From Streptomyces sp. Isolate_45 (lineage in GTDB: Bacteria > Actinomycetota > Actinomycetes > Streptomycetales > Streptomycetaceae), in contig NZ_JANFAK020000002.1 of the NCBI RefSeq assembly GCF_024721315.2, positions 62,001 to 126,000 on the forward strand: a stretch of DNA of 64,000 nt. Reading direction: 5' to 3'. Positions within the stretch are counted from its first letter, which is position 1. Each line of letters starts with the position of its first letter. The notes beneath the pieces are model-generated. The model saw nothing but the letters and a program-made list of their open reading frames with translations, was not told the DNA's origin and made no database searches. Position numbers and translations under genes: made by a program. Shown one piece after another: positions 1-64,000 of this stretch.

Positions 1-2
1 GC

Positions 3-155
3 GGCCGCTCGGCCGGTCCCGAGGTCCGCCACGACGACTTCTTCGCGCCGGAACCGGCCGACCCGCAGGTCCGCCTACGGGTCGGCGCGGAGGCGGCCGG
101 CTTCTTCCTGGAACACCTGGTAGGACCCTCGCGGCTTCCCGCGGCCGGTGTGTGA
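3..155 (+). CDS. C-terminal end of an unrecognised protein (truncated by window start)
   Basis: An open frame enters from the left edge and stops at TGA 153-155, giving about 50 residues. The piece is acidic and then hydrophobic (DDFFAPEPADPQ, then EAAGFFLEHL) and reads like the tail of a soluble enzyme or regulator. I do not recognise the family. Codon third positions are mostly G or C, which supports real coding. The next gene is on the other strand, so this is the end of a separate transcription unit. Confidence 0.4.
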   Translation, partial: GRSAGPEVRHDDFFAPEPADPQVRLRVGAEAAGFFLEHLVGPSRLPAAGV

Positions 156-371
156 GAGCCGGCGGGGCCGCCTCGCGGGCCGTTGACGAGACATTGGCGG
201 CCGGGCGCGTACGGGTCCACCGGCCGTTGGGGAGCCGCGCGGGCGTTCGGGCCGTTCGGCCCGTGTCGGGGTGGACAGCCGACAAGCTACGACACTCGCC
301 GGTGGCATCCGTCCTCGTCCACGCCGCACCGCGTTCACAGGGGCCGGTACTGGAAGCACGAAGGACGGACG

Positions 372-986
372 TCATCGAATCCGGATGGTGGCGCAGGTGA
401 ACGTGGTGTCCTGGAGCAGTGCCGGGGTGATGGCGACGCCGGTCAGGTGCTCTGCCAGAGCGAACGCCGCCGGCGCGGACAGGTCCGTTTCCGGAGCCTC
501 CTCGAAAGTCTCCTCGAAATGGAAGCCGATCTGCCGTATGACGTCGAGAAGTTCGTCCGGTGTGGTCCCCCACCTGTCCTCCGGGAACATGGGGTCGAAG
601 CAAAGCCGCAGGACCTGGTCCTCCGCCCAGAGGAACGTACCGACGGCGTTGACGTTCACGAAGTGGGAGACCCAGCTCGCCCCGGTCGAGGCCGGCAGGG
701 CTCGATCCTCGGTGACGCCGAGGTAGCCGTTCGGCTCGATCAACAGCGTCCAGGCACCCACGGTCGTCATGGCGACCAGCTGACGTTCGCCCTCGGTCAG
801 GTCGTACTGAGCGAAAGCCGCGTCGACCACAGCGGCCATACCCCGCAAGGGCTCCTCTTGCCGGCCTTCGAACCGGGACCTGACGTCATCCGGTGACAAC
901 CCCCGCACGAGCGTGAAGCAGTAGGCCTCGGCGAGGTCCGGAAAGTCGTTCTCGAACCACGCGTAGTCCGCTCCGGTCTTCGTCAT
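372..986 (-). CDS. DUF6461-family protein
   Basis: A 204-residue soluble protein without signal peptide or membrane segment. The N-terminal part (DYAWFENDFPDLAEAYCFTLVRG), the central TLLIEPNGYLGV block and a following FLWAEDQ segment match the actinobacterial DUF6461 family, whose function is unknown. These proteins are often scattered as paralogs and sometimes sit near toxin or polymorphic-effector genes, but nothing here shows such a role. An upstream ATG at 993-995 directly abuts the GAGGGAGG ribosome binding site; the ATG at 984-986 has normal spacing and was chosen. It is convergent with the partial gene at the left edge and divergent from the VOC gene at 1136. The family assignment comes from sequence memory, not a search. 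Confidence 0.7.
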   Translation of the reverse strand: MTKTGADYAWFENDFPDLAEAYCFTLVRGLSPDDVRSRFEGRQEEPLRGMAAVVDAAFAQYDLTEGERQLVAMTTVGAWTLLIEPNGYLGVTEDRALPASTGASWVSHFVNVNAVGTFLWAEDQVLRLCFDPMFPEDRWGTTPDELLDVIRQIGFHFEETFEEAPETDLSAPAAFALAEHLTGVAITPALLQDTTFTCATIRIR

Positions 987-1135
987 GCCGCCCATCCTCC
1001 CTCGTGTCGCCGACAGCGGAAGCGCGCCGGTGCCGTCGAGGGGGAGCGGCTGGGAACCATGGGCATGGTCACCGCCGGGGCAAGGACACGTCGTCGCCGT
1101 GGCCCGGGCCGACGGCGACTTCTAGGATCTCCGGC

Positions 1136-1873
1136 ATGGCGACAAGACTCGTACAGATCAATATGAAGGCCCAGGACGACTCCGTACTCGGCCGGTTCTG
1201 GGCGGAGGCTCTCGGGTGGGGTGTCGACAGCGAGGCACCCGGTGTGACGAACCTCGAACCCGTCGGTTTCGCCTACCCCGACCCCGTGGCCGTCTGCGTC
1301 GACATCGTGGCTCGCCCGGAACCCAAAACGGTGAAGAACCGGGTCCACATTGATCTGGCCACCACCTCGACCGCCCATCAGGCGGAGTTGGTCGCGCGCC
1401 TGCGGGATCTGGGCGCGACGCTCGCCGACGTGGGTCAGGGCAACGTCCCCTGGACGGTGATGGCCGATCCGGAGGGCAACGAGTTCTGCGTCCTGGAACC
1501 CCGTCCGATCTACCAGGACACCGGGCCGATCGCCGCGGTGGTGGTCGACTGCACCGACCCACGAGCGATGGTCCGGTTCTGGGGCGGGGCGATGGATTGG
1601 ACGCTCCACGACGTCAGCAACGACCAGGCGACGATGCGTTCCGCGCAAGGCGTCGGCCCCTACCTGGAGTTCATCCGCACCCTCGACGCGAAGAGCGTGT
1701 GGAACCGCGTTCACCTCGATGTCCGCCCCTACCCCGGTGACGACCTGAAAGAGGAAGAGGCTCGACTGCGCGCCCTGGGCGCCACCGACCCCGGCATCGA
1801 CCGGTCCGACATCTCCTGGACGGTTCTGGCCGACCCGGAAGGCAACGAGTTCTGCCTCCTCACTCCTCGCTGA
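1136..1873 (+). CDS. VOC-superfamily protein with two glyoxalase-like domains
   Basis: A 245-residue cytoplasmic protein built from two tandem vicinal-oxygen-chelate (Glyoxalase_6-type) modules, about residues 1-123 and 128-245. Each module ends in the same signature, a WTV.ADPEGNEFC strand followed by a short tail, and each has an internal R/K-NRVH(I/L)D strand. The duplication lets one chain form the two-module VOC fold that others build as a dimer. These proteins include lyases, dioxygenases and antibiotic-binding resistance proteins; no metal set specific to one reaction is obvious, so the substrate is unknown. The frame is open back to 1004, but alignment with the fold begins at the ATG at 1136 (MATRLVQINMKA), which was chosen. 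It stands alone. Confidence 0.8.
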   Translation: MATRLVQINMKAQDDSVLGRFWAEALGWGVDSEAPGVTNLEPVGFAYPDPVAVCVDIVARPEPKTVKNRVHIDLATTSTAHQAELVARLRDLGATLADVGQGNVPWTVMADPEGNEFCVLEPRPIYQDTGPIAAVVVDCTDPRAMVRFWGGAMDWTLHDVSNDQATMRSAQGVGPYLEFIRTLDAKSVWNRVHLDVRPYPGDDLKEEEARLRALGATDPGIDRSDISWTVLADPEGNEFCLLTPR

Positions 1874-2709
1874 CCTCGATCAATCGCTCCGGCCGGTTGC
1901 GTGCGATCGGCCGGAGTCCGGGGCTGGTGGCCGCGGCGTCCGGTGCCGAGGCGTTGACGGCTACGGGCTGGGCCGGACCGTCAGGGGGCCCACCGCCGGG
2001 ACTTCTGGGTGGGACCGGTCTCTCCCGCACGCGGGAAACGATCATCTGTCCGACGCAAATCGATTTTCCAGGGCCTCGTGCATGCCAGATCGGAGGGCTC
2101 GTGAACAGCACGTCGTCAGCGTCCCGGAAGGCTGCCCAACGCGGCCCGAGTGCTGAGTGTCTCCGGACCCGAGCGCGAGCCGGGCCGCCCGGGGGAGGCG
2201 TGGGCACCGCCTCCCTGGTGGTCTTCTGGTGACGGGTGGGTTACGGCCCGCTACGGCACCCGGCATGGTGTCGTTGGGCTGCGTATGGACCAGAGAACCG
2301 TTCCAGCACCGAGGGGTTCCGCCGATGTTGTGGCGGGCGCCGGTTGGGTTTGCGATTCCCCGATCTACGACGCCCTTGAGCGTCAGTGGCTCCAGGAGGG
2401 CCGGGCGATTCCCGGCGGCGAAGGCTCCGTGCCGACGGGCAGGCATCGGGCAGGGGAGGGCGACCTGTTCCGCCGCGGCTGACCGGGCGAGGGTCCCACC
2501 TCCACCGCCGGCCCCGAGGGGCCGCCGCGGGCCCACGAACAGGGCCGTGTCCTGGACGGGGCCGGGGCGGACACCGGTGTCAGGGGCCCCGGGCGGCGGC
2601 CGCCCGGAATGCGGAGCCGTGCGGTGCTGTGCACGATGGGAGCCGGACGGGTGCACGCTCAGGCCGGCCGCGCCGGGGAGCCCGCTCCGGACTCCGCAGG
2701 GGAGGCGCC
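1874..2709. other. Gene-poor stretch, 836 bp
   Basis: No reading frame here has both a plausible start signal and a recognisable protein. A plus-strand frame around 2285-2482 (containing SPIYDALERQWLQEGR) could be a scrap of a small protein but cannot be supported. A short hairpin lies at 2509-2524 (CGGCCCC, 2-nt gap, GGGGCCG). The last part, just before 2710, holds the ribosome binding site of the next gene. Confidence 0.5.
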
Positions 2710-3363
2710 ATGGCCCCGGACCGCACCGACGACAGGACAACCCCTCGCCGTACCGGCATTTTCCTGGGTTTCGCGCCGTGGATCATTTTCGACGTGATCG
2801 CGGGACCCAGCACGTGGAAGCTGGCGGCGTTCACCGCACTGATCGCCTCACTGGTGCTGAACGTGCCCGACCTGCGGCGCGGCAGCGTCAAGGTGCTGGA
2901 GATCACCGGAATGGTGTTCTTCGCGGTGATCTCGATCTTGGCCCTCGTGGTCGACCGCGGTGACCTGCTGTGGCTGGAGACGTACGCGCAGACACTGTCG
3001 AGCGGGGTCATCGCCGCGGTCGCCCTCGGGTCGCTGGCGTTCACACCGTTCACCGAGCAGTACGCCCGCGAGGCGGTGCCCCCCGAGTACTGGGACTCCC
3101 CGGTGTTCCGCCGGACGAACCGGGTGCTGACGGCCGTGTGGGGCGCCGTGTTCGTCCTCATCGCGATCGCCGGCCTGATCGCCGTGGAATCCGGGCACCA
3201 CGGCGACTGGCTCAACTGGGTCATCCCTGTCCTCCTGCTCGTGGTGGCGATCAGGATCACCGCCTGGTACCCGGAACACGTCCGATCCACCGCCCGGCAG
3301 ACCCGACCCGGTGCGGGCGCGTCGCCCACCGGCCCGCCCCACAGCGCTCCGGGCCGGCGGTGA
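2710..3363 (+). CDS. Integral membrane protein, unknown function
   Basis: A 217-residue polytopic membrane protein. Hydrophobic spans are visible at about residues 19-46 (FLGFAPWIIFDVIAG followed by LAAFTALIASLVL), 60-80, 95-112, 140-163 and 170-188, with a short charged N-terminus and a Pro/Arg-rich C-terminal tail. A periplasmic or cytoplasmic loop contains EQYAREAVPPEYW. Similar proteins of unknown role are common in actinobacteria; there are no transporter or enzyme motifs. The frame is open far upstream, but the ATG at 2710 is preceded by GGGGAGGCGCC at good spacing. It converges on the kinase gene ending at 3591. Confidence 0.7.
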   Translation: MAPDRTDDRTTPRRTGIFLGFAPWIIFDVIAGPSTWKLAAFTALIASLVLNVPDLRRGSVKVLEITGMVFFAVISILALVVDRGDLLWLETYAQTLSSGVIAAVALGSLAFTPFTEQYAREAVPPEYWDSPVFRRTNRVLTAVWGAVFVLIAIAGLIAVESGHHGDWLNWVIPVLLLVVAIRITAWYPEHVRSTARQTRPGAGASPTGPPHSAPGRR

Positions 3364-3590
3364 GGGGCCACGGCCCGCAGCCGAGGCCCGTGACCTCGAC
3401 GACGCCGTTGACGCCTCCGCCCTCCCTGCCGTCACCGTTCGCCGGTACCAGCTCGGCGGAGGCGGTCAAGAGCCGCGCGCCTACGGGCGGTCGCGTTGCG
3501 CAGCAGGGGGGGGCGGGTCCGGTCACCCGCAGGCCGGGGCGGGAGGAGCGCCCCCCCGGTGCCCGACACCGCCCTTCCGCCACGCGGGGT

Positions 3591-4517
3591 TCAGAGGCGA
3601 GGCAGAAGTGCCTCGGCCACCGCGGTCTGGGAAGGGTCGATGGCGGTCCGTCCGTCCTCGACGTCCCACAGGGTGTTCTGGAGCAGCCGGGCCAGGGTCC
3701 AGCCGGCCGCGCGCCCGCGGTCCAGGCCGAGCGCCTCCGTCAGTAGGTCGAAGCGGCGACGCACCACCCGGTGGGTGTTCCCGGTGGAGCGGAGCACCTC
3801 CCGGCCGGTGTCCAGCGCGGGCCACAGGTCGAAGCCCGGGTCGCCGATGAGGGGTTCGGGGTCGATGGCCAGCCACGGCTCGCGCTCGGCGGCGAGCACG
3901 TTGTCGTAGTGCAGGTCCCAGTGCAACATCCTGTCGCCGGGCTCGCCGACCAGCTCCGCGACCGCGGAGGCCCAGCCGTGCAGCCGCCGCCGGTCCGCCG
4001 GGTCCGACAGGGCGGCGCCGGCCGCCGGTACGGCCATCAGCATGTCGCGCGCGACATCACCGAGGCCGCGCAGGCCCTCGGGCGCCGGGACGGCGTGCAG
4101 CCGTGCCATCAGCGCCGCCAGGGTGCTCATGGCCACGTCGTCGTTCTCGACGGAAGTCAGGGTGCGCGAGCCGTCCAGGCGTTCCAGGAGCACGGCGCCG
4201 CTCTCCGGGTCGTGGCCGAGCAGCCGTACGATGCCGTCGCCGTTCCACGCCCGCAGCCCGATCAGTGCGGCGGTCGTCTCGGCGCGGGGCATCTGGAGTT
4301 TGAGCGCGGCGCGGGTGCCGTCCGCGCGGCACACCGGTACCACCAGTGCGGCCTCGCCGGACCCGACGTCGCCGTCGGGCTCCAGCTCCCACCGCCCGAG
4401 GAGCTCCGCCACGAGTGTGGGCAGTCGGGCGATCCAGGCCCGTTCCGCCTCACCGCCGTTCCTCGCGTACGAGGCGACCAGGGAGTCGGGGACCTCGATT
4501 TCCAGGGGCGGACTCAT
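3591..4517 (-). CDS. Aminoglycoside/hydroxyurea phosphotransferase-family kinase
   Basis: A 308-residue soluble kinase of the APH(6)/hydroxyurea-resistance type. Known members phosphorylate streptomycin at the 6-hydroxyl or hydroxyurea; many chromosomal paralogs have no defined substrate. Visible landmarks are an ATP-anchoring lysine in AALKLQM (about residue 73), the catalytic loop HWDLHYDN (199-206, Brenner-type motif with Asp201 and Asn206) and a metal-binding IDPEP (218-222) in place of DFG. The length fits the family. The start ATG is at 4515-4517. The gene diverges from the isomerase-family gene at 4884 across a spacer with a perfect 32-bp palindrome. Resistance function is possible but is an inference from family only. 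Confidence 0.8.
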   Translation of the reverse strand: MSPPLEIEVPDSLVASYARNGGEAERAWIARLPTLVAELLGRWELEPDGDVGSGEAALVVPVCRADGTRAALKLQMPRAETTAALIGLRAWNGDGIVRLLGHDPESGAVLLERLDGSRTLTSVENDDVAMSTLAALMARLHAVPAPEGLRGLGDVARDMLMAVPAAGAALSDPADRRRLHGWASAVAELVGEPGDRMLHWDLHYDNVLAAEREPWLAIDPEPLIGDPGFDLWPALDTGREVLRSTGNTHRVVRRRFDLLTEALGLDRGRAAGWTLARLLQNTLWDVEDGRTAIDPSQTAVAEALLPRL

Positions 4518-4666
4518 GGGGGGCCTTCGGGGGAGTGGGCTTCGGAGGAGGTGCCGTGCCGTCGCTGAGCCTAACGACAGGATGCCGAGGGGGCTCGGGA
4601 ATTGTGGGTGCGGCAGGGGGCGGGGCGGGGTGCGGGAGGGCATCGTCGGGGTTTGCCCCGCGACAG

Positions 4667-4700
4667 CCGATGCACCGCGCTCGCCGATGCACCGCGCTCG
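4667..4700. repeat. 17-bp perfect tandem duplication
   Basis: CCGATGCACCGCGCTCG occurs at 4667-4683 and again immediately at 4684-4700. The second copy runs into the left edge of the palindrome that follows. Two exact adjacent copies in non-coding DNA suggest either a replication-slippage product or a duplicated protein-binding site. Confidence 0.85.
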
Positions 4701-4730
4701 GCGGGCACCCCCGGCCGGGGGTGCCCGCCG
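4699..4730. repeat. Perfect 32-bp GC palindrome
   Basis: The left arm CGGCGGGCACCCCCGG (4699-4714) is followed with no spacer by its exact reverse complement (4715-4730). All 16 pairs match. It lies between two divergent genes, so it is not placed as a normal terminator for either of them. It could be an operator, a cruciform or hairpin-forming site, or a trace of a mobile element end. Confidence 0.9.
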
Positions 4731-4883
4731 GATCCCGAGCCGCGGACTGTCGACCGGCCGCGTGGTCCGGCCGGCCCCGCCTCCCGCCCCGCGTGCCGCC
4801 TGCCGCGCGTGACGAATCGATGAGTTCGTACCGCCTGCGGAGTCCTTTCCGGCGGACACTGGACGAGACGAAGGGAGAACGCC

Positions 4884-5507
4884 GTGGAAGACGTCTGGAC
4901 GATGGTGCACGCGGAGCGGGCGGCCCTGGTCGAGGACCTGGAGCGCCTCGATCAGGACCAGTGGCGGACGCCGTCCCTCTGCGCGGGGTGGACGGTGCAC
5001 GACGTGGTCGCCCACCTGGTCGACACGGCCCGTACGACGCGCCTCGGCTTCGTCACCGGACTGGTCCGGGCGCGATTCGACTTCGACCGGCAGAACGCCC
5101 GCGGTGTGGAACGCGCGCGGGGCGCCTCGCCGCAGGAGACGCTGCGACGGTTGCGCGAGGCGGCGACCCGGAGGTCGACCCCGCCTGCGCCGCTCGACAG
5201 TCGTCTCGTCGAGGAGATCGTCCACGGTGAGGACATCCGCCGGCCCCTGGGCATCGCCCACCGCTACCCGCAGGAGGCCGCCGTCAGGGCGCTTCGGCTG
5301 CAGACGCGCACCCCGGCGTCGTTCGGCGGTGCCAAGGAGCTCGTCACGCGCGTCCGCCTGACGGCCGGGGACGCGGGCCTGGCGATCGGCACCGGACCGG
5401 ACGTCGAAGGCCCCGCGCTCTCCCTCCTGCTGGCGGTCACCGGACGCCGAGTGGCCCTGGACGACCTCGCCGGACCGGGCCTCCCGACTCTGGCGGCAGG
5501 CATCTGA
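4884..5507 (+). CDS. Maleylpyruvate-isomerase-family, mycothiol-dependent-type protein
   Basis: A 207-residue soluble four-helix protein of the DinB/MDMPI superfamily. The N-terminal motif CAGWTVHDVVAHLVD (about residues 33-47) is the hallmark of the actinobacterial TIGR03083-like maleylpyruvate isomerase group, with the histidine of the putative metal site in HDVVAHL. A second metal-ligand-like segment is EEIVHGEDIRRPLG. Family members use mycothiol in isomerisation or conjugation; the substrate here is unknown. The GTG start at 4884 follows AAGGGAGAAC. No partner gene is adjacent; the next block downstream is a broken DUF1453 gene. Confidence 0.75.
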   Translation: MEDVWTMVHAERAALVEDLERLDQDQWRTPSLCAGWTVHDVVAHLVDTARTTRLGFVTGLVRARFDFDRQNARGVERARGASPQETLRRLREAATRRSTPPAPLDSRLVEEIVHGEDIRRPLGIAHRYPQEAAVRALRLQTRTPASFGGAKELVTRVRLTAGDAGLAIGTGPDVEGPALSLLLAVTGRRVALDDLAGPGLPTLAAGI

Positions 5508-5625
5508 CGAGCCCACCACTTCGGCGGGACGCCGCGCCCCCGCTCCCGCCTCCACCTCCCTCTCCACCCGGCTCTCCACCCCTGGGCGCAGGTGTTCCGG
5601 GCCTTCGCGCAGCAGCCTTGGGCGC

Positions 5626-5877
5626 ATGGACACCACGACCTGAATCATCGACATCGACATCGCCCTCGTCCTCATCGTCTTCCGGCAACTGCGCGAGGGT
5701 CCGCTGACACTGCGGTCCTACCTCCTGCCGCTCGGAATCGTGACCTTCGTCGGCTTCAGCTACCTCGACGGCGTTCCCACGCCCCTCCGCCCGTCCCCAG
5801 CCGGGCGGCATGCGTGGAGGGCAGAGCGGATTCTGCCCCGTTCGACACCTTCGGACGGGAGAGGGAGGATGAAGTGA
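5626..5877 (+). pseudogene. Broken DUF1453-type membrane protein gene
   Basis: From ATG 5626 the frame reads MDTTT, hits TGA, then continues IIDIDIALVLIVFRQLREG and LTLRSYLLPLGIVTFVGFSYLDGVPT before becoming non-homologous. This matches the first part of the small actinobacterial membrane proteins of the DUF1453 type, which begin with a short leader, one membrane span, a QLREG-like turn and a second span ending near a G(I/V)PT motif. The early nonsense codon and the loss of the remaining spans after about 5790 make it a pseudogene. The frame runs on to TGA 5875-5877 without resemblance to the family. The assignment is from pattern memory. Confidence 0.55.
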
Positions 5878-6036
5878 TGGACCGGACTCCCTTTGGGGTG
5901 ACTCGGTAAGCGCCAGGGACGCACTCCTCCTTGCCGTTCGCGACAGCCGGTGGGCCTACGCCGTCCCCCTGCCGCACGGCAGCTGTTTCGTCCCTCATGC
6001 GGATGCCCTCGCCCCCACAGGCGTGAGGAAGCTGAG

Positions 6037-6612
6037 ATGAACAAGCGGACCCGTGTCGTCCTGAGCGCCCCCCTTCTGGCCTGCTCGCTGGCCATCGGGC
6101 CGGCCGCCGCAGCCGTATGGGCGGCTGCCCCACAGGCCTTGCCCTCGGCACAATGCTTCGTCGAGGCGAAGCCCGGCGATGCCACCAAGTCGATCATTAC
6201 CGGCGAGGGCTTCAACAAGGGGACCAAGGTAACCGTCGACCAGACCGACGGCCCCGGCGGCGTGTTGGTCACCGTCGGCGAGGACGGCAAGTTCTCGGTC
6301 GCCGACCAGCCCAACGGCAAGTACACGGCCGCCGGCGGCGGGCTGAACGCGAGCTGCCTGGGCGGTCAGGCGGCCCAGGACGCCGTCAACAAGAATGCCG
6401 TCGACGCCGCGCGGAAGGCCGGCGCCGCCGAGGGCTTCACCACCGGCAAGGAACTGGCGCAGGCCGGCAATTGCGCTGCGAAGCCCAAGGCCAACCCGGT
6501 GCCGCAGGGACTCGTGCCCGATGCGGCGTCCCAAAAGGCGGCCAAGGAGGCACATGACGCGGCCTTCGAGGCAGCCTTCAACACGGCGATCAAGCGGTAC
6601 TGCACCGACTAG
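6037..6612 (+). CDS. Secreted protein of unknown function
   Basis: A 191-residue exported protein. The N-terminus (MNKRTRVVL, then a hydrophobic core ending AAAVWAAA) is a classical Sec signal peptide with probable cleavage near residue 30. The mature part has a bead-like beta-rich region (GEGFNKGTKVTVDQTDGPGG, residues about 56-75) resembling an immunoglobulin-like or calcium-independent surface module, then an Ala/Lys-rich helical region with three cysteines in total (near FVEA, in ASCLG, in NCAAK) plus a last one in YCTD. No enzyme motif is visible. The ATG at 6037 follows GAGGAAGCTGAG; the open frame upstream to 5950 was rejected. An IS5 remnant begins directly after the stop. Confidence 0.7.
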   Translation: MNKRTRVVLSAPLLACSLAIGPAAAAVWAAAPQALPSAQCFVEAKPGDATKSIITGEGFNKGTKVTVDQTDGPGGVLVTVGEDGKFSVADQPNGKYTAAGGGLNASCLGGQAAQDAVNKNAVDAARKAGAAEGFTTGKELAQAGNCAAKPKANPVPQGLVPDAASQKAAKEAHDAAFEAAFNTAIKRYCTD

Positions 6613-6614
6613 GG

Positions 6615-6750
6615 GTCCGTCGTCGAATTGATCCCGCCCCGAGCAGGAGGGATGCGAGGGTGACCGCTGCTTCGTAAGAGGTAGCGGTCTTCTCGTAGCG
6701 GGTGGTGATGACCCGGAGCCCAGCGGAGCGAGTGACTCCCGCTCGTGTTC
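6615..6750 (-). pseudogene. C-terminal remnant of an IS5-family transposase
   Basis: On the minus strand one frame reads LRVITTRYEKTATSYEAA followed by VTLASLLLGAG, which is the characteristic end of a group of Streptomyces IS5-type DDE transposases (TRYEKTA.SY.AAV.LASLL). Nothing upstream of the motif is recognisable, so only the last 40 or so codons remain, and the natural stop is lost. It abuts the stop codon of the secreted-protein gene, which points to a deletion or insertion end here. Confidence 0.65.
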
Positions 6751-6849
6751 GGCAAGTTCGTGACGATCACCCACGGGATCGTGGTCCCGGACGCGCCGAG
6801 TCCTGGGGCGGGCTCCCTGCCCCTCCCCGGGAGCGCACGCCGAGCTTGC

Positions 6850-7359
6850 CTACGCGGGTGAGTTTGCGGGCCAAGCGTATTCGAGCTCGGGCAGCTCGAA
6901 ACCCTGCTCGAACCGGCAGACACGCTCATCGGTACGGAGGGCGCCATGCCGCTCGTAGAAGGCGATGGCGCGGGTATTGGCGTGCAGGACTTCCAGGTAG
7001 ACCGAGCTGCCCGGGTGTTCATCGGCCGCCCATCCCAAAGCGTGCGCCAGCAGCCGGCTGCCGATCCCGGACCCGGTGCGGCCCGGCCTGGCGTGCAGGT
7101 TGTCCAACAAGAGCCGACCGTCGGATTGAAGGATCAAATAGGCGAAACCCTGTATTTCGGCCGCTTCCTCCGCCACGAACAGCGTCGCCCCCGGGCGTGG
7201 CTCGTCAAGTCGGCCGAGCCACAGTTGCAGCCGATCTTCGAGAAGAGGGCCGGCCAAGAAACTGCTGGGCATGATTCCCGCATAAGCCGTACGCCAACTC
7301 TCGGCATGCATCGCCGCAACCTCGGCAGCATCGCTCTTGCGGCCCGTTCTGATCTCCAT
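6850..7359 (-). CDS. GNAT-family N-acetyltransferase
   Basis: A 169-residue acetyltransferase. It begins MEIRTGRKSDAAEVAAMH, the usual GNAT beta1-alpha1 opening, has a LDNLHARPGRTGSGIGSRLL stretch (about residues 85-104) forming the acetyl-CoA-binding motif A (Q/R-x-x-G-x-G/A variant), and the terminal YLEVLHANTRAIAFYERHG block (motif B, Asn and Tyr conserved). This pattern is typical of small-molecule or ribosomal-protein acetyltransferases; the substrate cannot be read from sequence. The ATG at 7357-7359 was chosen over a longer open frame because homology starts there. The neighbourhood is full of decayed genes, but this one is intact. Confidence 0.8.
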   Translation of the reverse strand: MEIRTGRKSDAAEVAAMHAESWRTAYAGIMPSSFLAGPLLEDRLQLWLGRLDEPRPGATLFVAEEAAEIQGFAYLILQSDGRLLLDNLHARPGRTGSGIGSRLLAHALGWAADEHPGSSVYLEVLHANTRAIAFYERHGALRTDERVCRFEQGFELPELEYAWPANSPA

Positions 7360-7514
7360 GGGTTCCAGCCTCGCCCACGACCAAGAGCGATGCCACATCA
7401 GGGCAGGTGAAACGGCTAACAGTGCCTTTTGAAGACAGGCCTCGGTACTGCCGGCAGCAACCGGCCAACCGGCCAACCGGCCGAGCGGGAGGGTTTCTCG
7501 GGCGTGGGGGTTCG

Positions 7515-7750
7515 TCAGTGCGGGATGCGGCGGCCGAGGAACGCCGCCACATGATCCAGGGCCGGCGCGTGCTCGGGTACGGGCCGGGCAGGGTCGAAGG
7601 ACCCGCCGGCGGTGCGGGGCAGGTCGCCGTGGATTGCGCGGACGACCGGCAGGGCGGCGCGCGCGACGTCGGCATCCAGGTCGCGACCCCGGCCGAGCGC
7701 GGCGGCGAGGTCCCAGCTGTGCACGAGCAGCTCTACGAGGAGCTGCTCGG
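7515..7750 (-). pseudogene. C-terminal scrap of a TIGR03086-type metal-binding protein
   Basis: The minus-strand frame ending at 7515 reads LLVELLVHSWDLAAALGRG and later PRPVPEHAPALDHVAAFLGRR, the standard tail of TIGR03086 (DinB/MDMPI-like) proteins, with the VHSWDLA histidine and tryptophan intact. The N-terminal half is missing; at about 7745-7755 the frame runs instead into a piece of a MerR regulator. No start codon belongs to it. It is a fragment joined to another fragment by a deletion. Confidence 0.6.
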
Positions 7751-8075
7751 GTCTTCGGGAAGGTCGGAGGCCGCTGCGACGAGGCCCTCGCGGAACTGGG
7801 GCACGTCCAGATCGCCAAGAGCGTCGGTGAGGAAAACGTGGACCAGCTTGCGACGTTGGTCGGGTGACATGTGGGCGGTACGGGTCATCAGGGCAAGTCC
7901 TTCGGGGGGTAGTGCGACGTGTGACGGTGCGTAGGACGGCCTGGTGGGTCCGCGTCGTAACAGCGGTAGCCGCCGGCGGTCCGCCCGGCCGGCACCACGA
8001 CACCCGCGTCGGACCAGTGCCTCTCTCTCCCCCCGAGGGAGAGCCGAGCAGCTTCACGTACCAGTCGCGGTAAAT
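7745..8075 (-). pseudogene. Two remnants of a MerR-family regulator
   Basis: Reading leftward from about 8075, one minus frame gives RHWSDAGVVVPAGRTAGGYR and CYDAD, the winged-helix DNA-binding part of a MerR protein (compare the family RxWxxxGLxxPxRTxxGYRxYD). After about 100 bp of unrelated sequence a second frame starts MTRTAHMSPDQRRKLVHVFL and DALGDLDVPQFREGL, which matches the effector-side helices of the same actinobacterial MerR subgroup. The middle roughly 100 codons are gone and the frame changes, so the gene is dead. The end is fused to the TIGR03086 fragment. Confidence 0.55.
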
Positions 8076-8402
8076 GCCTGATTGATCGGCTTCGTTCGCC
8101 GGGCGGACGAAGGCTCGTATCCCGGGCCGGCAGCCCGCACGGACGCCCCAACCGGCGAACAGGTGCTCCAGCGTTGGCATCGACGCGCGCACCTGGCTCA
8201 AAGTACCGGTGCGGAGTCGGAACAGGCCGGAGTGCGTCCCCGAACCACTTTGACCGGATCGGGGCTCGACAGATGTCTCGGGGCTACAGAGCATGGCGCA
8301 GGACATGGAGACGCTACGGGGGGTCCCTCGGGCGTGGACTCGTGCCGGGTGTGGTTCCGCCGGAGCTTGTGCGGCGCGAGACGAGGTAGGGGTTGGACGG
8401 CC

Positions 8403-9803
8403 GTGAAGCGGATCGGCGACTACACGGTCATTCGGCTGCTGGGCAGTGGCGGAATGGGCTCTGTCTTTTTGGCGCGCTCGCTGTCCGGAAAGCTCGTGGC
8501 CATCAAGGTCATCCGCCCCGATCACGCCGCCGACCCCCGCTTCCGGCAGCGTTTCCGTCAGGAGGTCGAGGCTGCCCGCAAGGTCGGAGGCTTCCATACG
8601 GCGGCGGTGGTCGACGCCGATCCGGACGCCCCGCAGCCGTGGATGGCCAGCGCGTACATCGAGGGACCGACGTTGCGGGCGGAGGTCGGCCGGCGCGGAG
8701 GGCTCTCCGAAGGGGAGCTGTGGCGGCTCGCCGCCGTGCTGGCCGAGGCACTCAGGGCGATCCATGGCCATGGTCTGGTGCACCGTGATCTGAAGCCCGA
8801 CAACATCGTGCTGGCCTCCGACGGCCCCCGTGTCCTGGACTTCGGGGTCGCCCGGGCTCTGGATGAGTCCCGGCTGACGACCGACGGCGTGGTGGTCGGC
8901 ACCGCGGGGTACCACTCGCCGGAGCAGGCTCTCGGACGGCCGGTCACGGGGGCGAGTGACGTGTTCGCTCTTGGTGCGGTCATCGTCGCGGCGTCCGGGG
9001 GCAGGGCGTTCGGCCACGGATCGCCCGCAGGACTGATGTACCGGGTGGTGCACGAGGCCCCGGACGTCTCCACGGTGCCGCCATCACTGCGGTCCCTGGT
9101 CCTCGCCTGCCTCCGCAAGGAGCCTTCCCGCCGCCCGACCCCGCTCGAACTGCTCGACCTGTGCTCGGCAGATGTGGGTGTCGCGCCGACGCACGACGAC
9201 ACGTTGATGAACGACGAGCCGCCCGGTCGCACCGTTCGGTCGCAGTCGAGGACCGCCCGGTCGCAGCCATCGACGGTGACGGCGAAGAACCCCTCACCTC
9301 CCCTTGCCGTGTACCTCGTTCGCAGGCGTGTCTGGTTCCTGCAGATCCTGCGCAACGTGCTCGGTGTGGCCGGACTCGTCACCGGAGCAGTGCTGAGCGG
9401 CACGGATGCCTTCCCCGCCGCGGTACCGGTGACGTCCGGGGTCGTTGCCGCCTTCCTGGCCGTACGGTTCCTGGGGCTGCTCGGCACCGCCAAGGACGGC
9501 CTCACCCTCAACAGCCGCGGTATCGCATTGGGCCCGCCGAACAACCTCGTGGTCATGCCCTGGCACGACATCAAGGCCCTTGAGCTGACACGGCACGCCG
9601 AGTGGACGGACCTGACCGTCCACCTCGACGTGGTGAGGCGGCTACCCACGGGTTCCCACCACCCGACCTGGGTCCGCAGTGGCCGTGACGGCGTCATGCG
9701 CATCCGTGCGCGCAGACTCACACCACTCGGCACCACCCCCCAACTGGCGGACGCTGTCCATGCGTTCGCGAGGTGGCGAGGGATCCGGGTGAGCGAAGGC
9801 TGA
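8403..9803 (+). CDS. Membrane Ser/Thr protein kinase with C-terminal PH-like region
   Basis: A 466-residue Hanks-type kinase. The kinase domain (about 7-255) has the glycine loop LLGSGGMGSVFLA (12-24), catalytic Lys35 in AIKV, HRDLKPDN (127-134), DFG (146-148) and a PEQAL substrate-lobe motif. An arginine/serine/threonine-rich linker (270-298), likely a phosphorylation target, leads to two membrane spans (about 310-332 and 340-362) and a roughly 100-residue cytoplasmic tail that looks like a bacterial PH-type domain (LTLNSRGIALGPPNNLVVMPW). There is no extracellular sensor, so it may sense a partner or membrane state. The GTG at 8403 begins exactly at the domain. The kinase lobe closely resembles the one at 22694-24289, so the two are paralogs. 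Confidence 0.85.
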   Translation: MKRIGDYTVIRLLGSGGMGSVFLARSLSGKLVAIKVIRPDHAADPRFRQRFRQEVEAARKVGGFHTAAVVDADPDAPQPWMASAYIEGPTLRAEVGRRGGLSEGELWRLAAVLAEALRAIHGHGLVHRDLKPDNIVLASDGPRVLDFGVARALDESRLTTDGVVVGTAGYHSPEQALGRPVTGASDVFALGAVIVAASGGRAFGHGSPAGLMYRVVHEAPDVSTVPPSLRSLVLACLRKEPSRRPTPLELLDLCSADVGVAPTHDDTLMNDEPPGRTVRSQSRTARSQPSTVTAKNPSPPLAVYLVRRRVWFLQILRNVLGVAGLVTGAVLSGTDAFPAAVPVTSGVVAAFLAVRFLGLLGTAKDGLTLNSRGIALGPPNNLVVMPWHDIKALELTRHAEWTDLTVHLDVVRRLPTGSHHPTWVRSGRDGVMRIRARRLTPLGTTPQLADAVHAFARWRGIRVSEG

Positions 9804-9825
9804 AACGGCGGATCCGAGTCGCCTC

Positions 9826-10302
9826 TCAGGACGGCCAGTTGACCTGTGCGTCCTCGACCCGAAGCACATCCGGAACCTCGGCTTCGTAGAACCTGAGGAA
9901 TCCGACCCCGACCACGCCATCCCCGAGCAGGTGCGTTGCGCCAGCCCTTGCGGCCAGCCAGCAGAGCAGCTCGCCGACCTTCTCGAACTCGTCCGGGTGT
10001 ATCTCCTGTCGGGACGTCAGCGACCAGCCCTTCCGCGGCGGGTCCGCGCGCCCGGCCAGTGTCGAGCCGAGCACACCACCCACCCGTGATGCCGCGCCCA
10101 GACCGCCCAGCAGCGGGTAGGGATCGTCCTCGATCACCGGGACCCCCGAGTCGTCAACCACCACGACCGGGAACTCGGTGACGATGGACAGGCGCTCCGG
10201 CCGGGGCCCGATCCCCAGATGCCAGCTCAGCTCGACGAGCTCCATCTCGGAGATCTCGTCCCGCAGGTCGACGGCAATCATCAGCTCATGGATATCACTC
10301 AC
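9826..10302 (-). CDS. Hypothetical soluble protein
   Basis: A 158-residue acidic protein without signal peptide, membrane span or known motif. It opens with SDIHELMIAVDLRDE, which resembles the start of a group of Streptomyces hypothetical proteins, followed by a WHLGIGP turn and a VIEDDPYPLLGG segment. The pattern of alternating charged helices and short strands suggests a compact alpha/beta fold. The frame is open much further, but the GTG at 10300-10302 was chosen because the upstream residues are low in conserved character. It converges with the kinase gene at 8403-9803 with only a 22-bp gap, and diverges from the second kinase gene. Confidence 0.6.
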   Translation of the reverse strand: MSDIHELMIAVDLRDEISEMELVELSWHLGIGPRPERLSIVTEFPVVVVDDSGVPVIEDDPYPLLGGLGAASRVGGVLGSTLAGRADPPRKGWSLTSRQEIHPDEFEKVGELLCWLAARAGATHLLGDGVVGVGFLRFYEAEVPDVLRVEDAQVNWPS

Positions 10303-10727
10303 CCGGCGAACCCTAGGGCCGACCACCGACAACGCGAGCGGGGCTGACAGCACGTCCGGCTCCGAGGTGTGAACGTGCGGACCGGTGGCAGCGGGTGGGC
10401 GTGAGCGACGGCGCACCGGCGTGCCGTGGCGGAGGCTGACGTCCCCTCCGGACAGGCGGGCCCACTCGACGGCGCCGCACGGGCGCCCCACGAGCAGTAC
10501 TTGCCCTGAGTCGGCGACGGAACGGGCTCGGGCTTCGACACGGGTCCGCTCGGCCCCTTCCGCGTCACGGTCGGCCCTGCGGGTGGGGGCTGTGGGGGAG
10601 CGGAGGTGCAGCCGCCGTGCGCCGCGGGGTGGGCGCCGGCCGCGTGCTCCGCCCGTGGATCGTGCATCTACGCTTGTGCCCCGTCAGAGAGTCGAGACGG
10701 ACGACCGGTCGTGGAACGGAGCATGGG
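10303..10727. other. Divergent intergenic region, 425 bp
   Basis: It lies between the hypothetical gene (minus) and the kinase gene starting at 10728. Overlapping open frames exist on both strands, but none has a start signal or a recognisable product. A CGGAG ribosome binding site is seen at 10717-10721. Nothing else was found. Confidence 0.5.
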
Positions 10728-12413
10728 GTGCCAGTGCGCCAAACGGGGGAAGCGAACGACGGGGACCTGATCGGAAAGGTGCTCGGGGGGCGCTACCGCG
10801 TGATCTCCGTGATCGGCCGCGGCGGCATGGGCGTGGTCGCGCGGGCGGTCGACGAGCTCCTCGCCCGTGAGGTCGCCGTCAAGGTCCTGCGGGCCTACAC
10901 CGACTCCAGTGACGCCGAACTGGCCGATCTGCGCACCCGGATGGAGCGTGAGGCGCAGGCCGCCGCACGCATCCGCCACGGCGGCGTCGTCACCGTGCAC
11001 GACGTGACGCACGAGCAGGGTCTGCCCGTCATCGTCATGGAACTCGTCGACGGACCCTCACTCGACGAGGTGGTGACGCAGCGCGGCGCGCTCGACCCGT
11101 ACGAGGCCGCGGCGATCGGCGCCAAGCTGATGGACGCGCTCGACGCCGCACACCGCGCGGGCGTCCTGCACCGTGACGTGAAGCCGGGCAACGTGCTGCT
11201 GGAGCGCGACGGCCGGGTCGTGCTCACGGACTTCGGCATCGCCACGATCGATGCCTCCGGCGACGAGGCCATGGCGAAGTTGACCCGCAGCGGTGAGCTG
11301 GTCGGCTCGCTCGACTACATGCCGCCGGAGCGAGCGCAGGGTAGGGAGCCCGGACCCGCCTCCGACATATGGTCGCTCGGGATGACCCTGTACGCGGCGG
11401 TCGAGGGCGTCTCGCCGTTCCGCCGCACCTCGGTATGGTCCACGTTGGCCGCGATCGTCGGCGAGCCGCTGCCCGAGCCCCGGCGCGCGGGGCCTCTGGC
11501 CCCGGTGCTGCGCGCACTGATGGCGAAGGAGCCGGAGCGCCGGCCCACCGCCGACCAGGCCCGCGCGATGCTGGAGAAGGTGGCGGCCGGCATCGGCGCG
11601 GTCCCCGAAGCGGCGGCCGCCACGGCCCCGCCCACCCCTGCCGCGCAGCCCGTGACCCCGCCCGGCTTCGGCCCCCCGCCCCCGGGCGGCTTCGACGCCG
11701 GCGCCGTATCGTTTCCGCAGCCGTACGCCCCCACCCCGCAGCCCGGATTCCCGCCGCACGGTCCTGTGCAGGGCCCCCAGCCCGGTCAGCCCTTCACTGT
11801 CAATCAGTCCGGCTCGACGGCCGCGGGCCGGACTCGGCGCCGCAGCCGGGTCGCGATCGTCGTAGGGGTCGGCGCCGTCCTCGCCGCGGGCGGCGTCACC
11901 TACGCCGTGACCTCGGGCGGCGACGGCAACCGGGCGGTGGCGGTGGCTCCGGCTCCGGCACCCGACGTCTCCCCGACCGCCGTCGGGCAGCCGGGGGTAC
12001 AGCCGGGGGCTCAGACGCCGGCACCGTCTCCCTCCGGTTCCAAGGTCACGGCGAAGCCGTCCGTCAGCGCCTCGAAGAAGGCCGGCACGTCGTCCCCCTC
12101 CCCGAAGACCTCCTCCCCCGGCCCGGCCAAACCGAGCCCCGTACCGACGGGCTGTGCCGGCTGGAGCCACCGGGATCCGGCGCCGGGCACGTACGGCTAC
12201 ATCTCCGGTAGTCACCACCTGCTGGCGGCCCCGTACCAGCAGTGCCCGCAGGGCAGTCTGGTCAAGGACGGCACCAAGCTCTGGTACCAGTGCTACATCG
12301 TCAACTCCTACGGCAACCAGTGGACGTTCGTACGCGTGGACGGCACGAACGCCACCGGGTGGCTGTACAACCGCGACCTCAAGGGCCAGAAGGGCTCGTC
12401 CCCGGCCTGCTGA
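10728..12413 (+). CDS. Membrane Ser/Thr protein kinase with extracellular SH3-like domain
   Basis: A 561-residue receptor-like Hanks kinase. The kinase domain (about 20-285) shows GRGGMGVV (30-37), Lys52 in AVKVL, HRDVKPGNV (148-156) and DFG (168-170). A Pro-rich juxtamembrane region (300-370) precedes a single membrane span (about 375-397). Outside is a Pro/Ser/Thr-rich stalk (400-473) and a compact domain of about 85 residues with three or four cysteines (CAGW, QQCP, WYQCY, C-terminal PAC) that resembles bacterial SH3 or SH3-like cell-wall-binding modules. It is likely a sensor of extracellular or envelope signals. Start choice between GTG 10728 and GTG 10734 is open; 10728 has the better spacing. 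No phosphatase gene is adjacent. Confidence 0.85.
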   Translation: MPVRQTGEANDGDLIGKVLGGRYRVISVIGRGGMGVVARAVDELLAREVAVKVLRAYTDSSDAELADLRTRMEREAQAAARIRHGGVVTVHDVTHEQGLPVIVMELVDGPSLDEVVTQRGALDPYEAAAIGAKLMDALDAAHRAGVLHRDVKPGNVLLERDGRVVLTDFGIATIDASGDEAMAKLTRSGELVGSLDYMPPERAQGREPGPASDIWSLGMTLYAAVEGVSPFRRTSVWSTLAAIVGEPLPEPRRAGPLAPVLRALMAKEPERRPTADQARAMLEKVAAGIGAVPEAAAATAPPTPAAQPVTPPGFGPPPPGGFDAGAVSFPQPYAPTPQPGFPPHGPVQGPQPGQPFTVNQSGSTAAGRTRRRSRVAIVVGVGAVLAAGGVTYAVTSGGDGNRAVAVAPAPAPDVSPTAVGQPGVQPGAQTPAPSPSGSKVTAKPSVSASKKAGTSSPSPKTSSPGPAKPSPVPTGCAGWSHRDPAPGTYGYISGSHHLLAAPYQQCPQGSLVKDGTKLWYQCYIVNSYGNQWTFVRVDGTNATGWLYNRDLKGQKGSSPAC

Positions 12414-12478
12414 GGCCGCACGGGGTCGGCCGTCGAAGTTCGACCGCGACCCCACGAGCACAGCCACGGATTCCGCAG

Positions 12479-12515
12479 GCCTCCTCGCCGCCGTGCGGGA
12501 CGGGGGCGAGGAGGC
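12479..12515. terminator. Hairpin between convergent genes
   Basis: GCCTCCTCGCC (12479-12489) and its exact complement GGCGAGGAGGC (12505-12515) form an 11-bp stem with a 15-nt loop. It sits between the stop of the kinase gene at 12413 and the stop of the secreted-protein gene at 12559, where a bidirectional terminator is expected. Confidence 0.7.
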
Positions 12516-12558
12516 GACCGGCTACCTCCGACGTTTCATGGTCGCGGGATCGGTCGGC

Positions 12559-12921
12559 TCAGCCGTCGACGTGAATGTGCCGGAGCGGGTAGAAGTCGCC
12601 CGTCAGGGACTGGTTCTTGTCGAAGTGCTGCACCTTCACGTCACCGGGGGTGGGCTCGTAGCTGAACCAGCCCGAGTGGTTGCCGGTGGCCACCCAGTTG
12701 GCCTCGGTGTTGAACGCGTACCCGACCTTGAGGTCACCCACGCCCACGAAACAGCGGCTGAATCCCATGAACTTGGTGAACTTCAGCTGACCGGTTGCGG
12801 AGGTGCACTTGACCTCGGTGAGTGCGGCCTGAGGGCTCGCGGTGGCCGGAGCGGCGAACGTCAGGGCAGCGGCGGCGAGAGCGGCGGCTGTCGCGGCTTT
12901 GGCCGCGGATGATATGCGCAT
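12559..12921 (-). CDS. Small secreted protein, possibly beta/gamma-crystallin-like
   Basis: A 120-residue exported protein. MRISSAAKAAT and an alanine-rich core ending in APATA form a Sec signal peptide with cleavage near residue 29. The mature roughly 90 residues have two cysteines (VKCTS, SRCFVGVG) and aromatic and glycine positions (TGNHSGWFSYEP) compatible with the single-domain beta/gamma-crystallin or Streptomyces killer-toxin-like fold. That link is tentative. Start ATG 12919-12921 was preferred over the longer frame at 12960. It is convergent with the kinase gene, with a hairpin between. Confidence 0.65.
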   Translation of the reverse strand: MRISSAAKAATAAALAAAALTFAAPATASPQAALTEVKCTSATGQLKFTKFMGFSRCFVGVGDLKVGYAFNTEANWVATGNHSGWFSYEPTPGDVKVQHFDKNQSLTGDFYPLRHIHVDG

Positions 12922-13112
12922 GTGAAAGCCCTTGCGGTTAAGGGGAATTGGACGCTTCATGTTGTGTCGGGCCCGCCCGGTGGCGGCGCCCCTTGACCGC
13001 TAGGTGCCGGCCTTCGAGGCCGAATGGCATTTATGTGACAAAACGCGCATGCGTGGAGGCCGGCACCGGAGGCATCGACTTTCCGGCCGGCCGGCCGCGC
13101 GTAGACGCACCC

Positions 13113-13802
13113 GTGGCGATCGTGACCGCGGCGGGTTCGGGCATCGGCCGCGGCATGGCGGGCGAGCTCGCGAAGGCGGGCTACCGGCTCGCCCTGTTGG
13201 ACATCGACGAGTCGATCCACGCCTTCGCCGACGAACTCGGCGCGACCGCGGTCGTCGGCTCCCTCACCGAGCCCACCGACCTGAAGCGCCTGGTGGACAC
13301 CGCGCTGGACCGCTACGGCCGGCTCGATGCGGTCGTCAACGGCGCGGGTCACGCGAAGAACGACGAGCTCCTCAAGGTCACCGACCAGGAATGGCACGAC
13401 GGCCTCGACATGCTCCTGCTCAGCGTCGTGCGCATGGCACGCCTGGTCACCCCGCACTTCGAGCGGGCCGGCAAGGGCGCGTTCGTGAACCTGTCCTCGT
13501 ACACGGCGTTCGTGCCGATGGGCATGATCCCCGTGAACTCCGCGATGCGCACCGCCCTGACCAGCTTCACCAAGCTCTACGCCGACCAGTACGCCGTCAA
13601 GGGAATCCGGATGAACTCCCTGATGCCCGGCTACGTCAACAGCCGGCCCGAGGACCCAGCCTTCCTCGCGAAGATCCCCGCAGGCCGCTACGCCACCACC
13701 GAGGAGATCGGCAAGCTCGCCCGCTTCCTCGTCTCCGACGACGCCGCCTACATCAACGGCGAGTCCATCCGTATCGACGGCGGTGCCGCCCGCTCCTTGT
13801 GA
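13113..13802 (+). CDS. Atypical short-chain dehydrogenase/reductase lacking the Tyr-Lys pair
   Basis: A Rossmann-fold SDR of about 229 residues. The nucleotide loop TAAGSGIG (5-12), the NGAG motif (76-79), the SSY active-site serine region (128-130) and the C-terminal INGESIRIDGG are all present. Where the catalytic YxxxK should be, thirteen residues after the serine, the sequence is NSAMR (Asn142, Arg146). Both catalytic residues are therefore replaced, while the surrounding fold is well kept (ALTSFTKLYADQYA). It may bind NAD(P) but not work as a standard oxidoreductase. The start is unclear: GTG 13113 lacks a ribosome binding site and clips the first strand; the frame is open to GTG 13035. 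Confidence 0.75.
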   Translation: MAIVTAAGSGIGRGMAGELAKAGYRLALLDIDESIHAFADELGATAVVGSLTEPTDLKRLVDTALDRYGRLDAVVNGAGHAKNDELLKVTDQEWHDGLDMLLLSVVRMARLVTPHFERAGKGAFVNLSSYTAFVPMGMIPVNSAMRTALTSFTKLYADQYAVKGIRMNSLMPGYVNSRPEDPAFLAKIPAGRYATTEEIGKLARFLVSDDAAYINGESIRIDGGAARSL

Positions 13803-13981
13803 CCGCCCCCCACGCAAGGCCGTGCGGGCCACGCCGCGGGTTGCTGCCGGGTCGCGCAGTGGATGGTGCCGCCGCCACTGCGCTACGCCGTCGCTGGTAG
13901 TGGATGACCGCCGGCGTCCGCGGTCCGGCTACCCGCTCATCACGCCGCCGTTACCGGCTTCAACCTGCCGCGGCATGGAAG

Positions 13982-14008
13982 CCGGCGCCGGGCGGGGCCC
14001 GGCGCCGG
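13982..14008. terminator. Strong GC hairpin between convergent genes
   Basis: CCGGCGCCGGGC (13982-13993) pairs perfectly with GCCCGGCGCCGG (13997-14008) over 12 bp with a 3-nt loop. It lies just after the SDR gene (stop 13802) and 31 bp from the stop of the minus-strand secreted protein gene (14039), so it probably ends transcription from both sides, mainly from the minus strand. Confidence 0.75.
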
Positions 14009-14038
14009 AGGAGTCACGATGGCCGGTGACCGCGGTGG

Positions 14039-14638
14039 CTATACGGGGGTGTCGGGCAGGGTGGTGAAGCCGGGGGCGCAGGCGGCGCCGAGGTTCGACG
14101 GGGTGAAGGGGACGTTGCTGTTGGTGGTGCACGTGGCCTGGTGGAGGGTGCCGTCGTCGGCGAGGAGCGTGATGAACAGGTGCCCGGGATTCTCTTCCGT
14201 GACCGCGACGGTGGTGTCGTACACGCAGCGGGGGGCGCCCGGGACGAGTGCGAGGTTGATCCAGACGCCGGGGTTGCGGCTGTCGTTCAGGAACGAGTGC
14301 CCCTTGTTGTCCGTGGCCGAGCGGAACACCGTCTCGAAGAGGCCGGAGCCGGCGTAGTCCACCACCGCGGAGCTGACGTCACGGGAGGTCTGGCAGCCGC
14401 CGACGGCGCCCTGTTCGGCCGCGCTCTCGTCCGCGGCCGGAGCGGGCAGTGCCGGAGCCGGCTTGGGTGCCTGCTTGACCGGCTGCTTCTTGGCGGGCTG
14501 CTTCTTCGCGGCCTGCTTGGCCGGAGCCTTGGGGTCCGGGCCCTGGTGCGCCGACGCGGTCGGCGCGAGGAGTGTCCCGGCGAGTACCACGCCGGAAACG
14601 GCCGCTACGCCTCGTGCTGCCCAGGCAAGTGTTCGCAT
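14039..14638 (-). CDS. Secreted protein with Lys/Pro/Ala-rich linker
   Basis: A 199-residue exported protein. After a signal peptide (MRTLAWAARGVAAVSG and hydrophobic core, cleavage near ASAHQ) comes a repetitive linker of about 40 residues made of KK-QPA and KAPA-type units, then a folded domain of about 125 residues with paired cysteines (GGCQTS, PRCVYD, QATCTT, AACAPG). The cysteine pattern and beta-rich composition suggest a disulfide-stabilised extracellular domain; the Lys/Pro linker could contact the cell wall. No family is recognised. The start ATG at 14636-14638 gives a complete signal peptide. It converges with the SDR gene. Confidence 0.65.
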   Translation of the reverse strand: MRTLAWAARGVAAVSGVVLAGTLLAPTASAHQGPDPKAPAKQAAKKQPAKKQPVKQAPKPAPALPAPAADESAAEQGAVGGCQTSRDVSSAVVDYAGSGLFETVFRSATDNKGHSFLNDSRNPGVWINLALVPGAPRCVYDTTVAVTEENPGHLFITLLADDGTLHQATCTTNSNVPFTPSNLGAACAPGFTTLPDTPV

Positions 14639-15233
14639 GTGTGCTCCGTCGTCGCTGGAGGCCGGCCCCGCGGGGCCGGATTGCCGTTGTGCGGGGATGA
14701 CAGGACAGCTCCCGGGCCTGCCGCGATCGCGTGCGGAGCCAGGTCCGGGAGTTGGTGAGCAGATGGGTTCTGCCACTGTTTCGTAACCGCGAACGAACAT
14801 CGCACGAACGTGCCGAGGAAAGTCGTCCACCGGTCCGTGAGGTCACCCGTGCGAGATAGCCGGCGGACCCCGAATGGCGGCCTCAGGCCCACGCCTGCCG
14901 CCGGGCGTCGGACCAGGTGTCCGGCCGGCAACGCGCCCGACCCATCGATGCCACCCCGGTTGCCGGCGCGGGCGACGACGCCGCGGCCGGCAGTGCGGCC
15001 GTGGGGGTCCGCACGGGGCCACCGCGGTGCACACCGTCCGGCGGATGTCGCCGCGGAGCCGATGCTGATCAACGGATCCTCACGTCACCGGTAGGTACGG
15101 GTATCGGCCCGTCTCCCGTTCCGGTTCGGCCCGTGGCGTCGATGGTCCGTTCGGATGCGTCGACATTTGCCGATCGGGTGATCTCGGCGCGGTCGCCGGT
15201 CCGGCGGGGGGCGGTGGGCTGAGCGTGGAGGTC
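14639..15233. other. Divergent intergenic region, 595 bp
   Basis: It separates the secreted-protein gene (minus) from the PepSY lipoprotein gene (plus). Long open frames on both strands are shadow frames of GC-rich DNA; none has a convincing start site or product. It must contain both promoters, but I could not place them with confidence. A GTGGAGGTC ribosome binding site directly precedes ATG 15234. Confidence 0.5.
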
Positions 15234-15917
15234 ATGACAACTCTATTGCGTCTCCGCGCGATGGCCGTGGGCGTCGCCGTCTCCTCCGCTCTGCTGGCCG
15301 GTTCCTGCGGGAACGCCAAGCAGCCCGTGACGGCCGCTCCCGCTGCCCCGTCCTCCCCGCAGGCCAGTGCCACGGCCGGTGGAGGGCTCACCGAGGACCA
15401 GCGCGAGCGGATGGCCTTGATTCCCCCGGCGAGGGTGCCGTGGGACAAGGCGGCGGTCACCGCGGTGGGCGAGGTGCCGAAGGGCAGGCTCGTCGAAATC
15501 GAGCTGGAGGCCTCTCGCGGTACACCCGCCGGCGCGGCGTCGGGCAGCCCGAGCCCGGCCGGCTCCGCCCCGCCGGCGGGGATGCCGGTGTGGGACGTCA
15601 CGGTCGTCGCCGAAGACGGAACCGCTCACGACGTCCAGGTGGACGCCGTCACCGGGAAGGTCACCCGCTCACGGGTCGAGCCCGGCCAGGACGAGGACGA
15701 CAAGAGCGAGGTCGACGAGCAGTTGAAGGCGGCCACCACCACCGCCCAGCAGGCGGTGAAGACCGCGACGGACCGCAAGCCGGGCACCGTGGCGGCCGTC
15801 GAACTCGACGACGACGTCTGGTCCGTCGACATCGTCACCCCGGACTGGAACAAGACCACCTACGACATCGACGCCGCCAAGGGAACCGTCGTCCGCGAAC
15901 ACGTCGACAGCGACTGA
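15234..15917 (+). CDS. PepSY-domain lipoprotein
   Basis: A 227-residue exported lipoprotein. The N-terminus ends in ALLAGSC, a lipobox with the acylated cysteine near residue 24, followed by a Ala/Pro/Ser-rich linker. Two PepSY-like modules follow: WDVTVVAEDGTAHDVQVDA-type strands with a VTGKVTRSR ending (about 120-145), and a second in the C-terminal third (AVELDDDVWSVDIVTP and DAAKGTVVREHV). PepSY domains are thought to inhibit peptidases or bind extracellular partners; no sensor kinase is next to it. ATG 15234 has a matching ribosome binding site; GTG 15225 is the alternative. It converges on the ABC operon. Confidence 0.75.
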   Translation: MTTLLRLRAMAVGVAVSSALLAGSCGNAKQPVTAAPAAPSSPQASATAGGGLTEDQRERMALIPPARVPWDKAAVTAVGEVPKGRLVEIELEASRGTPAGAASGSPSPAGSAPPAGMPVWDVTVVAEDGTAHDVQVDAVTGKVTRSRVEPGQDEDDKSEVDEQLKAATTTAQQAVKTATDRKPGTVAAVELDDDVWSVDIVTPDWNKTTYDIDAAKGTVVREHVDSD

Positions 15918-15964
15918 CACCCTGCCCGGCAGGGCACGACGCGCCCCGGGTTTCGGCGCGCGGG

Positions 15965-16015
15965 CCCCTTCGGGTGAAGGGGAGGGGAGTCCGGCCGGGG
16001 CCGAGGGCCCCGGCC
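15965..16015. terminator. Two adjacent hairpins between convergent units
   Basis: CCCCTTC/GAAGGGG with a GGGT loop (15965-15982) is followed by GGCCGGGGCC/GGCCCCGGCC with a GAG loop (15993-16015). They lie between the PepSY gene stop (15917) and the binding-protein gene stop (16068), the expected place for a bidirectional terminator. Confidence 0.75.
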
Positions 16016-16067
16016 CACGCGCCCGGCCCCGGCGGCGGGCCGCTCGGGCCGGGCGAGTCGGGGGTTC

Positions 16068-17339
16068 TCAGGGAGCGGGCGTGAACTTGGTCGCGGCGGG
16101 CGCCGCCGCGGCTTCCTTCACCACCTTCATGCCGCCCGGGACCCCCGCGTCGGGCTTCAGGATCACGCTCTGCCGGGTGGAGGGCGCCTTCGGGTCCGAG
16201 AAGTCGTGGGTGATGCCGAAGCCGTTGTCGTAGGACTTCAGGCTCAGCAGCGCCGCACGGATGCCCTCCCGGGTCAGGTCCTTGTCGGCGCAGGCCTTCT
16301 TCAGTACCTCGCCGAACAGGGCGCCGGCGGTGAAGCCGGCGACCACGCCGTTGTCGAGTCCGGAGTCCGGGTACTCCGCCTTGTACGCGGCGGCCAGTGC
16401 CGCCGGGGCCGCATCCGCGGAGCCGATCGGCAGGGCGGAGGAGGCGACGTAGTAGTCCTTCTGCAGGGCCGCACCGGCCGGAGTCGCCAACAACTGAGGT
16501 GCGAAAGCCGAGTTGTTGCCGACGATCGGCACGTTCCAGCCGCCCGCCGCGGCCACCCCGACGAGCGAGGCGGCCTGGCGGGGCCCGGCGCTGATCACCA
16601 CGGCCTTGACCCCGGCCTGCTTGAGCGCCGCGACCTGGGCCGTCATGTCGTTGTCGGTCGGCTTGATCTTCTGCTCGACGACGGTCAACCCGGCCTCCGC
16701 GGCCACGGCCTTGGCCCCGGTCAGCGCGTTCTCGCCGTAGTCGCCCTCGAAATACACGTGCCCGATCCTGTCGCCCGAGGCGATCCGCTTCTGGTCCAGG
16801 AGGAAGCCGACGGCGTTGATGGTCTCCACGTCGTACGTCGCGCCCACCGTACGGATGTACGGGCTGCCCAGCAGCGAGGCGGACCAGGCCTGCGGGATGA
16901 CCAAACCCTTGTCCCGGCCGTCGATCCGCTCCTTGACCGCGGAGACGAAGGGGGAGCCGATGAACTGGGGGAAGCCCAGCACCAGGGGCTCCAGTTCGGT
17001 GTAGGCGGCGAGGGCCTTCTGCGGGTCGTAGCCGTGGTCGCGGACCGTCAGCTCGACGGTGCGGCCGCAGATGCCGCCGGCGGCGTTCGTCTGCTTCGCC
17101 CACAACTGCTGGGCCTGGGTGACGCTCTTGCCGAGAGAGGCGTAAACCCCCGTCATGTCGGTGAGCGAGCCGAGCCGGATGGCCTTGTCGCTCACCCCGA
17201 CCCCGGCCTTGACCCCGCCCGCGGCCGGCTCGTCCCCGGCGGCGCCCGCGGCGGGCTTCGCCTTGCCGCTGCACCCGGCGGCGCCGGTCAGGACGAGCGC
17301 GGCCGCCAGGGCCGCGGCAGAGAGCCTTCTTCTGTTCAC
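16068..17339 (-). CDS. ABC transporter substrate-binding lipoprotein, LivK type
   Basis: A 423-residue extracellular binding protein of the periplasmic-binding type I family used by branched-chain amino acid, amide and urea importers. The signal peptide ends in the lipobox LTGAAGC (Cys23). The mature chain begins DKAIRLGSLTDMTGVYAS, has AQQLWAKQTNAAGGICGR near the ligand cleft and a THDFSDPKAPSTRQSV tail typical of the Peripla_BP_6 group. It is the last gene of a five-gene operon; its GTG start overlaps the permease stop by 4 bp. The presence of both permeases and both ATPases makes this a complete HAAT transporter. The substrate is not readable; amino acids or short amides are most likely. 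Confidence 0.85.
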   Translation of the reverse strand: MNRRRLSAAALAAALVLTGAAGCSGKAKPAAGAAGDEPAAGGVKAGVGVSDKAIRLGSLTDMTGVYASLGKSVTQAQQLWAKQTNAAGGICGRTVELTVRDHGYDPQKALAAYTELEPLVLGFPQFIGSPFVSAVKERIDGRDKGLVIPQAWSASLLGSPYIRTVGATYDVETINAVGFLLDQKRIASGDRIGHVYFEGDYGENALTGAKAVAAEAGLTVVEQKIKPTDNDMTAQVAALKQAGVKAVVISAGPRQAASLVGVAAAGGWNVPIVGNNSAFAPQLLATPAGAALQKDYYVASSALPIGSADAAPAALAAAYKAEYPDSGLDNGVVAGFTAGALFGEVLKKACADKDLTREGIRAALLSLKSYDNGFGITHDFSDPKAPSTRQSVILKPDAGVPGGMKVVKEAAAAPAATKFTPAP

Positions 17340-18472
17340 GTTCGCTCCTTCGGGGGTGTGGTGCGGTTCCGGACGGTCCGGGTGATGCCCGTGAGGCCAC
17401 CGGGTAGGAACAGGACGACCGCGACGACCGCCGCGCCGTAGAGGTAGCGGGAGGCCTCGCCCGGCGACACCCCGCCCGTTCCGGGGGCGGACACCAGCGG
17501 GAGGGCGTCGCTGTAGCGGGTGAGCAGTTGGGGCAGCAGGGAGACGAAGACAGCGCCGACGACGGCGCCCGAGACCGTACCCAGGCCGCCGATCACGATC
17601 ATGGCCAGGTACTCCAGGGACAGGACCATGCCGAAGTAGTCGGGCACGGTGCGCTGGAAGACGAGGGCGAGCAGCACACCGGCGAGCCCCGCGTACATGG
17701 ACGACAGGACGAAGACGGCGGCCCGGTACCGGGCGACCGCCACCCCCATCACCCCCGCGGCGATGCTGTGGTCGCGCAGGGCGTTCATGGCCCGGCCGGG
17801 CCGGCCCCGCAGGACCCCGCGTGCGAACAGGGCGCCGCCGAGGAGAGCGGCCAGGGCCACGTACCAGAGCTTCTCCGCGGAGTGGAAGGGGACGGAGGCG
17901 ATGACGGTCTGGGTGTCGTCGAAGGCGAACCCGAAGAGGGACAGCGGTTCCACGGCACGGCCGTTGAAGCCGCCCGTGAGGCTGGTCGCGTTGAACAGCA
18001 GATGCTGGCCGATGAAGATCAGCGCGAGGGTGGCGATGCCCAGGTACGCACCGCGCAGACGGCCGGCGATGGGGCTGAAGAGACCGCCCGCCGCCCCGGA
18101 GAGGGCGACGGCCAGGGCGGCGGCGAGCCAGCCGGGCAGGCCGAGCCCGATCGGCCCGTCGCCGCCGGCCGTGCCTCCGTCCCCGGCGAACGCGCAGTAC
18201 CCGTACGCGCCGACGGCGAGGAAGAAGGCGTGGCCCATCGACAGCTGACCGGTGGCCCCGGTGAGCAGGTTGAGCCCGATGGCCCCGATGGCGGCGGCGA
18301 TCGCGAACAGCCCGGCCTGCAGCCAGAACCGGTCGAGGTAGAACGGCAGCGCGAGGAGCACCAGCCCCGCGGCCGCCGCCGACACGCTCCGGACGCTCGC
18401 CGACCGCGGCCGGCCGGCCGCCCCGACGGGGGCGGCGCCGGCGCGCCGCACGGCGCTGCGGGTGTCAGACAC
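17336..18472 (-). CDS. ABC permease, LivM type
   Basis: A 378-residue polytopic permease. After a charged cytoplasmic N-terminus (residues 1-30) it shows the LivM pattern: about eight to nine hydrophobic spans, the GLNLLTGATGQLSMGHAFF segment (about 65-83) and the cytoplasmic coupling loop with GRAMNALRDHSIAAGVMGV (about 228-246), which docks to the ATPases. A GGLGTVSGAVVGA motif near the C-terminus is also standard. It pairs with the LivH-type permease. GTG start at 18470-18472 overlaps the upstream gene by 8 bp, and its stop overlaps the binding-protein start by 4 bp, indicating translational coupling. Confidence 0.85.
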   Translation of the reverse strand: MSDTRSAVRRAGAAPVGAAGRPRSASVRSVSAAAAGLVLLALPFYLDRFWLQAGLFAIAAAIGAIGLNLLTGATGQLSMGHAFFLAVGAYGYCAFAGDGGTAGGDGPIGLGLPGWLAAALAVALSGAAGGLFSPIAGRLRGAYLGIATLALIFIGQHLLFNATSLTGGFNGRAVEPLSLFGFAFDDTQTVIASVPFHSAEKLWYVALAALLGGALFARGVLRGRPGRAMNALRDHSIAAGVMGVAVARYRAAVFVLSSMYAGLAGVLLALVFQRTVPDYFGMVLSLEYLAMIVIGGLGTVSGAVVGAVFVSLLPQLLTRYSDALPLVSAPGTGGVSPGEASRYLYGAAVVAVVLFLPGGLTGITRTVRNRTTPPKERT

Positions 18473-19355
18473 GGGCGAGCTCCTTCGTGCCGAGGAGTCC
18501 GGCGGGGCGGACCAGCAGGACCGCGACCATCACCAGGTACGGAGCGAGGTCACCGATGCCGCGGCCGAGGAAGGCCAACTGGCCCTGATAGCCGGTCGCG
18601 AGCGCCTCGGTGACTCCGATGATCAGGCCACCCGCCAGAGCGCCCGACGTGGAGTCGAGGCCGCCGAGGATCGCGGCCGGGAAGGCCTTGAGCGCGGCGA
18701 GGGAGGTGGCCCGCTCCAGACCGGGGGTGGGAAACACCGTCAGGAAGAGCGCCGCCACGGCGGCCAGGGCCCCCGCCACCGCCCAGGCCGCGAGGGAGAC
18801 CCGACCCAGTCGTACGCCCATCAGCGCGGCCGTCTCGGGCCGTTCGGCGGCGGCGCGCATGGCCACGCCCCAGGAGGTGTGGCGGAACACGAGCAGGAAG
18901 ACCGTGATCAGCAGGCCGGCGGCGAGGATCGCGGCGATCCTCGTCTGGGGCACCGTGACCGGACCGAGGTGGACGACACGATCGCCCCACGGATCGCCGA
19001 GCGAGAGCACGTCCGTGCCGATGCGCCGGGTGAGGTCGGTGATGAGGAGGATGTCGACGCCGATGGTGACGATGGCGAGCACGTTCTGGTCCTGGCCCCG
19101 GTAGCGTCGCATCACCAGGAACTCGATCGCCGCCCCCACCGCCGCCGCCGCTAGGACACCGGTCAGGAGGGCACCCCAGAAGCCGAGTTCCTCGTGCAGC
19201 GTCGCGGTCACGTACCCGCCCGCGAGCAGCAGGGAGGCGTGGGCGAAGTTGACCACCTCCGTCGCCTTGAAGATGACCACGAAGCCCAGGGCGATCAGCG
19301 CGTAGACCGAGCCCATGGAGAGCCCGCCGAGGAGCAGTTCGAGGAAAGTGGTCAT
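18465..19355 (-). CDS. ABC permease, LivH type
   Basis: A 296-residue permease with about eight membrane spans. MTTFLELLLGGLSMGSVYAL and LGFVVIFKATEVVNFAHA at the N-terminus, and MRAAAERPETAALMGVRLGR (coupling loop, about 185-204) are classic LivH features. The end TKELARV is cytoplasmic. It forms the heterodimeric channel with LivM. The frame is open much further upstream, but ATG 19353-19355 overlaps the ATPase stop by 4 bp (ATGA), so that start was chosen. Confidence 0.87.
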   Translation of the reverse strand: MTTFLELLLGGLSMGSVYALIALGFVVIFKATEVVNFAHASLLLAGGYVTATLHEELGFWGALLTGVLAAAAVGAAIEFLVMRRYRGQDQNVLAIVTIGVDILLITDLTRRIGTDVLSLGDPWGDRVVHLGPVTVPQTRIAAILAAGLLITVFLLVFRHTSWGVAMRAAAERPETAALMGVRLGRVSLAAWAVAGALAAVAALFLTVFPTPGLERATSLAALKAFPAAILGGLDSTSGALAGGLIIGVTEALATGYQGQLAFLGRGIGDLAPYLVMVAVLLVRPAGLLGTKELARV

Positions 19356-20146
19356 GCCGCCGGCTCCTCCTCTCCGAGGTACGCGCGGACCACCGCGGGA
19401 TCGTTCTGCACCTGCGCGGGAGTTCCGCCGCCGATGCGCCGGCCGAAGTCGAGTACGGTCACCGCGTCCGCGAGCCGCATCACCACCCCCATGTCGTGTT
19501 CGACCAGCACGATCGAGATGCCGAGGCCGTCCCGGACGCCCGCGATGACGGCGGCCGTACGCTGCCTCTCGTCCGCCGTCATGCCGGCGACGGGCTCGTC
19601 CAGGAGCAGCAGCCGAGGCTCCATGCACAACGCCCGGGCCAGCTCGACGAGCTTCTGCCTCCCGTACGGCAGGGAACCCGCGGGCGCCGCCAGATCCCCC
19701 TCCAATCCGACGAACTCGGCTATCTCCCGAACCCGTTCGCGGTGCCGGCGTTCCTCGCGGGCGGCGGCCGGCAGCCGCAGGCCCGCGGCCAGGAACCCGT
19801 ACCGCATCAGCCGATGGCGGCCCAGCAGGAGGCTGTCGGCGACGGTGGTGTGCGCGGGCAGCGCCAGGTTCTGGAAGGTACGGGCGATCCCGAGGCCCGC
19901 GACGGCGTGCGGTGCGAGGCCCGTCAGCTCGGCGTCCCCGAACCGGATGCTGCCGGCGGAGGCCCGGTACACCCCGGACAGCACGTTGAAGCAGGTCGAC
20001 TTGCCCGCCCCGTTGGGCCCGATGACGGCGTGGACACTGCCGGGTTCCACCGCGAAGGACACGGAGTCGAGCGCGGTCAGGCCGGAGAAGCGGACGGTGA
20101 CGTCGTTGACGGTCAACGCCGGGGTGGGGGACGAGGGGGCGCTCAC
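19352..20146 (-). CDS. ABC ATP-binding protein, LivG type
   Basis: A 264-residue ATPase. Walker A is GPNGAGKST (43-51), the signature loop is degenerate (LPYGRQKLVELARAL in place of LSGGQ), Walker B is LLLLDEPVAGM, and the switch histidine is in VEHDMGVVM. The short insertion around RYGFLAAGLRLPAA and the C-terminal AYLGEE are typical for LivG. It pairs with the LivF ATPase. GTG 20144-20146 overlaps the upstream stop as GTGA; a GTG three codons earlier (20153-20155) is less likely. The YGRQ signature variant occurs in this subfamily and need not mean loss of activity. Confidence 0.85.
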   Translation of the reverse strand: MSAPSSPTPALTVNDVTVRFSGLTALDSVSFAVEPGSVHAVIGPNGAGKSTCFNVLSGVYRASAGSIRFGDAELTGLAPHAVAGLGIARTFQNLALPAHTTVADSLLLGRHRLMRYGFLAAGLRLPAAAREERRHRERVREIAEFVGLEGDLAAPAGSLPYGRQKLVELARALCMEPRLLLLDEPVAGMTADERQRTAAVIAGVRDGLGISIVLVEHDMGVVMRLADAVTVLDFGRRIGGGTPAQVQNDPAVVRAYLGEEEPAA

Positions 20147-20940
20147 GCCGACCACCTGCGCAGCTCCCGCCGCTCGCGGGAAGGAGCCGGTACGGAGCCG
20201 GCCCCGTCGGAGATGCCGAGATAGCGGCGCCGCACCTCGTCCGAGGCGGCCAGCTCGGCGGCCGGGCCGTCAAGGGTCACCTCGCCGACCTCCAGGACGT
20301 ACGCGTGGGAGGAGAGGCGCAACGCCAGTGCGGCGTTCTGCTCGACGAGGAGGACCGAGGCGCCCGCGCTGTTGATCTCGGTGACGGTCTCCGCGATGGT
20401 GGCGGCCATCCTGGGCGCCAGCCCGAGGGTGGGTTCGTCGAGCAGCAGCAGGCGGGGCCGTGCCATCAGGGCGCGCCCCAGGGCGAGCATCTGCTGCTCG
20501 CCGCCGGAGAGCAGCCCGGCGCGCTGCCGCGACCGCCGACCCAGCACGGGGAACAGCTCGTGGACCCGGGCGAGGGAACGGGCGGTGTCGGCGCGGGATC
20601 CCGCGCGGCCGCCCAGTGCCCCGGCCCGCAGGTTGTCCGCGACGGTCATCCGCGTGAACACCTGCCGCCCCTCGGGGACCTGAACCACTCCCGCGGCGAC
20701 GACCCGGTCCGGACCGAGCCCGTCCAGCGGCCTGCCGTCGAAGCTGATGCTCCCGCCCGTCACGGCGCCGCGGTGGAAACCGAGCGACCGTGACACCGCG
20801 CGCAGCAGCGTCGACTTCCCGGCGCCGTTGCCGCCGAGCACGACGACCACCGCGCCGGCCGGCACGTCGAGCGACACCGAGCGCAGGGCCCGGACCGGCC
20901 CGTAGCCGACGGACAGCTCGCGCACCTGTAGCGAACCCAC
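20143..20940 (-). CDS. ABC ATP-binding protein, LivF type
   Basis: A 265-residue ATPase and the first gene of the operon. Walker A is GGNGAGKST (36-44), signature LSGGEQQ, Walker B LLLLDEPTLGLAP, and the H-loop position is Q in LLVEQNAAL, as normal for LivF. VPEGRQVFTRMTVADNL is the LivF-type Q-loop region. The C-terminus carries an extra Arg-rich tail. GTG 20938-20940 follows an excellent ribosome binding site (AAGGAGGAGGAC on the minus strand). The open frame further up crosses the divergent promoter region and was rejected. The promoter must lie in the 224-bp spacer shared with the PucR gene. Confidence 0.87.
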   Translation of the reverse strand: MGSLQVRELSVGYGPVRALRSVSLDVPAGAVVVVLGGNGAGKSTLLRAVSRSLGFHRGAVTGGSISFDGRPLDGLGPDRVVAAGVVQVPEGRQVFTRMTVADNLRAGALGGRAGSRADTARSLARVHELFPVLGRRSRQRAGLLSGGEQQMLALGRALMARPRLLLLDEPTLGLAPRMAATIAETVTEINSAGASVLLVEQNAALALRLSSHAYVLEVGEVTLDGPAAELAASDEVRRRYLGISDGAGSVPAPSRERRELRRWSA

Positions 20941-20952
20941 GTCCTCCTCCTT

Positions 20953-21020
20953 CCTGTGAACGGCCTCGACGGGCCTCCGACGGCCCTTCGACGGGCCTTG
21001 GAAGGGCCTGTGAACGGCCT
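20953..21020. repeat. Direct-repeat cluster in the livF / pucR spacer
   Basis: CCTGTGAACGGCCT occurs at 20953-20966 and 21007-21020, exactly 54 bp apart. Between them TCGACGGGCCT occurs at 20966-20976 and 20988-20998, 22 bp apart. Spacing of about two helical turns for the inner pair and five for the outer pair would put each pair on one DNA face. The cluster lies directly in front of the LivF ribosome binding site, so it could be the binding region of the divergent PucR regulator. Confidence 0.6.
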
Positions 21021-21164
21021 GTGTGCTGGCGCACACCCCAACACCGGCCCGGGGCACCCGTCCACGCCCGGATACGGAATCGCTGCCGATGACCAGCCGG
21101 AACCCGAACGCGTTGTGCACCGGCACAGACCTGGTGCGCGAGCCCCTGACGGCGGCGGAGGCGG

Positions 21165-22373
21165 ATGACATCCTCGGCGGCCATGGGCGGCGGACGCAGA
21201 ACGCGCACGGAAGAGGAATGGTCGGTCCTGCTGTCGGCGGCGGACGTGTTGATCGCCGACATCCCCGGACTCACCGACCACCTCATCGAGGACCTGGCGA
21301 AGCACTCGCCGCTGTTCGACCTGGCCGTCCCGCGCGACGAGCACTGGCAACAGATCAGCGAGGCCATGCACTACGGGATCGAGGCCTTCACCGCCCGCCG
21401 GTCCGCCCCGCGCAAGGACCTCGCGTTCGCCGAGGAGTTGGGCCGCCGGCGCGCCGAGCAAGGGCTGCCGCTGGGCCTCCTGCTCTACGCGTACCGCAGG
21501 GCCGGGCGGCTGACCTGGGACGCGCTGCTGGACATCGTCACCGAGAAGGAGCCGGAGGCGCTGCCGGTACTGGCCCGCGCTGCCGGGGCCATGTGGGCGG
21601 GCATCGAGCAGCAGGCGACCGCGACCGCCGAGGCGTACCGCACCGCGGAGGTGGAGATGCGCCGGCGCAGCGACGAGAGGGTACAGGCCCTCCTCGACGC
21701 CCTGCTGGAGGGGGACACCGCGCCGGCTCTGGCCGCCCAGGTGGCACTCGCCCTGGACCTGCCCGAACAGGGACGGTACGTGGTGGTGGTGCTGACGGCC
21801 GACCGGGGCGACTCGGTGCACCGGGTGGCGGCGGCCAAGGGGATGCGGCTGTTCTGGCGGATGCGCACCGAGCGGGAACTGGCCGTGGTGGCGTTGGGCG
21901 ACTCCTCGCCGGCCGACCTCGCGGCGGAGCTCGCGGACCGCTGTCCGGGACCCGGCGGAATCAGCCCGGTGGTGGGCGGACTGACCGAACTGGGCCGGGC
22001 CCGTCGACTGGCCGAGACGGCGCTGCGCACCTGCGGGCAGGAGGAACGGGTACTGGTGCAACTGTCCGACCGGCTGCCCACCGCGCTGGTGGTGCGCCAG
22101 CCCGAACTCTCGGCGGAACTCGTCCACGCGGTCCTCGGCCCCCTGCTGGACCTGGACCCGGCGGACCGGGCGATGCTGCTGGAGACCCTCGACGCCTGGC
22201 TGGCGGCGGAGGGCTCGGCGGGCCGCGCGGCGAGCCGGCTGTACTGCCACCGCAACACGGTCTTCAACCGTCTGCGTCGGCTGGAACACCTGACCTCGAT
22301 GTCCCTGTCCCGCCCCCGCGACCTGATCGCCCTGACCCTGGCGCGGGACGCGTACCGCCTGTCGGGCGGCTGA
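21165..22373 (+). CDS. PucR-type transcriptional regulator
   Basis: A 402-residue regulator. The N-terminal half (about 20-165) is an all-helical RsbR/PucR-like sensor region (LIEDLAKHSPLFDL, ELGRRRAEQGLPLGLLLYAYRRAG), the middle (205-310) is a GGDEF-like linker fold, and the C-terminal part is the PucR helix-turn-helix (ASRLYCHRNTVFNRLRRLEHLTS, about 358-380). PucR proteins typically control catabolic operons next to them. Divergent placement against the liv-type transporter, across a repeat-rich spacer, suggests it controls that operon. The ATG at 21165 follows GGCGGAGGCGG. No GAF or PAS sensor is recognisable, so the signal is unknown. Confidence 0.82.
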   Translation: MTSSAAMGGGRRTRTEEEWSVLLSAADVLIADIPGLTDHLIEDLAKHSPLFDLAVPRDEHWQQISEAMHYGIEAFTARRSAPRKDLAFAEELGRRRAEQGLPLGLLLYAYRRAGRLTWDALLDIVTEKEPEALPVLARAAGAMWAGIEQQATATAEAYRTAEVEMRRRSDERVQALLDALLEGDTAPALAAQVALALDLPEQGRYVVVVLTADRGDSVHRVAAAKGMRLFWRMRTERELAVVALGDSSPADLAAELADRCPGPGGISPVVGGLTELGRARRLAETALRTCGQEERVLVQLSDRLPTALVVRQPELSAELVHAVLGPLLDLDPADRAMLLETLDAWLAAEGSAGRAASRLYCHRNTVFNRLRRLEHLTSMSLSRPRDLIALTLARDAYRLSGG

Positions 22374-22693
22374 GCGCACCACCCACGGACGCGACCGGTG
22401 ATTCCACCGATGGACGCCTTCCGGCCACGCCGTGATCGTGCCCCGGCCGGCGACACGGGCGCCGCTGGTGCGCTCGGTCGCGGACGGTGATGGTCATGCG
22501 GACCGATGCACCGTTCTGGGTTTCGCCGGCGTTCCACCGGGATCGACGATGTGGATGTCGAGGTCGGTCAAGGCCGTCCTCTGCACGGTCGAGGTGGTGA
22601 CGAGAGGCCGCGGCCGGCTACGCGCGCCCCGACCGTGGCACCGAGGCACCTTCTGGGCTGTCCACGAGGTCTTGTTGTCGCCTGCGGTCGCCG
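22374..22693. other. Convergent intergenic region, 320 bp
   Basis: It lies between the stops of the PucR gene and the kinase gene. Short open frames exist but none has a start signal. I saw no strong hairpin here, unlike the other convergent junctions of this window. Confidence 0.45.
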
Positions 22694-24289
22694 TCACGGT
22701 GCTATCGGCTTGCGTATGGCGTCGCGTATCTTGTGGGTCTCCGTCGCGGCCAGTTCGAGCGTGGTGGCCGCCGGGGTGAAGCCGATGCCGACGGTGGTGC
22801 TGTCGTCGCCCCATCCGCAGACGGTTTCGTTGTTGACCGTGGTGCAGCGGATGTCGACGTCCGAGTCGGGGACGCGGATCGTTCTGGCCGGCTCGACGAC
22901 GTTCTCGCTGCCCGTCACGGTCATGGCGTCGATCAAGCGGTCCCGCTGGTCCGTCGGGTCTTTGAACCGACCTGACGAGCCGTATACCTGCACCTTTTCG
23001 AACACCGGGGGTTGACCGGTACCCGCGTACGTCGCGGAGTGATGCAGTACGTCCTTCTGGCCCCAGTCATCAGGTTGCGGGTCCGTGAAGTTCGAACCTT
23101 CGTCATCGCGGTGGTACGTGCCCTCCACCATCGTTTCGGGTGGGGCCAGCTCGTGCGTGGCCTTGGGGAATGCCGCGTCCGAGAAGCCGTGGGCGCCGTA
23201 GCCTCCGCCGCCGAGCAGGATCAGGGCGCCGGCGCCCCCGAGGACGAGCCGTCGGGCTCGCCTCCCGCGTGGTGGAACCGTCTTCGTTTCCTGACCGGAC
23301 GGTGACTGCTGGGGAAGGGCGGGAGAGGGATCGCTGTGCGGGGTCGCGGCAACGGTCGCGGCACCGGCGATGTGCCCGACGACCGGTGCGGCAGCCGACC
23401 CGGAAACCGGTGTGGGTGGCCCCGGCAAGGCCTCGGCCGGCAGGGTCGGCGGGTGCGCGGCCGTGCCCGGCGTTCCCCGCGGTCCCTCGCCCGGGGCGAG
23501 CCGGTCCAACAGCTCCTCGGGTGTGGGCCTTTGCGCAGGGTCCTTGGCCAGACAGGCCGCGACCACGGAACGTACGCCCCGGGGCACGGCGGACAGGTCC
23601 GGCGACTCGTGCACGGCCCGGTACATCAGCCCCATGGGAGTGCCCTCCCCGAACGCGTGGCCCCCGGCGGCCGAGACCAGCACCGCGCCCAGCGCGAACA
23701 CGTCGGCGGGCCCGTCCACCTGGAACCCCTGGGCTTGCTCGGGAGCCAGGAAACCGGGGGTGCCGAAGGCCGCTCCGGTGGAGGTCAGTCGGGTCGACTC
23801 CAGGGCCCGGGCGATGCCGAAGTCGAGCACCCGCGGGCCGTCGTCGGCCATGATGATGTTTCCCGGCTTGAGGTCACGGTGGATCAGACCGCATGCATGA
23901 ATGGCCTGCAGCGCCTCCGCCAACGCCGCGCCGAGCGCCCGCAGCCGGGCTTCACCCATGGGACCCTGTTCCGCGAGCAGGCGCGAGAGCGTCGGCCCCG
24001 CGATGTAGGCGGTCGCCAGCCAGGGGGCCGCCGCGTCCGGGTCGGCGTCCACCACCTGCGCGGTATGGAAGCCGCCGACCCGGCGGGCGGCGTCGACCTC
24101 CGCACGGAAACGGGCACGGAAATGCGGATCGGCGGCCAATTCGGGACGGGCCACCTTGACGGCCACGGTCCGCCCGCCCCGGGACCGGGCCAGGTACACC
24201 GTTCCCATGCCGCCCGCTCCGAGCTCCCGCTCAACGGCGTAGCCGCCGATGTACCCCGGCAGGTCCACTCCGCCCACTCCCCAACCCAT
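22694..24289 (-). CDS. Membrane Ser/Thr protein kinase with extracellular domain
   Basis: A 531-residue receptor-like kinase. Kinase domain about 13-265: glycine loop LGAGGMGTVY (23-32), Lys45 in AVKVA, HRDLKPGN (137-144), DFG (156-158), PEQAQG. A Pro/Ala-rich linker (268-345) leads to one membrane span (about 347-366). The extracellular part of about 165 residues contains two cysteines (DIRCTT, ETVCGWG) and a TVNNETVCGWGDDSTTVGI segment like the lipid- or ligand-binding domains found behind some actinobacterial kinases. The kinase lobe is clearly paralogous to that at 8403 (shared ARPELAADP/IRPDHAADP, VGGFHTA.VVDADPDA). The outside domains differ, so signal inputs have been swapped. Confidence 0.85.
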   Translation of the reverse strand: MGWGVGGVDLPGYIGGYAVERELGAGGMGTVYLARSRGGRTVAVKVARPELAADPHFRARFRAEVDAARRVGGFHTAQVVDADPDAAAPWLATAYIAGPTLSRLLAEQGPMGEARLRALGAALAEALQAIHACGLIHRDLKPGNIIMADDGPRVLDFGIARALESTRLTSTGAAFGTPGFLAPEQAQGFQVDGPADVFALGAVLVSAAGGHAFGEGTPMGLMYRAVHESPDLSAVPRGVRSVVAACLAKDPAQRPTPEELLDRLAPGEGPRGTPGTAAHPPTLPAEALPGPPTPVSGSAAAPVVGHIAGAATVAATPHSDPSPALPQQSPSGQETKTVPPRGRRARRLVLGGAGALILLGGGGYGAHGFSDAAFPKATHELAPPETMVEGTYHRDDEGSNFTDPQPDDWGQKDVLHHSATYAGTGQPPVFEKVQVYGSSGRFKDPTDQRDRLIDAMTVTGSENVVEPARTIRVPDSDVDIRCTTVNNETVCGWGDDSTTVGIGFTPAATTLELAATETHKIRDAIRKPIAP

Positions 24290-24329
24290 GTGTCACACGC
24301 CCCCGTTGGTATGCCCGGGGAAAGTATGG

Positions 24330-24429
24330 CGGAGCCTCCCGCCCGACACCACGCGCGGTACAACGGGCCGGAGGCTCCGGCTCTTCGACCAGCCGGATAC
24401 GGCCCCACGCCGTGGTGGGGCCGTATCCG
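24330..24429. other. Two nested-length inverted repeats, terminator-like
   Basis: CGGAGCCTCC (24330-24339) pairs with GGAGGCTCCG (24370-24379). Just beyond, CGGATACGGCCCCAC (24394-24408) pairs perfectly with GTGGGGCCGTATCCG (24415-24429), a 15-bp stem with a 6-nt loop. Both lie downstream of the YCII gene and upstream of the kinase gene, on the same strand, so they could stop YCII transcription. The 362-bp spacer has no gene. The 15-bp arms also resemble a mobile-element end. Confidence 0.65.
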
Positions 24430-24651
24430 CCGAGTGCCCTACCCGCTGTGGTCCGAGCGCCGGACGGAACCCGGTCCCGGTCCCGCAGGTTTCGCGTACA
24501 CGCAGGTCGCTCCGGCGGGCGGTGCGAGGCCACGATCGGTTGGCGCGCCGGTCCGTCCGCATGACGCCCGCCGCCCGCCGCCCGGTGCCGGCGGGCCCGC
24601 TGCCGGAGCAGCTGTCGTACCGACCGCCGGCGCCGCTCGGCTCAGCCCGGT

Positions 24652-25044
24652 TCAGGCCTGAGTGGGGTCTGAGGGGATCGGGTGTACCTCGACCGGGTCG
24701 TTGCTGGGCTTCCCGCCCGCCCCCGGGCACGCGGATGCCCGTGCGGCGATTTCCAGGGCCCGGTCCTCGCTCTTGACGTCGACCACCCAGTACCCGGCCA
24801 GGATGGGGCCCGGGAAGGCCGGCCCGTCGGTCACCTGAGGCCGTCCGTCGTTACCGGCCCGCACCGTCTTGACCAGGGACGGGCCGCCGAGGCCCTGCCC
24901 CTCCACCCATTCTCCGGCAGCGGTGAGGTCGTCGTTGAGGGCGTTCATGTGGGCGAACATGGCCTCCATGTCCTCCTTGGAGTACCCCGACATAATGGCG
25001 TCCCACTGATCGGCGGGCACGTTCATCTGGATCATGTACTTCAT
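24652..25044 (-). CDS. YCII-related (DGPF-type) protein
   Basis: A 130-residue protein of the YCII/DGPF superfamily. MKYMIQMNVPADQW opens the ferredoxin-like fold; the signature VTDGPAFPGPILAGYWVVDV (about residues 71-90) contains the conserved DGPF-like DGPAF and the following strand; EVHPI near the end is the usual last strand. In Streptomyces these are often paired with an ECF-type sigma factor of the SigJ/ECF41 group, but no sigma gene is adjacent here. The enzymatic or binding role is unknown. ATG 25042-25044 was chosen; a longer frame upstream has no homology. Confidence 0.8.
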   Translation of the reverse strand: MKYMIQMNVPADQWDAIMSGYSKEDMEAMFAHMNALNDDLTAAGEWVEGQGLGGPSLVKTVRAGNDGRPQVTDGPAFPGPILAGYWVVDVKSEDRALEIAARASACPGAGGKPSNDPVEVHPIPSDPTQA

Positions 25045-26051
25045 ATTCCTCACCCTTCCAGGGCGGCTGATGGGTTTCTCCGGCTCGTTGAGAGGTAGAC
25101 CGCCGGACGCCGCAGAACTCATCGGCCTCCCCGGCACCAAATCGCCGCGGACCGACATGTGGCGCCGGGCCCGGACCAGGCCGCGCTGAGGCCGGGCGTC
25201 CGCGGGACCGACGTCGACGACCTCGTCCGCCTCGGTTTCCCGCGTCCGGTCTGCCGGGGCGACGTCGATTTCGGCACGCCCCGGGGTGGCGAGGTCGACG
25301 TACCTTCCCTCCGTGGCCTGGCCGTCGCCCCCTCCCGGCGCGGCGGAGGCCGGGGGCGGGTGTGCGGCTGCCGCTCGCCCTCACCGCCTGGCGGCTCAGC
25401 CGACCCGGCCCGCGCGAGCCCACTGACCGACACCGCCTCGCCGGCGGGCAGGGTGCGAATCCGGATGGCCACGCCAGAGGGTCCTGCCGGATACGGGCTG
25501 CCGTCGGGGTCCGCTTGCCCGGTGACGGCGGTCTGAGCGCCGTGGCCGGGGGCCTGCCCGGGAGGGCGGTGCCCCGGCCGGGAAGAGGCCGGGGTCCTGC
25601 TGCCCGGGCGCCGTGCGGATCCCGTACGGCGTAATGGTGCGCAAGGAGACCGGGCCGTGTACCGCACGGGGTGCGGCGGCCTGGTTTCCTTCCGGAGCCC
25701 TGCCCGATCCCTGGCTCCGCTGTCCACGCGTGTGACCCGCCGCCGGCCGTACAAACGGTTCTGGAACGTGATTGTCCGAAGCCATGCCCGCCGGACGGCG
25801 CCGGGCACAACGCTGAGGCGGCCACCGGGTGCTCTCCGTACCTGTCCGCCGACCGGATCCTCGACGCGTCTGCGGCCGGGGGCTGGGCCACCCTCGGTGA
25901 ACGGGTCGTGACCGGTGGGCGAGCGACGAGGAGGCAGCAGGGCCGCGCACCAGGGATTTCACCCGTCCGGCAGACAGGCGTGGAAGCGTCGGAGCACGCT
26001 CCGTGGGCATGCGCGGGGCACAGTGCCTGCCCTTGCTCAGGATTGGATGAC
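25045..26051. other. Gene-poor stretch, about 1 kb
   Basis: No supported gene. Several long open frames exist on both strands but their translations are Arg/Pro/Gly-rich, have no start signals and no recognisable family. The end of the stretch (26000-26051) leads into the SsgA-like gene. Some parts could be decayed genes that I could not identify. Confidence 0.45.
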
Positions 26052-26486
26052 GTGGAGACCACACCTCGCTCCGGCGCCGCGCGACGCGAAGCCCATTGGG
26101 CCACTCACGCCCGCCAGTACCTCCCTCACGCGCGCGTGCGGCTGTCGGTCCCGGTGACCTTTTCCTACCGGCGCAGCGACCCGCTGTGCGTCCGAGCCGT
26201 CTTCCAATGCCCGCGGGGCAGCGATATCACCTGGAACCTGGGACGCGATCTGCTGGCAACCGCGACCCGTACCCTCGTCGGCGGCTGCGACATCCTGGGC
26301 TGGCCGGACCCCGTGGACGGCCGGCTGTGGCTGCGCCTGGGCCCCCACCCCGAGCATGCCCTGCTCAGCATCGACCGGGCACAGCTGACTGCCTGGCTAC
26401 AGATCACCTACACCCTCGTCCCGCCTGGTGCCGAGGAAGACCATCTGGACTGGACGCCCATCCAGCAACTGCTGACGCGAGGCTGA
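26052..26486 (+). CDS. SsgA-like sporulation/cell-division protein (SALP)
   Basis: A 144-residue protein of the SsgA/SsgB family, which is nearly restricted to sporulating actinobacteria. SALPs steer FtsZ placement, peptidoglycan turnover or spore maturation. Family features are the R-L-x-V-P-V-x-F-x-Y-x-x-x-D-P start (RLSVPVTFSYRRSDPLCVRAVF, here residues about 33-54), WNLGRDLL, and the P..HALL.I...L..WL segment near the end. The GTG at 26052 gives a length typical for the family. Several divergent SALP paralogs occur in every Streptomyces genome, and this one cannot be assigned to SsgA-G. No sporulation gene is nearby. Confidence 0.8.
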   Translation: METTPRSGAARREAHWATHARQYLPHARVRLSVPVTFSYRRSDPLCVRAVFQCPRGSDITWNLGRDLLATATRTLVGGCDILGWPDPVDGRLWLRLGPHPEHALLSIDRAQLTAWLQITYTLVPPGAEEDHLDWTPIQQLLTRG

Positions 26487-26850
26487 ACCGGCGTGGTCGC
26501 GGCGGCCCCCGAAGCCGGACGGGTCCGCGCGGTGATCGCCGCGGGCCGTCGACGGCTGCTCCGGCAGGAATCGGCTCAGGAACCTTCAGGGCGATTTCAA
26601 CCAGCGGACCGCGAACGATCCCCGTCCCGACGAGGGCGACAGCGCCCCGGCCCCCGCAGATCGCCGCCGTACGGGCCGGTCACCGGTCCGGTCGGGCCTG
26701 CCACATGACCGGCGCGTGTTCCGCCGTTTCGTGTCGCGCGTCTGTTCGTGGGTCATGAGCGCAGGGAACGTGGGCAGGGGCGAGGACGGGGGAAGGTCTC
26801 CCCGATGCGGCTGGGCGCCCGTCCGGCCGGCGAAGAGGAAGGATGCTTCT
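26487..26850. other. Intergenic region, 364 bp
   Basis: It lies between the SALP gene and the SRPBCC gene, both on the plus strand. No gene is supported. A ribosome binding site (GAGGAAGG) at 26835-26842 precedes the GTG at 26851. Confidence 0.45.
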
Positions 26851-27300
26851 GTGTCGAAGGTCGAGGAGTCCGTCGAGGTCGACGTTCCCGTGCGTACCGC
26901 CTACAACCAGTGGACGCAGTTCGAGTCGTTCCCCCACTTCATGGAAGGCGTGGAGCGAATCGACCAACTCACCCCCACCGTCACGCACTGGGTGACGAAG
27001 TTCGGTGGGGTGGATCGGGAGTTCGATGCTCGGATCACCGAGCAGATCCCCGACGAGCGGGTGGCCTGGACCACCGTGGACGGTGAGGTGAAGCAGGCGG
27101 GTGTGGTGACCTTCCACCACCTGGCCGACAACAAGTCGAAGGTGATGCTGCAGCTCGACTACGACCCGGAGGGCTTCGCCGAGAACGTCGGTGACAAGCT
27201 CGGCTTCGTCAAGCGGCAGATCACCGGTGACCTGAAGCGGTTCAAGGAGTTCATCGAGGAACGCGGCAGCGAGACCGGTTCCTGGCGCGGTGAGGTCTGA
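26851..27300 (+). CDS. SRPBCC-family (polyketide cyclase/START-like) protein
   Basis: A 149-residue protein with the helix-grip fold. SKVEESVEVDVPVRTAYNQW is the typical first strand and helix, ESFPHFMEGVE the loop, and GDLKRFKEFIEERG the long C-terminal helix that closes the cavity. The group with F(P)xFM and W(x)T is common in actinobacteria as single-domain cytoplasmic proteins, often near gas-vesicle, stress or general small-protein genes, with no defined ligand. The GTG at 26851 follows GAGGAAGGATG. It is the first of several small proteins between 26.8 and 29.4 kb. Confidence 0.8.
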   Translation: MSKVEESVEVDVPVRTAYNQWTQFESFPHFMEGVERIDQLTPTVTHWVTKFGGVDREFDARITEQIPDERVAWTTVDGEVKQAGVVTFHHLADNKSKVMLQLDYDPEGFAENVGDKLGFVKRQITGDLKRFKEFIEERGSETGSWRGEV

Positions 27301-27874
27301 GCACCGGTCCTCAACAACCGCGCGCGGTGCGGGTCTCCCGGCGGTGTGGTCCGGTGGCCGCCGGGAGACCGCGAGCCGGGATGGAACGGTCCATCAGGAT
27401 CACGTCGTACAGATCGAGCATGAGAGCCCGCACGCACCCGGTGACCTGCTCCCGTACCCGCACCAACACTGCGCCGGCGCCGGCGTCGACTTGTCCGGCG
27501 ACGACGGTCCAGAGGGTGTAGCCATCGGTGCCGGACGTCCACAGTGATCAACGCCGGCCTCCCGTCACCCGGACGGCCGGTGCCGTCGGGGGGCCGTCAT
27601 CTTGGTGGGAGGACCCACGTCCGGGTCCTGGAACCCGTTGGTACCCGGCGTGGCTGTGTTGACGGCTGCGGAAGTGCTGGAGCATCCGACCCACGTCGCT
27701 GTGCGAGGGATGACTCCTTGCCCGAAACGGGCCTGTCAGCCACGCGTTTCGATGGCGGCCAACCGGCCGTTGGCGCTGCGATCGAACAGAGCGGGGGAGT
27801 TTGGGGCAGGTGCGGGCTGCGGCCCCTTCCTCCGGGGTGGGGGAGCCGCAGCCGCCAATCAGGTGCCTGGGTGG
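27301..27874. other. Intergenic region with a possible coding scrap
   Basis: A 574-bp convergent spacer. On the minus strand at about 27380-27525, one frame reads GYTLWTVVAGQVDAGAGAVL then VREQVTGCVRALMLDLYDV, which is helical and protein-like but has no start and matches no family that I know. It may be a fragment. Nothing else was found. Confidence 0.35.
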
Positions 27875-28219
27875 TCAGCTGCGGCCCTGGTAGTACGTGC
27901 CGACTTGGTCGCGGTAGCCGGCGTCGCCACGGTGCTTGTCCTTGTCGTACTCGGGGGAGTCCTTGATCTGGTCCTTGGTGAGGTTGACGACGATCTTCTC
28001 CTCCTTCGCGTCGACGCGGACGATGGTTCCGGCGGGCAGGAGGACTTCCTTGCCGAAGATCCACGGGCCGGTGTCGACGACGATGTAGGACGAGCCGACG
28101 TCCTCGGTGTGCTCGTCGACCTTCCCGATGTGCCCGTCCGATGCCTCGACCTTGAAGCCGACCAGGCGGGTGCCGGGCGTGTAGCGGGACTCCGGGTTGT
28201 AACTCCACATGTCGGTCAC
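27875..28219 (-). CDS. PRC-barrel domain protein
   Basis: A 114-residue protein. Residues about 14-70 form a PRC-barrel (TRLVGFKVEASDGHIGKVDEH, then YIVVDTGPWIFGKEVLLPAG), a small beta-barrel found in RNA-maturation and membrane-associated proteins and, in Streptomyces, in short stand-alone stress proteins. The second half (IVRVDAKEEKIVVNLTKDQIKDSPE) is the usual companion segment of that stand-alone group. No signal peptide. Start ATG 28217-28219. It is 12 bp from the stop of the upstream isoamylase-type gene, so the two are probably one transcript. Confidence 0.8.
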   Translation of the reverse strand: MTDMWSYNPESRYTPGTRLVGFKVEASDGHIGKVDEHTEDVGSSYIVVDTGPWIFGKEVLLPAGTIVRVDAKEEKIVVNLTKDQIKDSPEYDKDKHRGDAGYRDQVGTYYQGRS

Positions 28220-28231
28220 AGCTGCTTCTCC

Positions 28232-28546
28232 TTATTGACGAGGGGCCGCCGGTTCATGGCGGCGATCAGGTGTGGAGGAGGCTGTTGCGGCCGTCGTGGC
28301 CGCCGGCCCCTCCTCGTCGCGCCAATGCCCGTCCTCGGCGAGGTAGCGGAGCCCGTGCCTGTCTCCGGCGGGGAGGACGACCGCGGCCGCGCGGCTGCCG
28401 TCGGCGCAACCAGGCATCGGATGCAGACCCGGCCGCCGGCCGTTGAAGCCGCCGACCACGCTGACCTCGCCGATCGGATGACCGGAGGACAGGACGAAGA
28501 TGACCTCGCTCCGCTTCCTACGCGGCGTCCGCTCCAGCACCGACAC
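28232..28546 (-). CDS. Isoamylase early-set (CBM48-like) protein
   Basis: A 104-residue cytoplasmic protein. MSVLERTPRRKRSEVIFVLS and VSVVGGFNGRRPGLHPM match the N-terminal E-set glucan-recognition domain seen in isoamylases and AMPK beta subunits (family form VSVVGDFNxWxPG). Stand-alone versions of about 90-100 residues are common in Streptomyces. The position of the usual GDFNxW tryptophan reads Arg (GGFNGRRPG), so glucan contact may be weakened. The C-terminal 20 residues are Ala/Thr/Pro-rich. A paralog is encoded at 29083-29355 on the other strand. Co-transcribed with the PRC-barrel gene. GTG start at 28544-28546. Confidence 0.7.
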   Translation of the reverse strand: MSVLERTPRRKRSEVIFVLSSGHPIGEVSVVGGFNGRRPGLHPMPGCADGSRAAAVVLPAGDRHGLRYLAEDGHWRDEEGPAATTAATASSTPDRRHEPAAPRQ

Positions 28547-28742
28547 TCAACTCCTCAGCAACCGGGGGCGGGCAATGACTGCGCCATCCCTGCCCCAAGC
28601 CGCGAGGACTGTCGCGGGAGACCGCTCCACGTCACCCGCATGGCCCCCGACTCTCGGCCGGCGGGCCGGCCGGTTCCTGTCCGGCCGCCGGCCGCCGAGG
28701 ATCCGGCACCCTCCCTCGCGGTCCACTACGTTCCGACGACGG

Positions 28743-28931
28743 CTACGGCTCGTTGGCACGCGTGTCGTCGTCCATCTCATGCTCACGCTCGCGTGAGGGG
28801 TTTTGGATGGCGCGCTCGTGGGTCGGCTTGCCCTGCATGTCCTTCGGCTCGTCCTGGGCCGGGCGCTGGGGGCGCTCCTGTTCCTCGCGGCCCTTGCCCG
28901 GCTCTTGGTGCTTGTCCTGGATACCGCTCAT
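28743..28931 (-). CDS. Small charged hydrophilic protein
   Basis: A 62-residue protein rich in Glu, Lys, Arg, Gln and Pro (MSGIQDKHQEPGKGREEQER, then PQRPAQDEPKD and a C-terminal EREHEMDDDTRANEP). It has no hydrophobic core and is likely disordered. Similar short proteins beginning MSGxQDKHQ are familiar in Streptomyces genomes without known role. ATG 28929-28931 was chosen; an upstream ATG (28941-28943) adds four residues. It belongs to the same local set of small proteins. Confidence 0.6.
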   Translation of the reverse strand: MSGIQDKHQEPGKGREEQERPQRPAQDEPKDMQGKPTHERAIQNPSREREHEMDDDTRANEP

Positions 28932-29082
28932 CGCGCACTCCATGAAAGTTGGGACGTTCCACCGCCACGCTGCCACCGAACGTCACCTACCGCACCATTT
29001 GATGACGGACGGTGATTCACTCCGGTTACCCGTATGCCCGGGACGTCGCCGCTGACCCGCCCTCCTCGCGCAGCAGATCGCC

Positions 29083-29355
29083 ATGCTTGAGCGGCAGCGC
29101 CGCAAGGACCGCACCGAGGTCACCCTCGTCCTGTCCGCCGACACCCCGCCCGGGTCGGTCAGCGCCGTCGGCGACTTCAACGAGTGGCGGCCCGACACCC
29201 GGGGGCCGACCCGACGCCCAGCCGGCCCCCGAGCCGTCACGGCCACCCTGCCGGCCGAGGCCGGCCACACCTTCCGTCACCTCGCCGCTTGCGACTACTG
29301 GTTCAACGGCGACATCGCCGAAGGCCACGACGGCAACAGCCGCCTCATGAAATGA
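29083..29355 (+). CDS. Isoamylase early-set (CBM48-like) protein, second copy
   Basis: A 90-residue stand-alone E-set protein. MLERQRRKDRTEVTLVLSAD and VSAVGDFNEWRPDTRG (about residues 30-45) contain the full GDFNxW motif that is disturbed in the copy at 28232. The aromatic pair in CDYWFNGDIAEGHDG near the end is also conserved in glucan-binding relatives, and a DYWFND-like end is standard for the family. Predicted to bind alpha-glucan such as glycogen; no catalytic domain. ATG 29083; no clear ribosome binding site. It is divergent from the other copy. Confidence 0.75.
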   Translation: MLERQRRKDRTEVTLVLSADTPPGSVSAVGDFNEWRPDTRGPTRRPAGPRAVTATLPAEAGHTFRHLAACDYWFNGDIAEGHDGNSRLMK

Positions 29356-29455
29356 CTTTGGCCGGCCGCCCCTCGTTGTTTCCGGTCTGGACGGACGCGG
29401 CGGCAGTGTCCGCGAGCACCGTCCTGGTCGATCGCTTCAAGATCTGCCAGGGTCT

Positions 29456-30532
29456 GTGAGCATGAACAGGCGAGACGACGTTTGGGAACTGATCCACCTC
29501 ATCAACACGAAGATGGAAAGCGCGGCCGCGTCAGGCACACTGCGCACCGACCTGACGGCCGGTGATCTCCCAGAAGTGCTGCGGCTCGACGCGATACTCG
29601 CCGAGAGCGGCGCGGACATCGACGTCAGCATGAGGGCCGTCGCCCAGCATCTGCTGGGCAAGCTGCGTTGGTACCGGTCCCGGCTGATGCCCGAAGGCGA
29701 GGGGGACGGCGAATACGATGCCGCGCTGAGCTTGTTCGAGCTGCCCTTCATCCTGGGGCTGGACGACATCCCGGAGCCCATGCTTCCCGCACTCGCGGAA
29801 CGGGCGGTGCCCGTAGCCGCTTCATTCGAACGGGGGGCGTCCGGGACGAAGACCCCGGCCGAGATCGAGAGCGCGATCATGCTGTCCCGGCAGATCGTGA
29901 CCCACCTCGCTCCCGACCACCCCTTCCGGCCCGGAGTGACCGCCAATCTGGGACACATGCTGATGCTCCGGTTCGACAACGGCGGCTCGCCGCAGGATCT
30001 CGACCAGTCCATCGAACTGCTCCAGGCGGCGCTGGCCATCGCCATCGCCGCCGACCAGCGAGAAGCCGTCCTTTCCACCTTGACGACGGCGCTCAGGCGC
30101 CGGCTCACGGCCACTGCCGACCCCGCGGATCTGGACCGGGTCATCGAGTGCTGTGAAGCCGGTGCCACGCTGGCGCCTGTTGACGACGAAGGCTCCGTCA
30201 AGTGGCTGAGCGGCTTGGGAGACTCCCTGCTCAACCGATGCGAACGCACCGGCGCCGACTCCGATCTGGACCGAGCGATAGACGTCCTGAGGCGGGCGCT
30301 CGACGCCGACCGTGCGCGCCTCCTGGACCACACGGCGATGAGGTACGACCTCGCCTACGCACTGTCGCGCCGCTTCAACCACACCCGGTCGGCGACGGAT
30401 CTCACCGAAGGGATCGACCTGGCCAGGGCCGCGGTGGAAGCCGCCGAATCCGACCACGTGTTCCGCGCGCCGGCGCAGAACCTGCTGGAAGCCATGCTGC
30501 GGGTGAAAGCGTCGGGTCGCGCCCCATCGTGA
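29456..30532 (+). CDS. TPR-type protein resembling the N-terminal part of CHAT-domain proteins
   Basis: A 358-residue helical protein. From about residue 115 it shows degenerate tetratricopeptide units with the features seen in actinobacterial CHAT-protease partners: GGSPQDLDQSIELLQAAL, ADPADLDRVIECCEAGA, TGADSDLDRAIDVLRRAL, TRSATDLTEGIDLARAAV. Each unit carries the (T/S)G(x)xxDLDxAI pattern. The C-terminal CHAT peptidase of such proteins is absent; the chain stops after the last repeat. It may be an adaptor, or a truncated effector or caspase-like protein. The start is GTG 29456 or ATG 29462. Downstream are two decayed genes and the P450 pair. Confidence 0.7.
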   Translation: MSMNRRDDVWELIHLINTKMESAAASGTLRTDLTAGDLPEVLRLDAILAESGADIDVSMRAVAQHLLGKLRWYRSRLMPEGEGDGEYDAALSLFELPFILGLDDIPEPMLPALAERAVPVAASFERGASGTKTPAEIESAIMLSRQIVTHLAPDHPFRPGVTANLGHMLMLRFDNGGSPQDLDQSIELLQAALAIAIAADQREAVLSTLTTALRRRLTATADPADLDRVIECCEAGATLAPVDDEGSVKWLSGLGDSLLNRCERTGADSDLDRAIDVLRRALDADRARLLDHTAMRYDLAYALSRRFNHTRSATDLTEGIDLARAAVEAAESDHVFRAPAQNLLEAMLRVKASGRAPS

Positions 30533-30537
30533 AACGG

Positions 30538-30815
30538 TCAGCACGACATGCCGCTCCGTCGGTGCCCGCCCCGGGAAGGTCCGGAGCCGTAGCGGGGCCA
30601 GGCCGGGTGTCGATGATCGGGAAGAGGGTGTCGGTGCCGGTCATTGCCGGCAGGCGCAGGAACTGGGGCTGCGGGCCGCGCAGGCAGATACGCCTTTTCA
30701 TGTTCAGCCGCGACCTGCCGGGCCAGGAGGAACGCGCTCAGGCCGGAGGAATCACAGAACGCCAGGCCCGACAAGTCAACGACGATCTCCAACGCCGCAA
30801 TGATTCCGGGTCACA
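30538..30815 (-). pseudogene. Remnant of a STAS-domain anti-sigma antagonist
   Basis: On the minus strand, IIAALEIVVDLSGLAFCDSS and GLSAFLLARQVAAEHE give the core of a STAS domain with the phosphorylatable serine motif DSSG. The frame then breaks near 30690-30700; a second frame continues LRGPQPQFLRLPAMTGTDTL and FPIIDTRPGPA, the normal end of the family. The first 40-50 residues are missing and a stop lies directly upstream. Two lesions mark it as dead. In life it would have antagonised an anti-sigma factor kinase of the RsbW type. Confidence 0.65.
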
Positions 30816-31194
30816 GGATCTCTCGCGCCGCGAAAATCACGGCCGCATTGCGCGCCCATCCCTGACCCATGAGGCACGGGACGCATACGGAACTCCCTGG
30901 CCCGAGTGGATCAGATCCAACACCGACCAGCTGAACCAAGCCCAACGTCAAGGCGAGATCGGCTCCGATGTGAACACAGTCGACCAGGCCCACCAGATCT
31001 CCGGCACCCGGACAGGCCTTGTTCTGACGGGTCACTCCGTCTACGGAGACTTCGAAGGTCTTGAAGAGCGAATCGCGGCGAGGTGCAGGAATATCATGAC
31101 CGTCACCGCGCATCCGCGCATTCTCCTGAAAATCGACTTCTCGCCCACTGCGGGCCGGGATCTCTATCAGGCATTCCTCGATAGACAGTCCTGA
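30810..31194 (+). pseudogene. Remnant of a gamma-butyrolactone-receptor-like TetR regulator
   Basis: The plus frame ending at 31194 reads THEARDAYGTPWPEWIRSNT, then QLNQAQRQGEIGSDVN and a final ILLKIDFSPTAGRDLYQAF. This is the ligand-binding C-terminal half of ScbR/ArpA-type autoregulator receptors (family pattern A..QGE..P.V.P, GvQ, LTDREDLEeRV, L.rLD.sP.RG). Upstream of about 30862 the match continues in another frame (GHRISRAAKITAALRAHP). The entire TetR DNA-binding half is missing, because the STAS remnant takes its place. A receptor fragment beside a P450/crotonase pair suggests a former biosynthetic regulatory unit. Confidence 0.6.
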
Positions 31195-31227
31195 GGGTCG
31201 ACTGAAGCACGCGCCAGAACCCCGGCG

Positions 31228-31250
31228 TTTTGTGCGGTCTGTTCACAAAA
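31228..31250. promoter_or_regulatory. Inverted repeat upstream of the P450 gene
   Basis: TTTTGTG (31228-31234) and CACAAAA (31244-31250) are exact complements around a 9-nt spacer. The AT-rich arms stand out in this GC-rich DNA. It may be a regulator site of the P450 transcription unit (150 bp upstream of its start) or the terminator of the dead receptor gene. Confidence 0.45.
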
Positions 31251-31385
31251 GCGGCAATCCTTCAAGTCGGCGAGTCTCACGGTGGCGCATGTAGGTGTGG
31301 GGAAACTCTCCTCTGGCGTAGACGCTCAATGGTGAGGGTATGCAGGGCTGGCCATCCCTGTTTGATCTTGCGAGAAAGAGATTCC

Positions 31386-32633
31386 TTGAACACTTCCGTT
31401 GCTTCCGTCGGCGTCGACCGGCGGGCATTGGCGGCCATATTTTCCAAGCTGCGAACCGAGGCAGGGCAATCGGATCCATTGCCGGCCTACCGGCAGCTTG
31501 CCGCAATGGGTGAGGTTATCCCCGCGCCATGGGGCGGATACGTCGTCACGTCATACGCTCTCTGTGACCGGATTCTGCGGGACAAGGCCTGGCGCGTCCC
31601 CGACGCCGATTGGCGGAGAAAGAATTCGGCTCGATGGAATTCGCCTTCATCGCAACAGATGGCTGCGTCACTGCCGATGTTCAACCAACCCCAGCACACG
31701 ATGGCACGCCGATCCCTCGGCAGCCTGTTCCCGCACAGTTCACTCGCAGCTCTTCGTCCGTCCGCGGAGCGGGCCGTCGACAGGCTGCTCACCAACTTCA
31801 CCGATCAACTGCGCCACGGGCCGGCCGACTTCCACACACTCGTCAGCGAAGAACTGCCCATCGTCACCATAGGCGAGTGGATGGGAATACCCGTCACCGA
31901 CTACGCACTCCTGCGCGACCTCACGCATGATCAAGTCTTTGCGCAGGAACTCTTCCCCACACCCAGCCAGTTGGCTCTCTCCGATGCCGCCACGGCACAA
32001 CTGCGGACCTATTTCGATGAGTTGATTCGTGAGCGCAGAATGAGCCCTGGGAGTGACCCGGTTTCGGCGTGGCTACGGACGTGGGATGAGATCGAACCCG
32101 ACAGGCAGCGCGCAGACGAAGCCGTCCACGGCCTCGCCCTCTTCATGATCCTCGCGGCGCTGGAGACGACCTCGCACATCCTGTCCACGGCGGTGCGCCT
32201 GCTCCTCGAAAACCCCACGCATCTGGAATCACTGCGTCGCGACCCCGCGCTCATCCCGGATGCCGTCGACGAAGTACTGCGCTACGACGCCCCCATCCAC
32301 ATGATCACGCGTGTGGCCCCGATGGATACCCAGCTCGGAGAAACCCTCGTGCCGGCCGGCCAGATGGTGCAGCTCATGGTGGGAGCCGCCCATCATGACC
32401 CCGCCCGCTACCCCGAACCCCATCGCTTCAGGCCCCGTCGTGGAGCGGCCCACCTGGCCTTCGGAGCCGGAATCCACTACTGCGCGGGCAACGCCCTGGC
32501 CCGGCTGGAAGCGGTCACCCTGCTCACCTCGCTCCTCGGTCGCCCCATACGGCCGCGCCTGAGCGGGCTCCCAGGGTGGGCGCCGCGGGTCGCCTTCCGA
32601 CGGATCACGTCCCTGAGCCTTACCCTCGCCTGA
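31386..32633 (+). CDS. Cytochrome P450
   Basis: A 415-residue soluble bacterial P450 (class I, needs ferredoxin and reductase). Landmarks: I-helix AALETTS (257-263, in place of the usual AGxxT(T/S), with acidic Glu260), ExxR EVLR (296-299) and the haem loop FGAGIHYCAG (359-368) with ligand Cys366. The N-terminus has no membrane anchor. The most likely start is TTG 31386, which follows AGAAAGAGA at 5-6 nt and fits P450 length; the open frame back to 31230 gives a Cys/Arg-rich non-homologous leader. The crotonase gene follows at 31 bp, so both are probably one operon. Substrate unknown; a tailoring role in a small-molecule pathway is likely. Confidence 0.85.
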   Translation: MNTSVASVGVDRRALAAIFSKLRTEAGQSDPLPAYRQLAAMGEVIPAPWGGYVVTSYALCDRILRDKAWRVPDADWRRKNSARWNSPSSQQMAASLPMFNQPQHTMARRSLGSLFPHSSLAALRPSAERAVDRLLTNFTDQLRHGPADFHTLVSEELPIVTIGEWMGIPVTDYALLRDLTHDQVFAQELFPTPSQLALSDAATAQLRTYFDELIRERRMSPGSDPVSAWLRTWDEIEPDRQRADEAVHGLALFMILAALETTSHILSTAVRLLLENPTHLESLRRDPALIPDAVDEVLRYDAPIHMITRVAPMDTQLGETLVPAGQMVQLMVGAAHHDPARYPEPHRFRPRRGAAHLAFGAGIHYCAGNALARLEAVTLLTSLLGRPIRPRLSGLPGWAPRVAFRRITSLSLTLA

Positions 32634-32664
32634 CCATTCATTCGAGAAACGAGACGACGCTCGC

Positions 32665-33432
32665 ATGCTCAAGGACTTCAAGACCCTTCAGGTGACCGAC
32701 ACCAACAAGGGAGCCATCGTCGAGGTGCAGCTCAACCGGCCCGAGACGGGTAACAGCGTCGATGGGCAGATGCTCAGCGAACTGCTGCTGCTCCTGCGTC
32801 ACTTGGAGGACGACGCCACCGTCCGCGTGATGGTGTTGTCCGGCGCGGGAGATCATTTCTGCCAGGGTGGCGACCGTTCGGAGTTCCCCGAACTACTGGA
32901 GAGGGACCCGTCGGGCTCCGAGCTGACCGCCCTCGGCTACACGGCCCAGCGTGTGTGCTCGACACTCGCGCAAATGAAACTGGTGACCATCGCCCGTCTC
33001 CACGGTGACGTCATAGGCGCCGGCCTTGGACTCGCGATCTTCTGCGATCTGCGCATCGGAGCAGACACCGCCAGATTCCGGATGCCGGAGGTCGGCCTCG
33101 GAGTCCCGCCCGCATGGGGTGGCGTCCTGCCGCGTCTCCTGGAAGAGGCGGGACAGTCCAGGGTTCGCCGGTTCCTGCTCACGGCCGACGCGTTCGACGC
33201 CGACATGGCGGAGCGAATGTCCATCCTGGACAAGGTGGTGCCCGCAAGCGAGCTCGACGCTGCCGTCAATCACTGGGCCAAGAAGATCGCCCGTCGTGAC
33301 CAGACGGCCATGCGGATCACCAAAACCATGTTGAACGCGCGTGCAGGCGCGTCTCAGCTGGCGGTTGGTTCGTATTTCGACGAGGAGTTGCTGACGGCTT
33401 CGATCGCCAGGCGGGTGCTGCCCCGGGGGTGA
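32665..33432 (+). CDS. Enoyl-CoA hydratase/isomerase (crotonase) family protein
   Basis: A 255-residue crotonase-fold protein. The oxyanion-hole segments are DHFCQGGDRSEF (63-74) and HGDVIGAGLGLAIFCDLRIG (113-132). Glu142 in PEVGLG corresponds to the first catalytic glutamate of enoyl-CoA hydratase. The second one (in the GKSxAMEM-type helix) is replaced: the region reads QSRVRRF (164-170). With only one acidic residue it is unlikely to be a classical hydratase; an isomerase, dehydratase-like or decarboxylase role on an acyl-CoA or acyl-ACP is more plausible. It is 31 bp behind the P450 gene. A terminator hairpin follows at 33643. Confidence 0.8.
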   Translation: MLKDFKTLQVTDTNKGAIVEVQLNRPETGNSVDGQMLSELLLLLRHLEDDATVRVMVLSGAGDHFCQGGDRSEFPELLERDPSGSELTALGYTAQRVCSTLAQMKLVTIARLHGDVIGAGLGLAIFCDLRIGADTARFRMPEVGLGVPPAWGGVLPRLLEEAGQSRVRRFLLTADAFDADMAERMSILDKVVPASELDAAVNHWAKKIARRDQTAMRITKTMLNARAGASQLAVGSYFDEELLTASIARRVLPRG

Positions 33433-33642
33433 CCCCAGGTAGGTGCAACGTCGGTCCGCGACCAACCGACCCTCCGGCCCGGAGGCGAGTCTCGGCAAAG
33501 GAACCACGGTGGCCTTCCGTGCCCCCGAGCCAGCCGCATGCATCACCGGTGCCGTGTGCCCGTCAACGGCAGCGCCGGTACGGGCCGCTGGCCTTCGGGA
33601 CCGTCCGCCACCCTGGAGTCCGATGACCGCATGACCTGACAG

Positions 33643-33668
33643 CGGGCAGTCCCCAGTGGGGCTGCCCG
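33643..33668 (+). terminator. Hairpin downstream of the P450/crotonase operon
   Basis: CGGGCAG-T-CCCC (33643-33654) and GGGG-CTGCCCG (33658-33668) pair with a single bulged T and a 3-nt loop. It is about 210 nt after the crotonase stop and is the best terminator candidate for the operon. Confidence 0.6.
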
Positions 33669-33713
33669 GCGGCAACAAATCCCTGGTGTGTCCAGCGCCT
33701 CGGTTTGCTTGCC

Positions 33714-33802
33714 GGCAGCGCTGCCACCACCTGGCGAGTGTTCAGCTCGCCAGGTGAAGAACCCGGTCCGCAGACCGGGCAAAACCGCCCCTGCCAGGGC
33801 GG
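33714..33802. other. Tract of four consecutive perfect palindromes/hairpins
   Basis: In 89 bp there are four perfect inverted repeats in a row: the palindrome GGCAGCGCTGCC (33714-33725), CACCTGGCGAG/CTCGCCAGGTG with a 7-nt loop (33728-33756), CCCGGTC/GACCGGG with a 4-nt loop (33762-33779) and CCGCCC/GGGCGG with a 6-nt loop (33785-33802). Linkers are 2-6 nt. No gene overlaps. The layout is like a structured RNA, the subterminal hairpins of an IS200/IS605-type or similar element, or stacked terminators. An IS5 scrap lies 185 bp further on. The rest of 33433-33980 shows no gene. Confidence 0.7.
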
Positions 33803-33984
33803 ATCACATGCTTCCGAAGAACCCGACTCCAGTGCGCATGGGTACCAGGGGATCGACGCTACCGTGTCCCGACACATCCGCCCGGGGCGACTTCTCGCGC
33901 GCCGCCACCTGGGTCATCACCCAGCGCCTGTACCCCAAGACCGGCGACACCACGCTGGGCGTCGCAAGCGACCTCGCCGCGCGG

Positions 33985-34070
33985 CGACGGCCTTCGCCAC
34001 CGGATACGACAAGCTCGCCGTCCGCTACGAAGGGACCGTGCTGGTCGCAGTCCTAAACGAGTGGCTGTGA
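33985..34070 (+). pseudogene. C-terminal remnant of a second IS5-type transposase
   Basis: The plus frame ending at TGA 34068-34070 reads AFATGYDKLAVRYEGTVLVA and then VLNEWL. ATRYDKLAVRYEATV(L/I)VAA(I/L)NEWL is the common end of another branch of Streptomyces IS5 transposases. Only about 27 residues remain. Sequence after the stop does not resemble a clean inverted repeat. Confidence 0.65.
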
Positions 34071-34220
34071 CAGACATCCTCTTTCCGGAGACCCAAGCGC
34101 CGCCCCGCTCTCCTTCGATCGGCTCGTAGTCGTCGAGGTAGCAGGTCAGGGCGACCTTGTCGAGGCCATCCGCAGTCTCTGAACGACACCCCGCACCTTC
34201 AGCCACTTTCGCAACAGACC

Positions 34221-34475
34221 CTAATCGCCCGCGAAGCCTATGCGTAGGTCTCTGTCCGCACGGCAGCGTAGGCCCCAGGCCGGCAGTGTCGTGATGGCCT
34301 CGTGCTCGGCATTGCTCAACCGAGCGAGATCCGCACCTTTCAGCTCCCGCACCATCCGGCCCACTGCCTCACCGCGCAGGGCGGTGTCCCCGTAGGGATT
34401 GATGGTGGCCAGGGTTGGCAACCGGTGCCGGCCCAACTTTTCGATGGCCGTCCAGAACTCGTCATCGACGACCAT
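34221..34475 (-). CDS. Short hypothetical protein, probably truncated at its start
   Basis: An 84-residue frame from ATG 34473-34475 (MVVDDEFWTAIEKLGRHRLP ... AWGLRCRADRDLRIGFAGD). The composition is protein-like, with helices rich in Glu/Arg/Leu. The same frame stays open upstream to about 34590 and there reads LAPGLALLRAAIAVLLLKQA, a hydrophobic stretch, so the ATG may be internal and the true start lost. I know no function. It sits between an IS5 scrap and a decayed kinase gene, so it may itself be a remnant. Confidence 0.4.
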   Translation of the reverse strand: MVVDDEFWTAIEKLGRHRLPTLATINPYGDTALRGEAVGRMVRELKGADLARLSNAEHEAITTLPAWGLRCRADRDLRIGFAGD

Positions 34476-34819
34476 CCGCTCCAGCGCCCCGGCCGCTTGC
34501 TTCAGCAGCAGGACGGCGATCGCGGCCCTGAGCAGGGCGAGCCCGGGGGCCAGGACCGATACGTGATCAACATCCGGCCGACGTCAGGCGCGAAGAGGAG
34601 AACCTGGCGCAGGTCGGTGGCGATCAGGCCCGGCAGAACCGCGTAGGAGGCAACGGCCGGTAGCCGCAGGCCGCCACCGTGAGGATCCTCCGGCGAGGAT
34701 GCGGCGCCGCCCCCTGTGGCGCCTGCCCGGCGAGGCCGGAACAGGTGGAGTGTGGAGTAGGGACCAGATCGTGGCCGCCCCCAGCGCGGTCCTGCTATCG
34801 GCCGGAGCCCGCGGCCCGC

Positions 34820-35650
34820 CCCGTCGTGAAGGCCGGTCTGCGCACCTCGGGCCAGTTCATCGGTACCCCGGCCCCGGCCCCGGCACCGGCCCCGGGCCGG
34901 TGCCGGGGTAGCAGGACCCGCAGTGCTCCCGGTTCCACGTGGCAGCGCACCGGCGTGGGCATCGTCAGGGATTCGCCGTCCAGACCGATCCTGATGACCG
35001 GACCGTCCGAGTCCACGACAACCTCGCGGGCCCGGACCGAGGTCAGGCCACCGGACCGGCCATGACTGGCGCGAGCAGGTCCGGCAACAGCGCCAGGACC
35101 GTACGGATCTTGTCGTCGCGACGACGTCCTGGGGATGCTCCGGGTCGAGGAGCACCACGTCGGCACCCATGGCCTCAGCCTTCTCGCGAAGTGGAAGGAG
35201 CCGACCTTCACGCCGCCGGAGCGGGGATTCATGATGATGTACGGCCGTCGCGGCGGCACGGCACGCAGCTCGGGCATCCGGGACCGGCCCTCCTGGACGA
35301 GCGCGGCACGCCCGCACGCCGCGGCCAGGACCCAAAGGAGGACCGAGCAGATCACCACCCAGAGCAACGCCACCCGCGCGAACCACACGATCACGGCCAC
35401 GGGCGCCACCTACAGCAGCGCCACCATCCACCGGATGAGGCCTCGGTGCGCCAGGACGAGCCAGGCGGCGACAGGGGGTCAGGGACACTGCGGCGAGCCC
35501 TACGCCCACCAGGACGACGCTCCGGAGCCCGGCGAAGACCAGCAGGACGATGAGGGCCGCCGTGCCGGACAGCAGGGCCGGCCGTGCCTGGCTGGGCGTG
35601 CATGCTCACGGCGACCCCAACCGCAACCGCAACCGCAACCGCGTCGCCGC
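34820..35650 (-). pseudogene. Decayed membrane diacylglycerol-kinase-like gene
   Basis: Pieces in different minus-strand frames line up as one protein. A membrane part comes first (ALLSGTAALIVLLVFAGLRS, near 35520; then WLVLAHRGLIRWMVALL and APVAVIVWFARVALLWVV). The ATP-binding start of a DAGK catalytic domain follows (PYIIMNPRSGG with lysine and F next), then KAEAMGADVVLLDPEHPQDV, and finally VDSDGPVIRIGLDGESLTMP with PGALRVLLPRHRPG. The catalytic GGDGT core between 35110 and 35060 is deleted and at least three frameshifts are needed. The end has simple repeats (35622-35645, CAACCG units) and a 13-bp hairpin (34878-34908). It would have phosphorylated a lipid. Confidence 0.6.
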
Positions 35651-35676
35651 GCCGTGCAGGACCGCGGAGCCTCAGC

Positions 35677-36045
35677 TCACGGGCGTTTCCCGACGGACCG
35701 CCGGGGTTTGGCCGTCGCCGCTGTCTTCCTCGGCCGTGCGGGTCGCGGCTGCGCCCGTTCGCTCTCGTCCGAGGCTTCCGGTGAGGTCTCCCGCCCGGCG
35801 CGGGCAGACGTATGAAGTCGACCGGTCGTCCACTTCAGCTCGATCTCCAGCTCGATCTCGTCACCGTCCACCTCGATCTCGATCTCACTGCGGAGCTCGT
35901 CGGGTACGCGCAGGCTCAGGACGCCCGAACCAAGCGTGACCTCGGCGTTCCCACCCTCTCTCAGTGCCTCGGCGAGCGCCGAGAGCTGCTCGGCGGCCTC
36001 GCTTCGGGACAACGAGCGTTTCTGTTCGAACTTGAGGTCCGACAC
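35677..36045 (-). CDS. Amphi-Trp domain protein
   Basis: A 122-residue cytoplasmic protein. MSDLKFEQKRSLSRSEAAEQLSAL opens the domain, and the alternating strands ending in EIEIEVDGDEIELEIELKW (about 54-72) include the conserved closing Lys-Trp of amphi-Trp domains. The second half is a disordered Arg/Pro/Ala/Lys tail. The domain occurs stand-alone across halophiles and actinobacteria, with unknown role. Note that the coding strand carries repetitive GAGATCGAG-type codons. ATG 36043-36045. Confidence 0.75.
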   Translation of the reverse strand: MSDLKFEQKRSLSRSEAAEQLSALAEALREGGNAEVTLGSGVLSLRVPDELRSEIEIEVDGDEIELEIELKWTTGRLHTSARAGRETSPEASDESERAQPRPARPRKTAATAKPRRSVGKRP

Positions 36046-36834
36046 GTTTCCTCCAGGGCTTGGGACGCGTCTGACCGAACCGACCAGACACCTGCCATGT
36101 TCTGTTCCTGACGCTCATCCCGCACGACCGGCCGGTCCCACGGATGACGTTCCCCGGCGTGCACCATGCCGGCCGGCCCCAAACCGGCCCCGCCGGGACC
36201 GGACCGGATCGGGAGGACGGCTGGTTCGCGGAGCGGCTGAAACGTACCGGGGAAAGGCGCCACTGCCTGCCCGGGCGGCGTGCCGGGCGAGGGAGCCGGG
36301 ACGCCGCCCCGCCGCCATCCGTGCGCGGAAGCGGTGTGGAGGCGCGCTCGCCGGGGCGGAATGAGGGTCTCGCGCGGACGGGGGCGTGAGATTGGTCGGA
36401 TGCAATAAGCGAGCGGTCGCACGAACAGCGTCCACCTCACTCACGAGGAGGACTACTTCGGGCTGGTCGGCCGTACGAGATGGAGGAGGGGTTGGTGGTT
36501 GTCCACCGGGCCGTGGTGACGCGTGTCGCAGGAGCTGCGGGAGCCGGTGGGGGTGCTTCGGCTCGCGTACGGGCCGACTGACGGGAGCAGCGGGTACGGC
36601 GGTCATGCGGTGTACCTCGTCGAGGCGCTTGAGCGGCCGACTGGGCCGACACGATGTGGTCCGGTGCGTGACCACCCAGGCCGCAGGACGACAGTGGCCT
36701 GCCTGGCGGGGCCGGGCACTGGAGGGGCGGTCACCGCCCGCCGGTGGCAGGGACGTTCGGACAGGCGCCCCTTCGGCCCTGAGAAGGTAGCCCCGCACCC
36801 AACCGGCACGTCATGCACCTGCTGGCCATTACTG
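36046..36834. other. Gene-poor stretch, about 0.8 kb
   Basis: No supported gene. Two plus-strand bits around 36425-36500 (HLTHEEDYFGLVGR in a broken frame) and 36520-36640 (ELREPVGVLRLAYGPTDGSS and GYGGHAVYLVEAL) look protein-like and could be pieces of one dead gene, but I cannot name it. The right end leads into an IS701 remnant. Confidence 0.35.
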
Positions 36835-37165
36835 GTGGGTAGAGGCTCAAGCCGGCGCCGTGTCTTTGGGGCTCCGGCCAGTCGTTGCAGGGTGCAGCAG
36901 GCGTGCGCGACGGAGACGAGGGTGACGTGGTGGTGCCAGCCGTTCCAGGTGCGGCCCTCGAAGTGGGCGAGTCCCAGGGCCTGTTTCATCTCGCGGTAGT
37001 CGTGCTCGATGCGCCGGCGGAGCTTGGCCAGGCGGACCAGGGTGGTGAGCGGGGTGTTGGCGGGTAGGTCGGAGAGCCAGAACTGAACGGGTTCGGCCTG
37101 GTCGGCCGGCCACCCGGCCGGCAGCCAGCACTGCGGCAGCTCACGCGAAGTCCGAGTGGCTGGGG
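36835..37165 (-). pseudogene. C-terminal remnant of an IS701-family transposase
   Basis: One minus frame reads CWLPAGWPADQAEPVQFWLS, DLPANTPLTTLVRLAKLRRR, IEHDYREMKQALGLAHFEGR and TWNGWHHHVTLVSVAHACCT. RIEHDYRE(L/M)K..LGLDHFEGR.W.GWHHHVTLV is the diagnostic end of IS701-type DDE transposases in Streptomyces, including the last catalytic glutamate (EHDYRE). The N-terminal two thirds are missing. Its upstream edge meets the stop codon of the secreted-protein gene at 37166, so an insertion or deletion boundary lies exactly there. Confidence 0.7.
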
Positions 37166-37462
37166 TCAGCCCTTGATCGTGGGCACGTTGGGTACGCAGA
37201 ACAGGCCTTGCAGGTACCGGAAGACGATGTGCTGGCCATCGGGACACCAGCCCTGGTTCGGGTCCTTGTCGAACGGGATGCCGTCGTAGACGCCGCGCGT
37301 GCAGAACGCCTTGGCGTCACTGTTGTAGCCGCCGAAGAAGCCGCCGTTCTTGAAGCACTGGTCGGCGGTGACGGTGGTCGGGGTGGCGGCGGAAGCGGTC
37401 GCCATGGGTGCGATGGCGAGGGCAGCCCCGAGGGCCATGGTGGCTGAAATGCGGTGTCGCAT
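37166..37462 (-). CDS. Small secreted cysteine-containing protein
   Basis: A 98-residue exported protein. MRHRISATMALGAALAIAPM followed by ATASAA is a signal peptide with cleavage near residue 26. The mature roughly 70 residues have four cysteines (DQCFKNG, AFCTRG, GWCPDG, LFCVPN), probably two disulfides, and a GGFFGGYN turn. No family is recognised. The ATG at 37460-37462 is preceded by AAGGA at 8 nt; ATG 37475-37477 is an alternative. The C-terminus (VPNVPTIKG) overlaps the junction with the IS701 remnant, so the tail could be altered. Confidence 0.6.
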   Translation of the reverse strand: MRHRISATMALGAALAIAPMATASAATPTTVTADQCFKNGGFFGGYNSDAKAFCTRGVYDGIPFDKDPNQGWCPDGQHIVFRYLQGLFCVPNVPTIKG

Positions 37463-37639
37463 AACCAGATCCTTCATGTGCTGGACAATTCGGCAAAGGC
37501 CGCCACTCATGCTTCCCGCCCACCAACCCGCGGACCACACGACCCGACCCCTGTTCCGCCCCTAAGAACCCCTGAACGTGATCTCCGAGAGCCGCCCATC
37601 GCCGGGCCCGGAGGAGCCTGCCGGGTGGCTTCTCCGAAC

Positions 37640-38110
37640 GGACGAACGGGCGGGGCGGCGCCCCGGGCCAGGCGCCGTCACCCCATCTTCGCGCCGGGCG
37701 ACGCCCAGTCCTTCGCGTGCCCGGTCGGATAACACTTCGGTGGGCGGTACCTCGCCCTGCTCGACGTGGTGTGGGGCTTCGCCGGAGCGGGCGAGGGCGC
37801 CGGCAAGGGCGCCCCGGCGGGCGTGGTCGAGTCCGTCACGGGGTCGTTCCCCGCGTAGTTCGAGGAGCGAGAGGGAGGCGAGGACCCAGGACGGCGAGGC
37901 TGTCGTCACGCAGTTCCGTGGCGGTGTCCTTGGCCTGGGTCCAGTACCGGCGGGGCGCGGGCGTGGGCGTGGCTGGACACGGGAGAGGCCGGTGGCGAGA
38001 GGTCCGATCGTCGCTCCGCCGAAGCGGTCGTCGAGACAGTACGGCGAGTCCAGGCCGGAGCGTAGATCAGTGACCTTGTCGGTACCGATGCGGGGCCCGT
38101 CGAAGGATGC
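37640..38110 (-). pseudogene. Decayed XRE-type regulator (TPR part)
   Basis: In several minus frames pieces appear in the right order: DLRSGLDSPYCLDDRFGGAT near 38070, then RYWTQAKDTATELRDDSLAV near 37960, then VLASLSLLELRGERPRDGLD and HARRGALAGALA near 37870. These match, in order, a very common Streptomyces helix-turn-helix regulator with tetratricopeptide-like C-terminal half (LYDLDDRYGG, YWxEAL..A..L.DD.LEVLVLASLSLQ, RPRDGL.LA..AQ). The N-terminal HTH and the last third are missing and frameshifts separate the pieces. Confidence 0.55.
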
Positions 38111-38158
38111 CCACTGCGGTTCAACGCGCCGCGAAGCCGTTCCCGGTCCGCCGTGACG

Positions 38159-39298
38159 CTAGTGTCTCCGGAGACCGACCGCCAGCGTCAGTTCGAGGAC
38201 CCGGTGCGGCGACCCCAGATCGGGAAACAGCTCCCGCAGTTGCGACATCCGGTACCGGACGGTCTGGGGATGGACGAACAACGCCGCCGCCACCTCGTCC
38301 CGCCTGCCCTGGTGCAGCAGCCACGCCCGCAACGTCTCCTCAAGCCGCCGCGAGGTCGCGTCGGGCAAGGTCCACAGCGGTGCGAGGGCTCGGGTCCGAA
38401 GGTCTGCGAACGTGTCCGCGTCGGCGCTCAGTACCAACTCGGGCAGGTGGTCCTCGGTGTCGCGGATGTCGGGGGATAGGGAGCGCGCGCGTACGGCTCG
38501 TGCGTACGAGGCGGACGCACGCGTCCATGGCCGGGCCGGGCCGACCACGGCGGTGCGGTCGGGCAGCTGCCTCAGGAGGTGTGCTCGGTCGGCATCGGGG
38601 ACGAGCAGCACGCCGGAGGCGTCCGGCAGATCGTCGAGGACGAGGGTGCCCGGATCGAGCGCGCGGTAGGCGGGCCGGGCCTGGGCGGCGGGCAGCAGGA
38701 CGGCGGTCAGCGAAGTCGGCGGCTGCCACCCGGCCCGTTGAGCAGCCGTGACGAGCACGTCCGGGCTCGCGCCGGCCAGGAGGTCACGGGCCAGTTGTTC
38801 CAGGTGGCGCTCGTGGGCCCGGCCCCGGGCGCCCAGTTCGTCGGCATGACCCGCGGCGCTCGCGGCGGAGAGCTCGTCGATGTAGGCGAAGGTCAGCTCG
38901 GCGAACTTGGCGACCTCGGCGGCGGGCAGGCCCGCGGGTACGGCACCTGCGGCCAGGCCTCGCCAGGCCACGCGGGCGCCGACCCGGTAAGCGCTGAGCA
39001 GGGCGTCCATCGAACGTCCGTCGCGGACCTCGCCGCGGCCCAGCTCGTAGGCCGCGGCGCCGGCGTCGCCGCCCGTGGCGTTCCCGCTCGCGAGGTCCAG
39101 GTAGAGGCCCAGGGCGGTGCGGACGGCTCGACGGATGGTGGCGCCCATGCGGCCCGAAAGGGCGTTGGCGTAGGGAGGGACCTCGTCGATGATCGCCTGG
39201 ACGACCTCGTCGGCGGTGGTCCTCAGCGCGGCCCGAAGCGCGGTGACCGTCGTCTCATCCAGGACCAGCTCACTGGCCCTTCGGATTGCATGGCTCAC
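38159..39298 (-). CDS. PucR-type regulator, likely of the adjacent desaturase operon
   Basis: A 379-residue regulator. The N-terminal half is all-helical (TVTALRAALRTTADEVVQAI, a RGEVRDGRSMDALLSAYRVGARVAWRG segment at about 87-113), as in RsbR-like PucR sensors. The C-terminus carries the PucR HTH (RRDEVAAALFVHPQTVRYRM, about 333-352). It lies divergent from a ferredoxin reductase and a fatty-acid desaturase 88 bp away. This three-gene arrangement is conserved in Streptomyces, so it probably controls desaturation in response to lipid state. GTG 39296-39298 follows GCAGGGAAC; a TTG at 39319 is the longer option. Confidence 0.8.
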   Translation of the reverse strand: MSHAIRRASELVLDETTVTALRAALRTTADEVVQAIIDEVPPYANALSGRMGATIRRAVRTALGLYLDLASGNATGGDAGAAAYELGRGEVRDGRSMDALLSAYRVGARVAWRGLAAGAVPAGLPAAEVAKFAELTFAYIDELSAASAAGHADELGARGRAHERHLEQLARDLLAGASPDVLVTAAQRAGWQPPTSLTAVLLPAAQARPAYRALDPGTLVLDDLPDASGVLLVPDADRAHLLRQLPDRTAVVGPARPWTRASASYARAVRARSLSPDIRDTEDHLPELVLSADADTFADLRTRALAPLWTLPDATSRRLEETLRAWLLHQGRRDEVAAALFVHPQTVRYRMSQLRELFPDLGSPHRVLELTLAVGLRRH

Positions 39299-39385
39299 GT
39301 TTTTGTTCCCTGCGAACAATTCAACTGATCAGATTCACGTCCTACGGACAGGACTTTACCCCCTGAAGCGCATCAAGCTGGGGTC

Positions 39386-40441
39386 ATGACGAGTGCAGCC
39401 CTCCGCAGTAGGGCATGGAAACTGCTGGAGATGGTCACGACGCCGCTGCTGCCGTCGGACTACCTCGACCTGGTCGTCCCCCTGCGTGCGGGTGCCGACC
39501 TGCGGGGGCGCATCGAGGCCGTGCACCCCGAGACGGGTGACGCCGCGACCATCGTGATCAGGCCGGGACGGGGTTGGCGCGGCCACACGGCCGGTCAGTA
39601 CGTGAGGATCGGGGTCGATGTCGACGGGGTGCGCCTGTGGCGTGCCTACTCGGTCACCTCGCCGACGAACCGCCGGGACGGCCGGATCACGATCACCGTG
39701 AAGGCGATCCCGGGCGGCAAGGTCAGCAACCACCTGGTCCGCAGGGCCCGACCGGGCACGCTGATCCAGCTCGACCAGGCGACCGGTGACTTCGTGCTGC
39801 CGGAGACCAAGCCCGCCAAGGCGCTCTACCTGACGGCCGGCAGCGGCATCACGCCCGTGATGGGAATGCTGCGCGACATCGATCTCGACGACGTCGTCAT
39901 GGTCCACTGCGCACCACAGCCGCACGACGTGATCTTCCGCAACGAACTGCACGACCGGGTCGCGGACAAGAAGCTGCGACTCACCGAGGTGCACACCGAC
40001 ACGGACGGCATGCTCGACATCGCCCGTCTCGACGAACTCGTGCCCGACTGGGCCGAGCGCGAGACCTGGGCGTGCGGGCCCGCGGGCCTGCTCGACGCCG
40101 CCGAAGAGCACTGGAGCGGACACGGCGTCCCGGAGCGCCTGCACACCGAACGCTTCCGCGCCAACGTCGTCGTTGCCGGCGACGGTGGCGAGGTGACGTT
40201 CGGCACCACCGGCAAGACCGTCGACGCGGACGCTGCCACGCCGTTGCTGGACGTCGGCGAGGAGGCCGGGGTGCTCATGCCGTCCGGGTGCCGCATGGGC
40301 ATCTGCTTCGGCTGCGTCACGCCGCTCACGGCGGGCGCCGTCCGCGACCTGCGCACCGGCGAGATCACCGAAGCCGGACCGGGCGTCCTCATCCAGACCT
40401 GCGTGTCCGCCGCGGCGGGCCCCTGCGACATCGAACGGTAG
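39386..40441 (+). CDS. Ferredoxin reductase with C-terminal 2Fe-2S domain
   Basis: A 351-residue electron-transfer protein. An N-terminal FAD domain (RAYSVTS, residues 86-92), an NAD(P) domain (AGSGITPVMGMLR, CGPAGLLDAAEEHW) and a plant-type ferredoxin at the end with the cluster ligands Cys302, Cys307, Cys310 and Cys339 (CRMGICFGC ... TC). It passes electrons from NAD(P)H to the desaturase encoded 7 bp downstream, like the Rv3230c partner of DesA3 in mycobacteria. The N-terminus has a short helical leader (AWKLLEMVTTPLLPSDYLDL) typical of this group. ATG 39386. Confidence 0.87.
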   Translation: MTSAALRSRAWKLLEMVTTPLLPSDYLDLVVPLRAGADLRGRIEAVHPETGDAATIVIRPGRGWRGHTAGQYVRIGVDVDGVRLWRAYSVTSPTNRRDGRITITVKAIPGGKVSNHLVRRARPGTLIQLDQATGDFVLPETKPAKALYLTAGSGITPVMGMLRDIDLDDVVMVHCAPQPHDVIFRNELHDRVADKKLRLTEVHTDTDGMLDIARLDELVPDWAERETWACGPAGLLDAAEEHWSGHGVPERLHTERFRANVVVAGDGGEVTFGTTGKTVDADAATPLLDVGEEAGVLMPSGCRMGICFGCVTPLTAGAVRDLRTGEITEAGPGVLIQTCVSAAAGPCDIER

Positions 40442-40448
40442 GAGCACC

Positions 40449-41567
40449 TTGACCGCCATCGACCCCACCGCCCACCTGACCGCGGAGCAGATCGAGGAGC
40501 TCGGCCGCGAGCTGGACGCGATCCGCGACGAGGTGATCGCCGGCCGCGGCGAGAAGGACGCCGCCTACATCCGCAAGGTCATCTCGGCACAACGCACACT
40601 GGAGCTGGTCAGCAGGGGCGTCCTGCTGTTCTCGATCTTCCCGCCCGCGTGGCTGGTCGGCACCGCCGGACTGTCCGTGGCGAAGATCATGGAGAACATG
40701 GAGATCGGCCACAACGTCCTGCACGGTCAGTGGGACTGGATGCGGGACCCGAAGATCCACTCCACCACCTGGGACTGGGATCACGTCTCGCCGGCCGAGC
40801 AGTGGAAGCACTCGCACAACGAGCTGCACCACACGTACACCAACGTGATCGGCAAGGACAACGACCTCGGCTACGGCATCATGCGCGTCGACGAGGACCA
40901 GAAGTGGCACCCCTTCCACCTCGGCCAGCCGCTGTGGAACTTCATCAACGCCTGCTTCTTCGAGTACGGCATCGCCGCCTACGACCTGGAACTCGGCAAG
41001 AACCTGCACAAGCGCCGCCGCAAGAACCCGGAGTTCCGCGCGCGGGCCAGGGCCGTGGGCCGCAAGATCCGCAAGCAGGTGCTCAAGGACTACGTGATCC
41101 ACCCGCTGCTGTCGGGCCCGTCCTTCCTCCCCACGCTCGCCGCCACCTTCACCGCGAACCTGGTCCGCAACCTCTGGACCCACTCGGTGATCATGTGCGG
41201 GCACTTCCCCGAAGGCGTGCAGGTCTTCGAGCGCCGGTCGATCACGGGCGAGACGCGCGGCCAGTGGTACCTGCGCCAGATGATGGGCTCGGCGAACATC
41301 AGCGGCAGCAAGGCCCTGCACTTCATGACCGGCAACCTGTCGCACCAGATCGAGCACCACCTGTTCCCGGACCTACCGAGCAACCGGTATGCCGAGGTCG
41401 CGGTGAAGGTGCGGGCGCTGTTCGAGAAGTACGAGCTGCAGTACGTCACCGGGCCGCTGCCCAAGCAGGTGTACTCCGCGTGGCACAAGGTTTTCCGGCT
41501 CTCGCTGCCGAACAAGAAGCCCAAGGCCACGACGCCGGACCGCGAGCAGGAGCTCGTCGCGGCCTGA
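40449..41567 (+). CDS. Acyl-CoA (fatty acid) desaturase
   Basis: A 372-residue membrane di-iron desaturase. The histidine boxes are HNVLH (88-92), HSHNELHH (121-128) and HQIEHH (299-304), the full set for a membrane FADS. Hydrophobic segments lie at about 57-80 and around 215-250. It would introduce a double bond into acyl-CoA or acyl-lipid chains, using the reductase encoded just upstream. The TTG start at 40449 follows TAGGAGCACC; the genes are 7 bp apart and clearly one operon. Probably regulated by the divergent PucR protein and relevant to membrane fluidity. Confidence 0.88.
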   Translation: MTAIDPTAHLTAEQIEELGRELDAIRDEVIAGRGEKDAAYIRKVISAQRTLELVSRGVLLFSIFPPAWLVGTAGLSVAKIMENMEIGHNVLHGQWDWMRDPKIHSTTWDWDHVSPAEQWKHSHNELHHTYTNVIGKDNDLGYGIMRVDEDQKWHPFHLGQPLWNFINACFFEYGIAAYDLELGKNLHKRRRKNPEFRARARAVGRKIRKQVLKDYVIHPLLSGPSFLPTLAATFTANLVRNLWTHSVIMCGHFPEGVQVFERRSITGETRGQWYLRQMMGSANISGSKALHFMTGNLSHQIEHHLFPDLPSNRYAEVAVKVRALFEKYELQYVTGPLPKQVYSAWHKVFRLSLPNKKPKATTPDREQELVAA

Positions 41568-41602
41568 CCGAACCGGAACCGGGCGGCCCTCGTGCGTTTC
41601 CC

Positions 41603-41638
41603 GCCTGGGGGTCGGGGTGCTCGCCCGCCCCCCCAGGC
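41603..41638. terminator. Hairpin between convergent genes
   Basis: GCCTGGGGG (41603-41611) pairs with CCCCCAGGC (41630-41638), a 9-bp stem with an 18-nt loop, between the desaturase stop (41567) and the aldolase-family stop (41651). It suits both strands. Confidence 0.65.
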
Positions 41639-41650
41639 TTTCGCCGACGG

Positions 41651-42829
41651 CTACTTCGTCTTGCCGTTCCCCAGCGCTTCGAGGGTCTCTTCCATCTCGC
41701 GGACCCTACGGCGCAGCCGCACCAGTTCCTCGCGCTCGGACGTGGTCAGCGCGCCCGCCGGCCCCTGGCCCCGCTCCGCCGCCAGCTCCTCCGAGATCGC
41801 CGCCGCGAACGCGTCCACGTCGTCCTCGGTGGTGTCGAAGGAGGTCATCCAGCGGACCTCGCCGGCCTGCTCGTCCCAGGTGTAGAAACGGAAGCGCTTC
41901 TGGAGACGCTCGGTGACGGCCGGTGGCAGGACGGCGAATATCTGGTTGGCCTGCACCGGGCGGGAGATCTCCAGGCCGGGCAGGTCGCGCACCGCCTCGT
42001 ACAGCCGCCGGGTCATCGCGTTGGAGCGGTCCGCCGAGCGCAGCCAGAGGTCGCCGCCGAGCAGCGCCTCGAACTGCACCGACATGAAGCGCATCTTGGA
42101 GCCCAGCTGCATGCTCGTCTTGCGCAGGTGGGCCATGCCGCGCACCGCGTCCTCGTTGAGCACGATCACCGCCTCGCCGAAGAGCAGCCCGTTCTTGGTG
42201 CCGCCGAGCGAGAGGACGTCCACGCCGACGTCGGTGGTCATCTCGCGCAGGGACGCGCCGAGGGTGGCGGCGGCGTTGGCGAGCCGGGCGCCGTCCAGGT
42301 GGACGAGCATGCCGAGGTCGTCCGCGTGGTCGCAGATCGCACGGATCTCGTCCGGCGTGTAGCAGGTGCCGAGCTCGGTGGACTGGGCGATCGAGACGAC
42401 CTTGGGCCGGGCCCGGTGCTCGTCCTCGAAGCCCCATGCCTGGCGGTCGATCAGCTCGGGGGTGAGCTTGCCGTCCCATGTGGGCACCGTCAGGAGCTTG
42501 ATGCCGGCGACCTTCTCGGGTGCCCCGCCCTCGTCGACGTTGACGTGGGCCGACTCGGCGCAGACCACGGCATCCCAGCGGTCGAGCATGGTCTGGAGCG
42601 CGACCACGTTCGCCCCGGTGCCGTTGAAGACCGGGTACGTGCGCGCGGTGGGTCCGAAGTGGCCGCGCACCACTTCCTGGAGGCGCTCGGTGTAGACGTC
42701 GGCGCCGTAGCTGACCTGGTGGCCGCCGTTGGCCAGTGCGATCGCCGCAAGGACCTCGGGGTGCACCCCCGCGTAGTTGTCGCTGGCGAAGCCGCGCTCG
42801 TCCGGGTCGTGTCGTCGTTGTACGGTCAT
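41651..42829 (-). CDS. Threonine-aldolase-family PLP enzyme
   Basis: A 392-residue fold-type-I PLP protein of the beta-eliminating lyase/threonine aldolase group. It begins with the typical SDNYAGVHPEVLAAI, has HLDGARLANAAATLGAS (177-193, aspartate under the pyridine nitrogen) and the Schiff-base Lys212 in GGTKNGLLFGEA. These enzymes cleave beta-hydroxy amino acids to glycine and aldehyde, or make them in reverse. The C-terminal 40 residues are a charged coiled-coil-like tail, (EREELVRLRRRVREMEETL), not standard in LtaE. Upstream are fragments of an MFS transporter and an ATP-grasp ligase, so it may come from a dipeptide or amino-acid natural-product cluster. ATG 42827-42829. Confidence 0.82.
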   Translation of the reverse strand: MTVQRRHDPDERGFASDNYAGVHPEVLAAIALANGGHQVSYGADVYTERLQEVVRGHFGPTARTYPVFNGTGANVVALQTMLDRWDAVVCAESAHVNVDEGGAPEKVAGIKLLTVPTWDGKLTPELIDRQAWGFEDEHRARPKVVSIAQSTELGTCYTPDEIRAICDHADDLGMLVHLDGARLANAAATLGASLREMTTDVGVDVLSLGGTKNGLLFGEAVIVLNEDAVRGMAHLRKTSMQLGSKMRFMSVQFEALLGGDLWLRSADRSNAMTRRLYEAVRDLPGLEISRPVQANQIFAVLPPAVTERLQKRFRFYTWDEQAGEVRWMTSFDTTEDDVDAFAAAISEELAAERGQGPAGALTTSEREELVRLRRRVREMEETLEALGNGKTK

Positions 42830-42906
42830 GGTGTTCGCTGCTCGCTCACTTGTTTCGGTCGTAACGGTGTGACAGATGTGGTTCGGACGGGCGCCGGCCG
42901 GTCCGC

Positions 42907-43385
42907 TCAGGCCGTCGCCGGCTCCGTCCGCGCGCGGGCCTTCTCCAGGCCGCGCACCATCGGTGGCGCGGCGAGTCCGAGCAGGGCGAAGAGCGCCGCG
43001 AGGACCAGCCAACCGGTCGACGCCGCGCCGACGACCAGGGAGGTCATCAGCCACGGCCCGGCGAACTGCTGGAACCCGCGCCCCAGGGAGAAAACCGCCT
43101 GGTACTCTCCCTGCCGGCCCGCGGGGGCGAGCCCGAAGGCCAGGCCCCAGCTCGCCGAAGCCTGGTACAGCTCGCCGAGGACGAGCACCAGCGCGCCGCC
43201 CAGCAGGGCCGCGCTGTCCAGGAGCGCGCCGTGCCCCCCGCTCACCGCGAAGACCAGGCAGGACGCCCCCAGCGCCCACCCGGCCCAGCGCAACATACGT
43301 GCCGAATCCGCCGGGGTACGCGCGCCCCTGCTGACCGTGACCTGGAACAACAGCACCAGGACGGTGTCCAGGATCAGCAGCCCCG
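42907..43385 (-). pseudogene. C-terminal half of an MFS transporter
   Basis: The frame reads from about 43385 (LLILDTVLVLLFQVTVSRG) through four or five hydrophobic spans (WALGASCLVFAVSG, LLGGALVLVLGELYQASASW, GFQQFAGPWLMTSLVVGA, LVLAALFALLGLAAPPMV) to 42907. Spans and loops match the last half of a major-facilitator drug or metabolite exporter, including the short GRQGEYQAVFSLGRG loop. The first six spans are missing; upstream DNA is a piece of an ATP-grasp gene. An ATG exists at 43354, but a functional product is unlikely. Confidence 0.65.
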
Positions 43386-43619
43386 GTGCAGTTCGAGCGC
43401 GGCGGCTTCGAGAGCGGCCTGGTCGTTGGTCTCGACCGTCAGCACCGAGTCGGCCGCCGCGCGCACGGCGTCGGAGAGCCGGCGGTCGCCGGAGTCGGCG
43501 GTGGCGACGACGACCCGCAGTCCCATCTCGGCCGCGACGCCGATCAGGGTGGCGCCCCCGGAGGAGGCGGGTTCGACCACGAGGACGCGGGCAGGGCGAA
43601 GTGCATCTGTGCGCGGCAA
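43374..43619 (-). pseudogene. N-terminal piece of an ATP-grasp ligase
   Basis: MPRTDALRPARVLVVEPASS and GGATLIGVAAEMGLRVVVAT (about residues 1-42) match the pre-ATP-grasp Rossmann-like domain of actinobacterial ATP-grasp peptide ligases, followed by ADSVLTVETNDQAALEAAAL. The frame stops at 43374, where the MFS fragment takes over in a different frame. The ATP-grasp fold and substrate domain are gone, so the protein cannot be active. The start ATG or GTG near 43619 looks normal. Confidence 0.55.
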
Positions 43620-44154
43620 AGCGAAATCCCCCGGGCAGAGCTGTATGGACCGGACTGGTGATCGCGGCCCTGATGACGATCTTTCTATCCGGGCGCCTTG
43701 ACCTCGGTCAACGGATTACCGCAAGGAATGTCAGCACGAGCGCCCCGAGCCGCACATTTTCCGGAACAAGGGCCCTACCACCGCTTGTTCGGCCCCCGGC
43801 GGCGACCGAACGCCTCAGTGAAGGTCCTCAGCGGCGAGCCGCCGCCGGTCCGCTGGACGACCCGGCCCTCGTCGAGGCCCTCCACCGCCGGAGCCTGATC
43901 GTCGACGCGGCCCAGCACGGGCCGCGCGTCGAGTTCGCCGACTCCCTCGACCGGCGCGTCCTGGAAGTGAGGTGTGCGTGGTGCTGCATGCCGGATCGAA
44001 ACCCTGTGGCAGCGCCGCTGCCCGGCTTCGACCGGGCTTCCCCCGTCGGGATGACGATGAACGATCCGCTCCACGGCTGAACCCACGGCGGACGCGGCCG
44101 GGGTGGCGGGCGTGGCGGCGGGATTTGTACGGGTTGCCGGGTGATGATCGCGCA
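43620..44154. other. Intergenic region, about 535 bp, with a possible scrap
   Basis: A plus-strand frame at about 43845-43970 reads PLDDPALVEALHRRSLIVDA and AQHGPRVEFADSLDRRVLEV. It looks like real protein (balanced charge, helical) but has no start and I do not know its family. The rest has no supported gene. Confidence 0.35.
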
Positions 44155-44790
44155 GTGAGACTTGATCACGTGTCCTACGCGGTGGCCCGCGACAGCTTCG
44201 TCTCGACCGTCCAGTGGATCGGATCGGCCCTTGGCGGCGGGTTCGTCGACGGGGGCGTGCACCCACGATTCGGCACCCGCAATTTCATTCTCCCGCTGAG
44301 CGGCGGCACCTTCGTCGAGGTCGTCACCACACTCGACCACCCCGCCGCCGACCGCGCACCCTTCGGCCAGGCGGTAGCGCGCCGCGCCGCCGAGGGCGGC
44401 GGCTGGCTCGGTTGGGTGGTCTCCGTCGACGACATCGCCCCGGTCGAGGCCCGCCTCGGCCGCACTTCGGCCGAGGGCCACCGCGTCCGCCCCGACGGTT
44501 TCGACCTGAGGTGGAAGCAGATCGGCCTGCTGGAACTGCTGGAGGACCCACAACTGCCCTACTTCCTCCAGTGGTTGGTCCCCATCGAGGAGCGCCCGAG
44601 CGCCGACCCGCGCACCTCCAGCACCATCCACGGGGTCTCCATCGCCGGCGACGCAGCCTCCATCGCCGAATTCCTCGGCGAACCGGCCGACCACCCCCTC
44701 GACCAGATCGACGTCACCTGGGTCGAGGAAGAGGAACCGGGCCTGGTCACGGTCGAGTTCGCCACCGCCCACGGCCCGGTCACGATCTGA
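44155..44790 (+). CDS. VOC-family glyoxalase-like protein
   Basis: A 211-residue protein. RLDHVSYAVARDSFVSTVQW begins a Glyoxalase_3-like (glyoxalase-like) domain, with FGTRNFILPLSGGTFVEVVT (about 41-60) carrying the usual metal-adjacent glutamate. A second, weaker repeat follows with IHGVSIAGD and a final LVTVEFATAHG. The pattern fits a stand-alone actinobacterial VOC protein of unknown substrate. The GTG at 44155 begins exactly at the fold; an upstream frame is open but unrelated. It lies between the ATP-grasp/MFS scar and a DinB remnant. Confidence 0.78.
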   Translation: MRLDHVSYAVARDSFVSTVQWIGSALGGGFVDGGVHPRFGTRNFILPLSGGTFVEVVTTLDHPAADRAPFGQAVARRAAEGGGWLGWVVSVDDIAPVEARLGRTSAEGHRVRPDGFDLRWKQIGLLELLEDPQLPYFLQWLVPIEERPSADPRTSSTIHGVSIAGDAASIAEFLGEPADHPLDQIDVTWVEEEEPGLVTVEFATAHGPVTI

Positions 44791-44829
44791 CGAGGGCCCG
44801 ACCGCCCCGCGGAAGCGACCGGAGGATCA

Positions 44830-45002
44830 CAGGCTTGTCGGCCGACGTGCTCCGCGTCCAGGCCCTCGCACTTCATCCGCAGGGTCATGGGGTGGTCGGC
44901 CAGGTAGCCCCGGAGGGTCCCGCGCTGTCGCGGCTCGTCGTCCGGGCCCGCCCATATCGCGGCAGACGGTCGGCCGGCTTCATCGTCGTGCGGCTCAACC
45001 AT
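44830..45002 (-). pseudogene. N-terminal scrap of a DinB/DUF664 protein
   Basis: From ATG 45000-45002 the minus frame reads MVEPHDDEAGRPSAA, then RGTLRGYLADHPMTLRMKCE and GLDAEH. ERATLxxFLDxxRATLxxKCxGL is the usual start of the DinB/DUF664 proteins in actinobacteria. After about 55 residues the frame becomes unrelated and runs under the VOC gene. The remainder of the four-helix fold is gone. Confidence 0.5.
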
Positions 45003-45081
45003 TCATGTGTGCCATGTTCGCCCGTGCGGGCCGGACGTGCCGCGGGGCTTGCGCGGTTCCTCCGGCGAGGCGCGCCGGCCT

Positions 45082-45633
45082 TCAGGTACGGGAGACGAAC
45101 CAGTCCTCCTGCGCGCAGGCGCGCCGTGCCTTGCGGGTGGTCCGCCGCAGGGGCGACAGCGCGTACCCGGCCATCGCGTATCCGGCGCCGGCCGACAGGA
45201 GGGCGAGGGCTCCCAGGGCCGGCAGCGAGAACGACATGACCGAGTCGCGGGTCTGCTGCCGCTGGTAGGTCAGGCAGGAGTCCATCACGTCGTCCACCCC
45301 TCCCGCGTCGGGGCCGGGAACCGGCTGCGGGCAGGCAGTGTTCCGTACGACGACCGAGGTACCGGCCCCCAGGTCGAGAACCGGTTCGCGCGCGTCGTCA
45401 AGGGCTTGCACCGCGAATACGGAGACCGCGGCGAGCAGGACCGTCCCGGCCATCATGAACACGCCGCCGTACAGGCAGGTGAGGCGCAGTCGGGTCACCG
45501 CTCGCCGGTCCGGCGCGGGCCGCTCGTCCAGGAGGGTCGCGGCTGCCGTCGCCGCACCGGGGCGGGCGGTCGGCGAGGGGGCGCCGAGGGCGACACCGCG
45601 GGTGGTGGCCTTGCTGCGGACTCGGATGGGCAT
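45082..45633 (-). pseudogene. Sensor part of a truncated histidine kinase
   Basis: A 183-residue frame with two membrane spans (about 58-80, LTCLYGGVFMMAGTVLLAAV, and about 140-165, SFSLPALGALALLSAGAGYA) around an extracellular loop of about 60 residues with two cysteines (TACPQP, DSCLTY). After the second span comes GYALSPLRRTTRKAR, the usual start of the HAMP linker of actinobacterial sensor kinases (GxxLxPLRRIT). The chain then ends after about 18 more residues, with no HisKA or HATPase domain and no response regulator nearby. ATG 45631-45633 has a good ribosome binding site. It might still make a membrane protein, but it is probably a broken kinase. Confidence 0.6.
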
Positions 45634-46049
45634 CGGTACTTTCCCCTGACGATGTGACAACCCCCCACTCTCGCCTGACCACCCGTAAGCGGCACGTCAG
45701 CTCGGGAAACGCTGGAAGGTTTGCCCGCTTATCATGCTATTTGTTCACGTGCCCGTGGGTGGGCGCAGGGGTCGCCCCGTGTCGTTGCCGCGCAGCAGGT
45801 TGATCGGCCTGGCAGCCGGGACTCAGAAGACGGGCGAATTGCCGATGTCAGCGGGCCCACATACGTTTCGGTTGACCGTCCGGCCGGGTGGCGAGGAGGG
45901 GTGAGACATGAAGTGGGTCGGGGATGAGCGGCTGGCGGCCGGGCCTGAGGCCACCTGGTACCTGGAGACGGCTTTCACGCCCGGCGCTCACCTGGGCACG
46001 GTGTACGACGATCCGACAACGCCCATCGTTGTGACGGGCATCGAGGAGG

Positions 46050-46490
46050 TGACCGCCATGCGTGTACCCAGTGGTCGGGGCGTCTTCCCATGGCCGGGTG
46101 TGTCCTACGGGCTGGTATCCGAGGTGTTCGTACCAGCAGGCGGCCGGGGCCTCGGGGCGTACGGCGAGCATGGCCCGATGGGCGGGGATGCCGTCGAGGG
46201 GGCGCCGCTGACGTGATGGCGGTGGGCACCTGCGCAGTCCCGGGGCGTGCCCCGGGCACCTGGTGACCATCGCGGGCCTGCCGGGCGCAATCGTCGAACT
46301 TTCCGAGCATCGGCGACAACAACAACGACGCAGGGCCACCGACAGGCGCCGCCGGCCGGTGCGAGGGAAACCCGCGCGCCCGCCGACTGGTGCGCGCACG
46401 CACCTCGGTATCGGTCGGCGGGCGTACCCGACGAGCTGGGAGGCTACGGACGAGGTAATCGTCACCCATCGACTCGGGGGAAAGTGGCAG
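46050..46490 (-). pseudogene. Remnant of a GNAT acetyltransferase
   Basis: A minus frame at about 46060-46200 reads HRAMLAVRPEAPAACWYEHL and GYQPVGHTRPWEDAP. This is the ending of GNAT proteins of the type LxVRPExxAALxWYERLGYRPVGRTRPW. Upstream, another frame at 46400-46490 starts MGDDYLVRSLPARRV and could be the protein start, but the acetyl-CoA-binding middle is not intact. A plus-strand frame (45908-46216) with a ribosome binding site overlaps it; I regard that frame as less likely. Confidence 0.4.
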
Positions 46491-46515
46491 TGCCACTCCG
46501 GAGGGATTTCCTCGC

Positions 46516-49398
46516 TCATCTGCTGACGCGGCGCCATTGTTGCTGGGCGCTGCCATCGAAAGTCTGTTGTTCGAGGGTGGAGCCGTCCGCGGCGGAGCGG
46601 TTGGTGATGCCGAGTACCTTGCCACTGCGGGCGCAGGTGAGGGTGATGTGGCCGTCGCCGGTTTCGGTCACCTTCCAGAACTGGTTGTCGGCGTATGTGG
46701 GGTTCCACTGGACGAGTTTTGCTCCGTCCTCGGTCCCGCCGCCCCTGATGTCCCAGGCCAGCCCGTGAGTGGTGCGGATGCGGTGCAGGTCGCTTCCCAC
46801 GGGGATGAAGCGGAACTGTTGGTTGGGCGCTTCGCTCGGGGTGTACTGGATGAGCTCGGTGCCGGGGCTGGTGGAGGCGCCGGGGATGTCGACGGCCTTT
46901 CCGCTGTGGCGATTGATCAGCTGGAACACGGTGTGCTGGGCGGGCGGTGTGACGGTGACGGATCTGCTGGAGGGGATGGTGACGGTCGTGTTCCAGGCGC
47001 CGAAGACGACGGTGGTCGACCGTCCGGCCGGGCCGTGCAGCGTGGCGTTCGTGACTTGTCCGGACGACCATGCGAGGTCGACGGTGAGACCGCCTCGTAC
47101 GCCGATGCCGGTGATCGAGCCGGAAGCGGCCCAAGCATCGGGCAGGGCCGGTAGCAGCTCGACGCGTCCGGGCCGGGACTGGACGAGCATTTCGAGCATC
47201 GCCACGGGCGTGCCGAAGTTGGCGTCGATCTGGAAGACGGACCAGCCGCCACGGCTGTACATGTCGAACAGGTTGATGGCGGAGCCGTTGCTGTGGCCGA
47301 GGGAGGGCTTGAGCACGGACATGACGCACTGGTACGCCTTGTCGGCGTGCTTGAGGTGGGCCCAGCAGATGGCGCGCCACGCGGTGGCCCAGCCGAAGCT
47401 TTCCATGCCGCGTTCCTCAAGGAGCTTGGTGGTGCCGGCAACGAGGGCGGTGGGGGAGTCCTGGAGGTTGATGCGGTCTCCGGGGAACAGGCCCATGTGC
47501 GCGGAGAGGTGGCGGTGGGCGGTTTCGCCGAGGTTGTCGTCGCCCATCCACTCGGCCAGCCGGCCGCTGGTCGCGCTGACCTCGGGCAGGTACAGCCTGC
47601 TCTGGAGGCCCGCGATGGTGGAAGCGTAGGAGGCGTCCCTGCCGAGTTCCGCCGCGGCGGCCCGGTAGTTCTTGAAGAGCTGCCAGACCAGCTCCTGGGC
47701 ATAGGTGATGCCGCGGGCATCGTCGGGACCGTGTTCCGGGGACCAGTCGTGGTCGTCGATCAGGACCTGGCGGGCGGCGCCGGTCGCGGGGTCGGTCACG
47801 GTCGTCGTGATCAGCCGTGCCTGCCAGAACTGGCAGGCACCCTTGAGTAGCGGGTAGATCTTGGCGAGGTGGGTGGTGTCCTGGGTGAATTCGTAGTGCT
47901 CGTACAGGCAGTTTCCCATCCACGCGTTGCCGGCCGGGTGCCACCACCAGCCGTTGCCGCCCCAGACGTTGGTGGATATGGCCAGAGTCCAGCCGGCCAC
48001 GGTGCCGGAGGTGTTGCGGAAGCGGTTGCGGGAGTCCTGGAAGAGGTCCCTCGTTCTGGCCTGCCAGCCGGGGAGCTGCGCGACGCAGTAGTCGGTGAAC
48101 GCGTCGAAGCACTCCGACAGGCCCGCCCGGTCGGGCAGCCAGTAGTTCATTTGGACGTTGATGTCGGTGTGGTAGTCGCTCATCCACTCGGGGGTGTTGG
48201 TGTCGATCCAAAGCCCTTGCAGATTGGTCGGGAGGCTGTCCCGGGACCCGGTGATCGTCAGATAGCGGCCGAACTCCAGATAGGCGGCCTCCAGCTCCGG
48301 GTCGGGTGCGGAGTCGGCCGCGGCCCGCGCCGCCAGTCGTGCGGGGGTGTCCAGCATTCGCTGCGCGGCTGTCGAGGTTCCCAGGTTCACCGACATCCGC
48401 TGCTGGAGCCGGTGGAAGTCCGCGACGTGCGTAGCCAGCAGTGCCGTACCGGTCGCCGCCGCCGCGGTCGCCGTCCTGCTGCGGGCCACGGTCAGCGGGG
48501 CCAGTGCGGGGTCCTTGTAGGCCACGGAGGCGTCGGCCGTGTAGTTGGTGCCGCCGGACAGGATCAGCACGACCTCGGTGCAGTCCATGAACGTCACCTT
48601 CGGGCCCGCCGCCGAGACGCTGCCGCCCGTACCGACCGCCTTGAGCAGGGCCGCGTACTTCAGCGCGTTGGGCAGCGCCGCAGCGAACCAGACCTCCGAC
48701 GTGTCGGCATTGGCCATCACCGTCTCGTCCCGCGTTCCGGCGAGGGTCAGCGACCCCGTGCAGGAGCCGCCGCCGCTCTGTGAGAGGCGTACGACGATGA
48801 CGTCGTCCGGGTGGCTGGCGAACACCTCGCGGCGGTACGTCACGCCCCCGAACTCGTACGAGACGGTGACCAGGCCATTGCTCATGTCGAGGGAGCGGCG
48901 GTACCCGCTGATCGCCGAGCCGGTGTGGGCCGGAATCTCCAGGTGGGCCTTGGCCAACATGCCGAAGGCGCCGAAGTCGTCCGTGCCGTAGGGGAACTGC
49001 CCGTCGGACTGGAGCGCGGCGTTGGCGTGGCCCGTCCACAGCGTCGCGTCCGCGAGGACGAGCGTGTCCCGGACCGGGTCGCCGGACACCAGCGCGCCCA
49101 GCCGCCCGTTGCCCACGGGAAGGCCCTCCTCCATGATCACGCTTTCCCGGCCCGGCGAGCGGTACCAGAGCGTGACGGCCTCGTTCTCGGGAACCGGTGA
49201 CAGCCTGCTCGGACGCGTCACCGCGGCCGCGGCAGGAGCGAACTCGGGAAGCGACGACATCGCGAACAACGCCCCGAGAGCGGCGGCTGCTCTCAGGACG
49301 CCACGGCGGGACACCTCGGGATCGCCGTCCGCTGCCGGTGGGTGGGGGGTGGGGTTGAACGTCACGCTGCTGCTCCTTCGGTCGACAGGATTTCGCAT
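46516..49398 (-). CDS. Secreted GH95-family glycosidase with C-terminal ricin-type lectin domain
   Basis: A 960-residue exported enzyme. The signal SRRGVLRAAAALGALFA (30-46) has a twin-arginine-like start. Residues about 72-815 are a full GH95 enzyme: N-terminal beta domain (LWYRSPGRESVIMEEGLPVGN, GNGRLGA), (alpha/alpha)6 barrel with DINVQMNYW (412-420), the acid candidate Glu555 in SPEHGP and Asp725 in QIDANFG. GH95 cleaves terminal alpha-1,2-L-fucose, or alpha-L-galactose in some members. The usual first Asn of the N-I-N catalytic motif reads Asp412. Residues 828-958 are a RICIN/CBM13-like lectin domain (QFRFIPVG, QFWKV, QQWRRV repeats). In context it removes end caps from a galactose-rich glycan. 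ATG 49396-49398. Confidence 0.85.
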   Translation of the reverse strand: MRNPVDRRSSSVTFNPTPHPPAADGDPEVSRRGVLRAAAALGALFAMSSLPEFAPAAAAVTRPSRLSPVPENEAVTLWYRSPGRESVIMEEGLPVGNGRLGALVSGDPVRDTLVLADATLWTGHANAALQSDGQFPYGTDDFGAFGMLAKAHLEIPAHTGSAISGYRRSLDMSNGLVTVSYEFGGVTYRREVFASHPDDVIVVRLSQSGGGSCTGSLTLAGTRDETVMANADTSEVWFAAALPNALKYAALLKAVGTGGSVSAAGPKVTFMDCTEVVLILSGGTNYTADASVAYKDPALAPLTVARSRTATAAAATGTALLATHVADFHRLQQRMSVNLGTSTAAQRMLDTPARLAARAAADSAPDPELEAAYLEFGRYLTITGSRDSLPTNLQGLWIDTNTPEWMSDYHTDINVQMNYWLPDRAGLSECFDAFTDYCVAQLPGWQARTRDLFQDSRNRFRNTSGTVAGWTLAISTNVWGGNGWWWHPAGNAWMGNCLYEHYEFTQDTTHLAKIYPLLKGACQFWQARLITTTVTDPATGAARQVLIDDHDWSPEHGPDDARGITYAQELVWQLFKNYRAAAAELGRDASYASTIAGLQSRLYLPEVSATSGRLAEWMGDDNLGETAHRHLSAHMGLFPGDRINLQDSPTALVAGTTKLLEERGMESFGWATAWRAICWAHLKHADKAYQCVMSVLKPSLGHSNGSAINLFDMYSRGGWSVFQIDANFGTPVAMLEMLVQSRPGRVELLPALPDAWAASGSITGIGVRGGLTVDLAWSSGQVTNATLHGPAGRSTTVVFGAWNTTVTIPSSRSVTVTPPAQHTVFQLINRHSGKAVDIPGASTSPGTELIQYTPSEAPNQQFRFIPVGSDLHRIRTTHGLAWDIRGGGTEDGAKLVQWNPTYADNQFWKVTETGDGHITLTCARSGKVLGITNRSAADGSTLEQQTFDGSAQQQWRRVSR

Positions 49399-49471
49399 CG
49401 TTACGGTGTTCTTGCCGTTCGTTCCGTGCGGGCTGAGGCAGTTACCTGTCCGGAGACAGCCGCAGACATGG

Positions 49472-50461
49472 TCAGCGGGTCAGCAGATCGATCTCCATCA
49501 GCTCCTCCTCCGACAGAGGTGCCCGGTGCAGCGCGTCCAGATTCTGGTCCAGTTGGATCACACTGCTCGCGCCGGTGATCACCGACACCACCCGGGGGTC
49601 GCGCAGCACCCAGGAGATCGCAAGTTGTGCCAGGCTCTGTCCGCGTCCCTCGGCGAGCTTGCCCAGGGCGCGCAGCCGCTCCAGTCGGGCGCCGGTCAGC
49701 GCCTCCTCCTTGAGGAAGTGTCCGACCGACATCCGCGAACCGGCGGGCACCTCGCCGGAAAGGTACCGATCCGTCAGCAGCCCCTGAGCGAGGGGTGAGT
49801 AGGCGATCAGACCGGTTCCGGTGTCACCCACGGCGTCCAGCAGTCCGTCCTCGGGAGCGCGGTCGAGGATCGAGTACCGGGCCTGGTTCAGCAGCACCGG
49901 CGTGCCCAGTTCCCGCAGGATCGCCACCGCCTCGCGGTGTTGCTCGGCGGGGTAGTTGGAGATGCCGGCGTGCAGCGCCCGGCCGGAGCGCACCGCCGTG
50001 TCGAGCGCCCCCATGGTCTCCGTGAGCGGGGTCTCGGGATCGTAGCGGTGTGAATAGAAGACATCCACGTACTCCAGGCCCATCCTCCGCAGCGACTGGT
50101 CCAGGCTCGCCAACAGGTGCTTACGGCTGCCGCCGTTCCCGTACGGGCCGGGCCACATGTCGTAGCCCGCCTTGGACGCGATGAACAGTTCGTCCCGGTA
50201 CGGGCGGAAGTCCTGTGCGAACAGGTGGCCGAAGTTGCGCTCCGCGCTCCCGTACGGCGGCCCGTAGTTGTTCGCGAGGTCGAAGTGAGTGACACCCCGG
50301 TCGAAGGCCCGACGCAGCACTGCGCGCTGTACCTCCAGCGGCACGGTGTCGCCGAAGTTGTGCCACAGGCCCAACGACACGGCAGGTAGCTGAACACCAC
50401 TGCGTCCGGCGCGACGGTAGGTCATGGCGGCGTAACGGCCCTGTTCGACCTGGTAGTTCAT
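49472..50461 (-). CDS. Aldo-keto reductase, L-glyceraldehyde-3-phosphate-reductase type
   Basis: A 329-residue TIM-barrel oxidoreductase. RRAGRSGVQLPAVSLGLWHN, FDLANNYGPPYGSAERNFG (about 54-72, catalytic Asp and Tyr) and DVFYSHRYDPETPLTETMGA are typical of the YghZ/AKR14 branch, which reduces L-glyceraldehyde 3-phosphate, methylglyoxal and some sugars with NADPH. The NADPH-binding ITGASSVIQLDQNLDAL is at the end. It lies 69 bp behind the sugar-binding-protein gene on the same strand and may act on the imported sugar or on toxic aldehydes. ATG 50459-50461 has AGGA at 8 nt; a longer start exists at 50470. Confidence 0.82.
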   Translation of the reverse strand: MNYQVEQGRYAAMTYRRAGRSGVQLPAVSLGLWHNFGDTVPLEVQRAVLRRAFDRGVTHFDLANNYGPPYGSAERNFGHLFAQDFRPYRDELFIASKAGYDMWPGPYGNGGSRKHLLASLDQSLRRMGLEYVDVFYSHRYDPETPLTETMGALDTAVRSGRALHAGISNYPAEQHREAVAILRELGTPVLLNQARYSILDRAPEDGLLDAVGDTGTGLIAYSPLAQGLLTDRYLSGEVPAGSRMSVGHFLKEEALTGARLERLRALGKLAEGRGQSLAQLAISWVLRDPRVVSVITGASSVIQLDQNLDALHRAPLSEEELMEIDLLTR

Positions 50462-50506
50462 GTTGACCATCCTGCCTGCATTCCACCGGAAACGGAACTG
50501 AATCAA

Positions 50507-50520
50507 CATGTATAAACATG
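50507..50520. promoter_or_regulatory. Inverted repeat before the aldo-keto reductase gene
   Basis: CATGT (50507-50511), ATAA, ACATG (50516-50520). The 5-bp arms are exact and the centre is AT-rich, unusual here. It is between the binding-protein stop and the reductase start. It differs from the TGTTTACGTAAACA site and could be a weak operator or part of a promoter. Confidence 0.35.
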
Positions 50521-50530
50521 AGTGGGCGCG

Positions 50531-51862
50531 CTATTCGGCGACGGTAAACCCTTGTTCTTTGCCGTACTTGGCACTTGTGGCCCTCCAGGCCGCCAGCCCT
50601 TGGGTCAGTGTCGTCGAGGAGACGTAGGCCTTGCCGACGGTGTCGTTGAAGACGGAGTTCGCGTACACCTGATAGGGCAGGTATGACCAGCCCGTGCCGA
50701 CGTCACGTGCGGCGTCGGCCAGGATTCGGTTGGCCTGCTGACCCCCGAAGTAGGGGAACGGCGTGTCCAGGAAGGCCTGAGATTCCAGGTCTGCCCGGGT
50801 GGCGGGGAAGGCGCCGTCGGCGGAGCGGCCGGTGGCGCCGGCTCCCGTGGTCGCGTACTCGATGAAGGCGTAGGCCAGCGCCTTGTTCTTCGACGCCTTC
50901 GGCACGGCGAGGGAGCTGCCGCCGTTCTCCGCCCCGACCTTGGCACCCTTGGTCCACTGGGGGAGGGGTGCCACGCGCCAGTCACCCGACGCGGCGGGAG
51001 CGCCGGAGGCGAAGTTGGCGGGCATCCAGGCGCCGATGGACAGGGTCGCGATGCTGCCGTCCGACAGACCCTTGTACCACTCGTCGCTCCAGGAGGTGAC
51101 GGGCGCGAGCAGCCGCTCGTCGATGAGCTTCTGCCAGGTACCCGCGTACGAAGCCGTGCCGGCGTCGCCGAAGTCGATGCCGATTTCGGTCCCCTCCACC
51201 TTGTAGGGGCGTCCGCCCGCCTGCCAGATCAGGCTGGTCGTGGCGCCGGCGTCGCCGGTGTCGTTCGTGATGTAGAGCTTCGGGTCCGCCTTGTGCAGGG
51301 CGCGCGCCGCTTCGACGTACTCGTCCCACGTGGTGGGGACGGCGACGCCGTGCCGGTCGAAGACCTTCTTGTTGTAGAACAGTGCCATCGGCCCGGAGTC
51401 CATGGGGAGGGCGTAGATCCCCTTGCCGTACTTGACCGCGCTCCAGGGACCGGTGGTGAAGGCCTGGTCGTGGGCGGACGCGCCGTAGGGGGAGAGTTCC
51501 TCCAGGGATTTGCCGATGGCGAACTGGCCGATGGCGTAGTACTCGACCTGGGCCACGTCCGGGGCTCCCGAACCGGCGGCGACGGCGTTCTGGAGCGCGG
51601 TGTACTGCTTGTTGTTCGTGCCTGCGTTGACGAGCTCGATGTCCACCTTCGGATACTTCTTCTCGAAGTCGGCGGCCACCTTCTTCAGGGTGGGTTCCCA
51701 CGCCCACACCGTCACCTTGCCCCCGGCTTCGAGCGCTGACGCCACGTCCTTCGCGGAACTGTCGGGCCCGGGGTCCGGTGACCCGCAGGAGGTGGCGCCG
51801 AGGGTCAGGGCGCACGTCGCGGCGACGGCGGCGAGGATCCGGCGGCGGCTGTTCGTTCTCAT
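50531..51862 (-). CDS. CUT1-type sugar ABC transporter binding lipoprotein
   Basis: A 443-residue extracellular lipoprotein. Signal peptide MRTNSRRRILAAVAATCALT ends in LGATSC (lipobox, Cys26). The mature part is a periplasmic-binding-protein type 2 (SBP_bac_1) with VTVWAWEPTLKKVAADFEKKYPK-type start, the DVAQVEYYAI segment, GIYALPMDSGPMALFYNKKV and an EWYKGLSDGSIATLSIGAWM loop. Such proteins bind mono- or oligosaccharides. It is the third gene of the importer operon (permease, permease, binding protein) in the unusual last position. The substrate is inferred from context as a galacto- or arabinogalacto-oligosaccharide. Confidence 0.85.
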   Translation of the reverse strand: MRTNSRRRILAAVAATCALTLGATSCGSPDPGPDSSAKDVASALEAGGKVTVWAWEPTLKKVAADFEKKYPKVDIELVNAGTNNKQYTALQNAVAAGSGAPDVAQVEYYAIGQFAIGKSLEELSPYGASAHDQAFTTGPWSAVKYGKGIYALPMDSGPMALFYNKKVFDRHGVAVPTTWDEYVEAARALHKADPKLYITNDTGDAGATTSLIWQAGGRPYKVEGTEIGIDFGDAGTASYAGTWQKLIDERLLAPVTSWSDEWYKGLSDGSIATLSIGAWMPANFASGAPAASGDWRVAPLPQWTKGAKVGAENGGSSLAVPKASKNKALAYAFIEYATTGAGATGRSADGAFPATRADLESQAFLDTPFPYFGGQQANRILADAARDVGTGWSYLPYQVYANSVFNDTVGKAYVSSTTLTQGLAAWRATSAKYGKEQGFTVAE

Positions 51863-51932
51863 CGGTGGTGCTCCTGGTTCGGTGTGGGGATGAGGTGGAC
51901 GGGGGTCGGGACGAGGGGCGGAGCCGGGCGCG

Positions 51933-52937
51933 TCACTCCTTGACGCTGCCGGCGGCCAGACCTGACTGCCAGTAGCGCTGGAGCAGAAGGAACACACCGA
52001 CGATCGGCGCGATGGTGAGCAGCGATCCGGTGATGATGAGGTCGAAGACGGGCTCGCCCCCCGCGGTCCTGGCCTGGGCGCTCCACGCGTTCAGACCGAG
52101 AGTGAGCGGGTACCAGTCCGGATCCTTGATCATGATCAGCGGCAGGAAGTAGTTGTTCCAGGTCGCGACCATGGAGAAGAGCAGTACCGTCACCGTTCCC
52201 GGCATCAGCAGGGGCAGGGCGATCCTGAAGAAGATGCGCAGTTCGCCCGCACCGTCGATGCGGGCGGCTTCGAGCAGTTCGGGAGGCACCGCTTCGGAGG
52301 TGAACACCCACATCAGGTAGAGCCCGAAGGGCGAGATGAGGGAGGGGATGATCACCGCCCAAGGGGTGTTGGCCAGGCCCATGCCGCTGAACATCAGGAA
52401 CGTGGGGACGGCGAGGGCCGTGCCGGGGACGGCCACGGCCCCGATGACGACGGCGAACACGGCTCTGCGGCCCGGGAACTCGTACACGGCCAGCGCGTAT
52501 CCGCCGAGGACGGCGAGCAGCGTCGCACCGCCCGCGCCAGCGGCGACGTACAGCAGCGTGTTCATCGTCCAGCGGACGAAGGCGCCGTCGTCGTAGGCCA
52601 GTGTGCGGGAGATGTTGTCCCAGAGCTGGAAGTCCTTGCCGACCCACAGGCCGAAGGAGTCGAGGAGGTCCTCCTGGTCCTTGGTCGCGTTGATCACCAG
52701 CCATGCCAGAGGCAGGAGGGAGTAGATGAGGACCAGTCCGGTCACCAGGGTCAGCGGGATGCTGGGCCTGGGGTCGAGGGGGGTGTGGGGCCGTCGGCTG
52801 CGCCGGGGCGGTGCCGCGCGGGACGGTTCGGCGGCCGGGGGTCTGCGCGATCCGGTCGCACTGCGCTTCGGGTCCGTGCCGGAGCGGACGGTGCGCTCCC
52901 TCGTGTCCGAGGAGACACCGCTCGGGTCCGTGATCAT
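51933..52937 (-). CDS. Sugar ABC permease, MalG type
   Basis: A 334-residue permease. After a long disordered Arg/Ser/Pro-rich N-terminus (1-60) it has six spans, the first ILTLVTGLVLIYSLLPLAWLVI-like. The EAA coupling loop reads LLEAARIDGAGELRIFFRIALPLLMP, positioned about 208-233, exactly as in MalG-type subunits. It forms the heterodimeric channel with the MalF-type partner. ATG 52935-52937 is 4 bp after the partner stop. No ATPase gene is near, so it should use a shared MsiK-type ATPase, as do other Streptomyces CUT1 importers. Confidence 0.87.
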   Translation of the reverse strand: MITDPSGVSSDTRERTVRSGTDPKRSATGSRRPPAAEPSRAAPPRRSRRPHTPLDPRPSIPLTLVTGLVLIYSLLPLAWLVINATKDQEDLLDSFGLWVGKDFQLWDNISRTLAYDDGAFVRWTMNTLLYVAAGAGGATLLAVLGGYALAVYEFPGRRAVFAVVIGAVAVPGTALAVPTFLMFSGMGLANTPWAVIIPSLISPFGLYLMWVFTSEAVPPELLEAARIDGAGELRIFFRIALPLLMPGTVTVLLFSMVATWNNYFLPLIMIKDPDWYPLTLGLNAWSAQARTAGGEPVFDLIITGSLLTIAPIVGVFLLLQRYWQSGLAAGSVKE

Positions 52938-52941
52938 GTGC

Positions 52942-53862
52942 TCAGCCCTTCCGCATGCCGCGGAGCTGGACCGCGTAGGCGATGGCCGCGGTGAAGACGC
53001 CCATGACGATGGCGATGGTCGCGGCGTAGTTGTGCTGCTGCCCGGAGAAGGCGAGCGAGTACGTGTAGAGGTTCGGGGTGTAGTCCGTCGTGATCGCGTT
53101 GGGCGCGAGGTTCTGCATGATGCTCGGCTCGTTGAACAGCTGGAAGCTGCCGATGATCGAGAAGATCGTCGCGATGACCACCGCGCTGCGGATGGCCGGC
53201 AGTTTGATCGCGGTGACGATGCGCCACTCCCCGGCACCGTCGATGGCGGCCGCTTCGTAGAGGGAGCGCGGAACCACCTTCAGGGCGGCATAGAAGATCA
53301 AGGTGTTGTAGCCGACGAACTCCCAGGTCACGACGTTGCCTATGGAGGCGAGGACCAGTGCGGGGGAGAGCGGGTCGGGCAGGGACAGGCCGAAAGCGTC
53401 GTTCACGTTGCCCACCAGGCCGAACCTGGCGCCGTAGATGAAACCCCACATCAGGCTGGCCACCACGGCCGGTACCGCGTAGGGCAGGAACACGGCCATC
53501 CTGAAAAAGGCCTTGCCGTACAGCCGGCCGCTGTCAATGGCGAGCGCGACGAGCAACGCGATCCCCAGCATGATCGGCACTTGGACGAGCAGGAACAGCC
53601 CGATCCGGGCCGACCCCTCCCAGAACCGCGCGTCGGCGAGCGCCTGGAGATAGTTGTCCGCGCCGACGAAGGAGGTGCCGCCGATGAGACGGTCGCGCAT
53701 CAGGCTGAGGTAGAAGGCGTATCCGATGGGAGCCAGGAAGACGAGGGTGAACACCGCTGCGAACGGTCCGGTGAACCCCCAGCCGACGAGGGCGTTGCGA
53801 CGTGTGCGGGAACGTGAACGGGGCGGGGGGACTGCTTTTGCCGGTGCCGGCAGGAGCGTCAT
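52942..53862 (-). CDS. Sugar ABC permease, MalF type
   Basis: A 306-residue permease and first gene of the operon. The N-terminus is short and basic; six spans follow (GWGFTGPFAAVFTLVFLAPI is the first). The EAA loop YEAAAIDGAGEWRIVTAIKL (about 224-243) is intact, and the preceding NTLIFYAALKVVPRSL is typical for MalF-type sugar permeases. Pairs with the gene downstream. ATG 53860-53862. A predicted promoter (53990-54018) and a 14-bp palindromic operator (53965-53978) lie upstream. Confidence 0.87.
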   Translation of the reverse strand: MTLLPAPAKAVPPPRSRSRTRRNALVGWGFTGPFAAVFTLVFLAPIGYAFYLSLMRDRLIGGTSFVGADNYLQALADARFWEGSARIGLFLLVQVPIMLGIALLVALAIDSGRLYGKAFFRMAVFLPYAVPAVVASLMWGFIYGARFGLVGNVNDAFGLSLPDPLSPALVLASIGNVVTWEFVGYNTLIFYAALKVVPRSLYEAAAIDGAGEWRIVTAIKLPAIRSAVVIATIFSIIGSFQLFNEPSIMQNLAPNAITTDYTPNLYTYSLAFSGQQHNYAATIAIVMGVFTAAIAYAVQLRGMRKG

Positions 53863-53964
53863 GGTGGGTCCTTGTGTCAGTGACCTTCAGGCCCGCGACG
53901 GAGGGGAGGAGATGACGGCCTCCGGGCCGGAAATCGGCCTCGTGGGGCAGGACCTGATGAGAAA

Positions 53965-53978
53965 TGTTTACGTAATCA
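53965..53978. promoter_or_regulatory. LacI-type operator, importer operon
   Basis: TGTTTACGTAATCA, one mismatch from the perfect palindrome found at 54236. The CpG centre and symmetry are typical for LacI-family repressors. It lies about 10-15 bp downstream of the predicted transcription start for the MalF-type gene, where a bound repressor would block the polymerase. Confidence 0.75.
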
Positions 53979-53989
53979 TCGGTAGCGCG

Positions 53990-54018
53990 ATGGTGGCACT
54001 CCTGCCCAGGAGCGTCAA
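53990..54018 (-). promoter_or_regulatory. Candidate promoter of the importer operon
   Basis: On the minus strand TTGACG (54013-54018) is separated by 17 bp from CACCAT (53990-53995). The -35 is good and the -10 weak, as often in Streptomyces. The start point would fall near 53983, directly before the operator. The distance and order repeat those in front of the GH43 gene. Confidence 0.45.
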
Positions 54019-54191
54019 GCGTCCGGCGCCCCCTCGGCCGAAATATTGACTGCCGGACGGCGAGGCCTGTCCGACGATGCATCTTCGCGGGCAGCCGGCT
54101 GTACCCGCCGGACGCAACTCGGCTCATCACAAGTGAGGTTGGGCGCGGAAGCTCCATCCGGGCCCGTTGAGAACGATTGGCGTCCAACTGC

Positions 54192-54220
54192 TTGACAGGC
54201 ACCGACGCGGCTTCCAGACT
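54192..54220 (+). promoter_or_regulatory. Candidate promoter of the GH43 gene
   Basis: TTGACA (54192-54197), a perfect -35, is followed after 17 bp by CAGACT (54215-54220). Transcription would start near 54227, 9 bp before the operator. The 5-prime leader of about 140 nt contains the operator and an AGAGG ribosome binding site at 54358-54362. Confidence 0.5.
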
Positions 54221-54235
54221 CGCAGCCAACCGGAG

Positions 54236-54249
54236 TGTTTACGTAAACA
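54236..54249. promoter_or_regulatory. LacI-type operator, GH43 gene
   Basis: TGTTTACGTAAACA, a perfect 14-bp palindrome. It lies just after the predicted transcription start. The same site with one change occurs before the importer operon (53965) and before the GH35 gene (57727), so all three appear to be one regulon. Confidence 0.8.
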
Positions 54250-54367
54250 TTACCGGGGTGAAACACCGAGTTCACCGGGGTCGGCGTCATCGCCGGGTCC
54301 GAAGGCGCGGGCACACCTGCCCGCGCCGCGCACCTCTCACCCGCCCGCCAGCCAGCAAGAGGTACCC

Positions 54368-55822
54368 ATGCGACGTCACCCCCCGCACCTTTCAGCCCTG
54401 TTCGCCGTCGTGGCAGCCCTGTTCGCGAGCCTCCTCGGCGGTCTCGGCACCGCTGCGGCCTCTCCTTCCCCGGTCACCGTCATCAACGCGACGCAATTCA
54501 CCGATCCTGCGGGCCGTCCCGTCCATGCCCATGGCGGAGGGGTCATCAAGGTGGACGACCACTACTACTGGTTCGGAGAGGACCGGAACCCCGACAACAG
54601 CTTTCGGTACGTTTCCGCCTACCGCTCCACCGACCTCAAGACGTGGGAGTTCCGCGGCCACGTCCTGTCCCAGGCAACCGACCCGGAGTTGGCCACCGCC
54701 AACATCGAACGCCCCAAGGTGATGTACAACCGCGCCAACGGACAGTTCGTCATGTGGATGCACAAGGAAGGCAGCGCCACCGACTACAGCGAGGCCCGTG
54801 CCGCCGTGGCCGTCTCCTCCACGGTCGACGGTGAGTATTCCTGGCGCGGGAGTTTCCGGCCGCTGGGGCACATGTCCCGGGACATCACGACCTTCGTGGA
54901 CACCGACGGCACCGGCTACATGATCTCCGCCGCCAACGAGAACGCGGACCTGCACGTCTACCGGCTCACCGCGGACTACACCGGCGTCGATACCCAGGTG
55001 CAGAAGTTGTGGGCCGGTCAGTGGCGCGAGGCTCCGGCCCTGTTCAAGCGCGACGGCGTCTACTTCCTGGTGACGTCCGGCGCCACCGGCTGGTCCCCCA
55101 ACCAGCAGAAGTACGGCACGGCGGACAGCATCACCGGCACCTGGAGCTCGCTGCGGGACCTGGGCGACGGCAGGACCTACGGCTCCCAGACGGCCTTCGT
55201 GCTGCCCGTCGAGGGAACGTCCGGTGCCACCGACTACCTGTACATGGGCGACCGCTGGGGCAACTCCATGGGCGGCACGGTCAACGACTCGCAGTACATC
55301 TGGCTTCCGTTGAAGTTCCCGACCAGGACCACCCTGTCCATGGACTACTACCCCCGGATCATCATCTCGACGGAAACCGGCACCGTGCGGGGCACGGGGG
55401 ACTGGAGCACCCTGTCCGCCGCGCACAGCGGCAAGTGCGCCGATGCCGCCGATTGGTCGGTGGCCGAAGGCGCCACGCTGATCCAGTGGGCCTGCGCCTC
55501 GGGCAGCGTCAACCAGCAGGTGTGGTTCCAAGGCGCGGGAGACGGCACGGTACGGATCATGCTCCGCCACAGCGGGAAGTGTCTCGCGGTCCGGGAGGCG
55601 TCCCCCGATGACGGCGCCGCCGTCGTGCAGGCCACCTGCGGTGACGCGCCCGGACAGAGGTGGAGGACGGCGCAGGCCGGCCCGACCGGGACGCGGCTCG
55701 TCGCCCAGCACAGCGGCAAGTGCCTCGATGTCGCGAACCGCTCCTGGGCCGACGGCGCCCGGCTCGTCCAGTGGACGTGCAACGGCGGCGACAATCAGAC
55801 GTGGCGACGCTCAGCCGTCTGA
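54368..55822 (+). CDS. Secreted GH43 subfamily-24-like exo-beta-1,3-galactanase with lectin domain
   Basis: A 484-residue exported enzyme. Signal peptide to about residue 31. The five-bladed propeller (35-345) opens with VHAHGGGVIKVDDHYYWFGED (52-72), the hallmark of GH43 subfamily 24, which releases galactose from beta-1,3-galactan, the backbone of type II arabinogalactan. The key residues are in place with the right spacing: Glu114 (NIERPK), general acid Glu221 (WREAPAL) and Gln274 (YGSQTAF), the glutamine that replaces the usual Asp base in this subfamily. Residues 350-484 are a ricin/CBM13 lectin with three repeats (HSGKCADAA, HSGKCLAV, HSGKCLDVA and QxW ends). ATG 54368. A strong bidirectional terminator follows. 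Confidence 0.85.
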   Translation: MRRHPPHLSALFAVVAALFASLLGGLGTAAASPSPVTVINATQFTDPAGRPVHAHGGGVIKVDDHYYWFGEDRNPDNSFRYVSAYRSTDLKTWEFRGHVLSQATDPELATANIERPKVMYNRANGQFVMWMHKEGSATDYSEARAAVAVSSTVDGEYSWRGSFRPLGHMSRDITTFVDTDGTGYMISAANENADLHVYRLTADYTGVDTQVQKLWAGQWREAPALFKRDGVYFLVTSGATGWSPNQQKYGTADSITGTWSSLRDLGDGRTYGSQTAFVLPVEGTSGATDYLYMGDRWGNSMGGTVNDSQYIWLPLKFPTRTTLSMDYYPRIIISTETGTVRGTGDWSTLSAAHSGKCADAADWSVAEGATLIQWACASGSVNQQVWFQGAGDGTVRIMLRHSGKCLAVREASPDDGAAVVQATCGDAPGQRWRTAQAGPTGTRLVAQHSGKCLDVANRSWADGARLVQWTCNGGDNQTWRRSAV

Positions 55823-55850
55823 CCCGTCGCGCCCGCGCCCGGGCACCGCT

Positions 55851-55898
55851 GGGGCCGTGTTCCACTCAGTGCGAACGCACGGCGTGGAACACGGCCCC
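55851..55898. terminator. Long bidirectional terminator with nested hairpin
   Basis: GGGGCCGTGTTCCAC (55851-55865) pairs perfectly with GTGGAACACGGCCCC (55884-55898), 15 bp. The 18-nt loop contains its own small hairpin GTGCG-AA-CGCAC (55869-55880). It lies between the convergent stops of the GH43 gene (55822) and the GH35 gene (55917). Confidence 0.85.
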
Positions 55899-55916
55899 GC
55901 ACGGCCGCCGGGGCGG

Positions 55917-57668
55917 TCAGTCCTCGACGGGACCGAGGTCGGGCGCGTCCCGGAAGTCGACCTTTCGTTCGCGTCCGGGCGCGTGCAGTTCGAGTACGAC
56001 GACCTCGTTCCCGCCCCTGCGCAGCACCGGGCCGGGTACGTACAGCGAGCGCTGGGGGCCGCGGGACCAGTAGCGGCCCAGGGCGAAGCCGTTGACCCAG
56101 GCACTGCCCTTCGTCCAGCCGTCGAGGTGGAGAAAGGTGTCGGCCGTCCGGTCCGCGTCGAAGGAGCCGCGGTAGAAGGCCGGTCCGGTCGGCGTGGCCG
56201 ACCCGGTGCCGAACGGGAGGTCCTGGAGCGCGGTGAGCGGCAGGGGACGACTGGCCCATCCGTCGAGCGGGGCCCCGTTCAGCAGAACGCCGCCGAGCAG
56301 CCCCTTGCGGTCGTGGATGCCCGGGCCGTAGTTCACGCGCCCCTGGTTCTCGACGAGAACGGTCAGGACGGTGCCCGGCCGTGGGACCGTGAAGGTGAGG
56401 GAGTGCTCGTGGCTTTCCCGCTCCAGCACGCCCACGGGCTGGCCGTCGAGGAAGATCTGGGCGCGGTCGCGCACCTGCTCCACTTCGAGCAGGGCGGGTC
56501 CGGCGTCCGGCAGGTCCGCCTCGTACAGCACGAAGCCGTAGTCCTGCCCGAGTTCCTCCATCGTCAGCGGACGGTGCGAGGCGACGGCGTTCCCGAGGGC
56601 CGGCGCGGCGACCAGCAGGCCGATGTTCTCGGTGAGCTCGACCGCCTGCGGGCCGAACTTTGCGGCACGTGCGGGCGGGAACTCCGTGGGGACCGGGGCG
56701 TATTTGGCGATGACCTCGCGGAACGCGGCGAACTTCTCGGTCGGGTCGCCGGCCTCGTCGAGAGGGGCGTCGTAGTCGTAGGAGGTGACGGTCGGCCGGT
56801 AGGTGTGCTTGTCGTTGGCGCCGTTCATGAAGCCGAAGTTCGTGCCGCCGTGAAACATGTAGAAGTTCACGGAGGCCCCGGTCGCCAGCAGCTCGTCGAG
56901 TTCCTGCGACGCCTGCTCCGCACCGCGGACGACATGGTTTCCGCCCCACCGGTCGAACCAGCCGATCCAGAACTCCGCGCAGAGCAGCGGTTCGGACGGC
57001 CTGGCGGCGCGCAGGGTGGCGAGGTGTGCTGCCGACCGGCTGCCGAAATTGGCGGTGGCGAGAACTCCCGGCAGAGCCCCGCGTTCCAGGTCGGCCGGCT
57101 GGTCACAGGTGAAGAGCGGCACGTCGACGCCGTGGCGACGCAGGGAGTCGGCTAGGTGTTCCATGTAGGCGGTGTCGTCTCCGTACGCCCCGTACTCGTT
57201 CTCCACCTGCACGGCGAGCACCGGCCCGCCCCGGGTGGCGAGCCGGTCGTGCAGCGGGGGCAGAAGCCTGCCGAAGTAGTCGTCGACCGCGGTGAGGAAC
57301 TTCGGGTCGCGGCTGCGCAGTCGCACGGACGGGTCGGCCAGGAGCCATGAGGGCAGGCCGCCGCCCTCCCATTCGGCGCAGATGTAGGGGCCGGGCCGCA
57401 GGAGTACGTGCAGTCCCTCGTCGGCGGCGAGTTCGAGGAACCGCGGCAGATCGAGGCCGCCGTCCATGCGGAACTCGTCGGGCTGTGGCTGGTGGAGGTT
57501 CCAAGGTACGTACGTCTCGACTGTGTTGAGCCCCATGAGACGGGCCTTGTGCAGCCGGTCGTCCCAAAGATCGGGATGGACGCGGAAATAGTGCAGTCCG
57601 CCCGAGAGGATGCGGAAGGGGTCGCCGTCGAGCCGGAACCCGTCGTCTTCGATCTGGAGAAGGGGCAT
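55917..57668 (-). CDS. Cytoplasmic GH35 beta-galactosidase
   Basis: A 583-residue TIM-barrel glycosidase without signal peptide. FRILSGGLHYFRVHPDLWDDRL, GLNTVETYVPWNLHQP and RPGPYICAEWEGGGLPSWLL are GH35 landmarks. The acid/base is Glu158 in VENEYG (155-160), the nucleophile Glu232 in AEFWIGWFDRWGG (231-243). C-terminal beta-domains (about 390-583) include the WVNGFALGRYW jelly-roll motif. It removes beta-linked galactose from imported oligosaccharides and yields galactose for the galK/T/E pathway. ATG 57666-57668. A LacI-type operator is centred 65 bp upstream of the start. Confidence 0.88.
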   Translation of the reverse strand: MPLLQIEDDGFRLDGDPFRILSGGLHYFRVHPDLWDDRLHKARLMGLNTVETYVPWNLHQPQPDEFRMDGGLDLPRFLELAADEGLHVLLRPGPYICAEWEGGGLPSWLLADPSVRLRSRDPKFLTAVDDYFGRLLPPLHDRLATRGGPVLAVQVENEYGAYGDDTAYMEHLADSLRRHGVDVPLFTCDQPADLERGALPGVLATANFGSRSAAHLATLRAARPSEPLLCAEFWIGWFDRWGGNHVVRGAEQASQELDELLATGASVNFYMFHGGTNFGFMNGANDKHTYRPTVTSYDYDAPLDEAGDPTEKFAAFREVIAKYAPVPTEFPPARAAKFGPQAVELTENIGLLVAAPALGNAVASHRPLTMEELGQDYGFVLYEADLPDAGPALLEVEQVRDRAQIFLDGQPVGVLERESHEHSLTFTVPRPGTVLTVLVENQGRVNYGPGIHDRKGLLGGVLLNGAPLDGWASRPLPLTALQDLPFGTGSATPTGPAFYRGSFDADRTADTFLHLDGWTKGSAWVNGFALGRYWSRGPQRSLYVPGPVLRRGGNEVVVLELHAPGRERKVDFRDAPDLGPVED

Positions 57669-57726
57669 GCGTGCTCCTCAACTGGGCAGGGTGCGCGGAT
57701 CGCGTCATGGAACTGTCGCTATCGAA

Positions 57727-57740
57727 TGTTTGCGTAAACA
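57727..57740. promoter_or_regulatory. LacI-type operator, GH35 gene
   Basis: TGTTTGCGTAAACA, one mismatch from the perfect palindrome at 54236. It is 59 bp upstream of the GH35 start on the minus strand and 131 bp beyond the stop of the DeoR gene, i.e. in the right place for a promoter-proximal operator. A matching promoter was not clear. Confidence 0.75.
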
Positions 57741-57871
57741 TCCTTGGTGTGGCAAGTCCTCGCTGCTTGTCCGGCACGCATCGTGGATGCCACACGGCAG
57801 CAGCGGGGGATAGGTTGTCGCGCGAGTGATGCCCACGGCCGACCGGCGGGGGCAGCGTGCTCCGGGCCGGC

Positions 57872-58681
57872 CTACGGCTGGGTGGCGCCAAGGAGTAGCT
57901 GTCCCACGGAATCCCTCAGGACGGAGCACGCCTCGGGGTCGAGGCCGTCGTCGGAGACGAAGTAGTCGATCTCCGAGAGCGCGACGAACCGGCTGAGACC
58001 CACGACGCCCCATTTGCTGTGGTCCGCGACCACGGCAACCTGAGTGGCGCAGTCGATCAGCGCACGGTTGGTTTGTGCTTCCGCGAGGTTCGGAGTCGTC
58101 GCGCCGGCGCGTTCGGACACGCCGTGGGCGCCGATGATGAGCAGGTCCACCTGAAGGGAGCGGATCGCCTGGTCGGCGAGAGGTCCGACGAGCGAGGCCG
58201 ACTTGGTGGGAGTTCCTCCGGTCAGCAGCAGTGTGGGACCCGCGGGGCCGGCCTCGGCCCCGGTGGGCCGCAGCAGCTGGGCGACCGGCAGGGAATTGGT
58301 CACCACCGTCAGACCCGCGACGTCGCGGAGCCGGGCCGCCACCGCGTAGGACGTCGTCCCGCCGGAGATGGCCACGACACTGCCCGGTTTCACGAGGGCT
58401 GCTGCCGTGTCGGCCACCGCCGACTTGGCTCGCGACTCCAGACCGGCTTTTGTTTCGAAGGGCGGTTCGTCTCCTGTCGTGACGGAGGCGCTGATGGCGC
58501 CCCCGTGCACCTTCGACAGGGAACCCGTGCGGGCGAGGACGTCGAGGTCGCGGCGAATGGTCATGTCCGAGACGCCGAGCTGTTCCACGAGATCGGCCAC
58601 CCGCACGGCACCGTCACGGCGCACGATGTCCAGGATGAGTACCCGGCGCTGGGGCGCCAGGCGTGCTGACTCGGTCACCAT
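57872..58681 (-). CDS. DeoR-family regulator (first copy)
   Basis: A 269-residue DeoR/GlpR-type regulator. The N-terminal winged helix (10-60) contains VADLVEQLGVSDMTIRRDLDVLA, and the sugar-phosphate-isomerase-like effector domain shows VVAISGGTTSYAVA, LTVVTNSLPVAQLL and IIGAHGVSER. DeoR proteins respond to phosphorylated sugars, so galactose 1-phosphate or a relative is likely here. It sits between galK and the GH35 gene on the same strand. A close paralog is at 63326. It may control the gal operon and itself; its binding site cannot be read from one copy. ATG 58679-58681. Confidence 0.87.
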   Translation of the reverse strand: MVTESARLAPQRRVLILDIVRRDGAVRVADLVEQLGVSDMTIRRDLDVLARTGSLSKVHGGAISASVTTGDEPPFETKAGLESRAKSAVADTAAALVKPGSVVAISGGTTSYAVAARLRDVAGLTVVTNSLPVAQLLRPTGAEAGPAGPTLLLTGGTPTKSASLVGPLADQAIRSLQVDLLIIGAHGVSERAGATTPNLAEAQTNRALIDCATQVAVVADHSKWGVVGLSRFVALSEIDYFVSDDGLDPEACSVLRDSVGQLLLGATQP

Positions 58682-58787
58682 CTCGTCCCCGTTCCTGCGC
58701 GCTGTCCGTGTTGTACGCCGCCGAAGTCACACGGCTTTCCTCACAAACGAACAGTCTACGTCGCAGGGCTACGGCCTCACCGTGTTC

Positions 58788-59921
58788 TCACGCGATACGC
58801 CGGGCGCCCTCGGCCGGGGAGACCGGGAACAGATACGGAGCCTGGTACCCGGCCGCGGGAAACGCTGCGATGACGGCGGCGCCGATCACTTCCACCCGGG
58901 CCTCCTCCGCCAGCACGATGACGGACCCGCCGAACCCGCCACCGGTCATGCGCGCCCCGAGCGCTCCGTGCGCCAGGGCCGTGCTCACGACGAGGTCGCT
59001 CTCCGCACAGGAGATCCGGAAGTCGTCGCGCAGCGACGCGTGGCCGTCCGTGAGGATCGGCCCCAACGCCGCCAGGTGCCCCGCCCGCAGGAGCGAGACG
59101 GCCTCGGTGACCCGCGCGTTCTCCGTCACGACGTGCCGGACCAGGGGTACCAGGTGGGCGGGGAGAGCTCTGGTCGCCCGGGGCAGGTCCGCGGGGGTGA
59201 GATCACGCAGTGCGGTCAGCCCGAGCAGCCGGGCGGCGCGTTCGCACCCGGCTCGCAAGGCCGCGTACGCGCCGTCTCCGAGGTCGTGCTTCACCCGCGT
59301 GTCGACGACCAGCAGGCTCATCCCCTGAGCCCCCGGGTCGAAGGGCACCTGCTGGTGGGTTCCGGCGCGGATGTCCAGGTGCAGGGCCGCACCGGCGGTG
59401 CAACAGGCGGAGGCCAGCTGGTCCATGGCCCCGCACGGCACGCCGGCGAAGCCGTTCTCCGCACGCTGGCCGATCAGCGCGAGGGCGGATGGACTCAGGC
59501 CCAACCCGTAGAGGTCGTTGTAGGCGAAGGCGACCGCGCACTCGAGGGCGGCGGAGGACGAAAGGCCCGCGCCTGTCGGCACCGTGCTGTCGATGTGGAG
59601 GTCGGCGCCCCCGAACCGGTGCCCGGCCTCGCGCAGCGCCCAGACGACTCCCGCCGGGTAGGCACCCCATGTGGTGACGGCTCCGGGGGTGAGTCGGTCG
59701 ACGTGGAGGTCGATGACCGGGCCGTCCCCTTGGGCGCTGTGCAGCCGCAACCGGCCGTCCTGACGTTTCCGCGCGGCGACCAGGGTGTTCTGGGTGAGGG
59801 CGATGGGCAGTGCGAAGCCGTCGTTGTAGTCGGTGTGCTCGCCGATCAGGTTGACCCGGCCGGGCGCCGCCCAGATTCCCTCCGGAGAGGCGCCGTAGAT
59901 GCGCCGGAAGACCTCCCTCAT
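58788..59921 (-). CDS. galK: Galactokinase
   Basis: A 377-residue GHMP kinase that phosphorylates alpha-D-galactose at C1 with ATP. The galactokinase signature GRVNLIGEHTDYNDGFALP (21-39), the ATP loop VPTGAGLSSSAALE and the C-terminal MTGGGFGGSVI are all present. Only the substrate-contacting NLIGEHTDYN form is found in GalK. It is the last gene of galT-galE-galK; its ATG at 59919-59921 overlaps the galE stop by 4 bp. Length is standard. It acts on galactose released by the GH35 and GH43 enzymes. Confidence 0.93.
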   Translation of the reverse strand: MREVFRRIYGASPEGIWAAPGRVNLIGEHTDYNDGFALPIALTQNTLVAARKRQDGRLRLHSAQGDGPVIDLHVDRLTPGAVTTWGAYPAGVVWALREAGHRFGGADLHIDSTVPTGAGLSSSAALECAVAFAYNDLYGLGLSPSALALIGQRAENGFAGVPCGAMDQLASACCTAGAALHLDIRAGTHQQVPFDPGAQGMSLLVVDTRVKHDLGDGAYAALRAGCERAARLLGLTALRDLTPADLPRATRALPAHLVPLVRHVVTENARVTEAVSLLRAGHLAALGPILTDGHASLRDDFRISCAESDLVVSTALAHGALGARMTGGGFGGSVIVLAEEARVEVIGAAVIAAFPAAGYQAPYLFPVSPAEGARRIA

Positions 59922-60877
59922 ACGATCACCTCACGTGCGAAGGCCCAGGCGTCGGCCACGATGGCGTCCAGTTCGGTGCGGCGGGGTCGCCAGCCGAGGC
60001 GCTCGCGCGCGCGGGCGGCGGACGCGACGAGTGCCGCGGGGTCGCCGGGGCGGCGGGGGCGGACGATCTCCGGGATCGTCCGGCCCGTGACCCGTCGTAC
60101 GGAGTCGATCACCTCCCGGACCGTGAAGCCCTCACCGTTGCCCAGATTGCAGATCAGGTGCTCGCCCGGGCGGGCTGCCTCCAGGGCCAGCAGGTGGGCC
60201 TCGGCGAGATCGGCGACGTGAATGTAGTCGCGTACGCAGGTGCCGTCGCGCGTGGCGTAGTCGTCGCCGTGGACGTCGATGTGTGGGCGCCGCCCCAGGG
60301 CGACCTGGAGGGTGAGCGGGATCAGGTGCGACTCGGGTTCGTGGCGCTCGCCGTGTCCCGCGTGGGCACCCGCGACATTGAAGTACCGAAGGGACACGGC
60401 GGCGAGTCCGTGGGCGGCGGCCTCGCCGGTGATCAGATGGTCGACGGCGAGTTTGGTCGCGCCGTAGGGGCTGGTGGGTGCTGTCCGTGCGTCCTCCGCG
60501 ATCGGTACCTGCTCGGGTTCGCCATAGACCGCAGCTGTGGAGGAGAACACCAGAGTGCGCACGTCCGCGTGCCGCATGGCGGCCATCAGCGCCAGCGAAC
60601 CGGTCACGTTGTTGCGCCAGTACTTGTCCGGGTCGCGCACGGACTCGGCCACCTGCGAGGAGCCGGCGAAGTGCAGGACCGCGGTGTAGTCGGCGGTCAG
60701 GACGGAGACGGCATGCCCGAGACCGCCCCGGACGAACTCGGCGCCCGCGGGGACGGCTTGGGGCGCGCCGGTCGACAGGTCGTCGAGCACCGTCACGCGG
60801 TGGCCGGCTTCGAGGAGGTGGGCCACGACCACGCTGCCGATGTAGCCGGCGCCTCCGGTCACGAGGTATCGGTTCAT
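59918..60877 (-). CDS. galE: UDP-glucose 4-epimerase
   Basis: A 319-residue extended SDR. NAD loop GGAGYIGS (8-15), FSSTAAVYGEPEQVP with the catalytic serine/threonine, SPYGATKLAVD with Tyr and Lys, and RYFNVAGA are GalE landmarks. It interconverts UDP-galactose and UDP-glucose in the Leloir pathway. ATG 60875-60877 overlaps the galT stop by 4 bp; its own stop overlaps galK. The frame is open much further upstream, but homology starts at MNRYLVTGG. Residue HVADLAEAHLLALE follows as usual. Confidence 0.92.
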   Translation of the reverse strand: MNRYLVTGGAGYIGSVVVAHLLEAGHRVTVLDDLSTGAPQAVPAGAEFVRGGLGHAVSVLTADYTAVLHFAGSSQVAESVRDPDKYWRNNVTGSLALMAAMRHADVRTLVFSSTAAVYGEPEQVPIAEDARTAPTSPYGATKLAVDHLITGEAAAHGLAAVSLRYFNVAGAHAGHGERHEPESHLIPLTLQVALGRRPHIDVHGDDYATRDGTCVRDYIHVADLAEAHLLALEAARPGEHLICNLGNGEGFTVREVIDSVRRVTGRTIPEIVRPRRPGDPAALVASAARARERLGWRPRRTELDAIVADAWAFAREVIV

Positions 60878-61923
60878 GAGGCGACCTCTCGCAGTCGTGC
60901 GGCTGCGGCCTCCGGGGCGATGTCGTTGACGAAGGAGTCCATGCCGGATTCGACGCCGGCGAGGAACTTGAGCTTGCCCGCCGACCGGCGCACCGTGAAC
61001 AGCTCCAAGTGCAGCGCCAGTTCCCGACCGCCGGTCTTCGGCGCCTGGTGCCAGGCGGAGATGTAGGGGGTGGGGGCCGTCCGAGCGGGCTCCCCGTCCT
61101 GGTGGAACAGCCGGTCGAACCTGCGCAGCAGCTCCAGGTACATCCCGGGGAACTCCGCTCGTTCGGCCTCCGCGAGCTGGGTGAGGTCGGGGACGCGGCG
61201 ATGGGGGTAGAGGTGCACTTCGTAAGGCCAGCGGGCGGCGTAGGGGACGAACGCCGTCCAGTGCTTCCCCGTCAGGACCACGCGCGAGGTGGCGGCCCGG
61301 GCCTCCGCCAGCAGGTCCTCGAAGAGGTTCCCGCCGGTGACGGCCCGGTGGGTACCGGCCACGGCGATCATCTTGGCGGTCCGCGGCGGGACGAAGGAGA
61401 AAGCGTAGACCTGCCCGTGCGGGTGCGCGAGGGTCACGCCGATCTCCGCGCCGCGATTTTCGAAGCAGTAGACCTGCTCGACGCCGTCGCGGGAAGACAA
61501 CCGCTCGGTGCGGTCCGTCCAGGCGTCGAGTACCAGCCGGGCGCGGTCCTCGGTCAGCTCGGCGAAGCTCGCGCCGTGCTCCGGAGTGAAGCAGACGACT
61601 TCGCAGCGTCCGAACCGCCCCGCCAGCGAGGGGAAGCGGTTCTCGAAGACGGCCACCTCGTAGTCCGCCGCCGGTATCTCGCTGTGGCGCCCGTTCCCCG
61701 ATGGGCACAGGGGGCACGCGTCGGTCGGCGGATGGTGGACGCGTCCCTGGCGGTGCGAGGCGATCGTGACCCAGTCTCCGGTCGCCAGATCCAGGCGCAG
61801 CTCCGGATGACTGTCGACGGACACGAGGGCGCGCCGGTCGACCGTGTCGCGTTCGGCGCTCTCGTCGAGGTCGTAGTAGATCAGCTCGCGGCCGTCCGCG
61901 AGCTTCGTCGAGGTTCTCTTCAC
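60874..61923 (-). CDS. galT: Galactose-1-phosphate uridylyltransferase
   Basis: A 349-residue HIT-superfamily transferase, first gene of the gal operon. The active site HPHGQ (167-171) contains the nucleophilic histidine. The metal-site pair CPLCPSGNGRHSE (70-82) is present, followed by VAVFENRFPSL, and a second domain with YEVHLYPHRRVPDL. It exchanges UMP between UDP-glucose and galactose 1-phosphate. GTG 61921-61923. The promoter is probably at 61982-62009. Gene order galT-galE-galK equals that of the well-known Streptomyces gal operon. Confidence 0.93.
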   Translation of the reverse strand: MKRTSTKLADGRELIYYDLDESAERDTVDRRALVSVDSHPELRLDLATGDWVTIASHRQGRVHHPPTDACPLCPSGNGRHSEIPAADYEVAVFENRFPSLAGRFGRCEVVCFTPEHGASFAELTEDRARLVLDAWTDRTERLSSRDGVEQVYCFENRGAEIGVTLAHPHGQVYAFSFVPPRTAKMIAVAGTHRAVTGGNLFEDLLAEARAATSRVVLTGKHWTAFVPYAARWPYEVHLYPHRRVPDLTQLAEAERAEFPGMYLELLRRFDRLFHQDGEPARTAPTPYISAWHQAPKTGGRELALHLELFTVRRSAGKLKFLAGVESGMDSFVNDIAPEAAAARLREVAS

Positions 61924-61981
61924 GGAAACGTGCCCGTCTCTCGGAGTACGGTACGGCGCTGTCGCGAGCCATACGTCGACA

Positions 61982-62009
61982 AGAGTAAACAGAAAACAAC
62001 TAAAGTCAA
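61982..62009 (-). promoter_or_regulatory. Candidate promoter of the galTEK operon
   Basis: On the minus strand TTGACT (62004-62009) and TACTCT (61982-61987) are separated by 16 bp that are unusually T-rich (61988-62003). Transcription would start near 61975, about 50 nt before the GTG of galT. The AT-rich patch with repeated TTGTTT/CTGTTT elements may also be a regulator site. Confidence 0.5.
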
Positions 62010-62199
62010 CGCGTTGTGTGTCGGGTGGGCGCCCGGCGATGTGCGTGGCGGGTTGAGCCCGGCGCGTGGCGCCGTCGCATCAGGCCGAATGCGCCGCCGG
62101 CCAGGCCTGCGGCGTCGCCCACCGCGCGCCCCCTGACGAGGCCGATCCGACCTGTGACTCGCCGGGCCGGGCGGACGGGAGATGGAGGGGGTCCTGTGG

Positions 62200-62479
62200 G
62201 GGTGGGGCACTCCATCACGATGCAGGGCAAGCTCTCGTCCTCGGCCACGTCGTACACCACGACCATGTGGGGTGGGCGATCCGGGCCGCGCTGCGCGCCT
62301 CGCGGCGTGTGCGGATCGTGTCGTCCGGCACGTGCGGAGGTGCATGGAGCACCTCCAGCGCCACCTGGCGTGCCGAGGAACTCGTCGTCGGCACGCCGGA
62401 CGGTTCCCATGCCGCCGCGGCCGACTTGCTGCACCAACCGGTAGCGGCCGGCCACGAGCCGTCCTTGTTCCGACACCAT
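62200..62479 (-). pseudogene. N-terminal remnant of a Ser/Thr kinase
   Basis: From ATG 62477-62479 one minus frame reads MVSEQGRLVAGRYRLVQQVG and RGGMGTVRRADDEFLG, the start of a Hanks kinase. The text continues in a second frame (RQVALEVLHAPPHVPDDTIR, RREARSAARIAHP) and then in the first again (VVVYDVAEDESLPCIVMEC). Two compensating frameshifts are needed, the invariant lysine reads Glu (ALEVL), and the chain is lost after the hinge. It is a dead fourth kinase. Confidence 0.65.
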
Positions 62480-62728
62480 TGCCGTTCCCCACTTTCCAGT
62501 TGCTCGACCGTACGGCGGACCATAACGCGACGCCGAATACGCGGCCGAGTGGTGCTGGAGCATGCATTCGAGGCCGGATTCCGGCTCGCCACAATTACTT
62601 GACACACCTGATGTGTGGTCAAATTTGCGACACCCCGTCACATGAGCGCAGAAATGCGACTTTGGGATCGGAATGATTTCGGGGCATCGGCGCGCATGGC
62701 GTCGGCTCGATACTGGTGAAGGCGGACG

Positions 62729-63290
62729 ATGGGCCGGGCCAAGACCTCCGTACTGTTGGTCGAGGCCGACCTACGGTCACGCGCGGCCACATCGCTCTCC
62801 CCCGGCGCAACGGGTACGAGGTCCACGCGGCCGGCGACGGCGACGAGGGGTTGGTCCGCTTCAGGGAACTGCGCCCTGACGTAGCCGTCGTGGATGTCGC
62901 CCTGCCCGGCCTCGACGGAGTCGGCCCGCTGCAGCGCATCCGCACCGAGAGTCAAACACCGGTGCTGTTGACCTCAGTGCGGACCGATCCCGTGGACGTC
63001 GTGCTGGGGGCTTGAGGCGGGCGCCGACGACTACGTCACGAAGCCCTTGGACATACCGATCATCGTGGCGCGGATCCGGTGCGCGCTGCGTCGCGCCGCC
63101 CGTTGCCCGACGGCGCAGACATCGTCCCGGACGGCGGCGACGGTATTGGGTGACCTGCGAATCGACCTGTCAGGCCTGACGGTGCGGCGACAACAGGATC
63201 GTTGACGTGCACGTGCGGTGGTTGCGCCACAAGATCGGTCAGGAGCACATCGTCACCGTCCGCGGGTTCGGCTACCGCTTCGAGCACTGA
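62729..63290 (+). pseudogene. Decayed OmpR-type response regulator
   Basis: Starting at ATG 62729 (MGRAKTSVLLVEADL) the receiver continues in other frames: NGYEVHAAGDGDEGLVRFRE, LRPDVAVVDVALPGLDGVGP with the phosphoacceptor-type Asp, then GLEAGADDYVTKPLDIP with the conserved lysine. After about 63130 the DNA-binding domain is mostly deleted; only [20 protein letters not shown] and RGFGYRFEH (63204-63290), the recognition helix and wing, remain. At least two frameshifts and one deletion. No intact histidine kinase is nearby. Confidence 0.7.
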
Positions 63291-63325
63291 CGGGCGGTCT
63301 CACCGGGCATCCGCCGATCGTAGCC

Positions 63326-64000
63326 TCACGTCCCCCGAGTCTCCGCCAGGATCAGCCGGCCGACCTGTTCGCCGAGGACCGTGCGCGCCTGCTCGGCGAG
63401 TCCGTCGTCGGAGACGAAGTAGTCGATCTCGGACAGATCGGCGAACCGACTCAGTCCGACGACGCCCCACTTGCTGTGATCGGCCACAACGGCCAGCCGG
63501 GTCGCGGCGGAGATCAGCGTGCGGTTGGTCTCCGCCTCCGCGAGGTTCGGGGTGGTCACCCCGGCACGCTCGGAAACGCCGTGCGCGCCGACGATGACGA
63601 GGTCGACCTGCAGCGAGCGGATCGCCTGGTCCGCCAATGGACCCACGAGGGAGGCGGATTTGGTGGGGGCTCCACCCGTGACCAGCAGGGTCGGGGCGGA
63701 GGAGCCGTCCTCCGCCCCGAACGACCGCAGCAGCTCGGCAACCGGCAGGGAATTGGTCACCACGGTCAGGTTCGCGATGTCGCGCAGCCGGTGGGCGACG
63801 GCGTACGTCGTCGTTCCACCGGAGATCGCCACGACACTTCCGGGCTGCACCAGTTGGGCGGCCGCTTCGGCGACCGCGGCCTTGGCCGCCGACTGGAGGG
63901 TGGATTTGGTCTCGAACCCGGGCTCGTCGCCCGTGGTGCCCGACGTACTCACCGCCCCGCCGTGCACCTTCTCGACCGCGCCGGCCCTCGCGAGCACGTC
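63326..64000 (-). CDS. DeoR-family regulator (second copy, runs off the window)
   Basis: At least 225 residues of a DeoR-type regulator; the start and most of the HTH lie beyond 64000. The effector domain is nearly the same as that of the gene at 57872: both contain GDEPxFETK, VVAISGGTT, LTVVTNSLPVA, SASLVGPLADQAIRSLQVDL, and ADHSKWGVVGLSRF, differing mainly at scattered conservative positions. It appears to be a recent paralog. The two copies flank the gal operon and the dead kinase and regulator genes. It may control a further sugar gene set beyond the window. Confidence 0.85.
   Translation of the reverse strand, partial: DVLARAGAVEKVHGGAVSTSGTTGDEPGFETKSTLQSAAKAAVAEAAAQLVQPGSVVAISGGTTTYAVAHRLRDIANLTVVTNSLPVAELLRSFGAEDGSSAPTLLVTGGAPTKSASLVGPLADQAIRSLQVDLVIVGAHGVSERAGVTTPNLAEAETNRTLISAATRLAVVADHSKWGVVGLSRFADLSEIDYFVSDDGLAEQARTVLGEQVGRLILAETRGT

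What the first reader, a model, noticed from the sequence alone, without database searches (positions are those of the whole stretch)
33643..33802. Five inverted repeats in 160 bp behind the P450/crotonase operon
One terminator-like hairpin and four further perfect palindromes or hairpins follow each other with 2-6 nt linkers from 33714. A single terminator does not need this. It may be a structured RNA or the end of a lost IS element.
Basis: seen in the sequence. Interest (0 to 1): 0.6.

Follow-up and report, generated by a model that had tools for sequence, protein, structure and literature searches.

The report
Relic of plasmid initiator hairpin array
The cluster of hairpins is a decayed piece of the control region that sits in front of a probable replication-starter gene on large Streptomyces plasmids, where several neighbouring hairpins show the same short loop sequence.

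Summary
The inverted repeats at 33643-33802 are real and form the most unusual fold found in the window (rank 1 of 799 stretches, z -5.4). They do not belong to the P450/crotonase operon. The stretch is a degraded copy of a conserved noncoding segment of giant linear Streptomyces plasmids (13 plasmid records, e.g. pFRL4, pFRL5, pSCL3; 71-85% identity), usually between a fabG-like gene and a winged-helix gene. The window keeps a frameshifted fabG tail, the hairpins and a 147-nt scrap of the winged-helix gene; the ribosome-site hairpin and start codon are deleted, and searches found no intact copy in this genome. Distant relatives of the winged-helix gene (pZL12, pCQ3, pCQ4) lie near DciA helicase-loader and ParA or ParB genes, so it is probably a replication initiator. 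Several of them also have tandem upstream hairpins that share one loop within a plasmid (TTAGCAG x3, TTGGCG x2-4, CGCCAA x2-3; here TGTCCAG x2) on different stems. I favour a structured leader RNA, perhaps with an antisense partner, that controls initiator expression; a DNA origin recognised through hairpins is nearly as likely, though GC skew gave no support for it. The window copy itself is dead.

The parts
33506..33591 (+). decayed 3' tail of a fabG-like (3-oxoacyl-ACP reductase) gene: one-base frameshift, stop codon lost (TGA to TGG)
   Evidence: homologous to the end of the fabG-like gene in L049 and others
33615..33639 (+). GGAG-N4-ATG-N5-ATGA stretch, a possible micro-ORF of 2-3 codons; GGAG and first ATG invariant in the 16 relatives, ATGA uninterrupted in 15
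   Evidence: function inferred only
33643..33668 (.). hairpin H1
   Evidence: homologous stem in A2
   Evidence: loop invariant in 16 of 16 relatives
33714..33725 (.). perfect palindrome GGCAGCGCTGCC, specific to this copy
   Evidence: absent from the relatives aligned
33728..33756 (.). hairpin H3, 11 perfect pairs, loop TGTTCAG at 33739-33745 (TGTCCAG in 15 of 16 relatives)
33762..33779 (.). hairpin H4
33785..33802 (.). hairpin H5
33810..33823 (.). remnant of hairpin H6 (GGTTC-N-GAACC in relatives; damaged here)
33831..33837 (.). deletion junction: 155 nt present in plasmid relative L049 (ribosome-site hairpin H8, start codon and first ~36 codons of the winged-helix gene) are missing
   Evidence: L049 8325 then 8481
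33837..33983 (+). scrap of the winged-helix (probable replication initiator) gene, about residues 37-85 of P0001
33989..34070 (+). probable transposase C-terminal scrap (..YDKLAVRYEGTVLVAVLNEWL*); the IS5-type label is recalled, no Pfam hit
   Evidence: similar copies of this stretch in many relatives

Best explanation
The hairpins are a dead copy of the noncoding control segment that precedes a winged-helix gene on giant linear Streptomyces plasmids. Shown: homology, gene order, loss of the gene start, conserved stems, the same loop in two hairpins of each near relative and in two to four hairpins of several distant ones, and a DciA/Par neighbourhood of the gene in distant relatives. Inferred: the winged-helix protein is the plasmid's replication initiator, and in live copies the tandem hairpins act as a structured 5' leader RNA. 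Their shared loop is the docking point for one partner, most likely a counter-transcribed antisense RNA or the protein itself, and docking decides whether the ribosome-site hairpin (H8) opens and how much initiator is made. In the window H8, the start codon and most of the gene are gone, so nothing works any more.
For: Homology: 13 of the 20 plasmid records listed (106 matched, 86 lower-ranked not listed) cover the hairpin stretch (H1-H13); 3 of 391 other genus genomes match it at E below 1e-10; 6 loci found in genome contigs through the protein all carry it (one is the same genome as G410). Of 12 annotated plasmid loci read, 11 have the fabG-like gene upstream (not pSCL3). Decay in the window; no other copy found in the genome. 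Pairing: 92.5% of 904 cells, 8 of 57 pairs with two-sided change against 2.0 in shuffles, 0/500. Ribosome-site hairpin GCATGCCC-GAAAGGA-GGGCGTGC before ATGATG, 94.5% of its cells paired in 16 relatives (in L055 an extra G shifts the columns). Loops: TGTCCAG in H2 of 16/16 and H3 of 15/16; far family TTGGCG x3 in four loci, TTAGCAG x3 in one, CGCCAA x2 in pZL12, TTGGCG x4 in pCQ4. 11 of 27 far loci have two or more hairpins with a common 6-mer loop against 2.3 expected from 40 shuffles each and 3 of 27 gene stretches; five of them have three, which shuffles of those loci reach 0-1 times in 200. H6 occurs in 8 of 27 far loci. Initiator role: DciA above the Pfam cut-off next to the gene in pCQ3 and pCQ4 and one gene away in pZL12, with ParA and/or ParB after it; winged helix whose longest alignments among 50 PDB rows shown are 4pql, 4pt7 and 5kbj, 99-103 residues, Z 7.5-8.2; lambda-O- and DnaD-named phage proteins among the BFVD rows, at low TM-scores. 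RNA level: in stems H1-H7, 19 A.C against 5 G.T column states (binomial 0.0066), as if G.U wobbles were tolerated on the minus strand; paired columns G>A 17/40 against C>T 7/42, unpaired 10/25 against 21/48.
Against: No transcript data. The strand evidence conflicts: composition-corrected folding favours the plus strand (mean z -3.2 against -2.2). The wobble count is not corrected for shared ancestry, and part of it comes from the most divergent rows, where the alignment is least sure. RNAalifold's covariation term is slightly unfavourable (+1.28); sliding the partners by +1 gives a covariation score of 0.058 and 19 further pair types, above the observed 0.051 and 16. Of the 11 far loci with shared loops, L075, L119 and L120 look like chance and L134/L136 show the same hairpins; L125, L129, L138 and L143 share their first two stems, so the cases are not independent. 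Fold matches to initiators tie in Z with CRP-type regulators, and the shorter model found only generic winged-helix rows in PDB. On the giant plasmid W01 a parA/HTH gene region at 68-75 kb is an alternative replication locus, and no gene named DciA or DUF721 is annotated within 7-8 kb of the winged-helix gene.
Confidence: 0.45

Rival explanations
1. The segment is a DNA element, the origin of replication or its iteron array: the winged-helix initiator recognises the common loop sequence as double-stranded repeats or as single-stranded loops in extruded hairpins, and replication starts there.
For: Position beside a probable initiator gene with DciA and Par genes. Printed precedent: the pWTY27 locus is repAB plus a 300-bp noncoding sequence, and RepA binds a long inverted repeat in it, possibly as a stem-loop (PMC3583192, passages seen). 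The loop can be TTGGCG in one plasmid and its complement CGCCAA in another, natural for a double-stranded site. Exact 37-nt spacing of the four pCQ4 loops.
Against: Cumulative GC skew has no switch at the locus in the two whole plasmids read (W01, W05), though skew on these plasmids may follow gene direction. Loop spacing differs between plasmids (about 28 to 75 nt). The A.C/G.T asymmetry would not be expected of a symmetric cruciform.
Confidence: 0.37
2. The segment is a regulatory leader (attenuator or protein-binding hairpins) of a plasmid transcription factor that has nothing to do with replication, for example a transfer or maintenance regulator.
For: The fold is a generic winged helix; W01 carries another candidate replication region; in one relative H5 is followed by five T (L031), like a terminator.
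Against: DciA/Par neighbourhood in distant members; about one copy per plasmid record, 160 places in 152 records.
Confidence: 0.13
3. End of a lost IS element, or a simple terminator cluster behind the P450/crotonase operon.
For: A transposase-like scrap lies at 33989-34070.
Against: The hairpins match plasmid backbone with fabG-like sequence on the left; among 99 other relatives the transposase scrap is common while no listed match in the hairpin stretch is below E 0.001.
Confidence: 0.02
4. Chance cluster of palindromes in GC-rich DNA.
For: One of the five (33714-33725) is not conserved.
Against: Rank 1 of 799 stretches; homologous stretch in 20 distinct loci.
Confidence: 0.01

Closest known systems
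rep plus noncoding sequence loci of Streptomyces plasmids (pWTY27 repAB/ncs, SCP2 repI/repII, pFP11), from PMC3583192 passages
   Same: noncoding segment of about 300 nt with inverted repeats beside a replication gene
   Different: here two to four neighbouring hairpins share one loop on different stems; no binding or replication test
antisense-controlled rep leaders: pT181 repC, pSK41 RepA_N, pIP501 repR (PMC5703833 passages)
   Same: structured leader before a rep gene and a hairpin that covers the ribosome site; winged-helix initiator as in RepA_N
   Different: no antisense RNA shown; more hairpins, with one common loop; GC-rich actinobacterial host; no RepA_N Pfam hit
CsrB/RsmZ-type RNAs (recalled)
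   Same: array of hairpins that present the same short motif in their loops
   Different: cis position before one plasmid gene, 6-7 nt motif that changes between plasmids
IncFII/IncB/IncI-alpha rep leader loop UUGGCG with U-turn (recalled)
   Same: the same six loop letters occur in pCQ4-type leaders
   Different: several hairpins instead of one; unrelated host and Rep; the likeness may be chance

Membership tests
Streptomyces rep/ncs replication locus | gene for a replication initiator | tested here: inconclusive
   winged helix, DciA/Par neighbours in distant members; no replication test
Streptomyces rep/ncs replication locus | adjacent noncoding segment with inverted repeats | tested here: met
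Streptomyces rep/ncs replication locus | autonomous replication of the cloned locus, binding by Rep | not testable with these tools
   bench work
Streptomyces rep/ncs replication locus | GC-skew switch at the locus (supportive sign, not strictly defining) | tested here: not met
   W01 and W05
antisense-controlled rep leader | counter-transcribed RNA over the leader | not testable with these tools
   no RNA data; wobble asymmetry is only indirect
antisense-controlled rep leader | hairpin covering the rep ribosome site | tested here: met
   H8 in the 16 relatives of A2, 94.5% of cells paired; deleted in the window
known Rfam family | score above a curated threshold | tested here: not met
   window 31000-36000, E up to 5: one match, elsewhere and below its gathering score; six relatives' loci at gathering scores: 0 matches
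IS element end | terminal inverted repeats next to a transposase in the relatives that carry the hairpins | tested here: not met
   the annotated relatives have a fabG-like gene on one side and the winged-helix gene on the other

The most novel reading that the evidence does not exclude
A widespread, unnamed class of cis-acting hairpin arrays on Streptomyces plasmids and plasmid-phages, in which two to four hairpins of unrelated stems present one identical loop to a single partner, and the loop type (TGTCCAG, TTAGCAG, TTGGCG or CGCCAA) is the recognition code that couples initiator expression or firing to its own plasmid, and so sets compatibility.
Probability: 0.35. Interest if true: 0.75.

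Novelty: new variant of a known kind. Interest (0 to 1): 0.5.

Why it matters
How giant linear Streptomyces plasmids start and count their replication is, as far as the papers seen here tell, known in little detail. A shared-loop hairpin array in front of a probable initiator gene gives a defined target for testing copy control and compatibility on these antibiotic-gene carriers. The window itself shows that such a plasmid once recombined with this genome and left a scar.

Tried and rejected
(1) Terminator or IS-end reading: dropped. (2) Rfam: nothing. (3) GC skew as proof of an origin: negative in both plasmids read whole. (4) Two-codon 'minigene' [AG]TG-ACG-TAR upstream of 8 of 27 far loci: dropped, because read in frame by eye from the sequences the motif is the end of an upstream peptide (..QTSPSKGDQVT*). 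In the near family GGAG..ATG..ATGA stays only a possible micro-ORF; by eye its codons vary at non-synonymous positions. (5) TGTCCAG hairpins in 31 far loci: none; other loops were found only later. (6) Strict shared-loop criterion in near relatives: the TGTCCAG pair is found in 4 of 9 tested, because a mismatch next to the H3 loop, often A.C, breaks the stem rule in others. (7) Covariance model R1 on 19 far sources with filters off: L131 33 bits (E 1.5e-6), L082 15.5 bits (E 0.024), the rest E 0.13 or worse. (8) Structure searches: no PDB match at E 0.001 or below; sequence-profile search of PDB: best E 0.42. (9) The pZL12 replication paper is not held, so whether its mapped replication locus is this one could not be checked; PMC4797284 was opened for structure names and gave no passage. 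Rows dropped: A2 used 16 loci; left out were L062 (leader interrupted), L065, L066 and L067 (same stretch as L030 or L051), L061 (same genome as L031) and L033 (seen, not homologous). A5 used 14 of those 16. Of 32 far loci 27 could be oriented by the motif rule. Orientation failed for nearly all loci and the rule was replaced; it also failed for L168-L170 and L172, which were then read from hand-set positions, without shuffles.

Full report
The observation. A 186-nt stretch folds with z -5.24 (plus) and -4.71 (minus), 0 of 200 shuffles as stable, and among 799 stretches of 160 nt across the window the one at 33643 has the lowest z, -5.42 (that start was chosen, the grid neighbours rank 11 and 31).

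What it is. DNA searches found the stretch on giant linear Streptomyces plasmids: 106 plasmid records match some of 33430-34100; of the 20 listed, 13 (H1-H13) cover the hairpins, at 71-85% identity, and 7 match only the scraps downstream; 86 lower-ranked records were not listed. No phage record matched at DNA level. Of 392 genus genomes, 47 have some match at E 0.01; besides the own genome three are below 1e-10 (G197, G410, G341). A scan of genome contigs with the downstream protein gave six loci, all with the hairpins, one of them in the same genome as G410. In 11 of 12 annotated plasmid loci read, a fabG-like gene stands upstream, then a gap of about 280-360 nt with the hairpins, then a protein of about 390-415 aa called hypothetical or HTH; in one of these, L067, the downstream gene is annotated only in part. 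In pSCL3 the upstream genes differ.

The window copy is dead. 33506-33591 is the end of fabG with a frameshift and no stop; 33837-33983 encodes about residues 37-85 of the winged-helix protein; 155 nt between them, with the ribosome-site hairpin and start codon, are missing; a probable transposase tail follows at 33989-34070. A 16.6-kb plasmid segment used as probe found no other copy of the locus in the genome; the other matches are fabG paralogues and short pieces. The P450/crotonase pair upstream is unrelated: 18 of 99 other relatives have matches to it.

Conserved structure. On alignment A2 (16 loci, 345 columns) I named nine stems. Of 904 cells 92.5% pair; 8 of 57 pairs have a two-sided change (2.0 in shuffles, 0/500), but the +1 slid control reaches a higher covariation score, 0.058 against 0.051, and more pair types, 19 against 16. 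RNAalifold reports 12 of 79 pairs with two-sided change and a covariation term of +1.28. So pairing is conserved, but covariation alone is moderate evidence. Which strand carries the structure is unsettled: wobble-type changes lean to the minus strand (19 against 5 column states; paired G>A 17/40 against C>T 7/42, p 0.015; unpaired 10/25 against 21/48, p 0.81), composition-corrected folding leans to the plus strand. The loci are related and these counts are not corrected for that.

The loops. H2 and H3 have the same heptaloop, TGTCCAG, in 16/16 and 15/16 relatives. A covariance model found a divergent copy before a distant homologue (L131, 33 bits, E 1.5e-6 over 19 sources, filters off) and a weak one (L082, 15.5 bits) in which three hairpins share TTAGCAG. 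A blind search for hairpins with a common 6-mer loop upstream of 27 orientable far homologues found 11, against 2.3 expected from shuffles and 3 of 27 in the gene stretches. Three of the 11 (L075, L119, L120) look like chance, and L134 and L136 show the same hairpins. Five of the 27 have three such hairpins, which shuffles of those loci reach 0-1 times in 200. TTGGCG is shared by three hairpins in L125, L129, L138 and L143, whose first two stems are nearly alike but whose third stem is CCGGT/ACCGG in two and CGAAG/CTTCG in the other two. pCQ4 has four TTGGCG hairpins 37 nt apart, pCQ3 two; pSAM1, L171 and pZL12 have two and L172 three with the complement CGCCAA (no shuffles). Some of these loci are close relatives, so the counts are not independent. 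A GGTTC-N-GAACC hairpin (H6) recurs at a similar place in 8 of 27 far loci and 14 of 16 near ones. Two far loci with H6 (L123, L131) show no convincing shared loop. The far branch with several chromosomal members (L117-L122, L124, L126-L128) has neither H6 nor convincing shared loops.

The protein. P0001 (414 aa) has 160 places in 152 plasmid records; 19 of the 60 listed are annotated 'cell wall protein'. It carries weak HTH Pfam hits below cut-off, PF13730 among them (pCQ3 and pSAM1 proteins likewise). AlphaFold gives a winged helix and a helical C-terminal part at high local confidence, with pTM 0.42 and 0.50. Matches to solved structures are generic; the longest aligned of the 50 shown are 4pql, 4pt7 and 5kbj, titled N-terminal domain of DNA binding protein, structure of initiator and structure of Rep-DNA complex, 99-103 residues, Z 7.5-8.2, tied in Z with CRP-type proteins aligned over 62-69. 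BFVD rows include proteins named replication protein O and DnaD, at low TM-scores. pZL12.20c is 48.9% identical over 135 residues; the pCQ3 and pSAM1 proteins are more distant (32-33% over 105-161 residues, E 3e-13 and 9e-14 for single comparisons). A DciA-family protein (PF05258 above cut-off) follows directly in pCQ3 and pCQ4 and one gene later in pZL12; after it come ParA (pCQ3), ParB (pCQ4) or both (pZL12). pSAM1 has a gene annotated DUF721 one gene later, L171 one directly after. DciA is described as loader of the replicative helicase (search listing and abstract beginnings only: PMC12547741, PMC9825169). This makes an initiator role likely. On the giant plasmid W01 no such gene is annotated near the locus, and another parA/HTH region exists at 68-75 kb. 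About 150 of 267 kb of W01 were not read for genes.

Mechanism. I commit, at 0.45, to an RNA-level reading: tandem hairpins in the leader present one loop to one partner (antisense RNA or the protein) and thereby govern the ribosome-site hairpin. The DNA-origin reading is close behind: it fits the pWTY27 precedent (PMC3583192, passages) and the complement loops, and lacks support from GC skew. Antisense-controlled rep leaders with a hairpin at the ribosome site are described for pT181 and pSK41 in PMC5703833 (passages).

Literature. Searches in the open library: none of the papers listed (top rows only) has a title or abstract beginning about this array, and the passages read in PMC3583192, PMC13152386, PMC4487206, PMC5431353, PMC7157519 and PMC5703833 do not mention it. 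Subscription papers, the pZL12 paper among them, are not held. 'Not described' therefore holds only for that library and those terms.

Noticed in passing
W04 (pSCL3, NZ_CP086232.1) 359763-360376: a second, partial copy of the winged-helix gene, one piece with stop codons, lies about 25 kb from the full-length one
   Followed up: no
NZ_CP027859.1 (S. clavuligerus, 1.8 Mb plasmid) 235408-235929: a fragment of the same gene family without a listed gene, a possible relic like the one in the window
   Followed up: no
plasmid records, e.g. H36, H37, H40: the probable initiator family is annotated 'cell wall protein' in 19 of 60 listed rows
   Followed up: partly
L129, L143, L155 upstream of the winged-helix gene: a conserved peptide end QTSPSKGDQVT* / QTPPTEGDQVT* directly before the hairpins; in pZL12 it is not annotated
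   Followed up: partly
L031, H5: in S. filamentosus hairpin H5 is followed by five T like an intrinsic terminator, unlike the other relatives aligned
   Followed up: no
window 33756-33765 and 33816-33825: 10-nt direct repeat GAAGAACCCG, 60 nt apart, on either side of H4 and H5
   Followed up: no
window 36603-37247 (-): partial DDE transposase-like protein (PF01609, just below cut-off)
   Followed up: no
L117-L122, L124, L126-L128: homologues of the probable initiator, several at chromosomal positions, without H6; may be integrated elements or a chromosomal regulator branch
   Followed up: no
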